NCBI GenBank assembly: GCA_019695345.1
Contig: JAIBAE010000002.1
Location: forward strand, 1-64,000
Direction: 5' to 3'
Origin: Bacteroidota bacterium
GTDB lineage: Bacteria > Bacteroidota > Ignavibacteria > Kapaibacteriales > NICIL-2
Length of the DNA stretch: 64,000 bases
A program made the translations under genes and the position numbers. The notes beneath the pieces were generated by a model. The model saw only the letters and a program-made list of their open reading frames with translations. It was not told where the DNA came from and did no database searches. Positions 1 through 64,000 of this stretch are shown one piece after another (within the stretch, counting starts at the first letter, position 1; each line of letters starts with the position of its first letter).

Positions 1-1
1 T

Positions 2-1120
2 TCCGAATCGGTTTCCGAGGGGCATCCCGATAAAGTGTGCGACCAGGTTTCTGATGCCGTGCTTGATGCTGTGTTAAAAGACGACCCCATGAGTCGCGTT
101 GCGTGCGAGTGTTATGCAACAACCGGTATGATTGTAGTTGGTGGCGAGATTACCACAAGCACCTACATTGATTTACCGCAACTTGTGCGTGGTGTTATTC
201 GCGATATAGGATACACAAAAGCAGAATATCGCTTTGATGCGGACTCATGCTCGGTTATTAATGTGATTAACCGCCAATCGCCGGATATTGCGCAAGGTGT
301 TGATACAGGCGGCGCGGGCGACCAAGGTATGATGTTTGGATATGCGTGCGATGAAACCAAAGAGCTTATGCCTGCGGCAATTCAATATGCACACCAGATA
401 GTTCATAAACTTTCTGCTATCCGTAAAAAGAACTTAAAGCTAATGCCATACTTACGCCCCGATGCAAAAAGCCAGGTTACGCTTGAGTATAACGATAAAA
501 ACGAAATTGTTCGTGTTGATGCAGTTGTTGTTTCAACCCAACACGACCCCGGCGTTAAACAAAAAACCATTAAGGAAGATGTAATAGAGAACGCTATTAA
601 AAAAGTAATTCCGGCTAAGTATCTCGATAAAAAAACGAAGTTCCATGTGAACCCAACAGGTAAGTTCGAAATTGGCGGACCACACGGTGATACCGGCTTA
701 ACCGGACGTAAAATTATTGTTGATACCTACGGTGGTAAAGCTCCTCACGGTGGTGGTGCATTCTCCGGAAAAGACCCAACCAAGGTGGACCGCTCTGCGG
801 CGTATGCTGCGCGCCATTTGGCTAAAAACATAGTAGCTGCGGGCATTGCAAAAGAATGTACTATTCAGGTAAGTTATGCCATTGGTGTTGCGCAACCTGT
901 TTCGTTAATGGTAAACACACACGGAACCAGCACTGTTCCGGGTCAGGCAATTGCCGATTTTATTATGAAGAATATCGACATGACGCCAAAAGGAATTATC
1001 ACCCGTTTGGATTTACGCCGCCCTATTTACCGCGCATCGGCTGCGTACGGTCACTTTGGTCGTAATGAATTCCCATGGGAAGCATTAGACCTTGTTGAGA
1101 TGTTCAGAAAACATTTATAA
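2..1120 (+). CDS. metK: S-adenosylmethionine synthetase, 5' end cut by window edge
   Basis: Makes S-adenosylmethionine from ATP and methionine in the cytosol. The frame is open from base 2 and begins [11 protein letters not shown], the usual N-terminal ATP-site motif, so only a few residues are missing. Further family motifs are [12 protein letters not shown] (ATP/methionine site), [20 protein letters not shown] and [19 protein letters not shown] in the central and C-terminal domains. The visible 372 residues match a nearly full-length MetK. No partner gene is visible upstream. A strong rho-independent terminator follows 20 bases after the stop, so the gene probably ends its own transcript. 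Confidence 0.97.
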
Positions 1121-1139
1121 TGGAACAATCTTAAAATTC

Positions 1140-1177
1140 AATCCCGCTTTTATTATATGTAAAGGCGGGATTTTTTT
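1140..1177 (+). terminator. Rho-independent terminator of metK
   Basis: A 12-bp stem (AATCCCGC plus four pairs including one T-G) closes a short AT loop at 1140-1172 and is followed by a run of seven T. It sits 20 bp after the metK stop codon. Confidence 0.9.
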
Positions 1178-1179
1178 AT

Positions 1180-1243
1180 GCTATCGCGCCACCGCACCGA
1201 GCGTTATATAACATCAGAGAAATACGGTGCGGGACAGAACCTT
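1180..1243 (+). repeat. R1 dispersed repeat, copy 1
   Basis: R1 is defined here by comparing about 22 copies in this window. It starts TTTGCTATCGC, then two or three variable bases and GACCGCACC, then a variable middle of about 30 bp, then TGCGGGAAAGAACC, and in long copies a tail ending GGTTATCGTG. This copy reads GCTATCGC, CACCGCACCG, GCGGGACAGAACCTTG. It lies 60 bp past the metK stop, in the same orientation as the gene. Confidence 0.75.
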
Positions 1244-1343
1244 GTACAAATAATTATCACGGTAATCGTTACAAAAGAAGGTTGCTCAATCCAACAGAAA
1301 ATGCCATATTGAAAACTGTAATTACCCAACCAAACAATACGCA

Positions 1344-2042
1344 ATGAAAAACCAGCTAAAAAAACTATTTCAATCGTTAGGCATTCTTAATGCAATCCGT
1401 GGTATTCGCAATAGGTTCAAGCCATACGGAGATAACTTCCATATGCGGTTTCCAACCTATGATAGCACTATACAACAGGAACTAACATCAAGGGCACAGC
1501 ATGACTATGTTCGGTATGCGTCTATTGCATTGGCATTGAAGCAAGTACAAACGCAAAACATTCATGGTCACATTGCAGAATGTGGTGTATGGCGAGGCGA
1601 TTTAAGTACATTTCTTATGCAATGCGCACCAACGCGGCGGTTCTATTTGTTTGATACATTCGAAGGATTTCCAAAAGAGCAAATCGAATTAACAGATTCC
1701 CGTTTTCAGGATACAGATGTAGAGTCTGTGCGCGCAAAGTTTCCAAAAAATGTAGATGTTCAAATCTGCAAGGGCATTTTCCCGGACACTGCCAAAGGAT
1801 TGGAGCAAGAACAATTTGCATTTGTTATGATTGACTTTGATATCTACATCCCAACCGTTGCAGCATTAGAATTCTTCTATCCTCGGTTAGCCAAAGGTGG
1901 ATATGTGTTTATCCATGATGTTAACTCTCCGGAAAGCGACCACGCCTGTTATCGTGCAGTTACTGAGTTCCTCCAGAACAAGCCAGAACAATTTATAGAA
2001 ATTCCAGACCTGTGGGGCTCGGTTGTATTCCGGAAAGTATAA
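1344..2042 (+). CDS. TylF/MycF-family class I SAM-dependent O-methyltransferase
   Basis: A 232-aa protein that looks like the TylF (macrocin O-methyltransferase) family, which methylates hydroxyls of sugars in glycans or natural products using SAM. Seen in the sequence: HIAECGVWRGDLS around residues 75-87 as the SAM-binding glycine-rich loop, FYLFDTFEGFP near 100-110, and a metal-binding-type acidic stretch VMIDFDIYIPT followed by GGYVFIHDV. Length fits the family. It stands alone between metK and a T9SS cargo gene, so no pathway partner is visible; in such genomes the family often serves polysaccharide or O-antigen decoration, which is inference here. Confidence 0.85.
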   Translation: MKNQLKKLFQSLGILNAIRGIRNRFKPYGDNFHMRFPTYDSTIQQELTSRAQHDYVRYASIALALKQVQTQNIHGHIAECGVWRGDLSTFLMQCAPTRRFYLFDTFEGFPKEQIELTDSRFQDTDVESVRAKFPKNVDVQICKGIFPDTAKGLEQEQFAFVMIDFDIYIPTVAALEFFYPRLAKGGYVFIHDVNSPESDHACYRAVTEFLQNKPEQFIEIPDLWGSVVFRKV

Positions 2043-2183
2043 CAGCCGTGATATTTTTTAGCTTGTTGGTATATGAGCAGGTAAAATTTATGTTAAATTT
2101 TTTCTCGGATGAAACTTCTATGTAGTGTCGGCTGTTGTTCCGGTAAACCTCGCAGAGATTTTATTCACCAACAACAAATCGCT

Positions 2184-3446
2184 ATGTTTACTACACGTTG
2201 TTTATTAGCTGCTTTAGTACTTACAGGCAGTTTTATGGTATATAGCAACACTACATTCGCACAACCACAGTTGCGGATTTGTGCAATTCGTTACAATCAG
2301 CAAACACAAGTGCGTGATTTTGTGCACTACAATCCCTTTACCGACCAAATCACCAGAAGTGAAGCAATGCCTTTCAACTCGTTTGTGTTTGGCACTTCTA
2401 CACTCAGTTCGCAATCGGGAGTGTATTACATACAAAGTTTAAACAGTGCAGACCAAGGTATAACACGTATAGATGCCGATAACGGAACAGTTCTTGGTTT
2501 TACTCCCATGCCTTCCTTGGATTTTCCTAAAGAAGCAGAGTTTGACTACCAGACCGGCGAGTTATATGGCATTAAAGCAACCCAAACAGGTACAGATAGC
2601 GGTGGATTTTTCCCCGTGTATCTGGTAGAGTTTGTTCGCTTCGACCCTGTTACGTCGCAAACCACAATAATTGACACAATACGAGAGTTTGATAACATCG
2701 TTGTAAATACATCTACGTATAATTCACTTACACGAGAATTTATTGTTGTTGGTATTAACTCGGCAGAGGTGGAAAGACAAGCAAGAATCTACTGGATTGA
2801 TGCTGTTACCGGCAGAATTAATCACCGTTCAAATCCGTTAGATGTTCGTGTTGGCGAGCTACAGTTTGATAACAATAACAACCGGCTTTTAGGAATAGCT
2901 GCAACCGATAACTTTACTTGTTTTCTTGCCGAATATGATTCTTCGGGAATAGCAACACCTATTAGTGCATATCGTTTCTCCGGTTATATAGTTAGTAATA
3001 CAGCATTCGACCAAGAAAGCAGTTTGTATGTTGGGAGATTTTTAGAGCAGAATTCCAATGCTACCCGTACGGTTGTAATTAATACTCTAACAGGTGACGT
3101 TGTTTCGAATATACCATCGGAAGACGCAACAACAGTGATAAACGAATGGGAAATAAACAACGAACGTTTTGCATCGTTGAAGTTTGGTACATCTTCTGTT
3201 ACAGAGGATTCAGAATATCGCTTGCCCATCACAGTTACACCACACCCTGCTACCGGTAACTCCGTTACTTTTCAAACGGAGAAAGCAATAGTATCTGTTG
3301 ATGTATATAACAGCAACGGAATCCAAATGTACTCCGGTCAATCATCAGTTCTTCCCACCAATGACTTACCATCAGGAGTTTATAATGCAGTTATTCATTT
3401 AGAAGATGGTACAACTACAAGACTTCCTGTAGTTGTTATAAGGTAA
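2184..3446 (+). CDS. Secreted T9SS cargo protein of unknown function
   Basis: The chosen start at 2184 gives MFTTRCLLAALVLTG and a signal peptide ending near TTFAQP; the frame is open further upstream to 2109 but that extension is cysteine-rich and breaks the signal peptide. The 420-aa product has a beta-rich, propeller-like body with repeats of the form GxLYGI and GELQFDNNNNRLLGI, then the linker SSVTED and a C-terminal module with TVTPHPATGNSVTF, VDVYNSNG and LPSGVYNAVIHL. That module is a type A T9SS sorting domain, so the protein is probably exported and attached to the cell surface or released. The body was not assigned to a named family. Confidence 0.85.
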   Translation: MFTTRCLLAALVLTGSFMVYSNTTFAQPQLRICAIRYNQQTQVRDFVHYNPFTDQITRSEAMPFNSFVFGTSTLSSQSGVYYIQSLNSADQGITRIDADNGTVLGFTPMPSLDFPKEAEFDYQTGELYGIKATQTGTDSGGFFPVYLVEFVRFDPVTSQTTIIDTIREFDNIVVNTSTYNSLTREFIVVGINSAEVERQARIYWIDAVTGRINHRSNPLDVRVGELQFDNNNNRLLGIAATDNFTCFLAEYDSSGIATPISAYRFSGYIVSNTAFDQESSLYVGRFLEQNSNATRTVVINTLTGDVVSNIPSEDATTVINEWEINNERFASLKFGTSSVTEDSEYRLPITVTPHPATGNSVTFQTEKAIVSVDVYNSNGIQMYSGQSSVLPTNDLPSGVYNAVIHLEDGTTTRLPVVVIR

Positions 3447-3465
3447 ACTGGAATTGTTTTTATAG

Positions 3466-3496
3466 AAAAAGGCAGGTAAATAATACCTGCCTTTTT
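3466..3496. terminator. Bidirectional rho-independent terminator
   Basis: A perfect 12-bp stem, AAAAAGGCAGGT paired with ACCTGCCTTTTT, closes a 7-base loop 19 bp after the stop of the T9SS cargo gene. The A-tract and T-tract make it usable from either strand. Confidence 0.9.
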
Positions 3497-3550
3497 GTTT
3501 TATAAGCAGAAAGAGTTGTATTTTTTCCTGTAAGTTTATTGATATTAGAG

Positions 3551-3613
3551 ATTCTTTCCCGCAGGAAGACATCGTGTATACAACAACATTCGGCGCGGAC
3601 AGGGCGATAGCAA
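3551..3613 (-). repeat. R1 dispersed repeat, copy 2
   Basis: Reverse-orientation copy: TTCTTTCCCGCAGG at one end and GCGCGGACAGGGCGATAGCAAAA at the other. It lies between two co-directional cargo genes and opposes them. Confidence 0.7.
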
Positions 3614-3708
3614 AAATACTACCCCTTTAAACCTAAGTAATTGAATGTGAGTTCTTACCCGCAAGTGCACTTCATTATTTTTCCCATTACAATACAGAAA
3701 GGACTACT

Positions 3709-4935
3709 ATGAGAGTAGCAGTTATACTATTGTTTGTGTGTTTGGTATGGAGTGAAATGGCTGCACAGCGAAACTGCGAGAACGATTCAACAGGACTTAT
3801 TCCACTAGTAGATTTACAAGGTAAACAATGGCGTGGGTTTACCGGAGGTTTGTATTACAACGGTCTTAACACACGTCCGGCAGACCACAAAAACAAAGCG
3901 TTACAACAAGCGGCAGCAATTAAACCATTAGATGGAAATGGTATGCAATCGGCAACCGGAAAAATTGTGTGGATTGGAGTAGGTGCATCCAACCCGCGCA
4001 CAGAGTTTTTGCGCTTTAGTAATCAGATAGATACAATGGGCAAAAAGAATCCTGCCTTGAAGCTCATCAACACGTGTATTGGCGGACAGGGAATCCAGAA
4101 GATGAATGTTGCAACCGACAACTACTGGAAACAAGCGGAAAAACAATTAGCAGATTCCGGACTTACAAACAAACAAGTGCAAATTGCCTGGATAGAAACC
4201 GACAACACCCAAACAGCAGATACAACATTCCCCAAAGCCGCAGAAACATTACGCGATGAATTCCGAACACTGTTACAAACAATGCGTACGTTATATCCAA
4301 ACCTAAAACTCTGCTACATTACTGCTCGTGCATATAGCGGATTTGTTGACCTTGATGCAGGTGCAACTGTTGGCAGAGGGTTGTTACATCCTCGCGATTA
4401 CTACAACGGGTGGTCTATCAAAATGTTAATTGAAAAACAAATGAACGGCGACGCAGAGTACGCATTTGAAGGAGCTTTGGCAACCATTCCGTTTATAACG
4501 TGGGGTTCGTACCATTGGACAGATGGTTCCAAACAACGGAACGACGGTTTTAGCATACAATGTTCCACCGATGTAGGTGGTGACGGCTTGCATCTTTCCG
4601 AAGCCGGTGAAGTAAAAATGGGGGCACAAATGTTTGCATATTTCACTACCGATGAAACAACAGCACCTTGGTTGTATAAACAAAACACAAGCTCGGTTAC
4701 TGAAGATGAGCATACCACACTTGCACTACACATTACACCGCAACCGGCAACTGAGAATCTTACCCTAAACAACATTCAGGTTGGTGTTCCAATCCGCATA
4801 ACAGATATACTTGGCAATACAATTTGGAGCGGAGTATCACAGCCACAACAAATTGTACCAACGCAGACATGGTCAAGCGGGATGTATATTCTGCAATACG
4901 GCGTGCACGCCCAACCTTTCTGCGTGCAACATTAG
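3709..4935 (+). CDS. Secreted SGNH/GDSL-like hydrolase with T9SS sorting domain
   Basis: A 408-aa protein with a signal peptide (MRVAVILLFVCLVWSEMAAQ). The body shows an SGNH-like layout: IVWIGVGASNPRTEF around residues 85-100 could be block I with Ser, NTCIGGQGI near 124 resembles the Gly/Asn oxyanion blocks, and GDGLHLSEAGEVKMG near 290 carries the Asp and His of block V. Such enzymes cleave esters of carbohydrates or lipids; the substrate cannot be read. The C-terminus has SSVTEDE, ITPQPATENLTL and TWSSGMYILQ, a type A T9SS domain. The classical GDS triplet is replaced by GAS, so the enzyme call is moderate. Confidence 0.7.
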   Translation: MRVAVILLFVCLVWSEMAAQRNCENDSTGLIPLVDLQGKQWRGFTGGLYYNGLNTRPADHKNKALQQAAAIKPLDGNGMQSATGKIVWIGVGASNPRTEFLRFSNQIDTMGKKNPALKLINTCIGGQGIQKMNVATDNYWKQAEKQLADSGLTNKQVQIAWIETDNTQTADTTFPKAAETLRDEFRTLLQTMRTLYPNLKLCYITARAYSGFVDLDAGATVGRGLLHPRDYYNGWSIKMLIEKQMNGDAEYAFEGALATIPFITWGSYHWTDGSKQRNDGFSIQCSTDVGGDGLHLSEAGEVKMGAQMFAYFTTDETTAPWLYKQNTSSVTEDEHTTLALHITPQPATENLTLNNIQVGVPIRITDILGNTIWSGVSQPQQIVPTQTWSSGMYILQYGVHAQPFCVQH

Positions 4936-4943
4936 TGTAATAC

Positions 4944-5010
4944 TTTGCTATCGCCAGACCGCACCGCGCCTTGCAGCACTTGCAGGGCGTTTGTGTTTGC
5001 GGGAAAAATC
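4944..5010 (+). repeat. R1 dispersed repeat, copy 3
   Basis: Starts 9 bp after the stop codon of the SGNH-like gene and runs in its direction. Bases 4944-5001 are identical, 58 of 58, to R1 copy 4 at 8544-8601. The middle holds a hairpin, CGCCTTGCAG against TTGCAGGGCG. Confidence 0.85.
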
Positions 5011-5283
5011 AGTTAACCATCCTTACAACAACTGAATCGGTTTACATCTATATTTTTACTATCTACTACTTACCACATTTCTTATAAACCCCAATTACAC
5101 TACTCCAAACTAGCATTGTTAACTATGAATACAAGCTAAGAATTGAACATACTCATCAGTATATTAAACATTTATCTCTTCCTTTCTGGAAATTTCGTAA
5201 TTTTTGATACATACAGTTGCTATTGTTCAGATTGGAACCAATTGTATCTATTCATATTGTATCAATCAACTCCAGTTAAAATA
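5011..5283. other. Rest of a 348-bp gene-free gap
   Basis: Between R1 copy 3 and the chosen DUF1800 start the DNA is AT-rich. The DUF1800 frame stays open upstream to 5143, encoding a hydrophobic cysteine-rich stretch that is not conserved-looking. No clear promoter box or RNA was identified. Confidence 0.4.
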
Positions 5284-6876
5284 ATGAGCACTTACTTAGA
5301 ACCATATTCGGGAACATGGTCTCGCGCCGAGGCCGCTCATTTAGGTCGCAGACTATTGTTTGGTGTTACCAGAGAAAATATTACCATGCTAAGTAATATG
5401 ACAATGGAACAAGCGGTTGACTCATTATTACAACTTTCATTACGTCCGGCAGATCCACCTGCCTATATTACCTTAGGAAACGTTTTTGAAGGAATGACAT
5501 GGGTTAATTCGCAATACGAAGAACGGTTTGATCCGGAATGGTTGTGGATGTTACAGTCTTGGTGGATTGGAGAAATATTATACCAATCAGTTGGCAAAGC
5601 ACCTACCATAACAGAAAAAATGACAATGTTCTGGCATAATCATTTTGCAACAGAAGCAAGCACTGTTAAAGATGCCCGTTATACATACAAGCAAAACGCA
5701 TTATTTCGCCAACATGCACTTGGAAACTTTAAGGACTTAGTAAAAGCTGTTACTCTTGACCCAGCCATGTTAAGATTTTTAAATGGTTCGGATAATATCA
5801 AAGCCAGTCCAAATGAGAATTATGCACGAGAACTTCAAGAGCTATTTACAATTGGAAAAGGTACTTCCGGCTCCACAACCACATATACAGAAGGGGATAT
5901 TAAGCAAGCAGCACGTATACTAACCGGATGGAGTGACAAGAATAATCCAATTTCAGTTGTATTCAATTCTGCAAACCATGATTCAGGTGACAAACAGTTT
6001 TCAGACCGTTACGGAAACACAGTCATAAAAGGAGGTAGCACCGAAGCGGATGCAAGAAGAGAACTGGATGATTTACTTACAATGATTTTTAATCAGGAAG
6101 AAACAGCAAGATATTTTGTACGTAAACTATATATATGGTTTGTGGATTATACCATTGATAGTGCAATCGAACAGAATATTATCATCCCTTTGGCAAACAT
6201 TTTAAGAAATAATAATTTTAATATCAAACCTGTCCTTGAAACATTGTTTAAGAGTACGCACTTTTATGACGAATCTATTCGGGGTAGCATTATAAAAAAC
6301 CCAATAGATTTTCTTTTGGGCACTATCCGCACATTCCCTTCCGATAGATTTTACCCATTGGCTTCTGCGTCCAAAGAACGATATTCTGCATGGAGAACTT
6401 TACAGCGCACATTAATGGACATACAGTTAGATATTTTAAATCCGCCTAATGTTGCGGGTTGGCCGGCATATTGGCAAAAGCCTTATTATTATCAACTGTG
6501 GGTAAACTCGGCAACCCTACAAAAAAGAACTCGCTTTTTAACAGAAGTCATTATCAACGGATATGTATTAGATGAAAACATCGGAACTGCATTTTTGGAT
6601 GTAGTGCAGGTTGCAAAACAATCAGCCACTCCCGATGATATCAACGTAATAATTAACGATTGGTGTGAATTAGCATACCCCTTACCAACATCCGATGAAA
6701 TAAAAAAAGAACTAAAGAAAGTTGTACTTAACGATTTACCCGATTATGAATGGACTGTTGAATGGAATGATTATATCAACAACCCCGGCAATTTAACTAA
6801 ACTAAAAGTAGTGGAAGATAAGCTACGTACTTTACTTCACTACATGGTATCAAAAGCAGAGTTTCAACTATCATAA
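5284..6876 (+). CDS. DUF1800 family protein
   Basis: The start at 5284 gives MSTYLEPYSGTWSRAEAAHLGRR, where AAHLGRRLLFG is the typical N-terminal DUF1800 motif; 530 aa is a normal length. Other family marks are MTMFWHNHFAT, ENYARELQELFTIG, ARILTGW and NPPNVAGWPAYW. DUF1800 proteins are almost always encoded beside a DUF1501 protein, as here with a 54-bp gap, and are thought to be exported; their biochemical role is not established. No signal peptide is visible from this start, whereas the upstream extension is hydrophobic, so a longer start cannot be excluded. Confidence 0.88.
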   Translation: MSTYLEPYSGTWSRAEAAHLGRRLLFGVTRENITMLSNMTMEQAVDSLLQLSLRPADPPAYITLGNVFEGMTWVNSQYEERFDPEWLWMLQSWWIGEILYQSVGKAPTITEKMTMFWHNHFATEASTVKDARYTYKQNALFRQHALGNFKDLVKAVTLDPAMLRFLNGSDNIKASPNENYARELQELFTIGKGTSGSTTTYTEGDIKQAARILTGWSDKNNPISVVFNSANHDSGDKQFSDRYGNTVIKGGSTEADARRELDDLLTMIFNQEETARYFVRKLYIWFVDYTIDSAIEQNIIIPLANILRNNNFNIKPVLETLFKSTHFYDESIRGSIIKNPIDFLLGTIRTFPSDRFYPLASASKERYSAWRTLQRTLMDIQLDILNPPNVAGWPAYWQKPYYYQLWVNSATLQKRTRFLTEVIINGYVLDENIGTAFLDVVQVAKQSATPDDINVIINDWCELAYPLPTSDEIKKELKKVVLNDLPDYEWTVEWNDYINNPGNLTKLKVVEDKLRTLLHYMVSKAEFQLS

Positions 6877-6930
6877 TCTACATAACAGAACTATTTAATA
6901 CTGTAAGCAAATGTATTCACGGAGTTGCCA

Positions 6931-8517
6931 ATGAAAAGAAGAGATTTTATCAATACCTTAGGTACGGGTGCTATACTGCCTTTTATGCTCCAAGGATTAC
7001 AAGTACGTGCATTTGGCCAACAATCGCCGTTACTTAATATGCTTGCAGATGTTGCATGCGAAGACAGAATCCTTGTGATGGTACAATTAGTTGGTGGTAA
7101 TGATGGATTAAATACCGTAATACCTCTCGATCAATATGCAAATTATAAAGCAGCACGTCCAAACCTTGCAATAGATGAAACTACTGCACTCAAACTAACT
7201 GACGCAACTGCATTACACCCTAACCTAACCGGTATTCACAAGCTTTACAAAGATGGACTTGTAAACATAATACAAAATGTTGGGTATCCCGGTCAAGACT
7301 TATCACATTTCCGTTCAACTGATATATGGTTAACTGCATCAGATTCCGATAAGGTTATTTCATCGGGGTGGTTGGGCAGATGGTTAGACACCCAATACCC
7401 GGGTTTCCCAAAAGGATACCCCAATACAACAATGGCTCATCCTGTAGCTATACAGATTGGCAACGTTATCTCAACATCGTTAGCATCAACTACAGCAAAC
7501 ACCGGTTTGGCATTTAACGATCCCAAGAACTTTTCTAATATTAATAACTACGGTGTTGGTTCTGCATCTAATACCCGATTTCAATATCAACTTTCTTATA
7601 TACGAGAAACCGGATTACAAATTCAGAACTTTGCAAAACCGGTAATGGATGCTGCTAATAAGGTTGCTAATAAATCCTTGCTGTATCCGGCAAAAAATAA
7701 AAACCAACTTGCCGACCAACTAAAAATTGTAGCACAGTTAATTGCTGGTGGTTTAAAAACAAGGGTGTACATCGTTACCCAAACGGGATATGATACACAC
7801 GCAAGCCAAAACACTGCTAAACCCGGAAGTCCATTTGCACACCCGGTTCTGTTGCAACAATTATCCGAAGCTATTAGCGCATTTCAAGACGATATAACTT
7901 TGCTTGGTGTACACGAAAAAGTAGTTGGGATGACATTTAGTGAGTTTGGAAGAAGGATTAAAGAAAATGCAAATATTGGAACAGACCACGGCGTGGCTGC
8001 TCCGTTATTTGTTTTTGGTAGCAATATACAAAGCGGAATAGTGGGTACCAATCCTATACTCCCAAGTGGTGGTGACATCACGTTCGAAGATAACATTGCA
8101 ATGAAATATGATTTCCGCTCTATATATGCATCAATTTTAAAGGATTGGTTCTGTGTTCCAAACAACGATATAAAAGACATCCTATATCATGAATTTCCTA
8201 TTCTGCCAATCATTAAAGGTAGTACAACTTCATCGGTACACAATAAACAAGTTAATAGCTCTACTACGTTATTGGTAAGCACCCCTAATTATACAACCGA
8301 TTCTGTAGTAATAACATTTTACTCCGATGGATTACCGTTAAAACTTTCTCTTTTTGATAGTACAGGGCGGGAAGTGGAAGTACTGGTACAAAATACTCTT
8401 CCAGTTGGCGAGCATAGTATTGCATATAATTTTTCAGGGCTAAGTAATGGAAAATATTATTTACAAATCCAAACATCACGAACACAGAATACAACACCGA
8501 TTATAATTGCACGATGA
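6931..8517 (+). CDS. DUF1501 family secreted protein with T9SS sorting domain
   Basis: Second gene of the DUF1800/DUF1501 operon. The ATG at 6931 has GGAG seven bases upstream and gives KRRDFINTLGTGAILPF, a twin-arginine-like signal. The body has family motifs LVGGNDGLNTVIPL, DLSHFRSTDIW, SSGWLGRWLD, TQTGYDTHASQ and TFSEFGRRIKEN followed by GTDHGVAAPLFVFG; these Asp/His residues resemble the sulfatase/alkaline phosphatase-like fold assigned to DUF1501. The last 90 residues (PLKLSLFDSTGREV, LSNGKYYLQIQT) are a T9SS domain. A surface-attached role with DUF1800 is inferred from context. Confidence 0.9.
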   Translation: MKRRDFINTLGTGAILPFMLQGLQVRAFGQQSPLLNMLADVACEDRILVMVQLVGGNDGLNTVIPLDQYANYKAARPNLAIDETTALKLTDATALHPNLTGIHKLYKDGLVNIIQNVGYPGQDLSHFRSTDIWLTASDSDKVISSGWLGRWLDTQYPGFPKGYPNTTMAHPVAIQIGNVISTSLASTTANTGLAFNDPKNFSNINNYGVGSASNTRFQYQLSYIRETGLQIQNFAKPVMDAANKVANKSLLYPAKNKNQLADQLKIVAQLIAGGLKTRVYIVTQTGYDTHASQNTAKPGSPFAHPVLLQQLSEAISAFQDDITLLGVHEKVVGMTFSEFGRRIKENANIGTDHGVAAPLFVFGSNIQSGIVGTNPILPSGGDITFEDNIAMKYDFRSIYASILKDWFCVPNNDIKDILYHEFPILPIIKGSTTSSVHNKQVNSSTTLLVSTPNYTTDSVVITFYSDGLPLKLSLFDSTGREVEVLVQNTLPVGEHSIAYNFSGLSNGKYYLQIQTSRTQNTTPIIIAR

Positions 8518-8543
8518 TAGAGTAACTCTGTATTTATATTTCT

Positions 8544-8610
8544 TTTGCTATCGCCAGACCGCACCGCGCCTTGCAGCACTTGCAGGGCGTTTGTGTTTGC
8601 GTGAGAAATC
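8544..8610 (+). repeat. R1 dispersed repeat, copy 4
   Basis: Starts 26 bp after the DUF1501 stop, same direction, and is 58/58 identical to copy 3. The two copies thus bracket the DUF1800/DUF1501 operon as direct repeats about 3.6 kb apart. Confidence 0.85.
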
Positions 8611-8684
8611 CTTTTGGTCCCGGCATACTGACTTGCAATATATATAACAAACATCATGATTTAATGCAACTACTTCACAATACA

Positions 8685-9182
8685 TCATTCAGTGCCTGAT
8701 ACTTGAAGATGCTCAATAAATCTCTCAATTTGCCTTCTGTGTCGCAGGATGTGAACTATTGCATGTTCCATGAGTTGTTCGTAATCATATAATTGTCCCC
8801 AATATGCCTGTATCTTTTTTTCGGGATTGTATTCATCCATTTCATATTCGGCAATATCATTAAACAATGTTACCGTATCATTATACATGGTATGTAGTGC
8901 TGCAATATATTCTGTACTGTCGGTAAAATATACTTTGTCAGGTAAGGGGGTTTCTGTACCTCTGTGTGTTTTGATAAATCCTACATACATCTGGCCGCAA
9001 GCAACTACATGCGTTAAAATCGCTTGTAAAGAAATACAGTTTGGATTCAATGTACTCTTGTCAACAACGGTAGTTAACTGTTCAGTTGTAAGGTAAGATA
9101 TTGTTAATTCTAAATCGTTGATTGCTCTGCGGTATTCATACAGTAACACACCTATTTTACCGCCGCGTTCTGTTGCTATCAT
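8685..9182 (-). CDS. DinB-like four-helix-bundle protein
   Basis: A 165-aa protein with the DinB/YfiT layout: a first helix region RAINDLELTISYL, a mid-chain histidine in SLQAILTHVVACGQMY and a C-terminal pair in LMEHAIVHILRHRRQIERF. In this family three histidines bind a divalent metal, and members act as thiol transferases or have unknown roles. The gene follows the GlxA-type regulator with an 18-bp gap on the same strand, so the two are probably co-transcribed; the regulator may control this enzyme. Confidence 0.82.
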   Translation of the reverse strand: MIATERGGKIGVLLYEYRRAINDLELTISYLTTEQLTTVVDKSTLNPNCISLQAILTHVVACGQMYVGFIKTHRGTETPLPDKVYFTDSTEYIAALHTMYNDTVTLFNDIAEYEMDEYNPEKKIQAYWGQLYDYEQLMEHAIVHILRHRRQIERFIEHLQVSGTE

Positions 9183-9200
9183 AATTAACCTTTTCTTGTA

Positions 9201-10121
9201 CTAAGAGTGAATAATTCGTTGCAATTGTCTGACACTTTGTAATCCACACATTTGGGCTATTTCTACACGTGTGTGTGTTGTATTCTCTATTAGTTTAAGG
9301 GCAGTCTCTTTGCGCAGTAAGCGAATGTACTCTCCTACGGAAACTCCGGTTGCATTTTTGAATTGCCGCGTAAGTGTGCGGGTACTCATAAAAGCAACAC
9401 GAGCTAAATCGTCCAAAGTAAAATTCTTGCTAAGGTTATCAATAATCCAATCCTGTACTGCATGAATCCCGGAGTTAATATGATTTCGATATACCATATA
9501 TAAACTGTGCTGTGCCTCATGCCCCGTACGGCGGATGTACAGTACAAGCATTCTCGCAACAGTAAATGCAAGCGCTTCGCCAAACAGTTCCGAAACAATA
9601 TGCAGTGCAAGGTCTATCCCTGAACTTACACCGGCACTAGTGTACACGGTGCCATCTTGTGTAAACAGAACATTTTCCTGAACGCGGGCAGAAGGAAACA
9701 ATTCCTGAAGTTTTTGTGTGCACGTCCAATGTGTTGTACATTGTTTTCCATCTAACAAACCTGCACGGGCAAGAAGAAACGCGCCGGTACACACCGAGCA
9801 AATTGTTGCCCCATTGTTATATGCTGTTCTTAGCCATTCTAACACATCTGCGGCATCGGCTAACTCACCCGACAGCAAATAACTGCTTTCCGAACCCGGA
9901 ATAACAACTATATCATTCTTTTCAACTTGTACAGAGTTACAATGTTCAAACAAACCCAATGCTAATCCGGATGTAGAGACCACTTTCCCGTTAACAGAAC
10001 AATAGTGAACCTCTATATCAGCACCTTGTTGTTTTGCCTCGTAAAACACATGGTCAGCCCCGGCAACATCTAGAATATGGATGTGCGGAAGTAGTAAAAA
10101 ATAGACACGTACTTTTTTCAT
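9201..10121 (-). CDS. GlxA-type transcriptional regulator (DJ-1/PfpI domain + AraC HTH)
   Basis: A 306-aa protein. Residues about 1-170 form a DJ-1/PfpI-like domain with VVIPGSES and the nucleophile-elbow-like CSVCTGAFLLARAGLLDG followed by TTHW. Residues about 205-306 are an AraC-type double HTH: NFTLDDLARVAFMSTRTLTRQFK and VEIAQMCGLQSVRQLQRII. The chain stops soon after the second helix-turn-helix, slightly shorter than usual. These regulators sense small metabolites or stress and activate neighbouring genes; the immediate downstream target candidate is the DinB-like gene. Confidence 0.9.
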   Translation of the reverse strand: MKKVRVYFLLLPHIHILDVAGADHVFYEAKQQGADIEVHYCSVNGKVVSTSGLALGLFEHCNSVQVEKNDIVVIPGSESSYLLSGELADAADVLEWLRTAYNNGATICSVCTGAFLLARAGLLDGKQCTTHWTCTQKLQELFPSARVQENVLFTQDGTVYTSAGVSSGIDLALHIVSELFGEALAFTVARMLVLYIRRTGHEAQHSLYMVYRNHINSGIHAVQDWIIDNLSKNFTLDDLARVAFMSTRTLTRQFKNATGVSVGEYIRLLRKETALKLIENTTHTRVEIAQMCGLQSVRQLQRIIHS

Positions 10122-10233
10122 ATCATACCTCGTAACAAAATTACAAGGAATATTACCCTGACAAAGGACAATCAGCAGACATATCGGGACAGTTGCTTAC
10201 TACATAGCAATGCAATCAAAATGATAGTATTCC

Positions 10234-10302
10234 TTTGCTATCGTAAACTGCGCCAATTGCCATACAAAATACACCTATAATCAACCTGCGGGAAAGAACC
10301 TT
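10234..10302 (+). repeat. R1 dispersed repeat, copy 5
   Basis: TTTGCTATCG at the start and CTGCGGGAAAGAACCTTGTG at the end, with a divergent GACCGCACC box (AACTGCGCC). It lies in a 380-bp gap (10122-10501) between divergent genes; the remainder of that gap shows nothing recognisable. Confidence 0.75.
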
Positions 10303-10501
10303 GTGCAACTAACAGTGGGTATCGTGAAGTGTAGTATAAAAGAATTGTTATGTTTGTGGCAAGAATAAAAAAGAGTTGTATAAAACTGGGTTAAACAGGG
10401 CAGATATGCGAAAGTATTGCGCGTCCAATATAAAACGAGATTCATTTATCTGATAGTTATACATAAACTTTGACCAACAACAAACACAGACAACAGATGC
10501 C

Positions 10502-11038
10502 ATGAAATACTTAATTATAGTTGCATTTTTTAGTTCATTGTTTTCTTGTGGCGACATAAAGACGGACAAAACCACTAGGGAAAAACCAACAGAAAACCTT
10601 GTTGGCTCAACTTTGGACAACATTAACAATTCACCGCATACTATCATTAAGTTTGAGGTTAACAATGAACTTTGCTTTGCAACCATCAATCAGTTTTTTA
10701 AAGACTATAAAAACAAGACGGCATTTCCATATTCTTTATGGGTAACAGTTGAGACAGTAGATAAGAATGACAACGGACACCCTACTGAAACGGAAGCCTC
10801 TTTGTTTAACGATATAGAGGACACCTTAATTAATCGTTTTATTTCGGGGACACCATTTTGCTACATTGGTAGGACTATTCGTAACGGTTACAGAGAGTCA
10901 ATGTTTTATGTAGCGGACAAAGACAAAGCGACTGAGGTAATGGACAGATTTATTAAGGATAATACTTTTAATAGAAAAATAGAGTTTGCAATAGAATCCG
11001 ACTCAACTTGGGAGACTGTAAGTGGACTGTATCAATAG
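10502..11038 (+). CDS. DUF695-like lipoprotein
   Basis: A 178-aa protein with a lipoprotein signal (MKYLIIVAFFSSLFSC, lipobox LFSC at residue 16). The rest resembles the DUF695 domain: YSLWVTVETVDKNDNGHPTE, then LFNDIEDTLINRF, FCYIGRTIRNGYRESMFYVAD and a terminal DSTWETV. DUF695 has no established activity. It stands alone on the plus strand with no close partner. Family assignment rests on pattern only. Confidence 0.65.
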   Translation: MKYLIIVAFFSSLFSCGDIKTDKTTREKPTENLVGSTLDNINNSPHTIIKFEVNNELCFATINQFFKDYKNKTAFPYSLWVTVETVDKNDNGHPTETEASLFNDIEDTLINRFISGTPFCYIGRTIRNGYRESMFYVADKDKATEVMDRFIKDNTFNRKIEFAIESDSTWETVSGLYQ

Positions 11039-11271
11039 GTCCACTCATGACGTTTGCTGCTGTTGCACAACTACCTAAGAGATTATGTTTGTTGTATAGT
11101 TATGGTACTAACGGTGTAATGATGTTGATGTCCTCATCCCTAATACAATGTTGAAGCGTCAATCTCAACAATTAGCTCAAACGTAGAGTTAAGTAGGCAC
11201 GTAACTCAGATTTAGTTGAAAGTAATTCAGCAGTCATAGTAATTCACCACAACATATTTCATCTGTTTACA

Positions 11272-11865
11272 ATGAGATTTATCTTACTTTTAATATCCTT
11301 GACTTTCTGTAGCTGCCAGAAATATTACTGTCCAGGTTTTGACAAAGAACACCCAATTAACAAATGGGATTGGTTCCCGGAATCAAGTAAAACCTATACT
11401 TATATTAATACTACTCAACAAGAAATTGAATTACAACAAACACGCTACGCCTCAACCCCCGAACGAGAAGTATCGTGTAATACATGTGCTTGTTTTCAGG
11501 ATGTAACAAGCTACTATTCTATTGGTACGTTGGGAATTCAGCTACGGTGTACACTAAGTTATCAAGGTGGTGGCGATGATAAAACAACTGATGATGGTAG
11601 CTTATACTATGGCGTTGATAAACTTGGTTCACCTTTTACTGCCCATGCACAAACCGTTACGGAAGATGAAATACCGCCATACGAATTCAAAGAGTTTAAT
11701 GTAATCTATTCAGACTCTTTGCGTATCAACAACAAACTATTTTTTACCGTAACCGAATTACAGATTCTTGATAACACTAAAACTACTTTACAAAAACTGT
11801 GGATTGCTCCCAACCAAGGACTTATCGGATTCAGAGTACATAACCAAGACTGGATAAAAAAGTAA
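11272..11865 (+). CDS. Putative lipoprotein of unknown function
   Basis: A 197-aa protein starting MRFILLLISLTFCSC, a lipoprotein signal with lipobox around residue 15. Six further cysteines lie in the N-terminal half (YYCPGF, SCNTCACFQDV, LRCTL), and the second half is beta-rich with no recognised motif. The gap 11039-11271 before it holds no clear signal. Cargo or surface role is possible but unproven. Confidence 0.6.
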   Translation: MRFILLLISLTFCSCQKYYCPGFDKEHPINKWDWFPESSKTYTYINTTQQEIELQQTRYASTPEREVSCNTCACFQDVTSYYSIGTLGIQLRCTLSYQGGGDDKTTDDGSLYYGVDKLGSPFTAHAQTVTEDEIPPYEFKEFNVIYSDSLRINNKLFFTVTELQILDNTKTTLQKLWIAPNQGLIGFRVHNQDWIKK

Positions 11866-11900
11866 CATCCTGTGTAAACATTGTTTTTGTTTATATAACG

Positions 11901-11964
11901 TTCTCTCCGGCAAAAAAAACGCCCTGCATGTAATGCAAGGCGCGGTGCCGTCGGGCGATAGCAA
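11901..11964 (-). repeat. R1 dispersed repeat, copy 6
   Basis: Ends 5 bp from the stop codon of the glutathione peroxidase gene and reads in that gene's direction (GTTGCTATCGCCCGACGGCACC). The middle holds a CGCCTTGCA...TGCAGGGCG hairpin like copies 3 and 4 but with a different loop. Confidence 0.85.
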
Positions 11965-11968
11965 CAAC

Positions 11969-12529
11969 TTACTTTGCTAATGCTGCTTCGATATCACGAA
12001 TAAACTCAGGATTATCGGGCGAAGTACGCGAGCTATAGCGTTTAATAATATGTCCGTCTTTGCCTATTAAAAACTTCTCAAAATTCCAACGGACATCACC
12101 GGCTAATGTAGCATTATCGCCACCCGATGTTAAGTATTTATATAACGGATGAATATCTTGTCCATGCACGGAAATCTTGGAGAACATATCGAACTTGATA
12201 CCATACTTTGATTTACAAAACTGTTGAATTTCCTCGTTAGTTCCGGGTTCCTGTTCACCAAAGTTATTAGCCGGAAAACCAAGAACGTGTAACCCTTTTG
12301 CATTATACGTCTCGTGAAGTTTTTCGAGTGTTTCGTACTGTGGTGTGTACCCGCATTGGCTGGCAACATTTACAACAAGCAGTACTTTCCCTTTGTAAGA
12401 ACTTAAAGGAACATCCTTGCCTGTAATGGATTTCATGGTAAAGTTGTATAAGGATTGCTGCGTGGTGTTAGACATAATTATAAATCCTAAAAGTAAAAGT
12501 GCTATATATCGTAGTGATTGTGTGTTCAT
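11969..12529 (-). CDS. Glutathione peroxidase family protein (exported)
   Basis: A 186-aa protein that reduces hydroperoxides, usually with thioredoxin in bacteria. Seen: VASQCGYTPQY with the peroxidatic Cys, GFPANNFGEQEPG with the Gln, and WNFEKFLIG with the Trp, the catalytic set. The first 22 residues (MNTQSLRYIALLLLGFIIMSN) look like a signal peptide, so the enzyme probably works in the periplasm; an internal ATG inside that stretch (MSNTTQQSLYNF) would give a cytosolic form. It follows ubiE with a 26-bp gap and is probably in the same operon. Confidence 0.93.
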   Translation of the reverse strand: MNTQSLRYIALLLLGFIIMSNTTQQSLYNFTMKSITGKDVPLSSYKGKVLLVVNVASQCGYTPQYETLEKLHETYNAKGLHVLGFPANNFGEQEPGTNEEIQQFCKSKYGIKFDMFSKISVHGQDIHPLYKYLTSGGDNATLAGDVRWNFEKFLIGKDGHIIKRYSSRTSPDNPEFIRDIEAALAK

Positions 12530-12555
12530 AATTACAAAATTCCTGATATGGTGAA

Positions 12556-13248
12556 TTACTTCCGTACTGTTGCTATATAAATGTACGATGCACCAAAGAA
12601 CAACGGATATGCCTTTGCAGTTCCAATCATTTCTGTTTTATTTAAAAGTTCTATAAATGCGTTACCAAACGGAAAGCGTGAAGCTGTTTCGGGTAGATAG
12701 GTATAGGCGTCTTTGTTTCCGGCAAGCATGCGTCCTAATACAGGGACTATGTAGTTGTTATACAGTTTGTATCCTGTGTACATAATACCGGTAGGATTTC
12801 CTGTTTCAATTACAACTATCTTTCCGTTGTTTTTAACAACACGCGCCATTTGTTGTAGCGCTACTACGGGGTCATCTACATTACGGATACCATACGATAT
12901 ACTGGCAATATCAAAAGTATTATCGGCATACTGTAAATTCATCGCATCGGCAAACTCAAACGGAATATCCAACCCTAACTTTTCGGTTTTAGGTTTAATA
13001 TAGTCTAACATTTCAACGCAAAAGTCGGTGGCTAACACTTTGCCTTTACCTCCAACCGCTTTTTTGAATTCAATAGCCAAGTCGCCAGTGCCGGAAGCAC
13101 AATCCAACACACTCATCCCTTGTGCCGCACCACTTAACCGAACTGCTTTTCTGCGCCAACCGTGGTGCATACCAAGCGTAAGCACTGTATTCATAAAATC
13201 ATACTCGCCGCTAATATCGGCAAACATCTGTCGTACTTCTTCGCTCAT
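12556..13248 (-). CDS. ubiE: Demethylmenaquinone methyltransferase
   Basis: A 230-aa class I SAM methyltransferase catalysing the last step of menaquinone synthesis (C-methylation of demethylmenaquinone). Seen: MFADISGEYDFMNTVLTLGMH at the N-terminus, the SAM site VLDCASGTGDLAIEF near residues 47-61, ISYGIRNVDDPVVAL near 119-133 and FPFGNAFIELL near the C-terminus, all typical UbiE/MenG motifs. It heads a two-gene unit with glutathione peroxidase. An MqnA-like gene 8 kb away suggests the futalosine route, but that link is inferred. Confidence 0.95.
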   Translation of the reverse strand: MSEEVRQMFADISGEYDFMNTVLTLGMHHGWRRKAVRLSGAAQGMSVLDCASGTGDLAIEFKKAVGGKGKVLATDFCVEMLDYIKPKTEKLGLDIPFEFADAMNLQYADNTFDIASISYGIRNVDDPVVALQQMARVVKNNGKIVVIETGNPTGIMYTGYKLYNNYIVPVLGRMLAGNKDAYTYLPETASRFPFGNAFIELLNKTEMIGTAKAYPLFFGASYIYIATVRK

Positions 13249-13300
13249 ATATCTCTACTAATAATTCAGGAACACAATATAACGGTTAGAAAGAGATTTT

Positions 13301-13362
13301 TGTGTTCCCCTCACAGTATTTCACGGCGTTGTGCTCGGTCACCCGTTGCCGTCCGCACGTTC
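13301..13362 (-). repeat. R4 repeat over the cyclase 1 stop codon
   Basis: R4 is a 60-bp repeat present four times here (also 15401, 19233, 21509). In gene direction it reads CGTGCGGACGGCAACGGGTG, ACCGAGCACAACG, then GTGAAA and GGGGAACACA. The first part encodes the last residues RADGNG of cyclase 1 and its TGA stop. The GTGACCGxGCAC core and the terminal GGGGAACA resemble R1, so R4 may be an R1 variant. Confidence 0.8.
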
Positions 13363-15270
13363 AAGGAAATACGTTTTCATTCTGCCTTTGCCTTTTATTT
13401 CCATCTCACCACGAGGTACAAACCCCATCCCAACCTTCCTCAAAAGGGAAGGAGGTTGCATTGGTAAGCCCTCTCCTTTGGAGAGGGTTTGGGTGAGGTG
13501 TTTAGCAAACTCTTCACTTACGTGTACCTTACCGGGTTCTCCATGAGATTCCATTCTACTTGCAGTGTTCACAGCATCACCCCATAAATCATAGAGGAAC
13601 TTATTCTCGCCAACCACACCTGCCGCAACCGGACCGCAATGCAAGCCAATGCGCACTTGCAAAGCAGGCATTGTTTGAATCCAGTTATTATCATTATCAG
13701 TCTTTTTGAATTCATTTGCAACATCGTTCATAACATCAAGTAGTTGTAGTGCTGCTTTGGCAGCACGGTGTGCGTGGTCATCCTGAACTATTGGTGCGCC
13801 GGCAACTGCCATGTACGCATCGCCAATGGTTTTAATTTTTTCTAAACCACAATCACGTATTACTGTATCAATGCGGGTAAAAATAATATTCAACAAATAC
13901 ACTAACTGCTGTGCTGTAATAACTGCCGATAGCTTGGTAAAGCCAACAATATCCATAAACAAAATACTTACCGAATCAAAATGGTCGGCAATTGGGTTCT
14001 CCCCCTGAATAAGGCGGCTTGTAATCTCTTGTGGAAGAATGTTATTCAGAATATGCTCTCGTTCCATCGAACGGCTGCGCTCTACGGCAAGTTGTTTTTC
14101 ACGCTCGGCAATTTGCCGTTCGTAGTCAAACTGTTCAGCTTTTTTAACTGTTTCTTCCGACTCCACTTCTTTTTCTAAGGCGTGATACGTTTTGTAGTGA
14201 TAAGCAAATTCTTTCCATCGTTCTTGGGCTTCATACAAATTGGCAAAACGTAGGTGCATCTCACTCATCTCTTTCTTAGCTCCGATTTCCTGAAGTAACT
14301 GTAATGCTTCTGAATAGGTACGCTCGGCTATCTCTGTATTGTATAATTCAAAAGCTGTGTTTGCATATACCGAACCGATATTACCTGTGTGGCGTGCAAT
14401 TCCATTTTTGTTTTGTATTTCCTTATCAATAACAAGTGCCTTTTGGTAATGCTCTAACGATTGCCCGTATTGCGCCAACTTATAATACACATTCCCCATA
14501 TTACCGGCTGTTATACTTATCCCAATTTTGTTTTGTTCTTCCTCGTAAATCTGTAGCGATACATTGTAATACTCTAATGCTTTCGTATAATTTTCTTGCG
14601 CTGTGTAAATACTACCTATGCTTCCGCTATGCCGTGCAATTCCAGTAGTATTCTTCATTTCGGTTTCATACTCCAGCGACCTTTGCAAGTACTCTAATGC
14701 TTTTGGGTAATTCTTTAAACCATAGTACACCAACCCAATATTACCGGTAGTATTTATTACCTTCCGTGTATTATGTAATTGTTCATCTATTTGCAACGCA
14801 CTGGTAAAGTATTCAATTGCTTTTGTGTAATCTGCAATTGTTGCATGAACAATACCTAAGTTACTTAGCCATACTGCAACCCTATCGGTATTTTGTAATT
14901 CTTCATCAAGTTCTAATGCCGCATGATAATACTCTGTGGCTAACGGATAGTTCGACATTTTTTCGTGAGCTATCCCCAAATATCCTAATGCCTTTGCCTG
15001 TAGAACTTTGTTATGAAGCGATTCAGCATGTTGTAATGAATTCTCTAGTATCGGTAGTGCATCATGCGCTACACCTTGTTGCAACATCGTAATAGCAATA
15101 CAAATAGATATTCTGCATTCAAGTTCTTGGTAGGTGTTACTGCTCTCTGTAGTTTGCTGTAGATGTTGCAGGGCGTTATTGGCATCATGCTGAATATCCT
15201 GCATGGTCTCGCCTGCTTGTATTCTTGCCTCTAATGTATCTGCTGTGTGTATTAGTTCTTCAATTGTCAT
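13339..15270 (-). CDS. TPR repeat-class III adenylate cyclase (paralogue 1)
   Basis: A 643-aa cytosolic protein. Residues about 40-370 are a run of TPR units (for example ALGYLGIAHEKMSNYPLATEY), followed by a charged coiled linker and a class III cyclase domain from about 430. Catalytic marks: FMDIVGFT (first metal Asp), EKIKTIGDAYM (base-reading Lys and second metal Asp), YDLWGDAVNTASRME (base-reading Asp, Asn, Arg). The Lys/Asp pair predicts ATP to cAMP. Residues about 590-615 are a repeat-derived insertion absent from paralogue 2, and the C-terminal RADGNG is encoded by R4. One of four tandem paralogues. Confidence 0.93.
   Translation of the reverse strand: MTIEELIHTADTLEARIQAGETMQDIQHDANNALQHLQQTTESSNTYQELECRISICIAITMLQQGVAHDALPILENSLQHAESLHNKVLQAKALGYLGIAHEKMSNYPLATEYYHAALELDEELQNTDRVAVWLSNLGIVHATIADYTKAIEYFTSALQIDEQLHNTRKVINTTGNIGLVYYGLKNYPKALEYLQRSLEYETEMKNTTGIARHSGSIGSIYTAQENYTKALEYYNVSLQIYEEEQNKIGISITAGNMGNVYYKLAQYGQSLEHYQKALVIDKEIQNKNGIARHTGNIGSVYANTAFELYNTEIAERTYSEALQLLQEIGAKKEMSEMHLRFANLYEAQERWKEFAYHYKTYHALEKEVESEETVKKAEQFDYERQIAEREKQLAVERSRSMEREHILNNILPQEITSRLIQGENPIADHFDSVSILFMDIVGFTKLSAVITAQQLVYLLNIIFTRIDTVIRDCGLEKIKTIGDAYMAVAGAPIVQDDHAHRAAKAALQLLDVMNDVANEFKKTDNDNNWIQTMPALQVRIGLHCGPVAAGVVGENKFLYDLWGDAVNTASRMESHGEPGKVHVSEEFAKHLTQTLSKGEGLPMQPPSLLRKVGMGFVPRGEMEIKGKGRMKTYFLERADGNG
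13423..13498 (-). repeat. R5-type repeat inserted in frame in cyclase 1
   Basis: A palindromic repeat with CCTCTCCAAAGGAGAGG at its core and flanks of the CCTCACCC / GGGATGGGG type. It encodes TQTLSKGEGLPMQPPSLLRK between the conserved EEF and PRGEMEIKGKG blocks of the cyclase, without breaking the frame. Confidence 0.75.
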
Positions 15271-15320
15271 AAACCACTTTTATATTCCTATACAAATTAC
15301 AACAAATACCTGCGCAAGCG

Positions 15321-15388
15321 ATGCTGTAACAGTGGGTTCGCACCGGGTTGGCGCGCTTGAGATTTGCTTCGGCAGAGGTGGGGGACAA
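15321..15388. repeat. R2 dispersed repeat, copy a
   Basis: R2, defined here from seven copies, reads GGTTCGCACCGGGTTGGCGC, GC, a short variable part, TTGCTTCGGCAGAGGTGGG and A(A)ACC on the plus strand. This copy is directly followed by an R4 copy, giving an R2+R4 composite of about 140 bp also present at 21430-21570. Confidence 0.8.
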
Positions 15389-15400
15389 GAAAAGCAAATA

Positions 15401-15462
15401 TGTTCCGCTCACAGTATTTCACAGCGTTGTACTCGGTCACCCGTTGCCGTCCGCACGTTCAA
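15401..15462 (-). repeat. R4 repeat over the cyclase 2 stop codon
   Basis: Same layout as the 13301 copy; supplies RADGNG and the TGA stop of cyclase 2. It follows R2 copy a by 12 bp. Confidence 0.8.
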
Positions 15463-17326
15463 GGAAATAGGTTTTCATTGTTCCTTTGCCTTTGATATCC
15501 ATCTCGCCGCGCTCGATGAAGTGAAACGAAGAATTTCCAAGTGCTTTCATGAACTCTTCGCTGCAATGAATCTTACCCGCCTCGCCGTGACTCTCCATGC
15601 GGCTTGCAGTATTTACGGAATCGCCCCAAACATCGTATGCAAACTTAGATTCGCCTACTACAGCAGCAACTACTTCGCCGGTGTTTATGCCTACCCTAAA
15701 CTGTATTGGTTCATTATAGTCATCACTGAATTGTTTTGCTTCTTCTTCTATAGCTACTGCAAATCGGGCAATACGCAATGCGTGATCTTCACATGCTTCC
15801 GGTACTCCGGCAACAACCATATAAGCATCTCCAATAGTTTTTATTCGTTCAACTTTACAATCAAGCGTAAGTTTATCAAATCGTGTAAAAAGGTTATTGA
15901 GAAGCTCTACCATTTTTCGTGGCTCGGTTCTGGCAGAAATAGGGGTAAACCCAACAATATCTGCAAACAGAATAGAAGCACTATCATATTTGTCTGCAAT
16001 ATTATGTTCACCATCCATCAATCTTTGTGCAATTGAAGGAGGCAATGTTTTATGGAGAAGTTGTACAGTAACTTTATGCTGTGCAATTTTTACTTGCCTA
16101 TCGCGCTCCGCTTCATCTACTTTTCTTCGGTTCTCAATTTGCTGTGCTTGAAGTGTTGCTGCCTCACTTTGAACTTTACGTTCCAAGTCGTGGTATTTTC
16201 TAAACTCCATAGCAGATTCTTCCCAACGTAGTTGCTCGGCAAGTGCATCCGATAAAGATTTTCGGCAACGTGCCTCAAGGTGTATAAGACCAAGCTCTAC
16301 AGCATCATGTATTGCCTTCCGTAAATATTCTTCACCTTCTTTCCACGAATCTTTTCCCAATTTACTTGCAGCAACACCTAATCCATACACCGAGTGTGCT
16401 TGTTGTCTTTTGTCATCAAGTTCTTCAGCTTGCGCAAGCGACCTTTTAAGGTAGGCAATAGCTTGCAGATAATCACCGGTTCTTATATATACATCGCCTA
16501 TGTTGCAAAGACAATTTGCGACAAATGCTTTAGAAGAAATTTTCTCGTTAATTGATAACGACTCCTTCATGTATTGTAAGGCAGTTTCGTATTCACCTTT
16601 TACATCATATAAAATTCCAATATTAATAAGTACGATAGCAACATCCTGTTTTAAATCCAATGTTTTAAAATGGTTCAGAGCATTCAGATAATATTCAAGG
16701 GCTAAAGTGTGATTCTCAAGTTCAAAATATATCTGCCCAATTGCAAGCTGATTATTGGCTTCCAACTCAGCGTCCAATAATTGAGTGGATATTTGTTGAA
16801 CGCGTGATAAAATTTCTAATGCCCCATGCAAGTCACCTATAAATTTATACACAACAGATATGTTGCCCAACCACGTTGCAATGAGTTTCAAATCGTTGTT
16901 TTCTTCGGCAACAGTAAGTGCTACATGTAAATATTCTAATCCTTTTGTATAGTCTCCAATATTAGCATAGTTTCCACCAAGATTTCCATAGAGGTTTCCG
17001 GCTCTTGTTCTAATATTCCCCTTCTCACAATACTCAATGGCAGTTTTGCCATACTCAATTGCTTTATGATAATCTCCACGGGCATCATAGATGGTATTCA
17101 GGCGATTATAAACATGGGCAATGCTTTCTATAACTGCATGTTTCACTGATGCTTCATCAGTACTTTCGCCAATATCATCCATATCCTCATAGGGTTTGAG
17201 TAAGGCTAACGCTTCAAGTGTACAACGTTCAGAATCATGTAGTTCAGACCTCATGTAAAAACTTCGTGCATCATTCAGAAGATTTTCAGCTTCACGAACA
17301 GTATCCATTATCACAATCTGATTCAT
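15437..17326 (-). CDS. TPR repeat-class III adenylate cyclase (paralogue 2)
   Basis: A 629-aa protein with TPR units over roughly residues 50-350 (AGNLYGNLGGNYANIGDYTKG), a charged linker, and a cyclase domain from about 450. Marks: FADIVGFTPIS, ERIKTIGDAYMVVAG and YDVWGDSVNTASRME, again the ATP-type Lys/Asp pair. Its ATG overlaps the TGA of paralogue 3 by four bases (ATGA at 17323-17326), so translation is coupled. This is the only paralogue with no repeat-derived insertion between EEF and ERGEMDIKGKG, so it shows the uninterrupted form. The C-terminal RADGNG lies in R4. Confidence 0.93.
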   Translation of the reverse strand: MNQIVIMDTVREAENLLNDARSFYMRSELHDSERCTLEALALLKPYEDMDDIGESTDEASVKHAVIESIAHVYNRLNTIYDARGDYHKAIEYGKTAIEYCEKGNIRTRAGNLYGNLGGNYANIGDYTKGLEYLHVALTVAEENNDLKLIATWLGNISVVYKFIGDLHGALEILSRVQQISTQLLDAELEANNQLAIGQIYFELENHTLALEYYLNALNHFKTLDLKQDVAIVLINIGILYDVKGEYETALQYMKESLSINEKISSKAFVANCLCNIGDVYIRTGDYLQAIAYLKRSLAQAEELDDKRQQAHSVYGLGVAASKLGKDSWKEGEEYLRKAIHDAVELGLIHLEARCRKSLSDALAEQLRWEESAMEFRKYHDLERKVQSEAATLQAQQIENRRKVDEAERDRQVKIAQHKVTVQLLHKTLPPSIAQRLMDGEHNIADKYDSASILFADIVGFTPISARTEPRKMVELLNNLFTRFDKLTLDCKVERIKTIGDAYMVVAGVPEACEDHALRIARFAVAIEEEAKQFSDDYNEPIQFRVGINTGEVVAAVVGESKFAYDVWGDSVNTASRMESHGEAGKIHCSEEFMKALGNSSFHFIERGEMDIKGKGTMKTYFLERADGNG

Positions 17327-19068
17327 GCTTTCTCCAAAAAATATGTTCGCATCATACCTTTACCTTTTATTTCTTTTTCGCCACGAGGGATAGCCCTCAT
17401 CCCTTCCTTCTCCCATTGGGAGAAGGTGTCCGAAGGACGGTTGAGGGTTAATGCTGTAACAAACTCTTCACTCACATGAATTTTTCCCGCCTCTCCGTGA
17501 CTCTCCATCCTCGATGCCGTGTTCACAGCATCGCCCCATAAATCATACGCAAACTTTTTCTTTCCAATTACTCCTGCTACTACTTCACCACAATGAATTC
17601 CGATTCTAATCTGTATTTCTTCTCCTACTACAGAATCAAACTGCTTCATTACATCCAGCATATCGAACCCAACTTGTACTATCTCATGTGCATGTTGTTG
17701 TGTTGATTCGGGTGCACCGGCTACAACCATATACGAATCCCCAATTGTCTTGATTTTTTCTGCACCATATTTTTCTGCTATTTCATCAAACGACGAAAAG
17801 ATTTTATCTAAGCTTGCAATCAATGCATCAGGAGAAATTTTTTCCGATAGACTTGTAAAATTGACAATATCTGCAAAAAGAATTGACACGTTTTCCAACC
17901 GTTCGGCAACTAACGTTTTACCTGCTAATATTTTTCTTGCTATTGAAGGTGGTAATACATTATGCAATAGTTGTTCTGTGGCGTCATGTTTGGCTTTTTC
18001 AATCGCTCGTTGTTTTTCCGACTCCTGCATTTTATACCGGAAATCAAACAACTCAGAATACTTCCGAACCTCACTGTTATTTAAGTCTCGTTCTAAATCT
18101 ATGTACAACCGTTGATACATAAATGCATCTTGCCAGCGTTCTTGTTCGGCATACATCTTTGCACAAAAGTTTGCAACAGCACATTCAACGTTTTTCACGT
18201 TGTTTTCTTTGGCAAGAGTAATTGCTTTTAAATAATATTCTTCAGCTTTATCATAATTAAAAAATGGCGAGTTGTTATCAGAATACAATTGTCCCAAATT
18301 TCCGTAATCGTTAGAGCTTGCTGCATAATTTGGAATCGCCTCACTTTCCGATATAGCCATTGTAAAATACTCGTGTGCTTTATGGTATTCCTTAAGTTGA
18401 TGTGCTATTAACCCCAATGTGCTGTAGTGCATGTATAAGCGCGAAGTATTACCAAGTTGTTCATCCAACGATAACGAACGTAGCGCATACTCAAACGCAA
18501 CAACCGGCTGATTTGTTTGTATGTACACATCTGCCAGATTACCATGTGCTAATACTAAACCTGCCAGATTATTGATGCGTTCGTTTGTTTGGATTGATTG
18601 TAAAAAATATTCAATTGCTCTGGGATAATCTTTCATTACAAAGTAGACCGAGCCGATGTTATTCTGATTCATGGATAGCCCGCGTTCAAACCCGCTTTGT
18701 TCATCTATCGCTACAGCCCGCTGATAATATTGTAACGACCTACTATAATCACCAATATTTTTTGTTGCGATGCCTAATATAGTATATGCTCTCGATTGCA
18801 AACGTTCATCTCCGAACTCCTCGGCATATGGTAGTGCTTTCTCAACAATATCTACTGCCTCTGTGCCTTTACCCATACGCCAACGAATCTCAGCAACATT
18901 CAGTAAGGCACGAGCATAAACATCTTTTGCAAAATGTGGAGGTGTAGTAAACTGACGAAGTGCATCCTCGGCTTGCATATAATTGCTATCACGAATCATA
19001 ATCTCAATTTCTTTTAGCCGTTGGTGTGCTTCCTCCGCAGTACTAGTGTTTAACAATATATCAGACAT
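17323..19068 (-). CDS. TPR repeat-class III adenylate cyclase (paralogue 3)
   Basis: A 581-aa protein with TPR units over residues about 40-310, a charged linker and a cyclase domain from about 390. Marks: FADIVNFTSLS, EKIKTIGDSYMVVAG and YDLWGDAVNTASRME. Residues about 540-558 (TLNRPSDTFSQWEKEGMRAI) are encoded by a 54-bp R5 repeat. It lacks the RADGNG tail and ends FLEKA, its stop overlapping the start of paralogue 2. It is the upstream member of that coupled pair. Confidence 0.93.
   Translation of the reverse strand: MSDILLNTSTAEEAHQRLKEIEIMIRDSNYMQAEDALRQFTTPPHFAKDVYARALLNVAEIRWRMGKGTEAVDIVEKALPYAEEFGDERLQSRAYTILGIATKNIGDYSRSLQYYQRAVAIDEQSGFERGLSMNQNNIGSVYFVMKDYPRAIEYFLQSIQTNERINNLAGLVLAHGNLADVYIQTNQPVVAFEYALRSLSLDEQLGNTSRLYMHYSTLGLIAHQLKEYHKAHEYFTMAISESEAIPNYAASSNDYGNLGQLYSDNNSPFFNYDKAEEYYLKAITLAKENNVKNVECAVANFCAKMYAEQERWQDAFMYQRLYIDLERDLNNSEVRKYSELFDFRYKMQESEKQRAIEKAKHDATEQLLHNVLPPSIARKILAGKTLVAERLENVSILFADIVNFTSLSEKISPDALIASLDKIFSSFDEIAEKYGAEKIKTIGDSYMVVAGAPESTQQHAHEIVQVGFDMLDVMKQFDSVVGEEIQIRIGIHCGEVVAGVIGKKKFAYDLWGDAVNTASRMESHGEAGKIHVSEEFVTALTLNRPSDTFSQWEKEGMRAIPRGEKEIKGKGMMRTYFLEKA
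17394..17447 (-). repeat. R5 repeat inserted in frame in cyclase 3
   Basis: A 54-bp palindromic repeat with TTCTCCCATTGGGAGAAGG at its core and CCCTCA / TGAGGG ends. Its first 35 bp are identical to the intergenic copy at 51839. Being 18 codons long and lacking stops in this frame, it is translated as part of the cyclase. Confidence 0.85.
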
Positions 19069-19152
19069 ACGGTATTTTTCTTAATGCTATAACTATACAC
19101 AAGTTACTGCATTTTTACCGTATTAAGAAAAGGGTTTTAGAGTGGATGGTAC

Positions 19153-19215
19153 TATCCCGCAAAGAGGTGGATTGGAAACCTGAAAAAACGCAAGGTGCGG
19201 TCTGGCGATAACAAA
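19153..19215 (-). repeat. R1 dispersed repeat, copy 7
   Basis: Reverse copy with TTGTTATCGCCAGACCGCACC at its start on the minus strand and GCGGGATAGTACC at its end. It is downstream of paralogue 4, in gene direction, and immediately follows that gene's R4. Confidence 0.7.
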
Positions 19216-19232
19216 AACTTATAGAACATTGT

Positions 19233-19295
19233 TGTGTTCCCCGCACGCGGTTTCACAACGTTGTGCTCGGTCACCCGTTGCCGTCCGGGCGTTCA
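19233..19295 (-). repeat. R4 repeat over the cyclase 4 stop codon
   Basis: Same layout as the other R4 copies, with CCGGACGG in place of GCGGACGG so that the encoded tail is RPDGNG followed by TGA. Confidence 0.8.
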
Positions 19296-21277
19296 AGGAA
19301 ATACGTTCTCATTATGCCTTTACCTTTTATTTCTATTTCGCCCCTTTCGATAAACTCAAGGTGCGGCGTCGCCGTTGTGTCTGTTGCTAATGTTGCGGCC
19401 GTTGAACTTGTTGAAACGACCGCATTCCTAAACTCTTCACTCACATGTATCTTTCCCGCCTCACCATGACTCTCCATCCTTGATGCCGTGTTCACGGCAT
19501 CGCCCCATAAATCATAGAGAAATTTGTTTTCACCTACTACGCCCGCCGCAACCGGACCACAATGCAAACCAATGCGCACTTGTATCTCGGGAATGGATTC
19601 AATCCAGATTCTTTCGCCGTAACTCTCAGGGAAGGTAACAACGAGGTTTTGCATCACATCAAGAAGTTTTAGGGCGGCTTGTGCGGCACGGTGTGCATGA
19701 TCTTCTTGAACAACGGGTGCACCTGCAACCGCCATATATGCATCACCAATTGTTTTGATTTTCTCCATTCCAAATTTGCGCATAACGCCATCGGCCGCAG
19801 TAAAGATATTGTTGAGTAAGTGAACAAGCTGTTGCGCGGAAATCTTTGAAGAAAGATACGTGAAATCCACAATATCCATAAACAGAATCGAGACCATTTC
19901 AAAGTGGTCGGCAATTGGATTCTCGCCTTGTATCAGGCGCGTTGTAATTTCTTCGGGTAAGATGTTGTTCAGGATGTTCTCGCGTTCTTTTGCAAGTGCA
20001 AGTTGCTTGGTTCTTTCCATTTCTTTTAGTTCTGTTTCTTTCCGCTCTAACACATCTCTTGCGGCTTCGTCGCGCATGGATTCCACTAATCTGCGGATTT
20101 CCACGTGATTTTCGTAAGCTTGTTTGTAATCGCCACACAGTATAAACAGCTCATCAAAATTATCGCGGATGGAAAGTTGTATTGGTGTGTTGTTAATTGT
20201 CTTTGCCTTCTCCAATGCAGATGTAAGGAGTGTATGTGCTTCTTCGGTGTTCGTTTTTTTTACAAGTAAACATCGGGCAGTCATTTGTTTGGCAACCGCT
20301 TCAAGACCGGGGTCTTTGTTATCAATTGCTAAAATTTCTAGTACCCTACGAAACCCTTTTTCGGCAGTGTCATAATTCTCTCGGTAGAACTCAACAGCTG
20401 CCAAGCCATTTTCTATGTTTGCCTTACTTGTGTAGTCTTCTTCGTCGGTAACCTCCAGAGCTTCTTCGTAGTATTTCACTGCTTCGTCCAGATGGCGTTT
20501 CTCGGAATAGATATGCGCCAACATTACAAGAACTTGTCTAAGTGCAAACGGTGTTTGTATCGTTCTGCACAATTCCAACGATTGCAAAAAAACCGATTCA
20601 GCATTATCTAACTCATTCAGTTCCCAGTACACCAACCCAATAATGTTTCGTATAATCGGCACGTGGGATTCATATCCATACGTATCAAAAAAATCAAGTG
20701 CCTGATATGCATAATTCAATGCACTTGAATAATCACCATAACCTACATAATATTCAGCCAAACTTCGCAGAATAATTCCCTTAAATGGCGTGACAGGATT
20801 TTCCGGAATAGAGCCAAGTGCCCGATTGTAATATTCTAATGCTTGTTCAGGTTGGGTATAACGGTATATAGTGCCAATGTTGTGCAGTATCCCTGCTTTC
20901 CGTTCGGAATGGTTTAAACGTTCTTCAATTTCTAATCCTTGCAAAAAATATGTGAGTGCTTGCTCTGGTTGACCAACCATATTATAGGCATTGCCTATTG
21001 CATTTAATGTAATTGCTTCTTCGGTTTCAATGCCATAATCTCTGGCAAAAGATAGTGCGTGTTGACCTTTAGCTATTGCTTCGGTTGCTCTGTGCAAATG
21101 CCGTAAAGCATCCGTACAAGCCGTTAGTGCATACGAATGTAATCCAACTAACAACCTGTTTTCTTTTGTACCCTCTGTTAACTCCTCGGCATGATGCAAC
21201 ATATCGGTAAAGTTACTCCTATGCCTGCATAACTCAATTACCTCTTGTAACTTTAAAGCCTCGCTCTCTTGTAGCAT
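19271..21277 (-). CDS. TPR repeat-class III adenylate cyclase (paralogue 4)
   Basis: A 668-aa protein with TPR units over residues about 50-370 (LNAIGNAYNMVGQPEQALTY), a long charged linker with ERKETELKEMERTKQLALAK and a cyclase domain from about 455. Marks: FMDIVDFTYLS, EKIKTIGDAYMAVAG and YDLWGDAVNTASRME. Residues about 617-643 (TSSTAATLATDTTATPH) come from a third kind of repeat inserted at the same site as in paralogues 1 and 3. Transcription runs from here towards paralogues 3, 2 and 1, with 200-bp gaps that hold repeats. Confidence 0.93.
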   Translation of the reverse strand: MLQESEALKLQEVIELCRHRSNFTDMLHHAEELTEGTKENRLLVGLHSYALTACTDALRHLHRATEAIAKGQHALSFARDYGIETEEAITLNAIGNAYNMVGQPEQALTYFLQGLEIEERLNHSERKAGILHNIGTIYRYTQPEQALEYYNRALGSIPENPVTPFKGIILRSLAEYYVGYGDYSSALNYAYQALDFFDTYGYESHVPIIRNIIGLVYWELNELDNAESVFLQSLELCRTIQTPFALRQVLVMLAHIYSEKRHLDEAVKYYEEALEVTDEEDYTSKANIENGLAAVEFYRENYDTAEKGFRRVLEILAIDNKDPGLEAVAKQMTARCLLVKKTNTEEAHTLLTSALEKAKTINNTPIQLSIRDNFDELFILCGDYKQAYENHVEIRRLVESMRDEAARDVLERKETELKEMERTKQLALAKERENILNNILPEEITTRLIQGENPIADHFEMVSILFMDIVDFTYLSSKISAQQLVHLLNNIFTAADGVMRKFGMEKIKTIGDAYMAVAGAPVVQEDHAHRAAQAALKLLDVMQNLVVTFPESYGERIWIESIPEIQVRIGLHCGPVAAGVVGENKFLYDLWGDAVNTASRMESHGEAGKIHVSEEFRNAVVSTSSTAATLATDTTATPHLEFIERGEIEIKGKGIMRTYFLERPDGNG
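19346..19425 (-). repeat. Degenerate repeat inserted in frame in cyclase 4
   Basis: The segment has CCTTTCGATAAACTCAAGG at one end and GAACTTGTTGAAACG at the other, which resembles degenerate arms of a common bacterial dispersed repeat (TTCGACAAGCTC type). A similar arm occurs at 46003-46020. It keeps the cyclase frame. Confidence 0.55.
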
Positions 21278-21429
21278 ACACTCTCCAAATAGTATCGTAC
21301 ACTATGTATTTCCACATACAACGTTTTACCGTACTTCATACACTATTCTAACGCGTAGAAGAATAAGATTACGTAAAAAGCAACATTGCTTATTGGTAGT
21401 AATTTACAGATTATATCTCAATAATTCGC

Positions 21430-21498
21430 GATGCTGTAACGCTTGGTTCGCACCGGGTTGGCGCGCTGAAGGATTGCTTCGGTAATGGTGGGAAACAA
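21430..21498. repeat. R2 dispersed repeat, copy b
   Basis: GATGCTGTAACGCTTGGTTCG then CACCGGGTTGGCGCGCTG and TTGCTTCGG. Followed 11 bp later by an R4 copy, exactly as copy a. Confidence 0.8.
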
Positions 21499-21508
21499 GA
21501 AAAGAATT

Positions 21509-21570
21509 TGTGTTCCCCGCACGCGGTTTCACAACGTTGTGCTCGGTCACCCGTTGCCGTCCGGGCGTTG
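21509..21570 (-). repeat. R4 repeat not attached to a cyclase
   Basis: Fourth R4 copy. It lies 20 bp after the stop of the MqnA-like gene and codes for nothing there, which shows that R4 is a mobile or dispersed sequence and not just the conserved end of the cyclase gene. Confidence 0.8.
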
Positions 21571-21589
21571 GCAAAATGATGTATTGGAG

Positions 21590-22357
21590 TTAGTCTCTCC
21601 CTAAAATTTTCACTGCCGGAATTTCAGGAAAGCACTGATGATAATACAACAGATACAGAATCTGCGTTAAATGTTCTTCGGTTTGTTCATTCCACCGCCA
21701 AAGTATTTCGCCTTCGCGGGCAAATGTATCGCCATGCGGATGTTGTTCGGTGCATTGCTGAACTGCCTGTAAGTTTGGCGCTGCAAGTTGCTCGGTTATA
21801 TCAAACAGCGGAAGTTCAACGGAATTTTCTTCGCGGCATACCCATAACATTATTGGTAATGTAGTATCAAAACAGAGTTGCCATTCCTCGCTTATATCCA
21901 TTCCGGTATATTCATCTTCATTGCCACGCCAGCCAATTACTGCATCGTGTGTTGTAAGTAATTCTGCAACAGTTCCTTTACCGGGTTGTAATGGATGCTC
22001 TATATCAAATTGTTCTTCTAATATTATCTGTCCGGCACGGGTAATAAAATCATCGGGTACGGATGATGTTAGTGTGTTTATTGTTTCCAATCCTTTACCA
22101 AAAAAGATTGCTCCGGTGTTTGTCCATCCGTTTAGTATGCAGCAGGTTGTTGGTACAATGCGGTAATCGCTTTGTGTAACACCCTTACCATAACCGTATG
22201 GCGAAAGCAATGCAAGGTCTGCCGAATTTGCATGGAGTAAGTGAATACATTGTTCTTCGGTGGTGCGGATAACACGTCCGTTATTAGCGGCAGCAACTTC
22301 TTCTGCACGTGCAACTAATGGTTGGAATAAAGGATTATCGGGTATTGCTATAATCAT
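21590..22357 (-). CDS. MqnA/MqnD-like periplasmic-binding-fold protein
   Basis: The start at 22357 (MIIAIPDNPLFQPL) overlaps the stop of the upstream kinase as ATGA; the frame is open 36 codons further but that part lies inside the kinase gene. The 255-aa product has the layout of the menaquinone futalosine-pathway MqnA family: SADLALLSPYGYG near residue 46, then ETINTLTSSV, HDAVIGWRGNEDE and DISEEWQLCFDTTLPIMLWV, matching the MqnA pattern of a gated acid-binding cleft with DLGEEW-like segment. MqnA is a chorismate dehydratase. Divergence is large, so a sensory or other ligand-binding role with the coupled kinase remains possible. Confidence 0.6.
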   Translation of the reverse strand: MIIAIPDNPLFQPLVARAEEVAAANNGRVIRTTEEQCIHLLHANSADLALLSPYGYGKGVTQSDYRIVPTTCCILNGWTNTGAIFFGKGLETINTLTSSVPDDFITRAGQIILEEQFDIEHPLQPGKGTVAELLTTHDAVIGWRGNEDEYTGMDISEEWQLCFDTTLPIMLWVCREENSVELPLFDITEQLAAPNLQAVQQCTEQHPHGDTFAREGEILWRWNEQTEEHLTQILYLLYYHQCFPEIPAVKILGRD

Positions 22358-23904
22358 GATATTTTTTGGTGTGTTTGGTCTAATGGTAAAATTATGGTGA
22401 ATGTAGTTCCTTGCCCAAAGGTACTGCTTACGGTTATGGTTCCATTGTGTGCTTCTACAATCCAACGAACAATAGAAAGCCCCAAGCCATTTCCTTGCAC
22501 ATCTTGCGAACGCGATGGGTCAACGCGGAAGAAACGGTCGAATATCTTTGGAATATCTTCTTCGTGAATGCCAATTCCGGTATCGGTAACAACAATAACT
22601 GCCTTCATGTTTTCTAACGCTACTTTAACATGAACCTCTCCGTTATCGGGTGTATATTTTATTGCGTTATCAATGATATTCAGGAACACCTGATGTAACC
22701 TGATAGAATCACCGCGCAAGGTTACAAACTCCTGTATTTCACTGGTTAATGTAATATGTTTTTCGTCGGCTATTATTTCCAAATCTTCGCAAACATCTTC
22801 GGCTATTTTGCTGATATTTACCAAATCGAACTTCATTGTTGCCTGTCCCGACTCTGCTCGTGAAATCTCCAAAAGATTATTCACTACTTGTGATAGCCGT
22901 ATCACTTCTTCAAGCGAGCTGGATATAGCTTCTACATATTCATCCTTACTGCGCTCGCGGCGTAGTATCAATTCAAGTTCGCCCATCAAAATTGCAAGCG
23001 GAGTGCGCAACTCGTGCGAGGCATCGCTGGTAAACTGGCGTATCTGTGCAAACGATGCTTCAAGGCGTTCAATCATTTCGTTAAGTGTTGCTGTTAAACG
23101 TGCTATCTCATCATTTACAGCGGGCATAGGCAAACGTTTACTTAGGTTATGTGCTGTAATTTCCTGTGCCGAATGTGTAATTACATCAACCTGACGTAGC
23201 GAGTACCGCGCAAGAAAATATCCACCCACAATTGCAAGCAAGAGTGCAAGTGGCAGAACAAGTTTTAATAGCCCAAATAAATCGCTTAATGTATCTTCAA
23301 TCTCGGTTAAGGTATAGCCAACGGTAATTTGCGCCTCGGAGGAACGCGTTGCATAGATGCGTAACTTCTGCCCGTTAATCGAATCGTACGAGAATACTTT
23401 GCTTCCTTCTTTTTCAACTATTGTATTATAAAATGGCAAGAGCTTATCGCTAAGATTCCGCGAGTTTACCGACCGCCAATAGATTACATTATTTGTATCA
23501 GCAATCTGAATATAAAAGTTCTTGGAGTTCATCAGGATATGCTCGTACACTGCACTCCATACAACATCGGGTTCTTCGGCGGCAGAATCGGCAACCATAG
23601 TTGTATCCTGCGGTGTGGCGGCATTGTATTGCTCCGATAAAAATGCGAGATCGGATGTGTTGCGGCGTTTTTTGCGTTTATACGGCGAGCTTAGCGGTTT
23701 GTTTGTTTCCTGCTGTTTTTTCTGGATTATAAACTCAAGCGAATTCGACACACGTTCCAACGAGGCATCCAGATTCTTGTGCAAGCTTTTAGAAACCGTA
23801 GTATAGGTAAGCACACCAAACGCCGATAGCGTAAGTGCAACAATAGCACTATACCAAATAGTTAAACGTAAACGGAGCGAAAGCTTCACTACCGGTGATG
23901 ACAT
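22354..23904 (-). CDS. Membrane sensor histidine kinase (orphan)
   Basis: A 516-aa kinase: TM1 at about residues 12-35, a periplasmic region to about 200, TM2 at about 208-230 (LVLPLALLLAIVGGYFLA), HAMP, HisKA with the phospho-acceptor His in ASHELRTPLAILMGE, and HATPase_c with N box NIIDNAIKYTP, G1 VTDTGIGI and G2 GNGLGLSIV. It resembles heavy-metal/envelope sensor kinases. No response regulator gene is adjacent; the only coupled gene is the MqnA-like one. A TAnnTTTG box lies 28 bp upstream. Confidence 0.93.
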   Translation of the reverse strand: MSSPVVKLSLRLRLTIWYSAIVALTLSAFGVLTYTTVSKSLHKNLDASLERVSNSLEFIIQKKQQETNKPLSSPYKRKKRRNTSDLAFLSEQYNAATPQDTTMVADSAAEEPDVVWSAVYEHILMNSKNFYIQIADTNNVIYWRSVNSRNLSDKLLPFYNTIVEKEGSKVFSYDSINGQKLRIYATRSSEAQITVGYTLTEIEDTLSDLFGLLKLVLPLALLLAIVGGYFLARYSLRQVDVITHSAQEITAHNLSKRLPMPAVNDEIARLTATLNEMIERLEASFAQIRQFTSDASHELRTPLAILMGELELILRRERSKDEYVEAISSSLEEVIRLSQVVNNLLEISRAESGQATMKFDLVNISKIAEDVCEDLEIIADEKHITLTSEIQEFVTLRGDSIRLHQVFLNIIDNAIKYTPDNGEVHVKVALENMKAVIVVTDTGIGIHEEDIPKIFDRFFRVDPSRSQDVQGNGLGLSIVRWIVEAHNGTITVSSTFGQGTTFTIILPLDQTHQKIS

Positions 23905-23931
23905 CAGGAATTCCGCAAATAGTTATGGTGC

Positions 23932-23939
23932 AAATATAC
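23932..23939 (-). promoter_or_regulatory. Candidate Bacteroidetes-type -7 box upstream of the kinase
   Basis: TATATTTG on the minus strand matches TAnnTTTG and lies 28 bp before the kinase ATG. A clear -33 TTTG at the right spacing was not seen, so this is tentative. Confidence 0.35.
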
Positions 23940-24009
23940 CGCAGTTTGGTATTTTGTTACTGTCTGTTCACAGTTCATCACCATAATACCAAGAATAACT
24001 CAACCCAGT

Positions 24010-24687
24010 ATGAATTCAGAATTCCTTATCATTTTTGATTGCGACGGTGTGTTAGTAGATAGCGAACCCATTACAACACGGGTATTTAACGGACTTCTTG
24101 CCGAACTTGGTATACATCAAACCACACAAGAAACAATGGAGAAATACTTGGGACGTACCATGAATGCCTGTTATCAGATGATTCAACAAGAGTACAACAT
24201 CACCATCCCCGAATACTATCCGCAGTTGTTCTTACAACAATGCAAAACCGAGTTCGAAAAAGAACTACAACCTGTACGCGGCATTACTACAGTTCTGCAA
24301 AAATTGCCATACAGCTCGTGCGTGGCATCAAGCGGACGTTACGAAAAAATGAACATCACCCTTAGCTTAACCGGACTCATTCCATACTTCGCCGGGCGTA
24401 TCTTTAGCGCGCAGGATGTGGAACGCGGAAAACCCGCTCCCGATATTTTTCTCTACGCTGCCAAGCGTATGAACTACCAACCGCATCAATGTATTGTAGT
24501 AGAAGATTCTCCACTTGGCGCGCAAGCCGCCAACGCTGCAAACATGCTTTGTATTGGTTACGCCGAACGCACACCCGCAGAACGTTTGCAACAACATACA
24601 CCACACATCATTACCACTATGCAACAGTTGTTACCAACAATCGAACATTGTATTATGTTGCTATCGCAGTCCGCACCAAACCATTAA
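24010..24687 (+). CDS. HAD-superfamily phosphatase/phosphoglucomutase-like
   Basis: A 225-aa HAD hydrolase of the beta-phosphoglucomutase/phosphoglycolate phosphatase subgroup. Seen: motif I FDCDGVLVDSEP at residues 8-19 with the nucleophile Asp, motif II SSCVASSG, motif III lysine in VERGKPAPDIFLYAAKRM and motif IV VVEDSPLGAQAA. The cap domain follows motif I (C1 type). The final ten residues (MLLSQSAPNH) and the TAA stop are encoded by an R1 repeat, so the original C-terminus has been replaced or extended. Substrate unknown. Confidence 0.93.
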   Translation: MNSEFLIIFDCDGVLVDSEPITTRVFNGLLAELGIHQTTQETMEKYLGRTMNACYQMIQQEYNITIPEYYPQLFLQQCKTEFEKELQPVRGITTVLQKLPYSSCVASSGRYEKMNITLSLTGLIPYFAGRIFSAQDVERGKPAPDIFLYAAKRMNYQPHQCIVVEDSPLGAQAANAANMLCIGYAERTPAERLQQHTPHIITTMQQLLPTIEHCIMLLSQSAPNH

Positions 24688-24743
24688 CACAACACATCCA
24701 TCAACTTGCGGAGCAGAACCATCAGTATCAAAGAATGGTTATG
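24656..24743 (+). repeat. R1 dispersed repeat, copy 8
   Basis: Covers the end of the HAD gene. It is nearly identical over about 88 bp to copy 9 at 25278, and together they flank the Clp-N gene as direct repeats. Confidence 0.85.
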
Positions 24744-24758
24744 GTGTGGAATAGGAAT

Positions 24759-25193
24759 CTATTCAGATTCTAACATAGCTTTGAGTTTAGTTATATCTAA
24801 TGAATCACTCAATGCCATATAAGCAGATGAATCTGTATAGTTTGTAATTGAACGTAACAATCCTTTTACATCTGCTGTTGTAGATAACGTTTCTTTTACA
24901 ACTTCCTCGGCATTATTAGTTAACGGAATAGCACCCGGTGGAACTCCGTCGGCACTCGGCAAGATTTCAGATTGCTCGTACTTCTCATAATTTTTAGCGT
25001 ACTCAGCAACCGAGAGTTGTAACTGCTCTTTGCTCTGTACAAGACCGTAAATGGAATCAACTGTAGAAACATCAGCAGACTGTAGCAGTGCAGTTAGCAG
25101 ATGCGCAGTACTTATGGCTTCATGTTCATATTGTACTGCAACTGTACGGCTACTTGCAATTACATCTTTTAAGTTTTGGCTAGGAACCTGCAT
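24759..25193 (-). CDS. Stand-alone Clp N-terminal repeat domain protein
   Basis: A 144-aa protein with two Clp-N-like repeats: HEAISTAHLLTALLQSADV near residues 24-43 matches the EAxxxxHLLxALL motif of ClpA/ClpB/ClpC N-domains, and PLTNNAEEVVKETL near 93-106 matches the second unit. No AAA+ module follows, so it cannot unfold substrates itself; stand-alone N-domains may bind adaptors or substrates. The gene is isolated and flanked by two near-identical R1 copies. Confidence 0.75.
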   Translation of the reverse strand: MQVPSQNLKDVIASSRTVAVQYEHEAISTAHLLTALLQSADVSTVDSIYGLVQSKEQLQLSVAEYAKNYEKYEQSEILPSADGVPPGAIPLTNNAEEVVKETLSTTADVKGLLRSITNYTDSSAYMALSDSLDITKLKAMLESE

Positions 25194-25277
25194 ACATCAC
25201 CTCTTGTTAATAACAAAACATTACGCTTAAGGAATCGCGGCAACTAATTACGCAGAAATATTTTCATAACCAAGAAA

Positions 25278-25368
25278 TGTTGTTATCGCAGTCCGCACCG
25301 AGCCATTAACACAACACATCCATCAACTTGCGGAGCAGAACCATCAGTATCAAAAAATGGTTATCGTG
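25278..25368 (+). repeat. R1 dispersed repeat, copy 9
   Basis: Long copy running to GGTTATCGTG, nearly identical to copy 8. It lies upstream of the Clp-N gene start, in a 479-bp gap (25194-25672) otherwise filled by R3 and R2. Confidence 0.85.
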
Positions 25369-25432
25369 AATTGCTGTAACAGTGAATAGCGCAGATAAAC
25401 ACAAATCAAACATGAATCTTTATAGATAACTC

Positions 25433-25590
25433 TGTGGACGCAGAGTTTTACCGCAAAGTATGCTATGGTTGGCGCAGAGTTTCGCAAAGGTATCTGGCAG
25501 TGATTGATTGCTTACCATTATACAAACCTTCATGCACTTTGCGAAAACCTTTGCGCACTTTGCGGCTTCATCTCTTTGTACTGTACTTTA
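25433..25590. repeat. R3 repeat, copy 1
   Basis: Built of facing arms: ACCGCAAAGT and GCGCAGAGTTTCGCAAAGG on the left against CTTTGCGAAAACCTTTGCGC and ACTTTGCGG on the right, forming a long imperfect inverted repeat. A second copy lies at 32590-32750 and a reduced one at 36144-36190. Each is followed directly by R2. Confidence 0.75.
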
Positions 25591-25662
25591 ATGCGCCGCA
25601 CAACGTCTGGCTCGCACCGGGTTGGCGCGCTGGCGCGGTTGCTTCGGCAGATGTGAGAACCA
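25591..25662. repeat. R2 dispersed repeat, copy c
   Basis: CTGGCTCGCACCGGGTTGGC then GCGCTGG and TTGCTTCGGCAGATGTGAGA. Ends 10 bp from the stop codon of the kelch protein gene. Confidence 0.8.
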
Positions 25663-25672
25663 CAATGTGTAT

Positions 25673-26896
25673 TTACTGTTTTATAAACGTGCGAACGATT
25701 GTTCCGTGTGATGTTGGGATTTGTATGTAATACACTCCGCTTGCTAAATCTGTTACGGGGATTATAGCATTTGCAGATAGCGCGTAGTTGCCTACTTCCA
25801 TCCCGATTGCATTGGTAATAGTAGCGCGTGTTGCTGTTTCCGGTAAGCCAACACATTGAATAGCTTCGGTTGCAGGGTTTGGCATTACTTCTACCGTTGT
25901 GTTTTGCGTATCGAAATGGACGCTGGTAGCTATGGGCTTTAATGCCTCGTTGGTGGCAGATACCGATTGTAATGTTGCACCACCAATTACATAAATTGTG
26001 TTATCAACTGCGGCAGCTACTACACCGGAACGGAAGGTAAAATCGTTGGTTGTATTTTCCATATCCCATTCGTTGGTTTTAGTATTATATACTTCAACAT
26101 CTGTTACCATGAATTGAAAATCAAAACCACCTATAAGATAGATGTTATTATTGAGTAACGTTGCACTGCCTCCGTAGCGTTTAGCATTGCCGTTATCGGT
26201 TGTTGGGTTAGACCACGTGTTGTTTTCGGGGTCGAACATTTCTAATGTATTAAATGCTTTACTTCCGTTGAACCCGCCAAACACATACAATTTATTATTT
26301 ACTACTACGCTACTTGCTGCTCTGCGTAATGTAAATGTACCGGTAACTTGCGGCGTACTCCACGAGTTGGTTTCGGTATCAAACACTTGCAGGGATACAT
26401 CGTAACTACTTGCTCCTTGCCCGCCTGCTACTACAATTAGTTTGTCAAAGATTACTCCGGCAACATGGCGGTGGCGAGCTGTAAATGCTCCGGCAACAGT
26501 TGGTTTACTCCATGTATTTGTTTTGGTATCAAACACTTCTACGGTATTAACCGCAGTACCACTGTTATCTTGTCCGCCTATTACATAAATTTTACTACCA
26601 ACTACACTTGCACTTGCACCACCACGTGGTGTGTATGTGCCGGTTGTAGTTGGTGTTTGCCAGGTATCGTTAGCGGGATTATACACCTCAACGGCATCTA
26701 CAGTTCCGGGTACACCTACCGTAACATAACCGCCAATTACATAGATTTTTCCATCTACTACGGCAGCACATGGATAAGTTCGTGGCGTAAATCCGTCAAC
26801 TGATTTTGTACTCCACGTACTTTGTGCAAATGTGGCAACCGTTAATCCAATAAATAGTACTACTGCATATAATATTGATGTACCAAGTATTTTCAT
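25673..26896 (-). CDS. Secreted kelch-repeat protein with T9SS sorting domain
   Basis: A 407-aa protein with signal peptide (MKILGTSILYAVVLFIGLTVATFAQ). About six kelch repeats follow, each with the hydrophobic-GG-aromatic-Trp spacing: KIYVIGGYVTVG, NDTWQTP, KIYVIGGQDNSG, NTWSKP, KLYVFGGFNGSK, NIYLIGGFDF. They predict one beta-propeller, probably binding protein or glycan. The C-terminus (VEVMPNPATEAIQ, LASGVYYIQIPT) is a type A T9SS domain, so the propeller is probably displayed on the surface. It stands alone as a transcription unit. Confidence 0.92.
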   Translation of the reverse strand: MKILGTSILYAVVLFIGLTVATFAQSTWSTKSVDGFTPRTYPCAAVVDGKIYVIGGYVTVGVPGTVDAVEVYNPANDTWQTPTTTGTYTPRGGASASVVGSKIYVIGGQDNSGTAVNTVEVFDTKTNTWSKPTVAGAFTARHRHVAGVIFDKLIVVAGGQGASSYDVSLQVFDTETNSWSTPQVTGTFTLRRAASSVVVNNKLYVFGGFNGSKAFNTLEMFDPENNTWSNPTTDNGNAKRYGGSATLLNNNIYLIGGFDFQFMVTDVEVYNTKTNEWDMENTTNDFTFRSGVVAAAVDNTIYVIGGATLQSVSATNEALKPIATSVHFDTQNTTVEVMPNPATEAIQCVGLPETATRATITNAIGMEVGNYALSANAIIPVTDLASGVYYIQIPTSHGTIVRTFIKQ

Positions 26897-26970
26897 TGTA
26901 AACCTCTGATTGTAAACCTCTGATTGTTGTTTCTATTTTTTGGCAAATTACAACTAATTTCACCATGCCC

Positions 26971-27010
26971 CGAAAAAAACAAAAGCCCATACCATTACAG
27001 TGTGGGCTTT
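26971..27010 (-). terminator. Terminator of the sigma/anti-sigma-like operon
   Basis: An 11-bp stem, AAAGCCCATAC against GTGTGGGCTTT (one T-G pair), with a 7-base loop; on the minus strand it is followed by TTGTTTTTTTCG. It lies 22 bp after the stop of the 720-aa gene. Confidence 0.85.
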
Positions 27011-27031
27011 ATATACCGTTTGTTAATGAAG

Positions 27032-29194
27032 CTATTGCTTTATTATCCGCAACGTTCCCTGCACACCTTTACCCGAAGATACTGTTAATATGTACACACC
27101 CGGACTTACATTTTTTAACGGTAGCGTTATTGTATTGCTACCCTTAGAGAACGTAGTCTGCAAAAGGTTGTTGGTTAACGAGCCGGTTACATCGTACAAC
27201 GATATGTTATACGAGCCACCTTCCGATGCAGTAAAACTGAACGTAGCTGCATCGCCGGCTGTCGGGTTTGGAAATATACTTAGCCCGCGAATCGTTCCCT
27301 GCGGTATGCTACACATATCCAACATTGTTTCCGATTGCGTTTTATGTAATTGGGCACATGCTTGTTCCGGTAACAACTCTCCTTTTATCACTCGCTCCAC
27401 CATATTCAACTCTTCCATTAATTGAAGGCGGTAACGGTCGGGCAAACGTTCAACAAAATCACGGTTAGGAACAAAATATAAATCAATCATCAATACATGG
27501 TAATGTGCGCTATCTGCCCCTGCTTTTGGTAAATACGAATTGGGCTGAGCATCGTTTACCGTTCCAAGCATAACACGCACCGGAATTGTTGAGCCTGTGT
27601 TTACAACTGTACCATCGGGCATACGTGCTGTAAACTCTTTATCCATTCCTTTAAGCAACGGCGAGGAACCAGCAATCTTTTGATTAATACAACGGCTTTT
27701 TCCGTAATCACCGTACCTTGTATCAAGTGTTAGCTGATAATCATTCATCGCGTATCCAACAGGTGATATAGTACTGTAAGAATCGTAGTTCCACCCGGTG
27801 TATTTCCATGTTTCCGTTTTATCTTTACATCCTAACTCGCCATGAACGTCGTTCTTAATATAAACAGTAGGCGCATCTATTGTATAACCATACTTTTCTT
27901 GTAGCTCTTTCTTTTGTTTTTGCAACATAGCGGCTCTGCGTTGGTATCTGCGCTGTTCAGTTTCATCGGTTGTTTGTGGTTCGGTAAGGGTTGGGGTAAA
28001 ATCATCCATGGTAAAGTCAATAGATGTACCTTGTACCTTTATACCATACGCCTCTAATTCTTTAGCAGTAAGTGTAATATGTTTTATGCCGGCAATAGAA
28101 GACTCAACAGGAATCTGTTCTTCTTCAACAACAGTCGAAACACCTGTGTATGGTATATCAATCATATTCTCAGTAAGCATTGGTTCTAAGTCTGCGTACT
28201 GTTTTCTGTGCTCCGGTGTTAACGCTTGTAAAAAGCGTTTTGTGGGCAGGTAGTAAAACACAGCAACGTTCTTTTCCTCTTTATCAGACATATCCACAAA
28301 CACCGGAACAAGATATTTAATGTATTTGTAATCGCGTTTCTTTAGCACTACTGCTTTGCGAACAAATATGTCTTGTTCATCGTTTGCCGACATATCCTTC
28401 ATAAACTGACTAAACTCTCTGCGTAACTCACGCGCCACATCTTGCGATTGCACATACGGGGAATGGTCGGTTGTACTCATTGATAACGAAACACTTCCTT
28501 CACTTTCCGATGAATACATAGCACATACATACGGAGCAAACCCTTTGGTTTTTGTTACATCCCACTGTGGGTTATACGGCAAAGGGTCGGTTGTAGAGTT
28601 ATTAGGCTTTAGTGTTGTATTAGCACGTAGTATCAATGGTGTTACATCCAACGGATATCCAAGTTTACTAATCATCACTTTAGCTTGCGGTGGTGCATCT
28701 TTCTCGTTAAACTGTTCTTCTATTACTACCTGCAACTCTTTGTTGTTTTGTGTAATACCCAACGCCTTCATTTCGTCGGGCGTAAGTTTTAATATAGGTA
28801 CGTGGGTAGCCGGAATTGTTGGTGTTGCGGGTGCCGCACCTTTTTCTGTTAGCGCAATACCTGTATTTGGTGCAACATTGGTCGGTGTATTTTTCTCTTT
28901 TGTTACTGTTGTAACTGTTTGTTTAGTACCGGCGGTTGTGCCGGACTGCGCAGCGGTATTTAGCGGTGCCACAGGCGATAGCCAAAGCCACACGCCAACA
29001 GCAACAGCACTTAAAACGGATGCCATAATAATACCTTTTTGTAATTGTGTTAATGAATGCGGCACATGCGGCGGAGTCTGCACAGAGCTACCTTCTACCT
29101 GTTCCACAATACTGCGCAGTTCATTGCGGGATACAAGCGGGGTAGCACTCTTCGCCGAGCGTGCCTTGTTTATGTATGTTTCTAATGATTTCAT
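27032..29194 (-). CDS. Membrane-anchored large protein with T9SS-type C-terminal domain, downstream of an ECF sigma gene
   Basis: A 720-aa protein. Residues 1-50 are polar, about 54-76 form a TM segment (SVLSAVAVGVWLWLSPV), then a Thr/Pro-rich spacer and about 500 residues of unknown fold. The last 85 residues (GLSIFPNPTAGDAATFSF, NISLYDVTGSL, VSPGVYILTVSSG) match a T9SS type A domain. Position 37 bp after an ECF sigma gene is the usual place for an anti-sigma factor, and the short cytosolic N-terminus could bind the sigma. A TM after 50 residues plus a T9SS domain is an odd mix; an internal ATG at residue 57 would turn the TM into a plain signal peptide. Confidence 0.75.
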   Translation of the reverse strand: MKSLETYINKARSAKSATPLVSRNELRSIVEQVEGSSVQTPPHVPHSLTQLQKGIIMASVLSAVAVGVWLWLSPVAPLNTAAQSGTTAGTKQTVTTVTKEKNTPTNVAPNTGIALTEKGAAPATPTIPATHVPILKLTPDEMKALGITQNNKELQVVIEEQFNEKDAPPQAKVMISKLGYPLDVTPLILRANTTLKPNNSTTDPLPYNPQWDVTKTKGFAPYVCAMYSSESEGSVSLSMSTTDHSPYVQSQDVARELRREFSQFMKDMSANDEQDIFVRKAVVLKKRDYKYIKYLVPVFVDMSDKEEKNVAVFYYLPTKRFLQALTPEHRKQYADLEPMLTENMIDIPYTGVSTVVEEEQIPVESSIAGIKHITLTAKELEAYGIKVQGTSIDFTMDDFTPTLTEPQTTDETEQRRYQRRAAMLQKQKKELQEKYGYTIDAPTVYIKNDVHGELGCKDKTETWKYTGWNYDSYSTISPVGYAMNDYQLTLDTRYGDYGKSRCINQKIAGSSPLLKGMDKEFTARMPDGTVVNTGSTIPVRVMLGTVNDAQPNSYLPKAGADSAHYHVLMIDLYFVPNRDFVERLPDRYRLQLMEELNMVERVIKGELLPEQACAQLHKTQSETMLDMCSIPQGTIRGLSIFPNPTAGDAATFSFTASEGGSYNISLYDVTGSLTNNLLQTTFSKGSNTITLPLKNVSPGVYILTVSSGKGVQGTLRIIKQ

Positions 29195-29231
29195 AGTGTT
29201 ATCGATTTCCGTAGTAAAAAACCATCTATCG

Positions 29232-29789
29232 TTACAATGCCCATACTGTTCGTGATTTTGCGGACTCGGTTGTATGTGCGTTGTTAGGTTCGGGGTTATC
29301 TACACCAAGATATTTTCGTATCAGGTATTTGGAACGGTAAATCCTTACTTTAATATTTGCTATACTAATTCCGTGCGTTTGCTGAATTTCTTTATGTGTA
29401 AAACCAAGCAGCTCTGCCATAATAAAAATCTCGCGGTATTGTTCCGGCAAGGCATCAATGGCATTATACAGTTGCTGAACATCATAAGCGTCATCGGGCT
29501 GAATGCCACCGCAATACAGCTCGGTAATTTCATCGGGTGCAACGGTGCTAATGCGGCTACGCTTTGCTTTTTGTTTGTAAAACGTACGCGAAGCAACGGT
29601 AAACAGATAACTTAAAAACGCTTCATCGTGCTCTATGCTGTCAAAACGTTCGTAACAAGCGGCAACGGTTTCGCTTATCAGTTCTTTAGCATCCTCGCGG
29701 TTTCTCGTCATGCTCAGGGCAAAACGCTCTAACCGCTCGTATTCTCTATCAAGCAATTCTAAAAACCGTTGTTGTTTCTGTTGGTACAT
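29232..29789 (-). CDS. ECF-type RNA polymerase sigma factor
   Basis: A 185-aa sigma-70 family protein lacking region 3. Region 2 spans about residues 12-80 (EYERLERFALSMTRNREDAKELI, LSYLFTVASRTFYKQKAK), region 4 about 108-160 (IDALPEQYREIFIMAELLGF, HKEIQQTHGISIANIKVRIYR) with the DNA-binding HTH. It heads an operon with the membrane/T9SS-CTD protein, which is probably its regulator. It may respond to envelope or secretion conditions, as inferred from that partner. Confidence 0.93.
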   Translation of the reverse strand: MYQQKQQRFLELLDREYERLERFALSMTRNREDAKELISETVAACYERFDSIEHDEAFLSYLFTVASRTFYKQKAKRSRISTVAPDEITELYCGGIQPDDAYDVQQLYNAIDALPEQYREIFIMAELLGFTHKEIQQTHGISIANIKVRIYRSKYLIRKYLGVDNPEPNNAHTTESAKSRTVWAL

Positions 29790-29873
29790 AAAACAGGATT
29801 ATTGCACAAAATCAAATTTGGGAGGTAAGTGCCGCAGCTCCCACAATGGTTACACAATACTACAAAATATTTT

Positions 29874-29936
29874 TTTGCTATCGCCGGACCGCACCTAACG
29901 GCTTCCTCTATATAGCGTTCACCTGCGGGAAAGGAA
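29874..29936 (+). repeat. R1 dispersed repeat, copy 10
   Basis: TTTGCTATCGCCGGACCGCACC, then CCTGCGGGAAAGG. It lies 85 bp upstream of the sigma factor start and in the opposite direction to that gene. Confidence 0.75.
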
Positions 29937-30028
29937 GTATAAGAATATAGGCGGTGTGTCAAATAGTAGAATATCACTTAAAAAAAAAGATTGTCTCATC
30001 AAGGTATTGGCAGACTACTACACAATAT

Positions 30029-30994
30029 TTATAATTCTAAATCAGGATATATTATTTCTTTGTTTCTAACCTTCTCAATCAGAATATTAGGTATTTCGTT
30101 ATCTTCTTCTATAAATTTCCAAAAATAAAGTTGTCCTAAAAGTTTTTCTTTATACAGCGGATCAAAGTCTACATTATATGGATTCACTTTATGGTTATAC
30201 TTTAGATACTTATATACATTTAGCCTTAATTCCCTTTTATAGTTTCGAGTTAACGATATATTCTTTTCCGTAACTGATAATCCTGTCACAATCTTTTTCT
30301 TGTGGTATCCTATAACTAACAATTCCTTTTTATTATTTACTATTAATCCTTCTTGTTCAACAATTGTTTTTATTAACTCTCTGCATTTTGTAGAAATATA
30401 CTCACCTGAAAAGAACAAGTCATCTGCATATCGAGAATAGGTCAGGTTTTCTTTTGTTGAAAGTCCGGATAATCTTTTGTCAAGCTTTGAGGTAACGATA
30501 TTACTTAGTAATGGACTTGTTGGTGCACCTTGTGGGATACCATTGTTGCATAGACATAACTTTGTTAACATGTAGCTAACACCATCTGAATACCCACAAT
30601 TTCGGAATACTCTTATTACTTTTTTGAATCCAATATTCTCAAAGAAATTCTCCAAGTCTATTTTGTAAAAGACTTTGGTTCCTATATGCCTCATTGCATT
30701 ATCTTTGATTGAAACTCCTGACTTATAGGAATAACAATAGTTATTACCATCAACATTACGTAGAATTTGTTCTAGTATAAATCTTTGTACTTTATATAAA
30801 TTAGGATATGGAGAATGTATAACTCTAACTCCATCTGAATTACGTTTTGGTAAGGAAAAAATACGGTAGTGATTTTCGCTACTAAAAATCATTCCCGCTA
30901 TTTTCTTTATTGGGATCTCTGTAGCTATTGATAAATCTCTAATTGATTTAATATTTGGGTAAATCTCGTTCAAAGTACCACGGTAATAGTTCAT
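30029..30994 (-). CDS. Retron reverse transcriptase
   Basis: A 321-aa RT that would copy the msd part of the adjacent RNA into branched msDNA. Seen in order: retron-specific motif X NAMRH (residues 99-103, NAxxH), catalytic Asp in YKIDLENFF (Asp113), GIPQGAPTSPLLSN (152-165), SRYADD with the catalytic pair Asp191-Asp192, and retron motif Y VTGL (236-239) in the thumb region. There is no maturase or endonuclease domain, so it is not a group II intron RT. The ATG at 30994 lies 25 bp past the a2 arm of the RNA. Length is typical for retron RTs. Confidence 0.94.
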   Translation of the reverse strand: MNYYRGTLNEIYPNIKSIRDLSIATEIPIKKIAGMIFSSENHYRIFSLPKRNSDGVRVIHSPYPNLYKVQRFILEQILRNVDGNNYCYSYKSGVSIKDNAMRHIGTKVFYKIDLENFFENIGFKKVIRVFRNCGYSDGVSYMLTKLCLCNNGIPQGAPTSPLLSNIVTSKLDKRLSGLSTKENLTYSRYADDLFFSGEYISTKCRELIKTIVEQEGLIVNNKKELLVIGYHKKKIVTGLSVTEKNISLTRNYKRELRLNVYKYLKYNHKVNPYNVDFDPLYKEKLLGQLYFWKFIEEDNEIPNILIEKVRNKEIIYPDLEL

Positions 30995-31019
30995 GTATAG
31001 TTAAATTCTACCTAATAGA

Positions 31020-31255
31020 AAGGGAATAGTACTACAATTCAAATACAGTTCTCAATGTTGCAATATTTACGTTAGAAATATTGCAACGTATGTACTGTTA
31101 AGTACATGCATTGCAATTATTAGCTGACATCTCGATTACGCACGACCTTGAAGCATAAGCAATGTTTGTTAACATTATTAAGGCTGCAATGATTGACGTT
31201 AATGAGACGTTAATCAAAGAGTCGATACAACTCATAGCACTAGTACTATTCCCTT
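31020..31255 (-). ncRNA. Retron msr-msd RNA
   Basis: Bases 31020-31034 and 31241-31255 are a perfect 15-bp inverted repeat (AAGGGAATAGTACTA), as expected of the a1/a2 arms. On the minus strand the first base inside a1 is G (31240), a candidate branching guanosine. The 5' (msr) half has hairpins at 31191-31215 (9 bp, one mismatch, 7-nt loop) and 31161-31176 (6 bp, TGTT loop). The 3' (msd) half has a perfect 12-bp hairpin at 31057-31087 with a 7-nt loop and another at 31088-31109 (9 bp with one T-G, 4-nt loop). It sits just upstream of the RT gene on the same strand. The msr/msd border is inferred. Confidence 0.85.
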
Positions 31256-31269
31256 CTTTTAGATTATGT

Positions 31270-31506
31270 CTATGGTTTACTAAAATACACTTCTTTATTT
31301 TTTATTAGTTCATACCTTCCTTGTGGTAATATTTGAATTATATTAAAATTTACCTCAATTAACTTATTTGTTTCAAGATATTTTATACCATCTAACAAAG
31401 CACCTATTTCTAAGTTTGAATTGCAATAAACTTGATACAGAGAAATCTCCTGACTGTATTTTATCAATGTACAGAGTATCCTCTTAATAATATAAGTTTC
31501 CATCAT
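31270..31506 (-). CDS. Small winged-helix protein of the retron
   Basis: A 78-aa protein with the order helix (IIKRILCTLIKYSQ), helix-turn-helix (ISLYQVYCNSNLEIGALLDGIKYLETNKL), then a beta wing (IEVNFNIIQILPQGRYELI). This is a minimal winged helix. Its ATG shares one base with the stop of the PRTase-like gene, so translation is coupled. It ends 15 bp before the a1 arm of the retron RNA. By analogy with retron tripartite systems it may bind msDNA or tether and restrain the effector; this is inference. Confidence 0.75.
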   Translation of the reverse strand: MMETYIIKRILCTLIKYSQEISLYQVYCNSNLEIGALLDGIKYLETNKLIEVNFNIIQILPQGRYELIKNKEVYFSKP

Positions 31507-32423
31507 TAACTCATCCGTTGAAAAATTGTATTAATTTTTGATTTATCTTTTTTAAACGGCCACCAAAAAATTGGGAATACATTATCAGATATGTTATTAC
31601 CTTCAAACCAAAACAAAGATTCCGATTTCTTATAACCTAAACTGTAACTTGTTAACGACATCTTTTTATTCTTCTCTTCCAATCCTTTTTCTATATCAAG
31701 CATACATTGAAGATAATGGTTTGTATCAGTTTGATAAAAATCTGAAATACCTCGCAGTATTAAGATACTGCTATAGAGCACCACATTTCTAGTAATTAGT
31801 TCAAAATATGTTTGCTCCATTGCTGCTATTGATAAAACCTTCACTATCACATTTGGTTTATTCAAAATAGTCAGTTTATTTTTAAACCAATGATACTTGC
31901 GCATTATAGTCTCCCCACTTCCAATAAAATCATCAAACAACACTGCAACTTCTCCATCTTTTACTAAATGTACCCCTTGTCCAATAGTGCTTATAAAGTT
32001 TTCATTACTCCATTCATATTTTGCAAATTTGTTCTTTATCTGTTGTAATAATCCTTGTCCTCCATCAATTTTAGTTTCATCGCTAACTGATATTATATAA
32101 CTATTTCCAGCATTAAGATTCCACTCTTTACAGAGTTTGTCTGCTATCATTTCACCAATTCTATCGATTTCTCTACTATCAACTACTCGAAATCTTCTCA
32201 GCAAATCGATTACTAACTTTCTTTGCTCTTCGTTTTCACAATTGTTGTATAAGAAAACAAGTGATGTAGCTTTAGATTGCAGCCACGGTACATTACTGAT
32301 TAATGAAAATATCTCATTGAACTCTTTTTCAGGTAGCTTCTCCATAACTAAAAAATTATTGAAAAATTTCTCAAGCAATATATAGAAGTTATATTTTAGT
32401 AATAATACAAATTTATTACACAA
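31506..32423 (-). CDS. Phosphoribosyltransferase-like retron effector
   Basis: A 305-aa protein. VAVLFDDFIGSGET (acidic pair at residues 164-165, GSGET to 172) matches the PRPP-binding loop of type I phosphoribosyltransferases (hydrophobic-DD-x4-G-x-T pattern). It is preceded by a helical region and a beta strand (YIISVSDETKIDGG) and followed by VIVKVLSIAAMEQ, as in the core sheet. The C-terminus has PIFWWPF. Start is uncertain: ATG at 32423 or at 32345 (MEKLPEKEF); the N-terminal 26 residues are hydrophobic and may not be real. As retron partner it is the likely toxic or nucleotide-modifying effector, by inference. Confidence 0.8.
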   Translation of the reverse strand: MCNKFVLLLKYNFYILLEKFFNNFLVMEKLPEKEFNEIFSLISNVPWLQSKATSLVFLYNNCENEEQRKLVIDLLRRFRVVDSREIDRIGEMIADKLCKEWNLNAGNSYIISVSDETKIDGGQGLLQQIKNKFAKYEWSNENFISTIGQGVHLVKDGEVAVLFDDFIGSGETIMRKYHWFKNKLTILNKPNVIVKVLSIAAMEQTYFELITRNVVLYSSILILRGISDFYQTDTNHYLQCMLDIEKGLEEKNKKMSLTSYSLGYKKSESLFWFEGNNISDNVFPIFWWPFKKDKSKINTIFQRMS

Positions 32424-32589
32424 TAGAATGATAGTTGGAATTGATTTGAATAGTTCTATCTCTAGTAGAATTTTTAAGGCTACAATGGCAATAGCTTATG
32501 AGTATATGGCAAAATACTATTTGATTCTTCCTGCCACAACCGTAAACTAACAGTTATCGTGAGTTGTAGTAGCTAAACACACTTGCTAT

Positions 32590-32750
32590 AGAATGCTATT
32601 GGAACAGAATTTTACCGCAAAGTTCGCTATGGTGGCGCAGAGTTTCCGCAAAGGTATATGCGGTGATTGATTTGTTACCTTGATACTAACCTTTGTGTAC
32701 TTTGCGAAAACCTTTGCGTACTTTGCGGTTACATCCCTTTTATTGTATTG
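32590..32750. repeat. R3 repeat, copy 2
   Basis: Facing CTTTGCG arms as in copy 1 (TTACCGCAAAGTTCGC, GCGCAGAGTTTCCGCAAAGG, TACTTTGCGAAAACC, TACTTTGCGG). It fills most of the 401-bp gap 32424-32824; a degenerate R1 tail ending CAGTTATCGTG lies just before it at 32540-32561. Confidence 0.75.
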
Positions 32751-32822
32751 AATGCGCCGCACAACGTTTGGCTCGCACCGCGTTTGCGCGCTGAAGGGTT
32801 GCTTCGGCAAAAGGTGGGAACA
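32751..32822. repeat. R2 dispersed repeat, copy d
   Basis: GCGCCGCACAACGTTTGGC then TCGCACCGCGTTTGCGCGC and TTGCTTCGGC, GGTGGGAACACC. Directly follows R3, repeating the R3+R2 composite at 25433-25662, and ends 3 bp from the stop codon of the 974-aa gene. Confidence 0.8.
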
Positions 32823-32824
32823 CC

Positions 32825-35749
32825 TTACTCTGCAATTACATGAACGATAATGGTGCGCTGTAAATCTTCGGGAGTTGCTTTTGCATTGCCGCTGCCACGC
32901 TGAACCGAGAAACCAATGCCGGTAAGAGCTGTAAGGTCGCGCGCAAGGTTTTGGGCAATCTGCCGCGAACGCTCGGAGTAGTACCAAATAGTTGGCGATG
33001 TTGCTATTCCTGCCGTACGTTTTTCTACAAGGAATGTGTTGTCATCGAACAGTTGATATTGCGGCTTGGATGAAATGTATTCTACAATTTTATCGTAATA
33101 GACTTTGTTGCTTTGGCTAACCAGACCCATTACGCCAACAAGTTTTATGGAGTTGTCGTTTTCAATTTCTTGGTCGGCACTTAATAATACTGTTGGTTTT
33201 ACTGTAAGGTTGTTTGTGCGGACAATATCTTTTGCTTTTAGCTGAGCGTTGGATGCAAGCGATTGATTTTCGTAGCACCCACTTATAACGCGGAACAGCA
33301 TAGTTTTCTTTTGGTCGTAATACACAATGCGTTTTACGTTTTCCATTCCTGCGTGCAGAAGTTTATCTACTAACGCATTTGCTTCATCTTCGTTTTGATA
33401 TTCGGCAAAGAACACCGTATAACATTTGTTCTCGCGTTCGGGTTGTGGTGTAACTACCGGAACGGCTTTACGTACTTCTTGCTTTTGCTTTGGTTGTTCA
33501 GTAAGTGATTGTGTTGGTGCATCCTTGCGTACTTCTGTTTTCTTTGTTTGAGGTTGCTGTTGCGTTGTAGTTTCATCGTAACCAACTGACGGGTTTACCG
33601 GCGGTGCAACCTGTCGGTTATACAACACTGCGCAGGGCAATCCGGTTAACGATACAAACCTACCCGAAGCAACTTTTAACGGGTCGGGTTGTTCTATAAC
33701 TCCGGGAACACGTACTATAACATTTGCCGAGCGGCGTTTGCTGTAATCGTCTGTTTGGTTGCCTGCATTTTTTACTTGTTGTTGTATTGCTTTGCCCATT
33801 GCAACAACGCGCAGCAGCGGCGGGTTGTGGTATTTGAGTTTGCGGTATTCGGGCACACGTTCCGTCCAGACGGAATCGAGTAATAACGCGGTGTAATAAG
33901 CACGTACATCGCTGAGCAGTTGATTCCCCGATGCGCCCGATTTACTAAATGGGGTATTCGATTTTAAGATTCCGTTTGGTATGTACTGTGTTTTCTTTTC
34001 AAGCTCATTCAACTTCACCCACGATTTATTGAAGTCGATTGTTTTACCTGTGTACAAACATGCGTCGTTAATTCCGCGAGGATCGGTCCAGCCAATTACT
34101 TCAACATCAACTACCTTGTTATCGCGCAGTGCAGTTTGTACGCACGCACGTTGCAACGCTGATTTCATGCTTGCAATGTACCGTGTAACTGCGCTATCAA
34201 CTTTATGCGCCCATTGTAGTTTGCCTTCAGTATCGTTTAATTCTTTTGCGGGTATACACAAACCACCGTTGCGCAAGGCATCAACCGTTGGTGCCGTAAA
34301 GTTGAGTTTGTAGCTGTAAATGTCACCATCATCGCATTTCTTAACGGGCTTCTTAAATTCAACAGCAGTACATGTTGTATCCATAAATACCGATTGGCAA
34401 GGAATATACTTTGCAAACTGCACCGATGTTGGACACCAATAACATGTTAAAAAGAATTGCACTTCGGTAATAGGGAAGTTCTGTACGCACTGCTTATCGG
34501 TTAAGATTGCTTTATCCCATACGTACATTGTGTGCGAATAATTCTTTGCTGCCAACACATCCACCAATACGGTATCTGTTTCTGCAATAAACTCTTTGCC
34601 CTGCATACTCGGTGCAGATGGTTTTAAGATTATCTCGCGGTAACGGTAATCGTCGCACGGGTCGTTGGAAACAGCCCGTTGCATTACAAGAACAGTTTTG
34701 CCTTGGTTATCTAACTTAAACGAGCCCTTGGAATTTGTTTGTCTGTCGGTTGCAGTTAGGTCGGTTGTGCACGGGATAATCATGTCTTCCCATTCTTCAA
34801 CATACTTGTTAAACTCGCGTGTGCGTAACAACACCTGAATAGGAATAGTATCATTTCCTTGCCCAATGCGTGTTGTATAAATATCATAATCTTTAGTTTT
34901 ACCACCTTCACCACGGTTGGATGAAAATATCAGCCACGCACCACCCGCCGAAAGCGTTGGCACAGCTTCATCCGAGCCACGTTGGTTAACGCCTGCAAAC
35001 GGAACCGGTTCTTCGGGTGGCATAGGTTTGCCTGTTTCTTCGTCAATGCGGATGCGGTAAATATCAAGGTCGCCATCGCGGTTGGTAGAGAAATATAAAA
35101 AGCCATCGCTTCCCAAAAACGGAGCTTCTTCTTTAAAGTTTAAAGTGTTTACATCGGAGAGTGGTTGCGGTGCGCTCCATCCGCTTCCGCTACGGATAGA
35201 ATAATAGATATTTGTTAAGCCCGTGCCGGGGTTATCGCGCGTAGTAGCAAAAAACAACAAGTTCCCATCTTTAGATAATGTAGGTGAGTCGTCCCAATAC
35301 TCCGAACACAATTCATCCATTCTCCGCACATTCCACACACCATTCACATTTCTCAACTCATATAAATCATTATCCATATTCTTGCCGTTGTACAAACGGT
35401 TCGATATAAAAATACCATAGGCAGTATCGCAGTAGGAAAACGTAGGGCTTCCATCTAAATACACACGCGCCGCACTTTCTTCTTGTTGGTTTACTGGCGC
35501 GGGCAGAACATCAACTGCACCTGCAACCGAGCCACTACCGCAACCAATCCGTACCAAATGTCGCGAGCGTGAATTCTTCATTCCATTCGAGGTATTCAAC
35601 CAAATTTCCATTCCGTTTTTTGTAGTACGGAACGCCGTAGCATAATCATCGCCTTTGGTACACAACGGCGAGTATTTCTGCACTTGCGCCGTAACAGAAA
35701 CACTACAAACAAACAGAACACTTAGTATCACATAAACAACTGTTTTCAT
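32825..35749 (-). CDS. Large envelope protein: PD40 propeller, divergent OmpA-like and SPOR-like domains
   Basis: A 974-aa protein with signal peptide (MKTVVYVILSVLFVCSVSVTAQ). Residues about 90-310 have PD40/TolB-type units (LSKDGNLLFFATTRDNPG, LYFSTNRDGDLDIYR, WLIFSSNRGEGG). Around 555-690 a divergent OmpA C-terminal domain is suggested by VEVIGWTDPRG, LLSDVRAYYTALLLD and SKRRSANVIVRV, with inserts. Around 790-870 CYTVFFAEYQNEDEANALVDKL resembles SPOR. PD40+OmpA proteins tie outer-membrane machines, including T9SS parts, to peptidoglycan in relatives; such a role is plausible here. It is monocistronic. Confidence 0.8.
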   Translation of the reverse strand: MKTVVYVILSVLFVCSVSVTAQVQKYSPLCTKGDDYATAFRTTKNGMEIWLNTSNGMKNSRSRHLVRIGCGSGSVAGAVDVLPAPVNQQEESAARVYLDGSPTFSYCDTAYGIFISNRLYNGKNMDNDLYELRNVNGVWNVRRMDELCSEYWDDSPTLSKDGNLLFFATTRDNPGTGLTNIYYSIRSGSGWSAPQPLSDVNTLNFKEEAPFLGSDGFLYFSTNRDGDLDIYRIRIDEETGKPMPPEEPVPFAGVNQRGSDEAVPTLSAGGAWLIFSSNRGEGGKTKDYDIYTTRIGQGNDTIPIQVLLRTREFNKYVEEWEDMIIPCTTDLTATDRQTNSKGSFKLDNQGKTVLVMQRAVSNDPCDDYRYREIILKPSAPSMQGKEFIAETDTVLVDVLAAKNYSHTMYVWDKAILTDKQCVQNFPITEVQFFLTCYWCPTSVQFAKYIPCQSVFMDTTCTAVEFKKPVKKCDDGDIYSYKLNFTAPTVDALRNGGLCIPAKELNDTEGKLQWAHKVDSAVTRYIASMKSALQRACVQTALRDNKVVDVEVIGWTDPRGINDACLYTGKTIDFNKSWVKLNELEKKTQYIPNGILKSNTPFSKSGASGNQLLSDVRAYYTALLLDSVWTERVPEYRKLKYHNPPLLRVVAMGKAIQQQVKNAGNQTDDYSKRRSANVIVRVPGVIEQPDPLKVASGRFVSLTGLPCAVLYNRQVAPPVNPSVGYDETTTQQQPQTKKTEVRKDAPTQSLTEQPKQKQEVRKAVPVVTPQPERENKCYTVFFAEYQNEDEANALVDKLLHAGMENVKRIVYYDQKKTMLFRVISGCYENQSLASNAQLKAKDIVRTNNLTVKPTVLLSADQEIENDNSIKLVGVMGLVSQSNKVYYDKIVEYISSKPQYQLFDDNTFLVEKRTAGIATSPTIWYYSERSRQIAQNLARDLTALTGIGFSVQRGSGNAKATPEDLQRTIIVHVIAE

Positions 35750-35882
35750 AACACTCTCTTAGTTGGTTGACATTATTATTATGGAACCCGCCTTTGCCGA
35801 AGCGCGCCTTGTGCGCGGCAACCCTGTCCGGTCCCCACCCGCCTGCGCCGCAGGAATACCCCACCTGTCTTCTCACCACCCG

Positions 35883-35980
35883 ACGCGAGGCATCGCGTCG
35901 CTACGGTTTATAGTAATTACATTTCGAAAATTATCATACTTCTTAGCGTATCCTTCTCGTAGAGACGCGATGCCTCGCGT
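35883..35980. repeat. Inverted repeat with GACGCGATGCCTCGCGT arms
   Basis: Two 17-bp arms, each close to palindromic, face each other across 64 bp of AT-rich DNA. Repeats of this kind (AGACGCGATGCNTCGCGTCT) are common between genes in several bacterial phyla. Confidence 0.75.
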
Positions 35981-36018
35981 CTAAAACTCTCTATGAGTAT
36001 CTGCTTTCCTGACAAGTC

Positions 36019-36038
36019 GGGCGAATGTCTATTCGCCC
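36019..36038. repeat. Short palindromic hairpin
   Basis: Perfect 8-bp stem GGGCGAAT / ATTCGCCC with loop GTCT, followed by CCTACG; a widespread bacterial junk-repeat type. No T-tract follows. Confidence 0.7.
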
Positions 36039-36194
36039 CTACGAAGAATACTCGGTTTATCAATCGCAATGAACCCATTCGACTTACCCCTACAGAAAAC
36101 GCATCACGTCGTTATGGTTTTTATTTCAATTACGTTGTACAATCCTAACTCTTTGCGCCTTTGTATTTCCTTTGCACCTTTGCGTGAACTTGCG

Positions 36195-36262
36195 TTGCTG
36201 TACCATTTGGCTCGCGCCGGGTCTGCGCGCTGGCGCGGTTGCTTCGGCAGATGCGGGAAGCC
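36195..36262. repeat. R2 dispersed repeat, copy e
   Basis: TTTGGCTCGCGCCGGGTCTG then CGCGCTGGCGCGGTTGCTTC and GGCAGATGCGGGAAGCC. Preceded by a short R3 (36144-36190, TTTGCGCCTTTG and CACCTTTGCGTG) and ending 9 bp from the stop of the 725-aa gene. Confidence 0.78.
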
Positions 36263-36271
36263 AACTATCTC

Positions 36272-38449
36272 TTAAAAGTTGAACGGATAACATGCCTCGC
36301 CTTGTACACCGGGAATAGATTTTACATCGCGTTCTTTCCAATCGAGTTTGTTAATCCATATCATGCCATATTGCCCGTTGCGCCAGAAGATAACAATGTC
36401 GCCTTCGTTAACAGTAACATCGCATTGCCACGGGGTGCTGTTTGGATTTCCTAAATCTTTTGCAATTGTTGGATTACATGCAAACTGCGTAAACAAATCG
36501 CAAATTGGTCTTGATAAGATATTTTGTCCGGTTGCTACTTTAAGGTATTTCACCCAACAAGATGTTCCGTTTGGTTTACCAGTGCTTAACGTTGCATTAG
36601 TGATGTTACCTGCGTTTGGACCGGGTCCGGTTGTTAGAATATCACTCACATAAATTGCAGCTGTATCTTTTGCTTTACTATCGCGTGCGCGTAAGGAGTT
36701 ATCGGAAAGTAAGTCTAACACGGTGCTCCAGGTAGTACCACTGGAATCGCGCTGACCGTACTTGTATAATGTAAACGGAACGGGAGCATTACACTCACTT
36801 TCAAGATGTGCTCTGCCAAACAATGGTATTGTTGTTGGGGTACATCCGGTAATATTAAGTTGTGCTGTAAAATTGAGGATGAATTTAGTGGCATCGCATA
36901 TACCACTTGGATATACATCGTTTCTTGTTGGCAATAGTTTAAGCGTAATTATTTGCTCTTTATTTGGTTCTATGGTAATGTTCCCTAATGGCGAAACACT
37001 AAACACCGAAGCGTTAGCACCGGTAAGTGCAAGGTTAATATCAAGCGGACATGCACCTATGTTTCTAATGCGTAGTTGTTTAGATTGATCAGAATATCCA
37101 ACACATTGATGTAGTGTATCGGCTGTAAGCGGAGAGCGTGATTTAAAGATACTTGATGAGGAATCAATTAAACAAGTTCCATCGTTAACGAGTGCGTGGT
37201 AATAGATGCGAAGTTTACCGCAATCTTTGGTGGTGTTGTTAGCGCTGATAACCTTAACAGTATATACAAATGCGGCATCTATATTCCCTGTTTGCTGACC
37301 CGTAACGGCAAGTTCCATATTTCCTAGCGATGCGCCCGGAGCAAGTTCTGCAAAGCTAAAGTTTGTACTTGCATTAAACCCTCTCACCCCAACGCTATTA
37401 TTAAGAAGGATACTCTGGCTATCAAGCGAGAACGTAACGCGGCAACTTTCTACGGCATTGTTTGAGATATTTGGAAGCTTTATAGTAACAAATTTTGGCG
37501 ACGCGCCCAGGCAAATGGTATCGCGTTTGTTAGGATTATTATTATCGGGCGCGTGAACTGTTGCATCAAGTCCGCCGGGACAATCACACCCACTGATAAC
37601 GGTTGTAGTGCGTTCTAATGTTGCTTGCCCTGTAACGCAATTTGCATCGGATGCTGTGCTTATACGGAATTGGATTGTGTGGGTTTGGGATGAACGGTTT
37701 GCCGTTGGACTTTCTGCATAGGTAAACATCCATTGCACTGAAGTGTTTGGTGTTGGGGTTAAGGTGAATGGCAGAGTTTGTATGGTTCTCACGTTGCCAT
37801 TAAACACAACAGCACGCACATCCATTTTGGAATCGGTTGGCGTTATTACAGGTTGCTCAATGGTCATGGGTACGTTACATGGGGCAGTACCTGTAAGCTT
37901 TACTAAAACAGTATATGCGGTATCGTTTGGTTGTAATGGTAATTCCATAGATAGCTTCATGTCCTGCGCCGGAAGTACATCGCCGCAACATAATGGCTGC
38001 GTTGTTTTGGTTAATGTTATTGGTAATACTGCCTCGCCGCAAACACGGATAGTATCTAACCGCGAGTTACCGTTAAATGGTAAGCTCTGCGCATAGCTGG
38101 CAACATCTGCACCATTGTACGTTGTTTTTACAATTACTCTAATACTATCGGGCGGGCCATCGGTTAACGGTATAGGCAATGCACCGGAGTACACTCCATT
38201 ACCAAGTGGCGGTAAGGACTGAAACGAGGCATCGGCAACCTTGCCGCGCAGTATCTTCCACGATACATCCACATTCATGGCATTACCTGCTTGGTCATGC
38301 ACGGTAACCGTAAGTTTCATTCCATCGGCCGGAACTATATCGGTTGGTTCGGTAACAGATTGGCATTTAAATCCAATTACCGATACCACACACACCAACA
38401 GCACTTGAACTATTCGTTGCATTACACGTGAAGAAGTAATCTGTAGCAT
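36272..38449 (-). CDS. Large exported protein with Ig-like/choice-of-anchor domains
   Basis: The ATG at 38449 has AGGATA eight bases upstream and is preferred to the longer frame from 38515, which overlaps the upstream gene. The 725-aa product starts with a hydrophobic signal (RIVQVLLVCVVSVIGFKC) that may be a lipoprotein signal, although the residues before Cys are atypical. An Ig-like segment follows (LTVTVHDQAGNAMNVDVSWK), and around residues 460-560 QLRIRNIGACPLDINLALTG with ITIEPNKEQIITLKLLP resembles ASPM/SPD-2/Hydin-like choice-of-anchor D units. Cysteine pairs are frequent. It forms an operon with the beta-barrel gene upstream. Confidence 0.7.
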   Translation of the reverse strand: MLQITSSRVMQRIVQVLLVCVVSVIGFKCQSVTEPTDIVPADGMKLTVTVHDQAGNAMNVDVSWKILRGKVADASFQSLPPLGNGVYSGALPIPLTDGPPDSIRVIVKTTYNGADVASYAQSLPFNGNSRLDTIRVCGEAVLPITLTKTTQPLCCGDVLPAQDMKLSMELPLQPNDTAYTVLVKLTGTAPCNVPMTIEQPVITPTDSKMDVRAVVFNGNVRTIQTLPFTLTPTPNTSVQWMFTYAESPTANRSSQTHTIQFRISTASDANCVTGQATLERTTTVISGCDCPGGLDATVHAPDNNNPNKRDTICLGASPKFVTIKLPNISNNAVESCRVTFSLDSQSILLNNSVGVRGFNASTNFSFAELAPGASLGNMELAVTGQQTGNIDAAFVYTVKVISANNTTKDCGKLRIYYHALVNDGTCLIDSSSSIFKSRSPLTADTLHQCVGYSDQSKQLRIRNIGACPLDINLALTGANASVFSVSPLGNITIEPNKEQIITLKLLPTRNDVYPSGICDATKFILNFTAQLNITGCTPTTIPLFGRAHLESECNAPVPFTLYKYGQRDSSGTTWSTVLDLLSDNSLRARDSKAKDTAAIYVSDILTTGPGPNAGNITNATLSTGKPNGTSCWVKYLKVATGQNILSRPICDLFTQFACNPTIAKDLGNPNSTPWQCDVTVNEGDIVIFWRNGQYGMIWINKLDWKERDVKSIPGVQGEACYPFNF

Positions 38450-38502
38450 ACTGTATCCTAAATTTCTGATTGTAACTGTAATGATGTAAGCAAGGAGAAC
38501 CA

Positions 38503-39609
38503 TTAGCGCGACCATTCAAAGCGCATTCCTATCTTCAGCACAACGCTGTGCGATTCATTTATATTTTGGAAGTAATATGTATCGCACGAGGGGCAAGGCG
38601 TTCGTACATTCATACGGTTATAACGCCATGCTAAACTTGCTGTTAACCACGGCACCCACGGTAACGGTGTTCCAACTCCTGCGCCAAACATATACTGACC
38701 GTAGTCATCAGGATTTACCGAAGGATTTTTCCCTTGTCCATCAAAACCACCGTTTAATATCGGACCACCCTCAACAAATAAAAATGGACGCCAGTTACTT
38801 TGGCGCTGTGTTCTCTTTTTAATATAAAACACTGATGAGTCTCGCACCTCGGTAGAAACAAGTTCCTCGTATTCACTACCAACAGGAACAGATGCCGAAG
38901 GTTCAAAAGCAATCTCGGTAGTTCTGTTAGGGTCACGCTGGCGGAACTTACAGGGGCTTGGTAAAATCTCGGTTTCGTAGATTTCCTCTGGCGCACCAAT
39001 CAGCGATAACCTTAAGTGTACACTAAGTGGAACGCGTAATCTGCTGCCCTCTATAAATGCACCCCCACCTAGAGCAAGAGCAAGCTTTTCGCCCAACATT
39101 CTGCCAAATGGAGCTACTAATAATTCAGCACCAATAATCGGGTTAGAAAAGTTTACATTACGTTTCGATTCCGCACTGCCGGAAATCATTACAAGTGGTG
39201 TAAACTCTAAAAAACTTGCCGGAATGCGTTCAACTTCTTTATTCAAGTAAAACTCGCGTGCGGGGTAGATAGGTGTGGCAAGCGTTCCACCGCCGGGGCC
39301 AAGCGACTTAATCTGCAAACGGTCAATATCGCTTAACAACAATGTTGTATCGCTACACTTTGTATCTCGCAACATCTTTACCGAGAGGGCTTGTTGGTCA
39401 GTCCCGAATTTCTGAATAGAAACCCGTTTAATGGAAATCACATTGTAAATAACCTCGCCGTTGCGCATTAAAATATCGGCATAGTTTACGGTTTGCCCCG
39501 GTGCTTTAGGCAAGGGGCACTCGGTACATTCGTTGGTTTGGGCAAGCGCATTGATTGTTATTGTAACAATAGTAACTGCTACGAATAATAACCGTTCAGC
39601 AAAATTCAT
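38503..39609 (-). CDS. Outer-membrane beta-barrel-like protein
   Basis: A 368-aa protein with signal peptide (MNFAERLLFVAVTIVTITINALAQ) and a cysteine-containing N-terminal region (TNECTECPLPKAPG). The second half alternates amphipathic strands typical of barrels: SVHLRLSLIG, NWRPFLFVEGGP, MFGAGVGTPLPWVPWLTASLAWRYN, and ends SHSVVLKIGMRFEWSR with a terminal aromatic-Arg signature. No specific family recognised. It precedes the Ig-like protein with a 53-bp gap and probably shares its promoter at 39658-39687. Confidence 0.72.
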   Translation of the reverse strand: MNFAERLLFVAVTIVTITINALAQTNECTECPLPKAPGQTVNYADILMRNGEVIYNVISIKRVSIQKFGTDQQALSVKMLRDTKCSDTTLLLSDIDRLQIKSLGPGGGTLATPIYPAREFYLNKEVERIPASFLEFTPLVMISGSAESKRNVNFSNPIIGAELLVAPFGRMLGEKLALALGGGAFIEGSRLRVPLSVHLRLSLIGAPEEIYETEILPSPCKFRQRDPNRTTEIAFEPSASVPVGSEYEELVSTEVRDSSVFYIKKRTQRQSNWRPFLFVEGGPILNGGFDGQGKNPSVNPDDYGQYMFGAGVGTPLPWVPWLTASLAWRYNRMNVRTPCPSCDTYYFQNINESHSVVLKIGMRFEWSR

Positions 39610-39657
39610 AGAACATCCTTTATTCTAATTAGAGTATCGGTCAGCAAAGAACTGACA

Positions 39658-39687
39658 CGAAAATACGCCAATTTGTTTCCTAACAAA
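39658..39687 (-). promoter_or_regulatory. Candidate Bacteroidetes-type promoter for the beta-barrel operon
   Basis: On the minus strand TTTG (39687-39684) is followed after 18 bp by TATTTTCG (39665-39658), one mismatch from TAnnTTTG. It lies about 50 bp before the ATG at 39609. Confidence 0.4.
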
Positions 39688-39701
39688 ATAAGAAGTGATT
39701 T

Positions 39702-39764
39702 CCGCTATCGCATTACGGCACCGCACCGCTAACACAAAACAACGTTCCTTTGCCGGAAAGAACG
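39702..39764 (+). repeat. R1 dispersed repeat, copy 11
   Basis: CCGCTATCGCATTACGGCACCG, then TGCCGGAAAGAACG. Located in the 502-bp gap 39610-40111, which also holds an R5-like remnant at 39848-39905 (TGCCCCCTTTTCCAAAGGGC) and R2 copy f. Confidence 0.72.
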
Positions 39765-39990
39765 TTACATGCAAACATCAACATCTAAAACGAACGATGA
39801 TTCCATACACTGCATAGATACCTTTTACTTCATATTACTACAACAATTCCCCCGACTTCGTCTGCCCCCTTTTCCAAAGGGCTGTCCGTTAGGACTGGGG
39901 GAATCTATATCCAACAGGGAATAACGTAAGTAGCTACAACAGCTTTGTATAGTTCTAAGAACATCCTTTCAACAGCGCAATACACACACG

Positions 39991-40059
39991 CGGCGCAGGC
40001 GGTGAGGTTCGCACCGGGTTGGCGCGCTTGCGGGTTGCTTCGGCAGAGGTGGGAAACCA
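39991..40059. repeat. R2 dispersed repeat, copy f
   Basis: GAGGTTCGCACCGGGTTGGC then GCGCTTGCGGGTTGCTTCGG and CAGAGGTGGGAAACC. Upstream of the ATP-grasp/SET gene. Confidence 0.8.
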
Positions 40060-40072
40060 TGCTTATTAGTTT

Positions 40073-40080
40073 GTATCTTT
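40073..40080 (+). promoter_or_regulatory. Candidate -7 box for the ATP-grasp/SET gene
   Basis: TATCTTTG matches TAnnTTTG exactly and lies 31 bp before the chosen ATG at 40112. No clear -33 element was found. The same octamer occurs before the gene at 58964. Confidence 0.4.
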
Positions 40081-40111
40081 GTTGCAATCGTTCACTCCAT
40101 CATTTTTAACA

Positions 40112-41521
40112 ATGAAGATTTGCGTTCTACAACCGGATTACAGCACAACCGATGTTGATTACAAAAACTACGACCCCGTACGGAACCTAAGCCAATGGCT
40201 ACCCGAACACGAAGTTGATTATGTACTTCTGAATAAACTTACCACCTACAAACAACTGCAAGCATTACGGCGCAAAGGGTACGATGTATTTGTAAACTTG
40301 TGTGAGGCGTATCTGGAGTGGGAAATACCATCGGTTGATGCAATACAATCGTTAGAGTTACTGAACCTTCCGTACACCGGTGCAACGCTATCGTTATACG
40401 ACCCTCCTAAACCGTTAATGAAGTATGTAGCATATTGCGCAGGGGTTGCCACACCAAAACATGTTGTAGTAACAACGCTTGCAGAACTTAACGTAACACA
40501 CCTAACGTTTCCGTTGTTTGTAAAACCTGCAAAAGCCGGAGACAGTTTAGGGATAGATGTACACTCTAAATGTACCAACGTAGAACAGGTTCAGAACAAA
40601 GTAAATGAACTACTTGAACAATACGATGAAGTGTTAATTGAAGAATACATTGCCGGGCGTGAATTTACCGTGTTAGTAGCAGCCGATGCAACAACTGCAA
40701 ACGGTTGTTATGCGTATAACCCGGTTGAGTACAACTTCGATGAACACGTTCACTTTAAAACGTACGACCACAAAACAAAAGACCTCCACCCCGACCGCAA
40801 TGTACCCGTTGCCGATGCTGAACTAAACAAGCGTTTACGCAACGCCGCAGCCGCAGTGTTTGCAATGTTTGAAGGCAAAGGATATGCGCGCATGGATTTC
40901 CGTATGGATGAAAACGGGATGTTGTATTTTCTGGAAGTAAACTTTGCGTGTTCGGTGTTTTATACAAACGGATACGAGGGCTCGGCTGATTACATTTTAC
41001 TGAACACACCAAATGGTCATGCCGATTTTCTGCAACGCATTATTGCCGATGGCATAACGCGCCACGCACAAAAACAAAAGCTCTACAACATCCGCGGCAA
41101 TGCTACCGATGGTTACGGTATTTATGCAACGCGTACAATTTCCAAAGGCACTATAATCTTTGCCGGCGAGGAACACATGCACCGCTTGGTAACACGCACT
41201 CATGTTGAACAGCATTGGAACGAACAACGCAAATTAGACTTTGCTCGGTACGCTGTTCCGCTAAGTACCGATGTGTATATAATGTGGGATACCGAGCCAA
41301 CAACATGGGCTCCGCAAAATCACAGCTGTGCCGCCAACACGGGCTACAGCGGCTTGCAGGTTATAGCATTGCGTGATATTCCCGCAGGCGAGGAGCTAAC
41401 ATTAGATTATCAAACCATAATTAACGATACCATGCACTCGTTTGAATGTAAATGCGGCGCGCCACAATGCAGAGGAGTTATAACAGGTAAAGCAGGAACA
41501 ACACTTACACAACAAGGATAG
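40112..41521 (+). CDS. ATP-grasp ligase-SET domain fusion protein
   Basis: A 469-aa protein from the ATG at 40112 (MKICVLQPDY). Residues 1-320 form a D-Ala-D-Ala-ligase-like ATP-grasp: YTGATLSLYDPPKPL, LFVKPAKAGDSLGI (ATP Lys138), VLIEEYIAGREFTVLV, YARMDFRMD and LYFLEVNF (metal Glu/Asn). Residues 328-455 are a SET lysine-methyltransferase domain: GYGIYATRTISKG, NHSC at 403-406, GEELTLDY at 426-433, then post-SET cysteines in CKCGAPQCRG. So one chain joins a carboxylate-amine ligase to a protein or small-molecule methyltransferase. The usual ligase NxNPG end is NFACSVFY, so the amine acceptor probably differs. It faces the 535-aa gene tail to tail. Confidence 0.87.
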   Translation: MKICVLQPDYSTTDVDYKNYDPVRNLSQWLPEHEVDYVLLNKLTTYKQLQALRRKGYDVFVNLCEAYLEWEIPSVDAIQSLELLNLPYTGATLSLYDPPKPLMKYVAYCAGVATPKHVVVTTLAELNVTHLTFPLFVKPAKAGDSLGIDVHSKCTNVEQVQNKVNELLEQYDEVLIEEYIAGREFTVLVAADATTANGCYAYNPVEYNFDEHVHFKTYDHKTKDLHPDRNVPVADAELNKRLRNAAAAVFAMFEGKGYARMDFRMDENGMLYFLEVNFACSVFYTNGYEGSADYILLNTPNGHADFLQRIIADGITRHAQKQKLYNIRGNATDGYGIYATRTISKGTIIFAGEEHMHRLVTRTHVEQHWNEQRKLDFARYAVPLSTDVYIMWDTEPTTWAPQNHSCAANTGYSGLQVIALRDIPAGEELTLDYQTIINDTMHSFECKCGAPQCRGVITGKAGTTLTQQG

Positions 41522-41529
41522 GATTTACA

Positions 41530-41592
41530 TTTGCTATCGCCCGACCGCACCAAGCGTTAGCTATAAAACTCATATCCCTGATTGCGGAAAAG
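41530..41592 (+). repeat. R1 dispersed repeat, copy 12
   Basis: Starts 8 bp after the ATP-grasp/SET stop, same direction: TTTGCTATCGCCCGACCGCACC then ATTGCGGAAAAG. Confidence 0.82.
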
Positions 41593-41606
41593 TACATCCA
41601 CTCCCC

Positions 41607-41668
41607 TTCTCTCCGGCAAGTTGTAGGTGTTGGTTTGTAGCGGCTTGGAGCCGTCGGGCGATAGCAAC
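41607..41668 (-). repeat. R1 dispersed repeat, copy 13
   Basis: Ends 2 bp from the stop of the 535-aa minus-strand gene and reads in its direction (GTTGCTATCGCCCGACGGCTCC). With copy 12 it fills the convergent gap, one R1 for each gene. Confidence 0.8.
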
Positions 41669-41670
41669 AC

Positions 41671-43278
41671 CTATGTAAACAACTCTAACAACAACTGCTG
41701 ATACGCGTACACATCTGTTGGTTTTGTGGTTACCATGCGCGTTAGCAATTGCAGTTTACCGGTATCGGTAATGTTGAGTGCCGCACGCCACAAGGCAACC
41801 TCGGTAAGTACACGTTGCTCGTTTGTAGTATGCGGGTACGCAATGTTGGTTAACGCCATAAACGAATTAACACATTCCTGTTCGGCGCGTTGGCGGTTAC
41901 TGTTGTACGTACGCTGAATCATCCGTGTAATGTGTGCAGTAATAGTTGCAATGTTGGGCGTAGTATGTTTATGGAGCTTGAATACAATTGCACTCTCGGT
42001 AAAACGAAGTAATGTTTTTTCCGGTGAACGATATGTTTTGTCCTTTTTGATTTTTTGAAACTCACTGTGTGCAAGCGTACGCAAGGTTGCATCAACCAGG
42101 CGAAACCCAAAGCGGTAGTAAAACCAAAACGCACCGGATGCAATGCCATCGGGGTTATCTTGTCCGTATTGGTATGGCTCAACTTCAAATGTGCCAATGT
42201 TAAACGCATGTTGATATACCCGCATCAACTGGCACATCACATACCCCGATTCCCCTCCCCGGTATGGTTCAAAAATGTTGATACCAAACTTTGCATTGCC
42301 ACCAAACACCCAGCTACCACCATACGCAGTGGGCAATCCGTTTTTAAACAGTGTATATCCAATATATTGTTCAAGCGGTAACTGACGTTGCGGAGTCATG
42401 CCATATATAGCAACCGAGATACCGCGCTCAAGTTGGTAATACCGCAACGACTGTTCATCCAGAAAGGTAACGGGGTCGGTTTCGCGGCTTGTTAGCGCCA
42501 TTGTGTTTTTAATAACCGTTAAAAGGTGTTGCTGCTGTGCGCTTGTTAATGCTGTGTGTTGCGGTAATGGTGTCTGCAACAATGCAACGTGGTCAAAGCG
42601 TTTGTATATTTCGCTGTGGTAAAAATGTGCACCAACAGGTATGCGGTTATACGCTCTCGAAAAACGTTCGGTGGTTGGTGTTATACGAATCATCATGCCC
42701 ATTGCATCAAACAACATATCTTTTACCAAAGGCATGGTATCTAATCTACTGCACTCATTCAGTAAAAATTCTAACCGCTGCTTGCGTGGAACGCGAAGTG
42801 CATGTAGTAGCTCATTATTATCAAGTCCGGCACTTGTTTCGGATTGCTCTACGGTTGGCAATGTACATTTTAAAATATCGTTTAACGTGTAGTACGCATC
42901 ACGAAATTCTTCTAAAGTAACCTTACAATCGGGGTGTGTGGTAAGCCACGTTGTGCAATCGTGCGAGTAGCGTGTAACAAACGGTGTAAACGGAAGTCCG
43001 GTGTTGTATAATGTTTGTGGTATTGCTGTTCTATTCTTTTTTAAAAACAAAGTAACCCGTTGTAGTTCTTGTTCGGCGCGGAACATGTGTATTACATTTG
43101 CGGGATATGCACATATAAATAACAATGTATCGCAATAGCGCTCTAACACAGGGCTTAACGGCAACGGCATTGTTGCAAGTGTTTGCAAAAGGTGTAACAG
43201 TTTATCGTTACTAACTTCATCAAATTGTGTTGAGAGTTTTCTTAGTGTGGAAACACGGGCATTAAATCCGGCGCTCAT
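41671..43278 (-). CDS. 535-aa protein of unknown function
   Basis: A cytosolic-looking protein with no signal peptide or TM. The first 220 residues are mostly helical. The middle (residues about 310-400: GGSWVFGGNAKFGINIFEPY, RGGESGYVMCQLMRVYQHAF, PDGIASGAFWFYYRFGFRLVD) has a glycine-rich strand-loop-helix run that could be an acyl-CoA-type GNAT core, though I cannot confirm it. The last 130 residues are helical. It converges with the ATP-grasp/SET gene with a 150-bp gap; whether the two act together is unknown. Confidence 0.75.
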   Translation of the reverse strand: MSAGFNARVSTLRKLSTQFDEVSNDKLLHLLQTLATMPLPLSPVLERYCDTLLFICAYPANVIHMFRAEQELQRVTLFLKKNRTAIPQTLYNTGLPFTPFVTRYSHDCTTWLTTHPDCKVTLEEFRDAYYTLNDILKCTLPTVEQSETSAGLDNNELLHALRVPRKQRLEFLLNECSRLDTMPLVKDMLFDAMGMMIRITPTTERFSRAYNRIPVGAHFYHSEIYKRFDHVALLQTPLPQHTALTSAQQQHLLTVIKNTMALTSRETDPVTFLDEQSLRYYQLERGISVAIYGMTPQRQLPLEQYIGYTLFKNGLPTAYGGSWVFGGNAKFGINIFEPYRGGESGYVMCQLMRVYQHAFNIGTFEVEPYQYGQDNPDGIASGAFWFYYRFGFRLVDATLRTLAHSEFQKIKKDKTYRSPEKTLLRFTESAIVFKLHKHTTPNIATITAHITRMIQRTYNSNRQRAEQECVNSFMALTNIAYPHTTNEQRVLTEVALWRAALNITDTGKLQLLTRMVTTKPTDVYAYQQLLLELFT

Positions 43279-43376
43279 AAGGTAGTGTAATCAGGTTTTG
43301 GATAAACATATATGTATGTGCATGTAATTTTTTCCAAACATAGAGAATACTACACAGCATACAAAATGAATCATGG

Positions 43377-43445
43377 TTTTGCTATCGCAGGACGGCACCC
43401 GGCGTACAACTTCCAAACATCGTTACCCTGCCGGAGAGAAGCAAC
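43377..43445 (+). repeat. R1 dispersed repeat, copy 14
   Basis: TTTTGCTATCGCAGGACGGCACCC then CTGCCGGAGAGAAGC. It lies inside the upstream open extension of the YfiT-like gene, which argues against the longer start. Confidence 0.72.
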
Positions 43446-43537
43446 GTTTCTCTCCGCCGCATGATGTGTATTTTTGTGTACACAATCGGGGCGGTCACGC
43501 GGTAGCAACATATTATTACACACTATTACATACTTTC

Positions 43538-44086
43538 ATGAACATCTATCAAACAGAACTTCAGCAACTCCAATATCCCATAGGCAAGTATATAACACCT
43601 GCCGCGTACACAGCAGAATCCATGAACCAATGGATGGAAGTAATACGAGACACGCCGCAACAGCTAACAACTCTTGTAGCACATCTTACCGATGAACAAC
43701 TATCAACGCCGTACCGTCCCGGTGGCTGGACGCTGCGCCAATTAGTGCATCACATTGCCGATAGCCATATCAATGCCTACTCACGGTTCCGCTTTGCATT
43801 AACCGAAGACGCACCTACAATCAAACCTTACGCGCAAGAACATTGGGCTACGCTTTACGATGCCGAGTTTGGCGACATTCAACTTTCTCTGCAACTTGTT
43901 ACGGCACTTCATGCGCGGTGGTATTTGTTGGTAACACATCTTACCGAATCTCAATGGAATCGCACCTACATTCACCCCGATTTCCAAGAGCCAATCCAAC
44001 TCCGCGAGGCGCTTGCAATGTACGCGTGGCATTCGTTGCATCACCTTCAGCAACTACGTAATCTTATAGAACACAAGCAATGGTAG
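43538..44086 (+). CDS. YfiT/BstA-like DinB-fold metal-dependent transferase
   Basis: The start at 43538 (MNIYQTELQQLQYPIG) matches the usual YfiT N-terminus; the frame extends to 43373 through a repeat and is rejected. The 182-aa product has YTAESMNQWMEVI, RPGGWTLRQLVHHIADSHINAYSRFRFALTED and AMYAWHSLHHLQQLR. The histidines of LVHHIADSH and WHSLHHL are the metal ligands in this family, whose members transfer bacillithiol or other thiols to electrophiles. It is the second DinB-fold gene in the window, after 8685-9182. R1 starts 3 bp after the stop. Confidence 0.9.
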   Translation: MNIYQTELQQLQYPIGKYITPAAYTAESMNQWMEVIRDTPQQLTTLVAHLTDEQLSTPYRPGGWTLRQLVHHIADSHINAYSRFRFALTEDAPTIKPYAQEHWATLYDAEFGDIQLSLQLVTALHARWYLLVTHLTESQWNRTYIHPDFQEPIQLREALAMYAWHSLHHLQQLRNLIEHKQW

Positions 44087-44089
44087 TTG

Positions 44090-44154
44090 TTGCTATCGCC
44101 CGACGGCACCGAACGTAGTTACTACCAATCAACCTCACGTTGCCGGGAAAGAAC
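44090..44154 (+). repeat. R1 dispersed repeat, copy 15
   Basis: TTGCTATCGCCCGACGGCACCG then GTTGCCGGGAAAGAACGG, in gene direction immediately after the YfiT-like stop. Confidence 0.82.
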
Positions 44155-44365
44155 GGACACAACAAAACACCGTTGTTCGTATGTGGAGTGTTGGTTATGT
44201 TTGTGGAGAGAATTATTCCTCTTAAATATATAAGCAAACAACAACACTACGTAAGCCGTAATACATTGAATTCAAAACCATACTAATACAACCAACTACG
44301 GGATATAATAGCAGATTTTGATTCAAACAAGTTGAGTATATAAGGTAGTTATAGCCAATTAAAAT

Positions 44366-44971
44366 ATGTCAACAGAAGATACTGATAATAAAGATCCCAA
44401 TCGAACTATCAAGGCTTGGGCTGAAATTTCCGACAGAACTGGAATCAAGTTTAAAATGGTGCGACATATTCATAGATCTATTATTCGAGAAAGAAAAAAA
44501 GAAGTTAAAGTAAACTCCAAGAATGCCTCAAATTTGATAATAATTGATCTGTTAAATAATGATAACGGGGCTGTTAAGAATATTTTATCACATAATGGAA
44601 TTACTTCCAGTAATGATTTTGGTAATGTAATTAGACTATTGTGTGAGAAAGGATTACTACTAAGAGAAGAAGGTGATGATTACGATGATTTTAATGGACT
44701 TTTTAATTTAGACACAATTGAAGAATACATTATAAAAAATAATCTTACAAAGGATAGGGATTGGTTTAAGATTATCAGTAACTCTTTTTATTATATTGGA
44801 TGTGCAATAGTTGTTTTATCATATTCGATTCAAATCCCGAACAAGTTTGGTTTAATGGGATGGATTATTGGAATGATTGGTTGGATTCTATTAACATTTA
44901 AGAGCAAAATTGAATCAAAATGGAAAGAAATTTTAAACAAAATGGGTATAACAAAGGCTAGAACCAGTTAA
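44366..44971 (+). CDS. Two-TM protein of unknown function, AT-rich
   Basis: A 201-aa protein. Residues 1-45 are highly charged and basic (RHIHRSIIRERKKEVK), 50-125 look globular and helical (LIIIDLLNNDNGAVKNIL, FGNVIRLLCEKGLLLREEG, possibly winged-helix-like), and 140-180 hold two close TM helices (YYIGCAIVVLSYSIQI, LMGWIIGMIGWILLTF), then a short basic tail. Base composition is poorer in GC than nearby genes. It converges with the RNA ligase gene. A cytosolic sensor domain plus small TM pair is common in defence effectors, but nothing proves that role. Confidence 0.65.
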   Translation: MSTEDTDNKDPNRTIKAWAEISDRTGIKFKMVRHIHRSIIRERKKEVKVNSKNASNLIIIDLLNNDNGAVKNILSHNGITSSNDFGNVIRLLCEKGLLLREEGDDYDDFNGLFNLDTIEEYIIKNNLTKDRDWFKIISNSFYYIGCAIVVLSYSIQIPNKFGLMGWIIGMIGWILLTFKSKIESKWKEILNKMGITKARTS

Positions 44972-45016
44972 AACTGTTTTTAGGCAAACCGTTAATCTCC
45001 CTTTCTACCTTTCCTC

Positions 45017-45087
45017 CACGATAACCGTTGTTGCATAGTTGAGATTCTTCCCCACAGAGTGTGGTAATACCATTGTGCTTATCGCAG
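45017..45087 (-). repeat. R1 dispersed repeat, copy 17 (partial)
   Basis: Only the second half and tail are clear: GGGGAAGAATCTCAACTATG and CAACAACGGTTATCGTG on the minus strand, shared with copy 16. It overlaps the last codons of the RNA ligase gene. Confidence 0.6.
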
Positions 45088-45840
45088 AGTCCGTTCATAA
45101 TCTTCAAATCTAACTTTAACAATTTTTGTCCGATTTTCATTTCTTAAAACAACACCTTCCGATCTCTTTATAGCACTTTCGGACAAAGCAACATTTGTAT
45201 ATGGTATATACTTTCTCAGATTCTCTAAAACAACTTTATGAGACATATCGCCCAGGTCAAATTCAATTAACGGTACTAAGTCGAAATTTGGAAATTGGTT
45301 TTGTATTTCAGTCCGCGTAAGAAAATTCTGACCATAGATAATTCCATCTTCGGTTTCTCGTTCACGCCATTTTGAAATATCGTGTTGCGACATTTCCAGT
45401 ATTGACAAATCGTTGTAAACAGCAACATCAAAAACACGGAAACCATTTTTATCTTGCCCATACCATTTGGAATTAGCCGATGTTTTTCCGCCATAAAACT
45501 CGCCATAAATCACAGTAAACTTTTCAGGTTGTGGAACTATAATATTTAATTCTTGTAGTCCATCAACAATACCTTGCGCAGTGTCAAAATATAAGTCGTG
45601 TGAATGATGTAAAATAAACTCCCTTGCACCAATAAGATATTCAGAACCATAACATATTATTCTTGCGTTAGTTCCATCAATCTTTTCCGTTGCATACATT
45701 TTCTCGTTTTGAATTGGCGTAGTTAACTCATTTTTTAAGCGTCCCTTTTCGCCTAATTGATGAAGTGTAAGTATTGATGGATACTTTGTAAGAGTGTTAA
45801 TCTTCTCTTTACCAAATTTTGATATTAAATCTCTTATCAT
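45079..45840 (-). CDS. RNA ligase (T4 Rnl2-like nucleotidyltransferase)
   Basis: A 253-aa ligase that seals RNA ends through an enzyme-AMP intermediate. Nucleotidyltransferase motifs in order: I TEKIDGTNARI (catalytic Lys near residue 53), III/IIIa VIYGEFYGG and GFRVFDVAV, IV RSEGVVLRNE, V TKIVKVRFEDY. No C-terminal extra domain follows. Such ligases repair damaged tRNA or other RNA. It is isolated, converging with the 201-aa membrane protein, and ends inside a partial R1. No partner phosphatase or kinase is visible nearby. Confidence 0.9.
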   Translation of the reverse strand: MIRDLISKFGKEKINTLTKYPSILTLHQLGEKGRLKNELTTPIQNEKMYATEKIDGTNARIICYGSEYLIGAREFILHHSHDLYFDTAQGIVDGLQELNIIVPQPEKFTVIYGEFYGGKTSANSKWYGQDKNGFRVFDVAVYNDLSILEMSQHDISKWRERETEDGIIYGQNFLTRTEIQNQFPNFDLVPLIEFDLGDMSHKVVLENLRKYIPYTNVALSESAIKRSEGVVLRNENRTKIVKVRFEDYERTLR

Positions 45841-45994
45841 AATGCCGTTTCATTTATTGCTTTCATAATTACAAATATAAAACAGAATAAAGGTAACGTA
45901 CTACAGAGTATTGGCAATCGTTATAACTCCGTCATGTGCACTACGCTAAACATCTAAACGAGATTTGAAGTGCAGTGAATTACTCAGTTCCCTC

Positions 45995-46070
45995 AACCGT
46001 CCTTTCAATAAACTCAAGGTATCACCTGCGGACACCTTCTCCCAATGCGAGAAGAAAAGGATGAGGGTAT
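45995..46070. repeat. R5-like composite repeat
   Basis: CCCTCAACCGTCCTTTCAAT then AAACTCAAGG and ACACCTTCTCCCAATGCGAG with AAGGATGAGGG: an R5 copy into which a TTCAATAAACTCAAGG arm (compare cyclase 4) has been spliced. It lies in the 355-bp gap 45841-46195 with R1 copy 16. Confidence 0.7.
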
Positions 46071-46082
46071 AATTCACACTAA

Positions 46083-46193
46083 CACGATAACCGTTGTTGC
46101 GTAGTTGAGATTCTTTCCCGCAAGGTGAGGTTTGTTGGGGCAGAAAATTTTCTGCCCGTACATTGTGGCACGGTGCGGTTTGCGATAGCAAAA
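46083..46193 (-). repeat. R1 dispersed repeat, copy 16, with nested palindrome
   Basis: Full-length long copy (TTTGCTATCGCAAACCGCACC to CAACAACGGTTATCGTG) ending 2 bp from the stop of the 599-aa gene, in gene direction. Its variable middle carries a 20-bp perfect palindrome at 46138-46157 (GGGCAGAAAATTTTCTGCCC). Confidence 0.82.
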
Positions 46194-46195
46194 TA

Positions 46196-47995
46196 TTATT
46201 CTAATAACTTCTCTATCTGTTTGCGGGCTGCATCGGGTACGGATTGTTGTTGCAGAATGGTATTGAGTTGAGCGCGGAACATGGTAAACTGTCCGTTCCA
46301 TTTGCGGAGTAATGCCGTAGTTTCTTTGCGTACCGTTGCAGTTATGGTGGAGTCCGTTACAACACGCACAAGTTGCTGAAGAACTTCCGCAGTTGGTTGA
46401 CGAAACGTAAGTGTTCTGATAACTGTTGATTGTATGATGGTATCGTGCCGGGCAAGATGCGCCGCTAAGATGGAGTCCACATCTGCATGTTGTATAAACC
46501 GCAAACTGAACAACGCCCTGTAGTGCAACTCTGCCTGCGATGTATCGAGTATTGTTTTTATGATACCAAGCGCACTTACCAAACCACTGTTGCCGGCAAT
46601 GTTTATAATTTGTTTTGGGCGAAGTTGATTTGCATGCAGTAATACTTCCCGTAGTAATGAATCTGCCTCCGGGATATTATATGCGGAGATATTGTATGCC
46701 AGTGCGCCGGTGGCAAGTTGTGCAGTAGAGCGGACAAATGAATCTTCGTGTGCAAATGCAAGCATTGTTAATGCCTGCTGTGTTTGCAACGTTGGTTGCT
46801 GTATGTTCCCAAAGCACGATACAAGAAAAGGTAATACAGCATTGTTTGTTTGATACAATGCAATGAGTTGCAGGAAGCGTTGTTGGTTGGCTACCGAGCC
46901 ATCTCGCGATAGGCAATCGGCTATTATCCGTTGGCGGAAGTCATCTTGTGCATACGTTTGCACACGCTTCAATAAAGAGTCGCCAACCTCAGGGAATAAT
47001 CCGGTAGCTGCACTTAGCTTCCGTGGTACTACTTCCATTAATGCCGAATCTTTTTGCGTAAGAACATCAAGTGAATCGAGGATTCCTTTTACAGCAGAGC
47101 CACCCCACACACTTTGCATACCTGCCCGCTGTATATCACTTCTGCTGAATTGTTCGGGAATAGAAAGCAGTACAGTGGAATCGGCAACCAATGTTGTTTT
47201 GGGATGGATACTTTTTTCTTCGTTTCTGTTGCTGAATGAATACGTTATTACACTTTGCGCAACAATTGCATCGCCTAAGGTTACCGTTTGTGTATCGCGT
47301 CCGGAACACCAAACTAATTGCGGTGTTAACTCCCAAAACAAACTTTCCTGATAACCACGCAATGCAGAATGTTGTACCGGACTTGCCGAATACCTGAATT
47401 GTGTTGCTACATGCTGTTGATACCCATTCTTTGTTTTTACTACCCTGTGTTGCGGCGCGGCAGAAAATGCTACGGTAGAATGTACATTGTATATTCCTGT
47501 TCTGTCATGTTCAACAGATTCATGTACTTCGTTGCTTTGTTCTTTTGTAAACTGGAGTTGTGTAACTGCGGATGATAACAGCGAAGATGCTTCTGCGGAA
47601 ACATCACGATGTACTTTAATTCCTTGTACGGCACCAAGTGAATCATATACAACAGTGGCAGAATGCCGGAGTTCTTCGGTGACCCTTTGCGCAAGGAACG
47701 TTTGCGGAATATCATTCACCACATAACTCAACCGAATGCTATCAAGTTCTACTATTGCTTCCGTTCTGTTACCGGGAATAAACGTTACCACACATTGCAT
47801 CTGTACATCGGTAATTTGTTTTGGGGTTCCGCCACGGTTGTTTGTTATACCGCTTAAATCGGTAACGGTATGTACGGCATAGCGTACCTGATACACACCC
47901 AAACAACATTCGGGCGAGATATGCCGTACGCTTTGCGCCGTAGCACCATATCCCGCCCAAAGTAACAGTAGTATTCTAATCTGTGTTTGAAACAT
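46196..47995 (-). CDS. Secreted protein, beta-rich N-half and HEAT-like helical C-half
   Basis: A 599-aa protein with signal peptide (MFQTQIRILLLLWAGYGATAQ). Residues about 30-300 are beta-rich with YQVRYAVHTVTDLSG and TFIPGNRTEAIVELDSIRLSY. Residues about 310-599 are paired helices (ADSLLREVLLHANQLRPKQIINIAG, LHYRALFSLRFIQHADVDSIL, VRKETTALLRKWNGQF). This two-part order resembles the vitellogenin/lipoprotein N-terminal lipid-transfer module, also known in some bacteria, but I see no diagnostic motif. Third gene of an operon; 4 bp after the 474-aa gene. Confidence 0.65.
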   Translation of the reverse strand: MFQTQIRILLLLWAGYGATAQSVRHISPECCLGVYQVRYAVHTVTDLSGITNNRGGTPKQITDVQMQCVVTFIPGNRTEAIVELDSIRLSYVVNDIPQTFLAQRVTEELRHSATVVYDSLGAVQGIKVHRDVSAEASSLLSSAVTQLQFTKEQSNEVHESVEHDRTGIYNVHSTVAFSAAPQHRVVKTKNGYQQHVATQFRYSASPVQHSALRGYQESLFWELTPQLVWCSGRDTQTVTLGDAIVAQSVITYSFSNRNEEKSIHPKTTLVADSTVLLSIPEQFSRSDIQRAGMQSVWGGSAVKGILDSLDVLTQKDSALMEVVPRKLSAATGLFPEVGDSLLKRVQTYAQDDFRQRIIADCLSRDGSVANQQRFLQLIALYQTNNAVLPFLVSCFGNIQQPTLQTQQALTMLAFAHEDSFVRSTAQLATGALAYNISAYNIPEADSLLREVLLHANQLRPKQIINIAGNSGLVSALGIIKTILDTSQAELHYRALFSLRFIQHADVDSILAAHLARHDTIIQSTVIRTLTFRQPTAEVLQQLVRVVTDSTITATVRKETTALLRKWNGQFTMFRAQLNTILQQQSVPDAARKQIEKLLE

Positions 47996-47999
47996 TGTT

Positions 48000-49424
48000 T
48001 TAGAAATTCAACGGAATGGAATTTTGTACATGTACAATGTTACCCGATTTCTTGTATCCATCCCAACTAAAGAAATCATGCTCAAAGCGTTTTTCTTTCC
48101 ACGGTGGTAAACCAAAACGCGGTACCATAACATACGCATAGCAATATACTCTTCCGCTCAGGAAATTCACCTCATAATCTATATCAAACTCATCCACAAT
48201 TGATAGCTTCGGACCATTCCACGCAACCAATGCCGAAGCCGAAGCAGTTACCTCTGCATCGCATACAGTTAGGCTTGCACCAACACCACCGCCGGCAATT
48301 AAAATATCAATCCCTGCTTCGCCATATCCTTTTACATTTACATACGGTGTTACCGACCCCGAAACACCTGCACGGTTTAACAACACATCGTACTTAATAC
48401 CTGCCGAACCTTTAACACCAACTTCGCCTTTAACGTTAATTGGTCCAAGCGGCACTACAAATGGCGCGGCTACACTTAAATCTTTATGAAAGTCTTTTTC
48501 GCGCGACCACGATACTTTTTGAGTTTCATCAATATCGTACACTGTTACACCAAGAACATCAACCTCAACACTTGCCGTTAAGTCGGCATCGTTTGGTGGT
48601 AAATGGAAATGCGCTTTTGCTTTTAATACATCAAATTCTTCTTTTAAAACACACGCACCAACAGTCCCTTCCACATGTAACTTACATTCGTCGTTTTTGG
48701 AAACTTCACCCTGATTAACTGTTGGGAAAAAGTCACCATGCGTTGTTAACTGTACTTCCAAAAACGCCTGGAACGTAGATTTATCACCAAACTCCCAGCG
48801 CTTTACCTCGTTGTGGTTAACGCTTTTGGGCATTATCCCGGGTTTAATTTGTGCTGTGCTTTTTTCCAGTGTTACGGTTGGCAATTTTGCTTTTGCTGAT
48901 GTGCTGCCATACGCCAATTTAGTTGTAGTTGTAGAGTTTTTAGGAGCAATACTTTTAGGGGCTGTGGTTACCTGTGTAGAAAGCTTATTAACATCCATCT
49001 TCTGAACCTGTAGCTTTACAGGTGATTTCACCTTGCCCGGTAACTCATCACCATCAAATACCGAATACCCCAACGCATTATATCCTTTTTCTGTTGAATT
49101 CAACTGGTCGTAGTATTCACCGGCTTTCATCTTAACAGTTTTTTCTTTACCATCGGTTGTTACCGTAAATGTTAGTACAGAATCCGGGTTAGTAGGTGTA
49201 CCTGTATTTGGATTCTTCACCGTAGTGGACTTAAAGGTCTTTGTCGCAAGTTTGTTAATGGAAATATCGTTTGCAGAAATTGTTTTAAGTGGAAATGTTT
49301 TAACAGGCAATGTACCTGCAAACACCGGTTTTACCGGCTTGCCCGGTTGTGCAGAAGTTGTGTACAGCATGCCCGTTATAAGCATACAACACATCAATGC
49401 GTTAATTGCAGTTCTACGTTTCAT
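48000..49424 (-). CDS. Secreted beta-rich protein of unknown function
   Basis: A 474-aa protein with signal peptide (RRTAINALMCCMLITGMLYTTSAQ). Residues 25-200 are Lys/Thr/Pro-rich and low complexity; the rest alternates long strands with glycine turns (PINVKGEVGVKGSAGIKYDV, VKGYGEAGIDILIAGGGVGA, ASASALVAWNGPKL), as in an extended beta sheet or barrel that could hold a hydrophobic ligand. It ends VHVQNSIPLNF. Middle gene of the three-gene operon with 49456-50043 and 46196-47995. Confidence 0.65.
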   Translation of the reverse strand: MKRRTAINALMCCMLITGMLYTTSAQPGKPVKPVFAGTLPVKTFPLKTISANDISINKLATKTFKSTTVKNPNTGTPTNPDSVLTFTVTTDGKEKTVKMKAGEYYDQLNSTEKGYNALGYSVFDGDELPGKVKSPVKLQVQKMDVNKLSTQVTTAPKSIAPKNSTTTTKLAYGSTSAKAKLPTVTLEKSTAQIKPGIMPKSVNHNEVKRWEFGDKSTFQAFLEVQLTTHGDFFPTVNQGEVSKNDECKLHVEGTVGACVLKEEFDVLKAKAHFHLPPNDADLTASVEVDVLGVTVYDIDETQKVSWSREKDFHKDLSVAAPFVVPLGPINVKGEVGVKGSAGIKYDVLLNRAGVSGSVTPYVNVKGYGEAGIDILIAGGGVGASLTVCDAEVTASASALVAWNGPKLSIVDEFDIDYEVNFLSGRVYCYAYVMVPRFGLPPWKEKRFEHDFFSWDGYKKSGNIVHVQNSIPLNF

Positions 49425-49455
49425 TGTGCGAAGTCCTTTAGTAATTATAAAAGTA

Positions 49456-50043
49456 TTAGTTAGATGAGTTCGGAAGTTCTATGTTTAGCAAAACGCGGTT
49501 GTTTACAATTTCATAATCCCCGTTTTGTACCAGTGCCTTTTTATTTTTCAGAATTATCGCTCCATCGGTACTAGTTGCATCATTAGCCGAATGCCGAACA
49601 ACAAGTAATAGTTTACCTTGTTCATTTTTAAGTACGTCGGGCATGCTTTCAAACTCAAGTCCCAATTTCCTTTGGCGTGGCATAAACATAGCAGAAACCA
49701 TTATCTTTTGTCCATCGCTTGGGGCTTGGTCTGCGGGGTACAGCGCAAATGTACATACGCCTGCGCCGCTCTCACAGGTTTTTGCATCACCGTTTACAAC
49801 AGCTTTACCCGGAGTATACACCAACGCCATGGTAACTTTCTTTCGTTTGGGTTTAGTACCTGTTGGCGCAGCCGTATTTACCGGAGTCTCATCGTCCGAA
49901 CCAAACAACGAGAGCAGCTCTTTACCAATATTCTCAACCGAACGAACTATCCCACTTGTTCCGGTACTCTTGGCAGCGGGTTGCGCAAACACAGTTGCAC
50001 TACCAAGCAAAAACAAACACGTTAATCGTGTAATCATACGCAT
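49456..50043 (-). CDS. Small secreted protein of unknown function
   Basis: A 195-aa protein with signal peptide (MITRLTCLFLLGSATVFAQ); start may be the ATG at 50043 or at 50037. The mature part has a Thr/Lys-rich spacer and a beta domain with ADQAPSDGQKIMVSAMFMPR, KLLLVVRHSANDAT and VLLNIELPNSSN. First gene of the operon, 31 bp before the 474-aa gene. No family recognised. Confidence 0.65.
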   Translation of the reverse strand: MRMITRLTCLFLLGSATVFAQPAAKSTGTSGIVRSVENIGKELLSLFGSDDETPVNTAAPTGTKPKRKKVTMALVYTPGKAVVNGDAKTCESGAGVCTFALYPADQAPSDGQKIMVSAMFMPRQRKLGLEFESMPDVLKNEQGKLLLVVRHSANDATSTDGAIILKNKKALVQNGDYEIVNNRVLLNIELPNSSN

Positions 50044-50202
50044 AGAAATCCTTTCAAAAAAGTGTACAGAAAATATCTGTGCCGTGGACGGTACAAACTT
50101 GCCAAAGGATTAACAACAACTCCTGACACTTTTCTTCAGTTTTTTCCAAGTCTAACAGGGGGAATTTGGGGTAAGTAGTTTTAAATATATAGGAGTTATC
50201 TA

Positions 50203-50268
50203 TGCTATCGCCCGACCGCGCCACACCACAGCCAACAAAATAATTCTTACTCTGCGGGATTAAACCTT
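50203..50268 (+). repeat. R1 dispersed repeat, copy 18
   Basis: TGCTATCGCCCGACCGCGCC then CTCTGCGGGATTAAACCTTG. It lies in the 378-bp gap 50044-50421 between divergent genes; the rest of the gap shows only AT-rich DNA. Confidence 0.78.
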
Positions 50269-50421
50269 GCGTAAAAAACTATCAAACATCGTGATAGCAT
50301 TTGCCAATACGTTAAGAAAGGTCAACATAACGTTAAAGTTGTTAAAGCCCGGCAATACACTACAATACTCATACGTACTCGCATCACAACGCCTTGCCTT
50401 TACTAACAACACAAACACTAC

Positions 50422-51066
50422 ATGATTCTTGTTACCAAAATACTTCTCCTCTTCGGCTTTTTTGTTGTAGTTACGCTGGTACAAATAGGATGTACCCGTA
50501 AACTCTCCGCTCCTGTTAAGCTCAAGAAAAAACTGTTTAGTCCGGCAAACAAAGCATTGTCAAAACAAGTGCAACAACTCAAAACGTTTTTACAACAAAA
50601 CTCGGAGTACAACAACAGCATTGCGTTTCTTATAGATATGAGTGTACCTTCGGGGCGGAATCGTTTTGTTGTATATGATGTTCAAACCGACTCGGTTCTG
50701 GATAAAGGACTCGTAGCCCACGGCTCCGGCTCAGAGAAAAGGAAGAACGGACATCTCACCTTCAGCAATACACTCAACTCGTTGTGTACATCATTAGGGA
50801 AATATGCCATCGGTAACAGCTACCAAGGCGACTTTGGCAAAGCATATAAGCTCTATGGTTTAGATTCCACTAACAACAACGCATTTAATCGGGATATTGT
50901 ATTACACAAATACGACCGCATGCCCTACAACGAACAACCCGACGACATCTGCCTTAGTTACGGATGCCCAATGGTACACCCTGCGTTCTTTACACGGTTA
51001 GAATCAATGATAGACGCTTCGGAAAAACCAATCCTAATGGTTATCTATTACGGAACTACTTCGTAA
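50422..51066 (+). CDS. L,D-transpeptidase-like murein catalytic domain lipoprotein
   Basis: A 214-aa protein with a lipoprotein signal (LLLFGFFVVVTLVQIGC, Cys at residue 24). The body matches the murein L,D-transpeptidase catalytic family related to YkuD: IAFLIDMSVPSGRNRFVVYD, HGSGSEKRKNGHLTFSNT, IVLHKYDRMP and SYGCPMVHPAFF, the last holding the catalytic Cys in an S-x-G-C pattern with nearby His. It probably acts on peptidoglycan peptides in the periplasm. Its 3' end overlaps the convergent DUF2238 gene by 11 bp. Confidence 0.87.
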   Translation: MILVTKILLLFGFFVVVTLVQIGCTRKLSAPVKLKKKLFSPANKALSKQVQQLKTFLQQNSEYNNSIAFLIDMSVPSGRNRFVVYDVQTDSVLDKGLVAHGSGSEKRKNGHLTFSNTLNSLCTSLGKYAIGNSYQGDFGKAYKLYGLDSTNNNAFNRDIVLHKYDRMPYNEQPDDICLSYGCPMVHPAFFTRLESMIDASEKPILMVIYYGTTS

Positions 51067-51673
51067 AACGTTCAATGTATCGGTCGTGAATGCGCGCAAG
51101 CAACAACACCGTTGTTAACGCGCCCAGTAGTGCATACAACATATCCGATTGCGTATCCCACACATAACCCTGTGTACCCAAAAACGAATCAGCCGACTCG
51201 CCCGATACCACAGCAACAAACCATTCAATAAACTCATAACACGCGCTGATGCTAAGGCACACACAAACGGTTAAAAATGCAATCCATCCTTTGCGTTGCA
51301 CAACCTGCAAACGGATAAACAATTCGCGGGTAATAATGGCAGGTACTAATCCTTGAGCAAAGTGCCCAACCTTATCGTAGTTATTTCTGCTTTGGTGAAA
51401 CACTTCTTTCACCCAATCAAACAGCGGAACAAGAGCGTAAGTATAATGTCCGCCAACAAACAGGATGCAGCAATGGAGCACAATAAACGTGTACGCAAAT
51501 GTTGTAAAAGTAAATCTGTTCCGCGTAGCAATCAGCACAATCATACCTATCACCGCCGGAAACACTTCCAACATCCATGTAAAATAATCGTGCGGCTGAA
51601 CAACCGACCACACCAACACAATGCAATACACCGCAGCCAACACAACATGCGCACGCGGAATAGAAGTACCCAT
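51056..51673 (-). CDS. DUF2238 (YjdF-like) membrane protein
   Basis: A 205-aa integral membrane protein with about six TM helices (VVLAAVYCIVLVWSVV, VFPAVIGMIVLIA, FAYTFIVLHCCILFVGGHYTY, WIAFLTVCVCLSISACYEF, MLYALLGALTTVLLLA). DUF2238 signatures are VGHFAQGLVPAI and ACYEFIEWFVAVVSGESADSFLGTQGYVWDTQSD (a polar, possibly metal-binding patch). The family's role is unknown. Confidence 0.88.
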   Translation of the reverse strand: MGTSIPRAHVVLAAVYCIVLVWSVVQPHDYFTWMLEVFPAVIGMIVLIATRNRFTFTTFAYTFIVLHCCILFVGGHYTYALVPLFDWVKEVFHQSRNNYDKVGHFAQGLVPAIITRELFIRLQVVQRKGWIAFLTVCVCLSISACYEFIEWFVAVVSGESADSFLGTQGYVWDTQSDMLYALLGALTTVLLLARIHDRYIERFTK

Positions 51674-51717
51674 ATAGTTTATCCTTTAAAGTAATCTGTA
51701 TCAAAAGTACTAAACTA

Positions 51718-51810
51718 TTTGCTATCGCATTGCCGCACCGCACCGCACTTCAATATCCTGCTTTTGTACTTGCGGAACAGAACCTTATGCAAGAAAGAAA
51801 GGTTATCGTG
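51718..51810 (+). repeat. R1 dispersed repeat, copy 19
   Basis: Long copy: TTTGCTATCGCATTGCCGCACC, TTGCGGAACAGAACCTTATG and GGTTATCGTG. It lies in the 383-bp gap 51674-52056, followed by R5 at 51839. Confidence 0.8.
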
Positions 51811-51838
51811 TGTGTAGGGAAAGCAGGTAGGTAAATTT

Positions 51839-51880
51839 CCCTCATCCCTTCCTTCTCCCATTGGGAGAAGGTGCCCGCAG
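51839..51880. repeat. R5 repeat, intergenic copy
   Basis: CCCTCATCCCTTCCTTCTCC and CATTGGGAGAAGGTG, identical over 35 bp to the copy translated within cyclase 3 at 17394. Confidence 0.85.
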
Positions 51881-52056
51881 GAGATAGTTGAATGCAACTG
51901 GCTCTTTACAATTTGTGGGAATTAACGTATTGAGTAATATTTAACCTATTTCTTGCCAACTCACTACACTACTATAGCGGTACATGAACGCAACATTAGC
52001 AGAAAGAACTATACACTCAACCTAAGTTTAAGATTATTACATAACAGCAACCGCTA

Positions 52057-53907
52057 CTATAACTCTATAACTACTTTCTTTATCTCGTATGACTTGTCGT
52101 CCTTCTTAGATAGAATATCTGCTTTTAAGAGATCTCCACAAATTTTCCTCACCTTACGTCCTAAACTCTCATAAGTTGTAGGTTCAATTTCTTTACCGTG
52201 AAGTTGAGAATACAACTCAGGCGTAATTACATTAGGTTTGATTGATTGATTGTTATAATGATTATACCTGTAAACAATATTTAGAACTCGTTTGTGTGCA
52301 TCATCCAATCCAGTTAATGGTTTTCCTGTTTGCTCTTCGATTTGTTTGGTAAAATCAACTAAAGTTAACTCCTTATCCAAAACATAAACAGGAGTTTGTT
52401 CTGAACTTGCAGAAGGGTGTTCTAAGACAAGTCCTGATTGTTTTAAGTCAGAAAGAACATCCAAGTGATTATTGCTCGGACTTAATAAAATTGTGTACCG
52501 GCGTTTTTGATTAAGTCTTTCTGATTTAAGCAAGTACGCTAAAACTAATTTATGCTCTTGGGTTATTTTACCCTCAAGTCGCTCATGTAAATATCCGTTA
52601 AAGGAGTTCATCCATCTCAGTGTTTCATCGTCCATCAGTTTGCCAGATGGAATGACCAAAGAAATAGTGTCTGGAACTGATAAGTCATAATAGGGAACGT
52701 CGATTTGATTTTCCAGACAAACACTAACTAATGTTGCCATGCCTATTCCCTGACTTTCAATCTTGTCAAATGCTTTTAGAACATTCGCAAGTTTTGGGTT
52801 TTTTGTCTCTGGAACTCCAGATATTATTCGTCTTATTTCATTTTTGGTTGAAGTGTCAGTTATCAACATCTTTTGCTTAAAACTGCCAGGATTTTTGATT
52901 TCAATACTTTCTCCAGGATTAATTTTGATAGTGATAAATTTATTCGCGATGTAATCCCTATGAGCAAAAGCGTTGTTTACTACTTCTCGGACTAACTTTT
53001 CAGGGAACTCTGGTTCGCTTCTACCACCGCCAATGTAGCTCCTTCCAACTTTGATATGTCCCCAAACAAATGAGAAAGCATCATCCATCAAATTAATTAC
53101 ATCGTTCTGAGAAATTCTTTTATCTCGTCCAATGTCATTTCCTGTTTCAAAATAGCAATCAACCTCCGCTCTGTATTCAAGATACTGAAACGGCTCTTTG
53201 CCAAATAATAGAAGTCCGAGAACAGTTACAGCACCTTCTGAATTTATACAGTAGCGTCTTGCAAGGAAATCAGCTGCATCTTGAAGGTCTTTCTTAACAG
53301 TTTCCTTTTTACCGGTAGTGTTTATTCTAACAATAAATTGATTGATTTTATCAATATCCAAATCATATATTGTTGCCTTTGCAACTGGGCTAATCTCTTT
53401 TGAATACTCCAACTCAGCTTTGTATTCCCTATGTTGAATAAGCCTTGACTGAGGGATAACCTTATCTTGAGTTAATACACGCTCATAATAAACACCATCA
53501 AACTTCAAATATTTTAGATCTTCACTTAAAGGATGTACTGTTAAAATGGCTAATGTTTTTCCATGAACAGTTCTGTAATCAAAGTCTATGTTTTGAGATA
53601 AATCTGGCAGCACATCGTTGTCATTTCTGAAAAACTTACTTCTAAGCTCTATAAGTCGTCCCTCATTGTTTCTGTCGAAACCCGTAAAATTATATTTCTT
53701 ATTTCGTTCCCTAATACCACAAATTACATAGCCACCGTTGGTGTTAAGATAAGCACATACTGTTTCTTTGAGTGAAGTCCATTCGTTGCCAGATGAAAGG
53801 TCTTTCAGTTCAACAATAGAATCCTCATTATCTTGAAATTGTCCAGTCAAGAGAGTGGTCTCAATTCGTGAAATAGTTTTATTTAGTAAATCGTTTTTGT
53901 CTGTCAT
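52057..53907 (-). CDS. AlbA/Schlafen-type ATP-binding protein, putative regulator
   Basis: A 616-aa protein. The N-terminal AlbA_2/Schlafen domain (residues about 25-140) has SIVELKDLSSGNEWTSLKETV and AYLNTNGGYVICGIRE, the usual ExK...E-x-xAxxNxxGGxxxxG pattern. Around residues 300-400 is a HATPase_c_4-like segment with EKLVREVVNNAFAHRDY and SQGIGMATLVSVCLEN. The remainder is winged-helix-like. Members are annotated as regulators, or sit in defence loci. Base composition is AT-rich relative to neighbours, and it stands alone. Confidence 0.85.
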   Translation of the reverse strand: MTDKNDLLNKTISRIETTLLTGQFQDNEDSIVELKDLSSGNEWTSLKETVCAYLNTNGGYVICGIRERNKKYNFTGFDRNNEGRLIELRSKFFRNDNDVLPDLSQNIDFDYRTVHGKTLAILTVHPLSEDLKYLKFDGVYYERVLTQDKVIPQSRLIQHREYKAELEYSKEISPVAKATIYDLDIDKINQFIVRINTTGKKETVKKDLQDAADFLARRYCINSEGAVTVLGLLLFGKEPFQYLEYRAEVDCYFETGNDIGRDKRISQNDVINLMDDAFSFVWGHIKVGRSYIGGGRSEPEFPEKLVREVVNNAFAHRDYIANKFITIKINPGESIEIKNPGSFKQKMLITDTSTKNEIRRIISGVPETKNPKLANVLKAFDKIESQGIGMATLVSVCLENQIDVPYYDLSVPDTISLVIPSGKLMDDETLRWMNSFNGYLHERLEGKITQEHKLVLAYLLKSERLNQKRRYTILLSPSNNHLDVLSDLKQSGLVLEHPSASSEQTPVYVLDKELTLVDFTKQIEEQTGKPLTGLDDAHKRVLNIVYRYNHYNNQSIKPNVITPELYSQLHGKEIEPTTYESLGRKVRKICGDLLKADILSKKDDKSYEIKKVVIEL

Positions 53908-54124
53908 AATTGTTAACGAAGGTGGTTAGTTTTGGTCAGGATTTTCAACTGGTCAACTGTCGTTCCAAGGTTACACCTAATATTAGGATTGACGAATTAC
54001 TATTATCAGAATGTCACTAATCCATCCTACATAACGTGGATGGATGACACTCTTTCGTCATTTTCCACAAACATACCAATCATTTCAATTTCAACCTACA
54101 CGATTTACGGTGTTTTGTTACGTG

Positions 54125-54188
54125 TGGTTCTGTTCCGCAAGATGAGGATGAGATACACATTGCCGTGCGGTGCGGTTTGCGATAGCAA
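54125..54188 (-). repeat. R1 dispersed repeat, copy 20
   Basis: Ends 3 bp from the stop of the LytTR regulator gene and reads in its direction (GTTGCTATCGCAAACCGCACC, ... TTGCGGAACAGAACC). Confidence 0.82.
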
Positions 54189-54191
54189 CAA

Positions 54192-54968
54192 CTATTGGAT
54201 GTTCAGTTGGGCAAGAACGTCTTCAACACGGCGGCGGGCTATTTCTACGCGGGCGTTATCGGTTGTGATGATGTGCCAGCCATCGGTGCGGTGAACCTGA
54301 TGCACATGCGCAAGATTTACCAGATGCGAACGATGTACTCGCATAAACCCCGAACCTTCCAGAAGCTCTTCGTATTCTTTAATAGGTTTGCATACAAGGA
54401 TCTTTTTTCCATCGTGCAAGAAGAATGTGGTGTAGGTGTTATCGCTTTCGCAACGGATGATGTGATTGGTTGGAATAAACTCGAAACCGTTTGTTGTGGG
54501 CACGGCAATTTTACCAAGTGTTTTTGTGTTTGCCGCAAGTGTTTGCATTACTATGCTTACCTGTTTGCTTTTATCGCTTTCGGAATAGTTTGCAGTCCGC
54601 TCGGTTTTTATGCGCTCTATACATGCACGGAGTTCGTCTATATCAACGGGTTTGAGAAGGTAATCGAGCGCACCTGCTTTTATTGCTTTTATGGCGTACT
54701 CCTGATATGCCGTTACAAACACTACCTGAAATGTACGCTGCTCTATTGAAGCAAGAACATCAAAGCCGTTTTCGTTGGGCATGTTGATATCTAAGAACAG
54801 AACATCGGGGTTTGTTGCTGCAAGTGCGGTGCGTGCCTCGGTTGCATTAGAGGCAGTTGCCACTACTGTTACATTCTCGCAATAGTTATGCAGAAAGTTC
54901 ACCAGCATTTTTACACCATGCGGCTCATCGTCTACAACAACTGCCCGTAATTCCTGTGTTTCCTGCAT
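54192..54968 (-). CDS. LytTR-family response regulator
   Basis: A 258-aa regulator: REC domain at residues about 7-120 with AVVVDDEPHG, phospho-acceptor Asp in VLFLDINMPNENGFDVL, and VTAYQEYAIKAIKAGALDYLLKPVD; LytTR DNA-binding domain at about 158-256 with EFIPTNHIIRCESDNTYTTF, ILVCKPIKEYEELL and FMRVHRSHLVNLAHV. The probable partner kinase is the TPR-histidine kinase at 56153-57985. Three direct repeats in the divergent spacer (55041-55092) have the spacing expected for its binding sites. Confidence 0.94.
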   Translation of the reverse strand: MQETQELRAVVVDDEPHGVKMLVNFLHNYCENVTVVATASNATEARTALAATNPDVLFLDINMPNENGFDVLASIEQRTFQVVFVTAYQEYAIKAIKAGALDYLLKPVDIDELRACIERIKTERTANYSESDKSKQVSIVMQTLAANTKTLGKIAVPTTNGFEFIPTNHIIRCESDNTYTTFFLHDGKKILVCKPIKEYEELLEGSGFMRVHRSHLVNLAHVHQVHRTDGWHIITTDNARVEIARRRVEDVLAQLNIQ

Positions 54969-55040
54969 AATATCAACGGTTTTATAAAAAACATCCTAAA
55001 AACTATTGTACGGGTTAAACCTGCCGTATGTATCGGACGG

Positions 55041-55092
55041 CCGTTTACAAACCCAAATAAACCGCTTACAATCCGGTTTTGGCCGCTTACAA
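55041..55092 (+). promoter_or_regulatory. Putative LytTR operator: three direct repeats CCGYTTACAA at 21-bp spacing
   Basis: CCGTTTACAA at 55041, CCGCTTACAA at 55062 and CCGCTTACAA at 55083 are spaced by exactly 21 bp, two DNA turns. LytTR regulators bind pairs of about 9-bp direct repeats with such spacing. The site lies 73 bp from the LytTR gene start and 127 bp before the T9SS gene start, so it could control both. Confidence 0.7.
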
Positions 55093-55218
55093 AGTGCTCT
55101 TTTTGTACCCCCCGAAACCGCCCGATATTCGCACCAAGTCGGGACGCGAACTAAACACAACCTAATCAACAACACGCAACCGACAATGTTTTTTCATCAC
55201 TTTCTTGTAGGAGTATTT

Positions 55219-56046
55219 ATGAAAACAGGTAACTTTTTCCGTTCTGCACTCAGTGCTTTGGCAATTGCAATCTTTGGTATCATTGCCTTCGGTTCCAACA
55301 CAGAAGCAAACGCACAATGCTTAGCACCAGCTAATGTTGCATTGGTTCCGGCACCGGGAGCAGGTCCGTGTTGCTTTTTGGTTCGCGTTCAGTTTAACGC
55401 TGCAGGTAACTATACTTGGGTTAGAGTAACAAAAGCCGGTTCTGTTGTGGGCGGGGCTCCAAATGCCGGATTTACCAATGCTGCTTTAGCACTTCCTAAC
55501 TCCGTAACTTTTACTCCGGCGGCTGTTCCATTTTTCCCGGGTGCAGGTTGGCATACACTTGGTATGGTATGCTTTAATGCGGGTGGTATGGTTACTATCA
55601 CTACAAATGGCGGTTGCCCTCCAATTAACATTTGGGTAAACTGTAACGGCCCAATTGGTGGCGGCAATCCTCCAGGTGGCGGTGGTGGAATTGTAGTAAA
55701 CAATCCTGATGGTAATATAGATGTAAACATCAACTTAGGTAAAAGCACAGCAGACGATAACACAATGGAATCAACAGTAGCACAAAACTTTATGATTTCT
55801 CCTAACCCAGCTACAACAACTTCTACAGTACGTTTCAGCACAACACAAGTAACAAACAATGTAACATTATATATTACTGATATCACCGGCCGTGAAGTAA
55901 TGCGCGTACTTGACGGCGCAACCTTAGGAAAAGGCAATCAGGAAATACCTGTAAGTATGGAAGCTCTTACGGCAGGTATGTATCAGGTTACGTTACGTGC
56001 AGAGGGTGCGTTATTGTTCAACTCAACAATGAGTGTGGTTCGCTAA
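55219..56046 (+). CDS. Small secreted protein with glycine-rich linker and T9SS domain
   Basis: The ATG at 55219 has AGGAG seven bases upstream and gives a good signal peptide (FFRSALSALAIAIFGIIAFG, cleavage after ANAQ). The 275-aa product has a cysteine-containing beta domain (PAPGAGPCCFLVRVQFNAAGNY, GCPPINIWVNCNGP), a glycine/proline linker around residues 155-170, and a T9SS type A domain (FMISPNPATTTSTVRF, LYITDITGREVMRVLDG, LTAGMYQVTLRAEG). It is probably the target of the flanking LytTR/kinase system, from the operator and the position. Function of the small domain is unknown. Confidence 0.85.
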   Translation: MKTGNFFRSALSALAIAIFGIIAFGSNTEANAQCLAPANVALVPAPGAGPCCFLVRVQFNAAGNYTWVRVTKAGSVVGGAPNAGFTNAALALPNSVTFTPAAVPFFPGAGWHTLGMVCFNAGGMVTITTNGGCPPINIWVNCNGPIGGGNPPGGGGGIVVNNPDGNIDVNINLGKSTADDNTMESTVAQNFMISPNPATTTSTVRFSTTQVTNNVTLYITDITGREVMRVLDGATLGKGNQEIPVSMEALTAGMYQVTLRAEGALLFNSTMSVVR

Positions 56047-56069
56047 GAAACATCCCCAAACCCCAAACT

Positions 56070-56115
56070 AAGCCGTACCTGATTGCATAAACAACAGGTG
56101 CGGCTTACCTTTTTT
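56070..56115 (+). terminator. Rho-independent terminator of the T9SS gene
   Basis: A 12-bp stem, AAGCCGTACCTG against CAGGTGCGGCTT (one T-G pair), with a 13-base loop and then CCTTTTTTAG. It lies 23 bp after the stop at 56046. Confidence 0.9.
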
Positions 56116-56152
56116 AGTAATATTGGAACGATGTGTATAGTTTTGCCTCAGA

Positions 56153-57985
56153 ATGAACTCCGGCGCACACCATATAGCAACAATAGAACAACTTCTTAAC
56201 TCAAGCAAAGAAGCAGAAGCTACTTCTATACCACAGACAATTGCACATACACAAAATGCTTTAGCTCTGGCAAGAACTACCCATGAGGGCAATTACATCT
56301 GGCAATGTATAGAACGCCTTGGATTGCTGATGTTCCGCCATAAAGTTCCATGCCTTACCGAGCAGGATTTTTTAGAAGGCATTGAATGTGCTCAGGAATG
56401 TGGCAACGAACACAAAGGAATATTGCTGTATCTGCAACTTGCCACATTGTATAAAGAGCAATCACGCTACAGCGAGGCAATTCAGTACATCCAAAAAGCA
56501 ATTCACATTGCACAACAGCACCATGACATTGCTACCGAAGGTCTTTCCTACGGACACATGGGAAACATTTACTACGAGTTAGGTGAGTATAGTTTAGCAT
56601 TTGAGTGTTTACACAAATCGCTTCACATTGCCGAACAAGAAGGTAACCAACGTGTAATACAAAGCCAGTTAAATAATTTGGGCTCGCTGTATCATAAGTT
56701 AGGCAGATACTCCGATGCTCTTCAGTACTTCGAGCAATCGTTAACAATTCGGCGTGATATTGCTCATCCCATTCTTATTGCTTCCAGTTTAACAAACATA
56801 GGAGATGTGTATCGTGCATTACATCAATACGAAGATGCACTATCATTCCTCAACGAATCACTCTCTATCTCGGAATCAATACAGAATAATCATCTTATCG
56901 TTCTCAATAAAGCAAACATTGGTCTGGTACACGAGGAAACCGGCAATTACAATACTTCGTTGCAATACTGCACAGAAGCATTAGAACTTGCTAAAGAAGT
57001 TGAACCAATACAATTTGTTGCCGATTTATGCTGTAACCTTGCACGCGTGTATAATCGTTCCGGCGAGTACAACAGGGCATTGGATTTACTTGACCAATCT
57101 CGTGTTATTGCCTTACAGCATTCCAATAAAGATTTACTCACCATTGTGTATTACAACTTATCGCAGGTGTACGAGAATCTTAGTGATATACCGCAAGCAT
57201 ACAAATGGCACAAGTTGTTTGTTGAAACACAACACGCAACCCATACCGAAGAAAAAGAACGTGACATTGCCCGCCAGGAACGCTTGCTAACCTTACAAAA
57301 AGCTGAGCAGGCACGTCTGTTGTTAGAAAAACAACTCATGCAATCAGAACAGAATGCACTACGCGCTCAAATCAATCCGCACTTTTTGTTCAACTCGCTT
57401 AACAGTATTCAATCGTTATTAGCCGATACACAAACGGAACAAGCTCTACGGTATCTCTCACGCTTTGCGCGATTAATGCGTTCTATACTCGATAACTCTC
57501 GTAAGGCATCGGTCTCGCTGCAATCGGAGCTTGAAATTTATCAGTTGTATGTTGATATTGAACAACTTCGTTTCCAGCATACGTTTACGTACAATGTAGA
57601 AATCCACCCGTACTGCGATGTCGAGGATATGGATGTACCGCCCATGATAGCACAACCATTCTTAGAAAATGCAATATGGCATGGCTTACTTCCTAGAAAA
57701 GAAAATGCAACACTTACCGTGCGCATCAAACCACTTGATACCAACCGTTACATAATGGAAGTTGAAGATAATGGAATAGGCAGAGAGCGCAGCCAACAAC
57801 ATAAAACGCAATCAACACCAATGCACACCTCGGCAGGTATGAACATCATAAACGAGCGGCTCACCATACTTGGCAATCTACTCAATCTGGAACTCCACTG
57901 CACCGTGGAAGATGTAATAGAAAATAACGTCTGCTCTGGCACACGCGTTAGCATCATACTTCCTATTCAAACCATACGGGTATAA
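56153..57985 (+). CDS. TPR-containing LytS-type histidine kinase
   Basis: A 610-aa cytosolic kinase with no TM. Residues about 40-390 are TPR units (SYGHMGNIYYELGEYSLAFE, QLNNLGSLYHKLGRYSDALQY); a coiled helix rich in Glu/Gln follows (EKERDIARQERLLTLQKAEQ), then the His_kinase domain with phospho-acceptor His in ALRAQINPHFLFNSLNSIQ and a HATPase_c domain with VPPMIAQPFLENAIWHGL and VEDNGIGRE. This type pairs with LytTR regulators, and the regulator gene is 1.2 kb away. The TPR unit probably senses a protein partner. Confidence 0.94.
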   Translation: MNSGAHHIATIEQLLNSSKEAEATSIPQTIAHTQNALALARTTHEGNYIWQCIERLGLLMFRHKVPCLTEQDFLEGIECAQECGNEHKGILLYLQLATLYKEQSRYSEAIQYIQKAIHIAQQHHDIATEGLSYGHMGNIYYELGEYSLAFECLHKSLHIAEQEGNQRVIQSQLNNLGSLYHKLGRYSDALQYFEQSLTIRRDIAHPILIASSLTNIGDVYRALHQYEDALSFLNESLSISESIQNNHLIVLNKANIGLVHEETGNYNTSLQYCTEALELAKEVEPIQFVADLCCNLARVYNRSGEYNRALDLLDQSRVIALQHSNKDLLTIVYYNLSQVYENLSDIPQAYKWHKLFVETQHATHTEEKERDIARQERLLTLQKAEQARLLLEKQLMQSEQNALRAQINPHFLFNSLNSIQSLLADTQTEQALRYLSRFARLMRSILDNSRKASVSLQSELEIYQLYVDIEQLRFQHTFTYNVEIHPYCDVEDMDVPPMIAQPFLENAIWHGLLPRKENATLTVRIKPLDTNRYIMEVEDNGIGRERSQQHKTQSTPMHTSAGMNIINERLTILGNLLNLELHCTVEDVIENNVCSGTRVSIILPIQTIRV

Positions 57986-57991
57986 ATCTTC

Positions 57992-58090
57992 TGCTATCGC
58001 GTGACCGCACCAAACCGCACTAACAATATAAAATCTTACTTTGCGGTTTAGAACAGTGGTTTAAGTTTAAGTTAACTACAATTATCGTGG
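57992..58090 (+). repeat. R1 dispersed repeat, copy 21
   Basis: Starts 7 bp after the kinase stop, same direction: TGCTATCGCGTGACCGCACC, TTGCGGTTTAGAACAG and AATTATCGTGG. Confidence 0.78.
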
Positions 58091-58138
58091 ATGGATATAA
58101 AAATGTGTGTAAAACTGTTTTTAATTACAGAGGTAAGT

Positions 58139-58705
58139 CTATATCACTTCCACTCCATTTTTGTCGAGTGTGTATCTATAGCCTTCCCAGTCAATTAGTA
58201 AAATTTTATCGGCTTGAATTGCAAATGAATTGTCGCCGTCTGAAGTTACAAATATGTCTCTTGCTCTAAATGTCCATTTTTCATTACCATTGATATCAAT
58301 TCTGGAAATTTGTAATTCGCCATGAATTAGAAAGTCATTATCAAATTGGTAAATACCAAAACATGTTGCTGGGTCAAGCCTTTTGAACCAGTTAATCGAC
58401 AAATTAGGAAGTTCCAATGAGTAAACTTTGTCACAGCAACAAATTAACAGAGCATCTTCGGAAACTATGAAAGATTTGTTGTGAATTGTTGTTCCGCCAC
58501 CAACTTCACAAATTATTGCACTTGCCAATTCTACGTCTGCTAATTTTACGCGAATACCATGTTTGGAAGTCGGATAAAACTTTTCTATACTCGTTGAATC
58601 ACTAAAATATATCTTATCATAGCGAGAAACATTATCGACCGAATTTATAGTATAAGTTTGGTCATCAACAATTTCAATAGAGTAGTCTTTATATTTTACA
58701 ATCAT
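58139..58705 (-). CDS. Small beta-propeller-like protein of unknown function
   Basis: A 188-aa protein without signal peptide. It alternates short strands with aromatic-Gly turns (DDQTYTINSVDNVSRYDKIYF, LLICCCDKVYSLELPNLSINW, QISRIDINGNEKWTFRARDIF, ILLIDWEGYRYTLDKNG), reminiscent of PQQ-like or tachylectin-like propeller blades. AT-rich. No neighbour suggests a role. Confidence 0.6.
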   Translation of the reverse strand: MIVKYKDYSIEIVDDQTYTINSVDNVSRYDKIYFSDSTSIEKFYPTSKHGIRVKLADVELASAIICEVGGGTTIHNKSFIVSEDALLICCCDKVYSLELPNLSINWFKRLDPATCFGIYQFDNDFLIHGELQISRIDINGNEKWTFRARDIFVTSDGDNSFAIQADKILLIDWEGYRYTLDKNGVEVI

Positions 58706-58851
58706 AGAATGTTCAACAGAATGATCAGAGGGAATGTGTTATGCTTAATTATAACTATAACTATTTTGAATACTTATTACTCTTACTTTCCTTCTACCCA
58801 CAAACATACCTCTCACACCTATCACGAACAACGCTGTTTTATAATGGTTGC

Positions 58852-58915
58852 TCTCTCCCGCATTGTGTTGCCACTTTGTTTGCACTAACATTTGGTGCGG
58901 TCACGCGTTAGCAAA
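58852..58915 (-). repeat. R1 dispersed repeat, copy 22
   Basis: On the minus strand TTTGCTAACGCGTGACCGCACC at the start and ATGCGGGAGAGAGC at the end. It lies upstream of the glycosyltransferase-like gene. Confidence 0.72.
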
Positions 58916-58926
58916 GCATTACTCTG

Positions 58927-58934
58927 TATCTTTG
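58927..58934 (+). promoter_or_regulatory. Candidate -7 box for the membrane glycosyltransferase-like gene
   Basis: TATCTTTG, an exact TAnnTTTG match, 29 bp before the ATG at 58964. The same octamer precedes 40112. Confidence 0.4.
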
Positions 58935-58963
58935 TTTAATCTGAATATTGATTCCATATCTGC

Positions 58964-60454
58964 ATGACCAGGCGCGATATAACCATAGCTACTTTCATTG
59001 CAATCATCACGTTGTTGATGCGCGTGGCTTGTATGGAACATGCACCGTTACTATATGACTCCGGCAACTTTTTTCTTGCGGCAGATGATTTCAACATTTC
59101 CCACGACCGACCACATTTACCCGGATACTATTTACATGTGTACACAATAAAACTGTTCCGCTTGGTGGTAGAACCGTTTGTTGCCAATGTTGCTCCAAGT
59201 ATTATGTGGTCTGCACTTGGGTGTGCAGTGTTATACCTACTTGCCCGCCGCTTTACCGGCACACGCGAATCTTTATTTGTTGCGTTACTTATAGCAACAA
59301 ATCCGCTTGTGTGGTTTTTTGGATGTACATCGGAAGTGTATTCGTTTGATTTATTCTTTAGCGTAACATTACTGTACGTTGGATTGCACCCCCGGTTATT
59401 ATTGGCAACACCACTTCTGATGGCATTTGCATTAGGTGTTCGCCAAAGTTCTCCCGTACTATTATTACCCGTTTATATATGGTTATGGGTCTCGCCATAC
59501 AGAACAGAACAAATACCAATAAAGTATATTGTAGTTAGCCATGTTCTTGCAGGTATACTGTTGTGTGCATGGTTATTACCAATGCTCAACACATGTGGTG
59601 GGCTGCAAGCATACATTGCATTGTACCACACTCACAACCCACTTACACAAGCCGGCATTATGCAAAACATTGTTGTAATGGCATCGTATGCTGTATACAC
59701 AATGCCGGCGTTTGTGGTTTTGTATATCTGGATTTACGCTAAAGCATCACCTTCTGCAAAGAGTTCAGACAAGACCTTAACAATGGCGTTGCGGCTGTGG
59801 TTGGTTATTCCTGTTGGATTTTTTGCTTTGGAATTTTACGGCAAAGGATACTTCTTATTGTGTATTGCAACGTTGCCTCTATTTGTAATTCACAGACTGC
59901 GCACAGTACCAGTATGGGGCTTGATTGGAATAGTTGCAATGCAAGTACTAGTATTTGTTTTTGCTCCTACGCAAAATACTAATGCCGACATTTGGGTACG
60001 TACAGGAATGTCGCAGTCATCGGCAACAAGTAAAGTAGTACAGAGAGTTCGCTCGGTGTATGCACCGGTGTATTCACAGCTACACTACATGAATTCTGCA
60101 CATACATTTGCAGATAGTGTTTTACTCCACAATAAGCAACCCTATGTTTTTGTTGATCCAACTTTTCCGTTATCTTCTCGTGCGTTGCAGGCACACCATC
60201 CCGAACAAACATTTGTAACTCTTCTTGTGCGAGAGAACGGCAAGCTCCAATTTCACCACCATCGTGATATACATATTAGCGAAGGACTTCGTTCAGTTTT
60301 AGATTCTTGCATAATACTTACCACAGCTAACTTTACACAACGCTACGGCATAGGATATTTTACTGAATTGCAACAGTATAATAATCTACAGATTTGCACT
60401 ACCAACAACACCGATTCAACCGCACTGCTATACAACAACTTGTTTGTAAAATAG
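58964..60454 (+). CDS. Polytopic membrane protein, glycosyltransferase 39/PMT-like
   Basis: A 496-aa protein with about ten TM helices and a soluble C-terminus from about residue 345. The first loop after TM1 has YDSGNFFLAADDFNISHDRP then HLPGYYLHVY, where DSG and DD could be the acidic catalytic residues of GT-C enzymes (PMT/ArnT/DUF2723 type), and ATNPLVWFFGCTSEVYSFD is a typical luminal loop. Such proteins transfer sugars from lipid carriers to proteins or lipids. The specific acceptor cannot be read. Confidence 0.75.
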   Translation: MTRRDITIATFIAIITLLMRVACMEHAPLLYDSGNFFLAADDFNISHDRPHLPGYYLHVYTIKLFRLVVEPFVANVAPSIMWSALGCAVLYLLARRFTGTRESLFVALLIATNPLVWFFGCTSEVYSFDLFFSVTLLYVGLHPRLLLATPLLMAFALGVRQSSPVLLLPVYIWLWVSPYRTEQIPIKYIVVSHVLAGILLCAWLLPMLNTCGGLQAYIALYHTHNPLTQAGIMQNIVVMASYAVYTMPAFVVLYIWIYAKASPSAKSSDKTLTMALRLWLVIPVGFFALEFYGKGYFLLCIATLPLFVIHRLRTVPVWGLIGIVAMQVLVFVFAPTQNTNADIWVRTGMSQSSATSKVVQRVRSVYAPVYSQLHYMNSAHTFADSVLLHNKQPYVFVDPTFPLSSRALQAHHPEQTFVTLLVRENGKLQFHHHRDIHISEGLRSVLDSCIILTTANFTQRYGIGYFTELQQYNNLQICTTNNTDSTALLYNNLFVK

Positions 60455-60489
60455 AACAGCCATTCGACACAATGCCAAATGGCTGCTCT
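60453..60489. terminator. Convergent hairpin, likely bidirectional terminator
   Basis: A 12-bp stem with one mismatch (AGAACAGCCATT against AATGGCTGCTCT) sits exactly between two converging genes. It lacks a strong T-tract. Confidence 0.5.
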
Positions 60490-60508
60490 CAGTTTACCTA
60501 TGTAATTC

Positions 60509-61423
60509 TTACCGCACAAACATTGCCGAACGAACTGCATTACCTGTACGTAAGCGCACAAAGTATACGCCTTGTTGTAATCCGCCTGCTTGTAATGTTA
60601 CCTCGTGTTTACCGGCAGAGTACATATCGTTTGCAACACGTTTGATTTCGCGACCGTCGTACCCAAACAACGAGATAATTACACGCTCATCGCGCTGAAT
60701 GCTGAATGATATTTTACCGGACTCGTTAAGTATTGTGGGTGTAACAGTTAAATATTCAATCAGAGGGTCGTTATTGTTTACACTGCTTTGTACACCATTA
60801 ACCCATGTGCGTATTTGTGCAATCTGGCAACTTGTTAGATTGATATTATTTTTAGGCATTAAGGCACAATCTGTTGGACGCGACACACAGCATAGAATTC
60901 TTTCTTTGTTTGCATCAACAACTTCATCGTTGGTAAGGTCAACACCGCCATCGGGACTTGCACCACCGTGACAACCCATACAGTTAAATGTTATTATTGG
61001 TTTAATTGTACCTTCGTACGTAACATTAACGGTATCACAATTTGTGGTAGTACATGTTGTATTTTTTGCTCCTTGTAAAATCCAGTTCTTTATCAAAGTC
61101 TTCATTGTATCGCTTAATTTGTTATACGGTGCTTGTGGCATCGCATTAGTATTAATTTCACGATACAGAGAACTTGTATTCAAGTTTCCGGCTCTTACAA
61201 TTTTCATAATACCGGTGTAACTTGTTAAAGTTAATCCATCTTTACGTGATATCGCATCATGGCAATTCGCTTGTGCACAGTTGGAATTTATAATTGGAAG
61301 TACGTCGCGTGTGAAGCATACACTATCGGCTTGAATAGTTGGCGCGCTATCTGTTCTATCAAAACTCTGAAGTCCCACAATAACCGGAACGGCAATAAGT
61401 AACAAGTAGAATAACTTTTTCAT
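60509..61423 (-). CDS. Cytochrome c-like secreted protein with T9SS domain
   Basis: The ATG at 61423 has AGGGG nine bases upstream and gives a clean signal peptide (KKLFYLLLIAVPVIVGLQSF). The 304-aa product resembles planctomycete-type cytochrome domains: DVLPIINSNCAQANCHD carries a CX4CH haem-like motif near residue 40, and IKPIITFNCMGCHGG a CXXCH near 150, with later MPKNNINLT. The C-terminus (VIISLFGYDGREIKRV, LQQGVYFVRLRTG) is a T9SS type A domain. It may bind haem on the cell surface; the CX4CH form is found in relatives but not proved to bind haem. Confidence 0.82.
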   Translation of the reverse strand: MKKLFYLLLIAVPVIVGLQSFDRTDSAPTIQADSVCFTRDVLPIINSNCAQANCHDAISRKDGLTLTSYTGIMKIVRAGNLNTSSLYREINTNAMPQAPYNKLSDTMKTLIKNWILQGAKNTTCTTTNCDTVNVTYEGTIKPIITFNCMGCHGGASPDGGVDLTNDEVVDANKERILCCVSRPTDCALMPKNNINLTSCQIAQIRTWVNGVQSSVNNNDPLIEYLTVTPTILNESGKISFSIQRDERVIISLFGYDGREIKRVANDMYSAGKHEVTLQAGGLQQGVYFVRLRTGNAVRSAMFVR

Positions 61424-61565
61424 AGTACCCCTGAATAAACTAAAAAAATATAATAACATAGTAATACCTACTGTAATATAACGATATACACTGTTTTGTT
61501 ACACAAGGTTCTATCTATGCAGGTATTTGCTTGTTTGGAAATTACCGTTTGGAGCTGCCTTTACA

Positions 61566-61598
61566 AAACAAAAAAGGAGCACATTGCTGCGCCCCTTT
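61566..61598 (-). terminator. Terminator after the YceI/Rieske operon
   Basis: An 8-bp stem with one mismatch (AAAGGAGC against GCCCCTTT, read on the plus strand) followed on the minus strand by TTTTTTGTTTTG. It lies 24 bp after the stop of the Rieske-like gene. Confidence 0.6.
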
Positions 61599-61621
61599 AC
61601 CTGCCGCCACTACCACATTGT

Positions 61622-62128
61622 TTAAAATGTAATTGTAAGAACTTTTGTTGAAGCATTATACGAACTTGGTATAACCGTTAAACCACCGCTTGCCGCGCCA
61701 CCGTTAGGACCTACTGTTTGTACACCAGTAACCGGGCTAAATTCAGCCTCGTGTCCGCATTTGTTATCAGCGAAACTGCACACAATATTACTTCCCGTTG
61801 CCTTTGGTGCCGAAACAATACACTGCTGATGGTTACACACAGCCGAAAACACCATAAATGTATCGACACCTGTTTTTACAATAATAACGGGTTTGTTAGC
61901 ATTATAACCATCATACGTTTTTTTAACACCATCGCCAACGGTTTGCAACCCAGTTTCCGATGCAACATTTACAGTAACCGTTCCTGTTGCAGTAACAATT
62001 TTGTTTTCGTCTTTTTCGCACGAGTTAAGAAATGCCGCCATGGAACCCGCGCAAACACTTACACCCAAAAGTGAGCCTGCTTTCAGAATAAAGCTGCGAC
62101 GTTGTTCGTTTGTCAGTTGTTCGTTCAT
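61622..62128 (-). CDS. Rieske-type 2Fe-2S lipoprotein/Tat protein with unusual second ligand motif
   Basis: A 168-aa protein with a Tat-like start (QRRSFILKAGSLLGVSVCAG) and a possible lipobox Cys at 37 (AAFLNSC). The Rieske domain has the first ligand pair Cys98-x-His100 in AVCNHQQCIV. The second pair is written CSFADNKCGHEAEFSPVTG: Cys124-Gly-His126 instead of the normal C-x-x-H, with Cys103 and Cys117 as possible disulfide or substitute ligands. It follows the YceI gene by 30 bp and probably works in periplasmic electron transfer, if the cluster forms. Confidence 0.75.
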   Translation of the reverse strand: MNEQLTNEQRRSFILKAGSLLGVSVCAGSMAAFLNSCEKDENKIVTATGTVTVNVASETGLQTVGDGVKKTYDGYNANKPVIIVKTGVDTFMVFSAVCNHQQCIVSAPKATGSNIVCSFADNKCGHEAEFSPVTGVQTVGPNGGAASGGLTVIPSSYNASTKVLTITF

Positions 62129-62158
62129 ACTTCAATAAATATAATTGCTGTTTCTATT

Positions 62159-62797
62159 TTACTTTGTTGTACCAAAAAGTGTTGCATTGATTGCAATGTT
62201 TTCGCCAACCTTTGTTCCAACTATTCCGCCTTTACCAAATACGTTGTGTGCTTTTAACGGAACAAAAAAGTCTGCCTGAATCAACACTAAATCGCCTGCG
62301 GCAATTTGTTTTGTTTCGTTTGTTTCGTTTACATAGGTAATCTTAACTTTTGCTTCCAAGTATTTAGTTACGCCATGTAATGTAAAGTCTCCCATTGCAG
62401 TAGCCGTTACAATTGTACGTCCGCCGCCACTTGTTTCAACTTTAGCATCTTTTAGTCCTTTTACATTGTACGATATGGTTTTGAATTTTTCTTCGTCCAA
62501 CCATTCATCGTCATACATGTGTTTATCGCGCGATGAACTTCCTGTTTTCATGGAAATTACCGGCACCGTTAATGTTCCTTTTGTTGCGCCAAGATTCTGC
62601 AAATCTATATTAAATGTACCGTTGATATCGTTTGCTGTGCCCGTAATTTTTTCTAATGGGGCTTCGCTTACAAAACGAATTTCATTTTTGTACTTATCGG
62701 TATTAGTTAATGTTACGCTTTTGCTTCCTGCAAAAACCAATGTACTTGCCACTGTGGTGAGTGCGAGTACCAATGCTAATGTTCTCATGGTTTTCAT
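62159..62797 (-). CDS. YceI-family protein
   Basis: The start at 62797 gives MKTMRTLALVLALTTVASTLVFAG, a signal peptide; a longer frame to 62827 is less likely. The 212-aa product has YceI motifs: NEIRFVSEAPLEKITGTAND, INGTFNIDLQNL, MKTGSSSRDKHMYDDEWLD, TAMGDFTLHGVTKYLEAKV. YceI proteins are lipocalin-like barrels that bind isoprenoid lipids such as quinones in the periplasm. Its operon partner is the Rieske-like protein, which hints at quinone-linked electron transfer. Confidence 0.93.
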   Translation of the reverse strand: MKTMRTLALVLALTTVASTLVFAGSKSVTLTNTDKYKNEIRFVSEAPLEKITGTANDINGTFNIDLQNLGATKGTLTVPVISMKTGSSSRDKHMYDDEWLDEEKFKTISYNVKGLKDAKVETSGGGRTIVTATAMGDFTLHGVTKYLEAKVKITYVNETNETKQIAAGDLVLIQADFFVPLKAHNVFGKGGIVGTKVGENIAINATLFGTTK

Positions 62798-62877
62798 AAT
62801 GGTGGTTGTGTATAGTGAATAATGCACCTAATTTATTCTTGCGGTGGTTGACCGCACTATACCGTTTTTGGTTTATG

Positions 62878-63171
62878 TTACTTTTGTTTCCGTTGCATTA
62901 TAAATCCTGCAACCCCAATGGCGCTCCACACACAACATAACGGCAATGCACCAAACGGAAACTCAATATCAAGCAAACCAAGCCAGTAACCGGGTTCGGA
63001 GGTAGATTTATCAATCGTCGTTCCGAACAACGGATCTTTCTCTTTCACGGTAGTAATCTTCGTTGTTTTTGTATAGTACACAATCTCCCCATATCTGTTA
63101 CAGTCGTAGCCCCATTTTCCTAACGTTCCAACAATTAGAACAACTGCTACTATCATCAGTATTTTGCCCAT
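62878..63171 (-). CDS. Small membrane protein of unknown function
   Basis: A 97-aa protein with two TM helices (ILMIVAVVLIVGTLGKWGY at the N-terminus, LPLCCVWSAIGVAGFIM near the C-terminus) and a short loop with KTTKITTVKEKDPLFG between. Ends MQRKQK. No family recognised. Confidence 0.6.
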   Translation of the reverse strand: MGKILMIVAVVLIVGTLGKWGYDCNRYGEIVYYTKTTKITTVKEKDPLFGTTIDKSTSEPGYWLGLLDIEFPFGALPLCCVWSAIGVAGFIMQRKQK

Positions 63172-63485
63172 CGGTTTTCTCCACTATTGATATAATACAA
63201 CAAGTGTTATGATTTTAATTTTCTATTTGTTTCGCTCTGCTGCCATAGCAACCGTACTGCGCCGTCACACGGGCGGAGCCAACCGATACAGCATTGCATA
63301 ATACACTTATAAAAGTAGAATTTAGATTATCTCTTTCTTTTATCAACGTTTACCAATCCAATGTACATTATACGTAATGTTCGATTGTTTGATAGCAACG
63401 CTTACCGTGCGGCTCGCACCGGGTTTGCGCGCTGAAGGGATGCTGTGTTGCAGAAGGGAAACACCATGTTTTACTAAAACAACTT
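63172..63485. other. 314-bp gene-free gap
   Basis: Holds a degenerate R1-like remnant at 63244-63285 (ATAGCAACCGTACTGCGCCG) and R2 copy g at 63395-63465. Nothing else recognisable. Confidence 0.55.
63395..63465. repeat. R2 dispersed repeat, copy g
   Basis: GTGCGGCTCGCACCGGGTTT then GCGCGCTGAAGGGATGCTGT and AGAAGGGAAACACC. A diverged copy 20 bp from the stop of the last gene. Confidence 0.72.
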
Positions 63486-64000
63486 TTAGTAGAACACGTG
63501 CAACTGAACTGTCCAACGAGTACGATAATATTCTTCTGTATCAATGATTCGGTATTCCGGACGTAGCTCTATAAACGGAAGAATGAATGCCTGCACACCA
63601 AATACATATTGGTTTGTGTATTTATTGGTTGCTACACCTTTAATTACGTTATCATTATTACCACGTTCGGCCCGTACGTACACATACAAGGGGTCGTACA
63701 CTTTATACATCAACTCCGAAGAGAAGCTACGCAACTGGCGTTCGTTTTTGTTCCCTTGCATAAGGTATTCAATCATTAACGAAGCGTGGTCTTGCCAGCC
63801 AATTCCCACAAAGGAATTAATCATGGTGAAATCGCCATTGTTAAGAATACTTGCACCAATGTTGGTATTGAGAGTTTCCTCGAAGAATCTTGGAGTAAAT
63901 GCAATACGTCCGTTTAACGACATTTTATTAGAATCAAGTATAATAGGTCTTGCAAACCCGGCTGTATCGGCTACATACAGTTTAGAAAGATTCTTTGCCG
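63486..64000 (-). CDS. Outer-membrane beta-barrel-like protein, 5' end beyond the window
   Basis: The frame remains open to the window edge; 171 C-terminal residues are visible (upstream of the internal Met they include LSKLYVADTAGFARPIILD). The sequence alternates barrel strands: RIAFTPRFFEETLNTNIGAS, TMINSFVGIGWQDHASLMIEY, ELMYKVYDPLYVYVRAERG, YVFGVQAFILPFIELRPEYR, and ends TVQLHVFY with the aromatic C-terminus expected for outer-membrane insertion. Family not identified. Confidence 0.75.
   Translation of the reverse strand, partial: AKNLSKLYVADTAGFARPIILDSNKMSLNGRIAFTPRFFEETLNTNIGASILNNGDFTMINSFVGIGWQDHASLMIEYLMQGNKNERQLRSFSSELMYKVYDPLYVYVRAERGNNDNVIKGVATNKYTNQYVFGVQAFILPFIELRPEYRIIDTEEYYRTRWTVQLHVFY

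Follow-up and report, generated by a model that had tools for sequence, protein, structure and literature searches.

A type III-A retron with a short winged-helix protein and a short reverse transcriptase in a genome of the Kapaibacteriales

The window considered here, 64,000 nucleotides of contig JAIBAE010000002.1 from a Bacteroidota bacterium (assembly GCA_019695345.1), encodes the parts of a type III-A retron on its minus strand, between positions 30029 and 32345. In the 5' to 3' direction these are a gene for a PRTase-fold protein, a gene for a winged-helix (WH) protein, a gap with a predicted retron RNA, and the gene of the reverse transcriptase (RT). We estimate the probability at about 0.68 that the locus is a complete retron of type III-A, whose PRTase would be held by a complex of RT, msDNA and WH protein until a phage frees it. 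The features are collected in Table 1.

Table 1. Features of the retron locus, with positions in the window.
Feature	Position	Strand	Remarks
Retron RT	30029..30994	-	321 aa, type III-A, short N-terminus
Retron ncRNA (msr-msd)	31020..31255	-	predicted between the a1/a2 arms, from folding, arms and msr model
a2 arm (3' side)	31020..31034	-	pairs with a1; RT start codon follows after 25 nt
Likely msd stem(s), putative	31057..31117	-	two alternative overlapping hairpins
First msr hairpin	31219..31233	-	GAGTTG/CGACTC; from fold and msr comparison
Putative priming guanosine	31240	-	TAG right after a1, invariant in 8 relatives and the window
a1 arm (5' side)	31241..31255	-	15-bp perfect inverted repeat
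Winged-helix partner	31270..31506	-	78 aa; WH_III-A match, predicted wHTH
PRTase-fold effector	31506..32345	-	279 aa from ATG 32345; PRTase_III-A, PF24390, predicted fold

A preliminary description of the same DNA had placed an RT, a PRTase-like protein and a winged-helix protein here, and the open reading frames and the PADLOC profiles agree with it. It had also called the two upstream genes coupled, which is correct, since the PRTase stop and the WH start share one base (TAATG). Its further statement that the retron is complete holds in that all parts can be found, but it had omitted the retron RNA in 30995-31269, and without this RNA completeness was not yet demonstrated. The type III arrangement that it named is confirmed and can be specified as III-A, on the basis of all three PADLOC profiles (RT_III-A 6e-99, WH_III-A 9.8e-7 and PRTase_III-A 2.2e-78) and of the RT clade described below. 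The scheme of retron types is reportedly that of Mestre et al. 2020. The WH gene lies between the PRTase gene and the ncRNA, as in the type III-A arrangement, and an identical order of PRTase, WH, gap and RT was found in 19 relatives (11, then 7 more, and L160), which come from genomes of the phylum, from Pseudomonadota, Bacillota and Thermodesulfobacteriota, and from plasmids and viral contigs.

The RT matches the PADLOC profile RT_III-A with 329 bits, the next best profile being RT_II-A (1.9e-79, 265 bits). It also matches PF00078 (RVT_1) of Pfam, and its score of 233.7 against the St85 family of NCBIfam is just below the cut-off of 235. Solved retron RTs resemble the protein, with Ec86 as the best. 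The motifs NAxxH (99-103), YADD (189-192) and VTG (236-238) are present at the residues given for them in the preliminary description. In an alignment of 12 rows, N99, H103, Y189, A190, D191, D192, T237 and G238 show no or almost no variation, and the identity to the 11 relatives is 27-39%. The position of the RT among retron RTs, a check which that description had proposed, was obtained from a tree of 58 RTs, with L028, L130 and L008 left out as distant or fragments. The window RT falls inside the III-A clade, a group of 29 rows (97/94) that contains all 19 rows with both PRTase and WH and 4 rows with PRTase only. Within it, the RT belongs to a subclade of 12 rows (99/97), 10 of which have PRTase and WH. 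Its branch is long, 1.31.

For the effector, the PRPP motif noted earlier stands, as a PRPP-loop-like LFDDFIGSGET, and so does the fold, but the 305-aa form starting at TTG 32423 is unlikely. The start is probably ATG 32345, because this is the first ATG of the frame and the match to the PRTase_III-A profile (from profile position 3) begins only at residue 32 of this longer form; the 26 extra residues lie outside every profile match. Pfam assigns the protein to PF24390 PRTase-CE (1.3e-17). D138, G142 and G144 are invariant in the 12-row alignment, and the C-terminal NVFPIFWW belongs to a PNNxFPxFWW-like block that is conserved among relatives. The AlphaFold model (pLDDT 78.5) has an extra helical N-terminal region. 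With this model, Foldseek matched OPRT, APRT and HGPRT, with a best E of 2.9e-5 for a partial alignment (query TM ~0.3), and VIA-align matched PyrR/HGPRT, with 4p86_A as the best of many tied rows (Z 13.0, rmsd 2.8, 146 aligned). The profiles and the model comparisons thus support a PRTase fold for the effector of the locus. Two of the outcomes that the preliminary description had named as speaking against it, an RT outside the retron clade and a 305-aa protein without this fold, therefore did not occur. The PRTase profile gave 51 matches in the PDB, with no chain named as retron among them, and in NCBIfam neither the PRTase nor the WH protein has a match.

The small partner had been proposed to be a winged helix, and both the WH_III-A profile and the AlphaFold2 model (pLDDT 83.6) bear this out. 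The model has a wHTH topology, and its structural matches are mostly of MarR type, the best with E 2.9e-3; a search of Pfam gave no match for this protein.

The gap between the WH and RT genes is 275 nt long. The a1/a2 pair in it is the only perfect inverted repeat of at least 14 bp in 29000-33500, and when the gap was shuffled 2000 times with its dinucleotides preserved, no repeat reached 14 bp, the longest being 13 bp. The minimum free energy of the gap RNA is -77.9 kcal/mol, whereas shuffled sequences average -51.4 (z -5.87, reached by 0 of 200 shuffles). When the loci are compared, exact arms of at least 9 nt are seen in 13 of 19, the window included (9 of 12 and 4 of 7), which counts for little, as this length is also attained in 281 of 2000 shuffles of the window gap. 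Arms of at least 12 nt, a length reached by 8 of 2000 shuffles, are found in 7 of the 19, the window having the longest. The beginning of the msr, that is, a TAG after a1, a short hairpin and then TTAA, resembles that of 8 relatives, and the guanosine of this TAG is, judging from other retrons, the putative priming one. The putative msd contains two inverted repeats, 31080-31096/31101-31117 (88%) and 31057-31068/31076-31087 (100%).

A covariance model was built for the msr part only, with 4 base pairs, from the 8 relatives and with the window excluded. Over the 64 kb, the best of its 7 hits is at 31196-31246, on the minus strand and in the expected register, with a weak E of 0.53. Of the loci of 12 other relatives, 3 (L085, L086 and L087) have a hit where it is expected, all with E >1, while its hit in L088 falls elsewhere. 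We regard the hit in the window as support for the ncRNA, not as proof. In an alignment of the whole length, the msd part aligned poorly. A search of Rfam at gathering thresholds returned nothing in the window, so the ncRNA call rests on the arms, the folding and the relatives.

It is important to point out that the locus differs from its relatives in the size of two of its proteins. The comparison covers 19 retrons with PRTase and WH, namely the window and 18 relatives from plasmids, viral contigs and genomes; L104 and L105 were dropped as near-copies of L103. From the collected rows, L140, L141 and L161 were also removed, since they share contigs with L101, L102 and L106. Among the 19, only the window has neither an N-terminal extension of the RT nor a C-terminal tail of the WH protein, two features that come from the present comparison and are not published criteria of type III-A. 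Taking the whole open frame, at least 40 residues precede the HLS-like block of the RT in all 18 relatives, compared to 18 in the window, or 16 from the ATG. Counted from the first Met, the extension is at least 40 residues in 17 of 18; the exception is L087 with 16, whose RT start is unsure because the frame continues upstream with extension-like sequence. From the conserved wing glycine on, the WH protein has 35-65 residues in the 18 relatives, while in the window it ends after 16. A tail motif [FY][ILV]P is found in 17 of the 18, L087 ending in PYI instead; a further relative, L160, has kept both segments, with a different tail motif. The missing segments cannot be hidden in another frame, since only 14 nt separate the WH stop from a1 and only 25 nt separate a2 from the RT start.

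In 8 relatives the PRTase is longer, and its C-terminal part resembles, by eye, a fused WH: L157 (1184-2341), L170 (3462-4697), L178 (303-1586), L131, L137-L139 and L175. L130 was not counted among them, as its frame stops inside the WH-like part. In 7 of the 8, the WH-like part is followed by a similar-looking proline motif (in L175 well before the end), L157 having none. A strict coupling between the WH tail and the RT extension seems unlikely: in L157 the fused PRTase has no obvious YLP tail and the RT extension is kept. Another locus, L092, has a III-A RT with no PRTase match. Next to this RT, at 3693-3839 (minus strand), lies a 49-aa frame that corresponds to the WH tail only, ending in IFVPNQDELFF, with no WH domain. 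It is probably a remnant of a WH protein, a mirror image of the one in the window.

The mechanism that we infer, from the production of msDNA and the formation of a complex to the trigger, the toxic chemistry and the defence itself, would be as follows. Part of the ncRNA would serve the RT as template for an msDNA, which would remain attached to the RNA. By analogy with the type IX retron Kva2, the WH protein probably grips a stem-loop of the msDNA, and the complex of RT, msDNA and WH may keep the PRTase-fold protein from acting. Its release could then, again judging from analogy, be brought about by a phage product, either through binding or modification of the msDNA or through displacement of the WH protein. 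The freed PRTase would stop growth, with the misuse of PRPP or of a nucleotide as the most likely means, and the infected cell would die before the phage can spread. In the literature searched we found neither a toxic chemistry nor a defence for a type III PRTase, and the sources searched gave no type III retron trigger and no solved effector structure.

The absence of the WH tail and the RT extension could leave room for an inactive copy, and the locus may be an active variant reduced to a minimum or a copy in decay. An unlikely version of the former is that the window holds an active minimal III-A retron, from which both segments disappeared together since in the usual complex they contact one another or a shared partner. 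If this were true, the two segments would mark a contact by which the WH protein is usually tethered to the RT, and the window variant would show it to be dispensable or replaced. The opposite scenario, in which the loss of the two segments broke the complex and left a decaying or inactive III-A retron, we consider unlikely. It would agree with the fact that just one of the 19 retrons lacks both segments and with the long branch of the RT, and the apparent WH remnant in L092 points to decay of such loci. However, the catalytic motifs of the RT, the motif of the PRTase and the perfect 15-bp a1/a2 pair are all intact and long open frames persist, while the short distances between the arms and the genes leave no space for a frameshifted remnant.

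Two other explanations concern the role of the WH protein and the neighbourhood as such. The WH protein might be a transcriptional autorepressor of the operon, with the PRTase held by the RT-msDNA alone. Its model does resemble MarR-type repressors, and the tail that might join the complex is absent in the window, but the apparent fusion of WH to PRTase in the 8 relatives suits a subunit of a complex better, and in type IX, according to the available part of PMC13405049, the WH protein is a structural subunit. This makes the autorepressor rather improbable. That the RT lies beside unrelated genes by chance, with no shared function, is hardly credible: III-A-type RTs with no PRTase match do exist (L085, L086 and L091-L093), but the gene order recurs in the 19 relatives, which largely refutes this idea, and the PRTase and WH genes share a base. 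The reading that we prefer is thus still that of a type III-A retron whose PRTase would be held by the RT-msDNA/WH complex.

With regard to the origin of the locus, the AT-rich composition mentioned in the preliminary description is evident: the GC content is 29.7%, compared to 41.4% for the window outside 29801-32830, and lies below that of all other 2395-bp stretches of the window, sampled every 100 bases. Matches to the PRTase are sparse. Among 61 related genomes only the host itself has one, and a sample of the phylum (395 genomes, E 0.001) gave 14 genomes with a match. At E 1e-10, a match is present in 12 of 395 genomes from another order and in 7 of 294 from the class. On account of the low GC and these sparse matches (1 of 61 and 14 of 395), horizontal gain, as suggested earlier, is plausible, but no clean empty insertion site was found in 6 stretches of relatives, one of which (L231) is only 3.1 kb long. 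On one side of the locus, the genes at 32825, 36272 and 38503 occur together in 4 of the 6 stretches, while the sigma-factor side (27032 and 29232) is matched in none of them.

Relatives of the PRTase gave no match in the phages searched, and in plasmids they gave 3 records, the same 3 with L050 as query and 1 with L089. In IMG/VR, none was found with the single PRTase protein and 6 loci with the PRTase alignment, while the RT alignment yielded at least 80 loci, with a PRTase match in 8 of the best 80. Among 13 stretches taken from PRTase-bearing genomes, 5 gave no RT.

Some further observations were made in the collected loci and in the remainder of the window. In a Bacteroides plasmid (L085:3668-4834) and a gut phage contig (L086:4165-5298) there is a III-A-like RT with 347-348 bits to RT_III-A, located in the former just downstream of a DUF5686-annotated gene (the latter being similar by eye); neither has a PRTase or WH match, and in both a weak msr-model hit lies immediately upstream of the RT. 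In L093 (3692-5906), from a genome of the phylum, a III-A RT is preceded by open frames of 178 and 126 aa with no PRTase or WH match. A plasmid of Priestia megaterium (L083:2382-8082) carries a III-A-like PRTase-WH-RT set followed, on the opposite strand, by genes annotated as a retron-system HNH endonuclease and an AAA ATPase, so that two retron effector modules may adjoin here. Elsewhere in the window, an AT-rich stretch encodes at 52057-53907 a 616-aa protein with a Schlafen/AlbA_2 domain and a weak PADLOC similarity to Argonaute-associated proteins, and the AT-rich stretch at 44-46 kb encodes an RNA-ligase-family protein (45079-45840, PF09414) with no match in PADLOC. PF18962 domains (type IX secretion sorting) are also encoded in the window and point to a lineage like that of the Bacteroidota.

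The effector of type III retrons can be recognised, but III-A retrons as a kind are poorly understood; how retron PRTases act was unknown as of 2022, according to the available part of PMC9122126. A compact natural version such as this one, with a 78-aa WH protein and a 321-aa RT, would be a good start for structure work, and a comparison with full-length relatives would reveal the roles of the WH tail and the RT extension.

The fold and the PRPP-loop-like motif of the effector are shared with the housekeeping type I PRTases HGPRT, PyrR and OPRT, from which it differs in its extra helical N-terminal region, the PNNxFPxFWW-like C-terminal block and the setting in a retron operon. A PRTase-type presumed toxic effector is also part of the DprA+PRTase system of P2-like prophages. 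The available part of PMC9122126 describes that system as DprA and PRTase and names no RT or ncRNA, and the PF24390 match given above is that of the PRTase of the window.

The Kva2 retron of type IX resembles the locus in having, in one operon, a retron RT, an ncRNA, a WH protein and a separate toxic effector. In the part of PMC13405049 at hand, its WH protein is described to cradle the tip of the msDNA stem-loop, with the toxic effector sequestered at the core and released when a phage HTH protein binds the msDNA. That effector is a HEPN RNase, whereas the one in the window has a PRTase fold, and the 11 sequence matches of a WH profile (A7) in the PDB include no Kva2 chain.

Closest to the locus are the type III-A (III-A1) retrons Bpu1 and Ppe1, which, as far as the available part of PMC12548924 describes them, have the PRTase, the WH protein, the ncRNA, a III-A RT and the a1/a2 arms found here. 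The same part of that source reports that Retron-Bpu1 makes RT-DNA in E. coli and gave no defence against 12 phages, overexpression included, and that transformation with Ppe1 failed, presumably, in the view of its authors, because of toxicity. It also describes Retron-Sda1, where HipA-like and DUF3037 genes accompany a III-A1-like RT; the defence tested there did not involve the RT. Type III-A is thus already known, and what is new here is a member with a trimmed WH protein and a trimmed RT, which lacks the RT extension and the WH tail of the 18 relatives compared, a set separate from Bpu1 and Ppe1.

Follow-up and report, generated by a model that had tools for sequence, protein, structure and literature searches.

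The ATP-grasp–SET fusion gene

The 64,000 nt stretch of DNA analysed here (the window), from a member of the Bacteroidota, contains a gene in which an ATP-grasp ligase and a SET-domain methyltransferase are joined in one chain, which raises the question of what such an enzyme would make. The initial annotation had described a 469-aa chain with a D-Ala-D-Ala ligase (Ddl)-like ATP-grasp half (here AG2) and a full SET and post-SET half (SET2), and this description was borne out by the open reading frame, by Pfam and by the recurrence of the architecture in homologs (Table 1). Both Pfam matches were above the gathering score (Dala_Dala_lig_C, PF07478, 6.8e-24, residues 127–277; SET, PF00856, 2e-11, residues 334–434), and the motifs quoted at the time (NHSC, GEELTLDY, CKCGAPQCRG and NFACSVFY) were all found in the translation. 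A TTG at 40079 is a possible earlier start; the homologs start at the ATG. AlphaFold2 gave a model from 35 homologs with a mean pLDDT of 88.7 and a pTM of 0.81, with the ligase half closest to Ddl structures by Foldseek (E = 2e-19). Since the same two-domain chain recurs in other genomes, the fusion is not a chance reading frame or an assembly artefact.

Table 1. Position of the fusion gene and its parts in the window
Feature	Position	Strand	Description
AG2-SET2 fusion gene, 469 aa	40112..41521	+	ATG at 40112, stop ends at 41521; architecture shared by 43 homologous loci
ATP-grasp half, residues ~1-325	40112..41086	+	D-Ala-D-Ala-ligase-like fold; ATP/Mg residues all present; acceptor end replaced
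Altered acceptor segment FACSVFYTNGYEGSAD, residues 278-294	40943..40993	+	From the alignment of homologs
SET and post-SET half, residues ~326-469	41087..41521	+	GYG 334-336, NHSC 403-406, GEELTLDY with Tyr433, Cys 446/448/453

A fusion without its key Lys and Glu residues or its SET Tyr would be a dead enzyme, and we therefore checked these positions in an alignment of 35 homologs. Residues K104, K138, E177, R260, D262 and N277 of the ligase half were invariant, with position 275 being Glu in 34 sequences and Asp in one, and G336, N403, H404, C406, Y433, C446, C448 and C453 were invariant in the SET half. The chain thus retains its key ligase and SET residues, including the GxG, NHSC and catalytic Tyr of SET-domain methyltransferases, and shows none of the losses expected of a dead enzyme.

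Distribution of the fusion

A search for the same fusion and its gene neighbours showed that it recurs widely, and identified SET1 and AG1 as operon partners. One scan of genome_contigs returned 43 loci at 50–60% identity (two cut by contig ends), all but one of which were labelled Bacteroidota-type (Cyclobacteriaceae, Chitinophagaceae, Saprospiraceae and others), and the fusion was present in >40 genomes of this phylum. Green sulfur bacteria carried a divergent form (type 2, 37–39% identity), as did two further lineages. Within a sample of 396 genomes of the phylum, five contained the type 1 fusion and 11 the type 2 fusion; nine of these 11 belong to one genus, and the FMO protein (PF02327), a marker of green sulfur bacteria, was found in 8/8 genomes tested. 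A full-operon record labelled as the actinobacterium 'Williamsia' was rejected as a case of transfer, as the genome is placed by the search tool in the window's own phylum and the same contig positions were matched.

The fusion was detected in none of 200 sampled Bacillota genomes and in none of the viral_contigs, while plasmids gave ATP-grasp matches only, none of them covering 80% of the query. Some of the best plasmid ATP-grasps adjoin diaminopropionate-synthesis genes (Thioflavicoccus) or are located on rhizobial plasmids, and belong to a different clade of the ATP-grasp tree. On plasmid pTHIMO01 of Thioflavicoccus mobilis (L068, 1467–6948), the related stand-alone ATP-grasp is accompanied by SbnA, ornithine cyclodeaminase and DABA transaminase genes, with a KamA radical SAM gene nearby, and this cluster is possibly another dipeptide route.

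A cassette of two ligases and two methyltransferases

In the conserved operon the genes are ordered SET1 (~165 aa), AG1 (~370 aa, a second Ddl-like ATP-grasp) and fusion, and in most loci they are 0–80 bp apart or overlap by 1–4 bp. AG1 is directly upstream of the fusion in most loci, and is preceded by SET1 in about half. The AG1 stop codon and the fusion start codon overlap by one base (TAATG) in a sister genome (G001). The genome from which the window comes has neither partner beside the fusion; its SET1 and AG1 adjoin each other on contig C18 (stop/start overlap ATGA).

Linkage is matched by co-inheritance. In the 396-genome sample, AG1 was present in 5/5 genomes with a type 1 fusion and in 0/391 others, the type 2 green sulfur genomes included. 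Of the 16 fusion genomes 14 carried SET1, as did one other genome of the sample, with a nominal hypergeometric p of ~1e-22 that ignores kinship. As the sampled genomes are related, the unlinked cases form the stronger argument: SET1 was located elsewhere in 16 of 18 further genomes that lack it beside the fusion (15 single matches and one split by a frameshift). It was not detected in the genomes of L056 and L063, the other two of these 18, nor in G217 and G345, and a Lachnospiraceae control gave no match. The neighbours of unlinked SET1 genes (aconitase, GTP cyclohydrolase, NUDIX) were housekeeping genes, with nothing recurrent that looked biosynthetic.

The unit usually comprises two ligases and two methyltransferases, and no conserved substrate-protein gene was found among the neighbours examined. 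An amidase gene upstream of the fusion in 10 loci, as well as other recurrent neighbours, were not counted as parts of the cassette because they are on the opposite strand. A role in anti-phage defence was also considered and rejected, since neither the fusion nor AG1 nor SET1 matched any PADLOC model.

Transporter genes adjoin the fusion in a minority of loci. In green sulfur bacteria SET1 is followed by the fusion, then by a complete ABC exporter and lastly by a SET protein of 118 aa, and in eight subtype 1 loci (L036, L040, L050, L051, L052, L053, L059 and L061) the fusion is followed on the same strand by a PF13748 protein with six transmembrane segments. A PF13748 protein is likewise encoded downstream on the same strand in G121 and G040, and on the opposite strand in L056. 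Because the ABC exporter and PF13748 are transporter-type membrane proteins beside the cassette, their presence suggests that the product is exported in these lineages. In the region 5041–13099 of L080 (G217), a type 2 fusion lies beside genes for gamma-glutamyltransferase-like, N-formylglutamate amidohydrolase, MATCAP-family and glutathione-synthetase-like ATP-grasp proteins.

The ligase half is Ddl-like with a replaced acceptor end

The fusion fits the Ddl-like branch of the ATP-grasp superfamily by its fold and its set of Lys, Lys, Glu, Arg, Asp, Glu and Asn residues, and VanA-type enzymes were among its best sequence matches. With Ddl and VanA-type ligases it shares the fold, the ATP-binding lysines, the catalytic Arg and the Asp/Glu/Asn metal ligands, and R260/D262/E275/N277 are spaced exactly as R255/D257/E270/N272 are in E. 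coli DdlB. It differs from them in the absence of the N-terminal motifs of Ddl, in a replaced acceptor loop, in forming a separate clade and in scoring far below the curated cut-offs, as the fusion reached 94.3 bits against a TIGR01205 cut-off of 245.65, and AG1 at most 90.1 bits against a Ddl cut-off of 243 (NCBIfam).

The window's genome carries a separate, true Ddl of its own, which has the HGxxGEDG pattern, a PROSITE signature of Ddl; this was present in 0/35 fusions and 0/28 AG1 sequences. Nor did the alignment show an equivalent of the N-terminal GGxSxER of Ddl (GGISPER in the genome's own enzyme) in either AG2 or AG1. At the acceptor end, the aligned segments read EVNTLPGMTATSLVP in the genome's own Ddl, EVNFACSVFYTNGYEGSAD in the fusion and EVNAQCGISEDEDFTS in AG1, so where Ddl has NTLPGMT...SLVP, the fusion has NFxCSxFY...GSAD. 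The latter is the form of subtype 1, with NPNC(G/A)xFY...GSAD in subtype 2, and the altered ligase end (NFACSVFY) to which the initial annotation drew attention is thus real and kept across the fusion homologs. When a tree was built that included this Ddl and further ones, the two cassette ligases grouped in a single clade (support 100/99), within which AG1 and AG2 are sister branches with good support of their own; they are therefore old paralogs distinct from true Ddl.

SET1 resembles a small-molecule methyltransferase

BurB of Burkholderia thailandensis is a SET methionine S-methyltransferase acting on free methionine (PDB 9L4T, 9L4V; PMC12542666), and together with its Streptomyces counterpart MSMT was the only SET-type enzyme acting on a free metabolite that we found in the literature (PMC12542666). 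As judged by sequence and predicted fold, SET1 is closest to BurB and not to histone enzymes: BurB was the best PDB match of the SET1 profile (1.6e-18, versus 4.8e-8 for the best histone enzyme) and the best fold match of the SET1 model (1.1e-10, versus 5.2e-7 for histone SETs). BurB was also the best SET match of the fusion in sequence searches, with the SET2 half scoring 46.6 bits against BurB and 37.8 bits against histone SETs as a single sequence, whereas the SET2 profile was nearly equidistant (BurB 49.6 bits, MLL1 46.8 bits), so that SET2 is intermediate and may act on a protein. A preference for BurB is not common to all bacterial SET proteins, since a stand-alone generic SET of the same genome (contig C152, L021 5691–6182) matched MLL1 at 1.1e-21 with BurB outside the top 60. 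This generic SET is unlike the cassette SETs and may be a protein methyltransferase. A tree separated generic SET and KMT2D from SET1, SET2, SET3 and BurB (100/95), and is taken as supporting only because of its long branches.

SET1 shares T73, Q75, H81, P85, E128, G150 and A151 with BurB, and SET2 lacks most of these SET1/BurB-specific residues. The Ser88 of BurB is replaced by Leu in all 19 SET1 sequences and by Trp in SET2, and the positions of BurB Met132 and Arg133 differ in SET1. Given the loss of Ser88 and Met132 from the pocket, methionine itself is probably not the substrate, although pocket residues are weak evidence on this point because BurB binds methionine via its main chain. The shared SET and post-SET Cys fold aside, BurB also differs in being a stand-alone enzyme of the DMSP/malleicyprol pathway with no fused ligase.

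What the cassette may produce

The known Ddl-like ATP-grasps convert a free acid to an acyl phosphate, which is then joined to a free amine, and the known members of this subfamily join free amino or hydroxy acids. The fusion is co-inherited with a second SET and often with a second ligase, and it is therefore more likely to serve in making a small, methylated, peptide-like compound than in modifying histone-like proteins. Likewise, two ligases and two methyltransferases inherited together, with no gene for a substrate protein recurring near them, fit a short metabolite pathway best. We thus propose, with a probability of roughly 60%, that the fusion works within a small biosynthetic cassette for a methylated, non-ribosomal peptide-like small molecule. 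Of the readings considered, the best supported is the one suggested in the initial annotation, namely production and methylation of a peptide or amino acid conjugate, given the operon, the co-inheritance, the transporters and the kinship with BurB; its picture of one ligase and one methyltransferase gave way to one with usually two of each.

In such a route, AG1 would convert a carboxylate, such as that of an amino acid, to the acyl phosphate and couple it with an amine, yielding a dipeptide-like conjugate, and the AG2 half of the fusion would carry out a second ligation with an acceptor other than D-Ala. SET1 and SET2 may transfer methyl groups from SAM to side-chain N or S atoms, either before ligation, on the building blocks, or afterwards, on the product; in the fusion, a single protein could then both ligate and methylate the same intermediate. 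Some lineages may then release the product via the ABC exporter (green sulfur bacteria) or the PF13748 protein (Bacteroidota). In green sulfur bacteria, which lack AG1, only one ligation and at most three SET reactions would be expected. The mycosporine enzymes MysC and MysD are a known two-ligase small-molecule route with Ddl-like ATP-grasps, in which successive ligations also build a small amino-acid conjugate; they differ from the cassette in having no SET enzymes and another core chemistry.

Alternatively, the target could be a protein, to which the ATP-grasp would attach an amino acid in the manner of RimK and TTL and whose lysines the SET domains would methylate. Protein lysine is the classic SET target, SET2 keeps NHSC, the catalytic Tyr and the post-SET Cys residues with an MLL1 score almost equal to that for BurB, and TTL-like and SET-like domains co-occur in eukaryotic TTLL12 (PMC3520985). 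We nevertheless consider this fairly unlikely, as the ATP-grasp is Ddl-like and not RimK- or TTL-like, SET1 is BurB-like by profile and model, and the cassette lacks a conserved substrate-protein gene. TTLL12 itself combines an N-terminal SET-like and a C-terminal TTL domain, both reported to lack critical residues and in vitro activity (PMC3520985). It resembles the fusion in that one chain combines domains of the SET and ATP-grasp types, but the domain order is reversed, its ATP-grasp is TTL and not Ddl, and its SET is related to SETD3/4/6; with its ATP-grasp first and Ddl-matching, the fusion falls outside the TTLL12 family, and the two are likely of independent origin. In the open-access literature, the terms ATP-grasp and SET met meaningfully only in TTLL12, a further co-occurrence being unrelated, and no description of the present architecture was found; open-access reviews of SET proteins in bacteria, in which Chlorobium is named, did not mention a ligase.

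Two further explanations were weighed. The Ddl-like fold and the VanA-type matches could point to AG1 and AG2 making an altered, methylated terminus or side chain of a peptidoglycan precursor, but all curated Ddl and Van models scored far below their cut-off (94 versus 246 bits), both ligases lack GGxSxER and HGxxGEDG, the two motifs present in the true Ddl of this genome, and cell-wall genes such as mur or van do not recur near the fusion, which makes such an envelope role very improbable. Retention of the methylated dipeptide in the cell, as an osmolyte or metal-binding metabolite, is also quite improbable. It has a precedent in N-acetylglutaminylglutamine amide synthesis, where an acetyltransferase–ATP-grasp fusion, a comparable joining of tailoring enzyme and ligase, serves to make a dipeptide solute, and most loci have no adjacent exporter; other lineages do, however, have the ABC exporter or PF13748 beside the cassette, and no osmotic or metal genes were found among the recurrent neighbours.

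A broader version of the proposed cassette, a ligase–methyltransferase pathway class of Bacteroidota and green sulfur bacteria in which SET enzymes tailor small molecules together with Ddl-derived ligases and the methylated peptide is exported, stands at about even odds. If correct, small-molecule SET chemistry would be a wider theme, with two or three SET domains combined with one or two Ddl-derived ligases, and an undiscovered metabolite would be expected in common uncultured Bacteroidota. A bacterial 'SET domain protein' should not automatically be regarded as a chromatin or protein methyltransferase. The cassette is directly testable, as the green sulfur bacteria with the second type include cultured strains.

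Other genes in the window

The fusion is adjoined by a convergent gene for a 535-aa protein (41671–43278, minus strand) that matched no Pfam, NCBIfam or PADLOC family, which is followed by a YfiT-type bacillithiol transferase (43373–44086, plus strand; PRK13291, 224 bits against an NCBIfam cut-off of 160) and an RNA_ligase family protein (45079–45840, minus strand; PF09414, 6.5e-16). A Schlafen/AlbA_2 domain protein is encoded at 52057–53907 (minus strand), with a weak match to Argonaute-associated models of PADLOC. About 9 kb upstream of the fusion there may be a retron-type element, since the 321-aa reverse transcriptase encoded there (30029–30994, minus strand) has RT_III-A as its best PADLOC model (329 bits).
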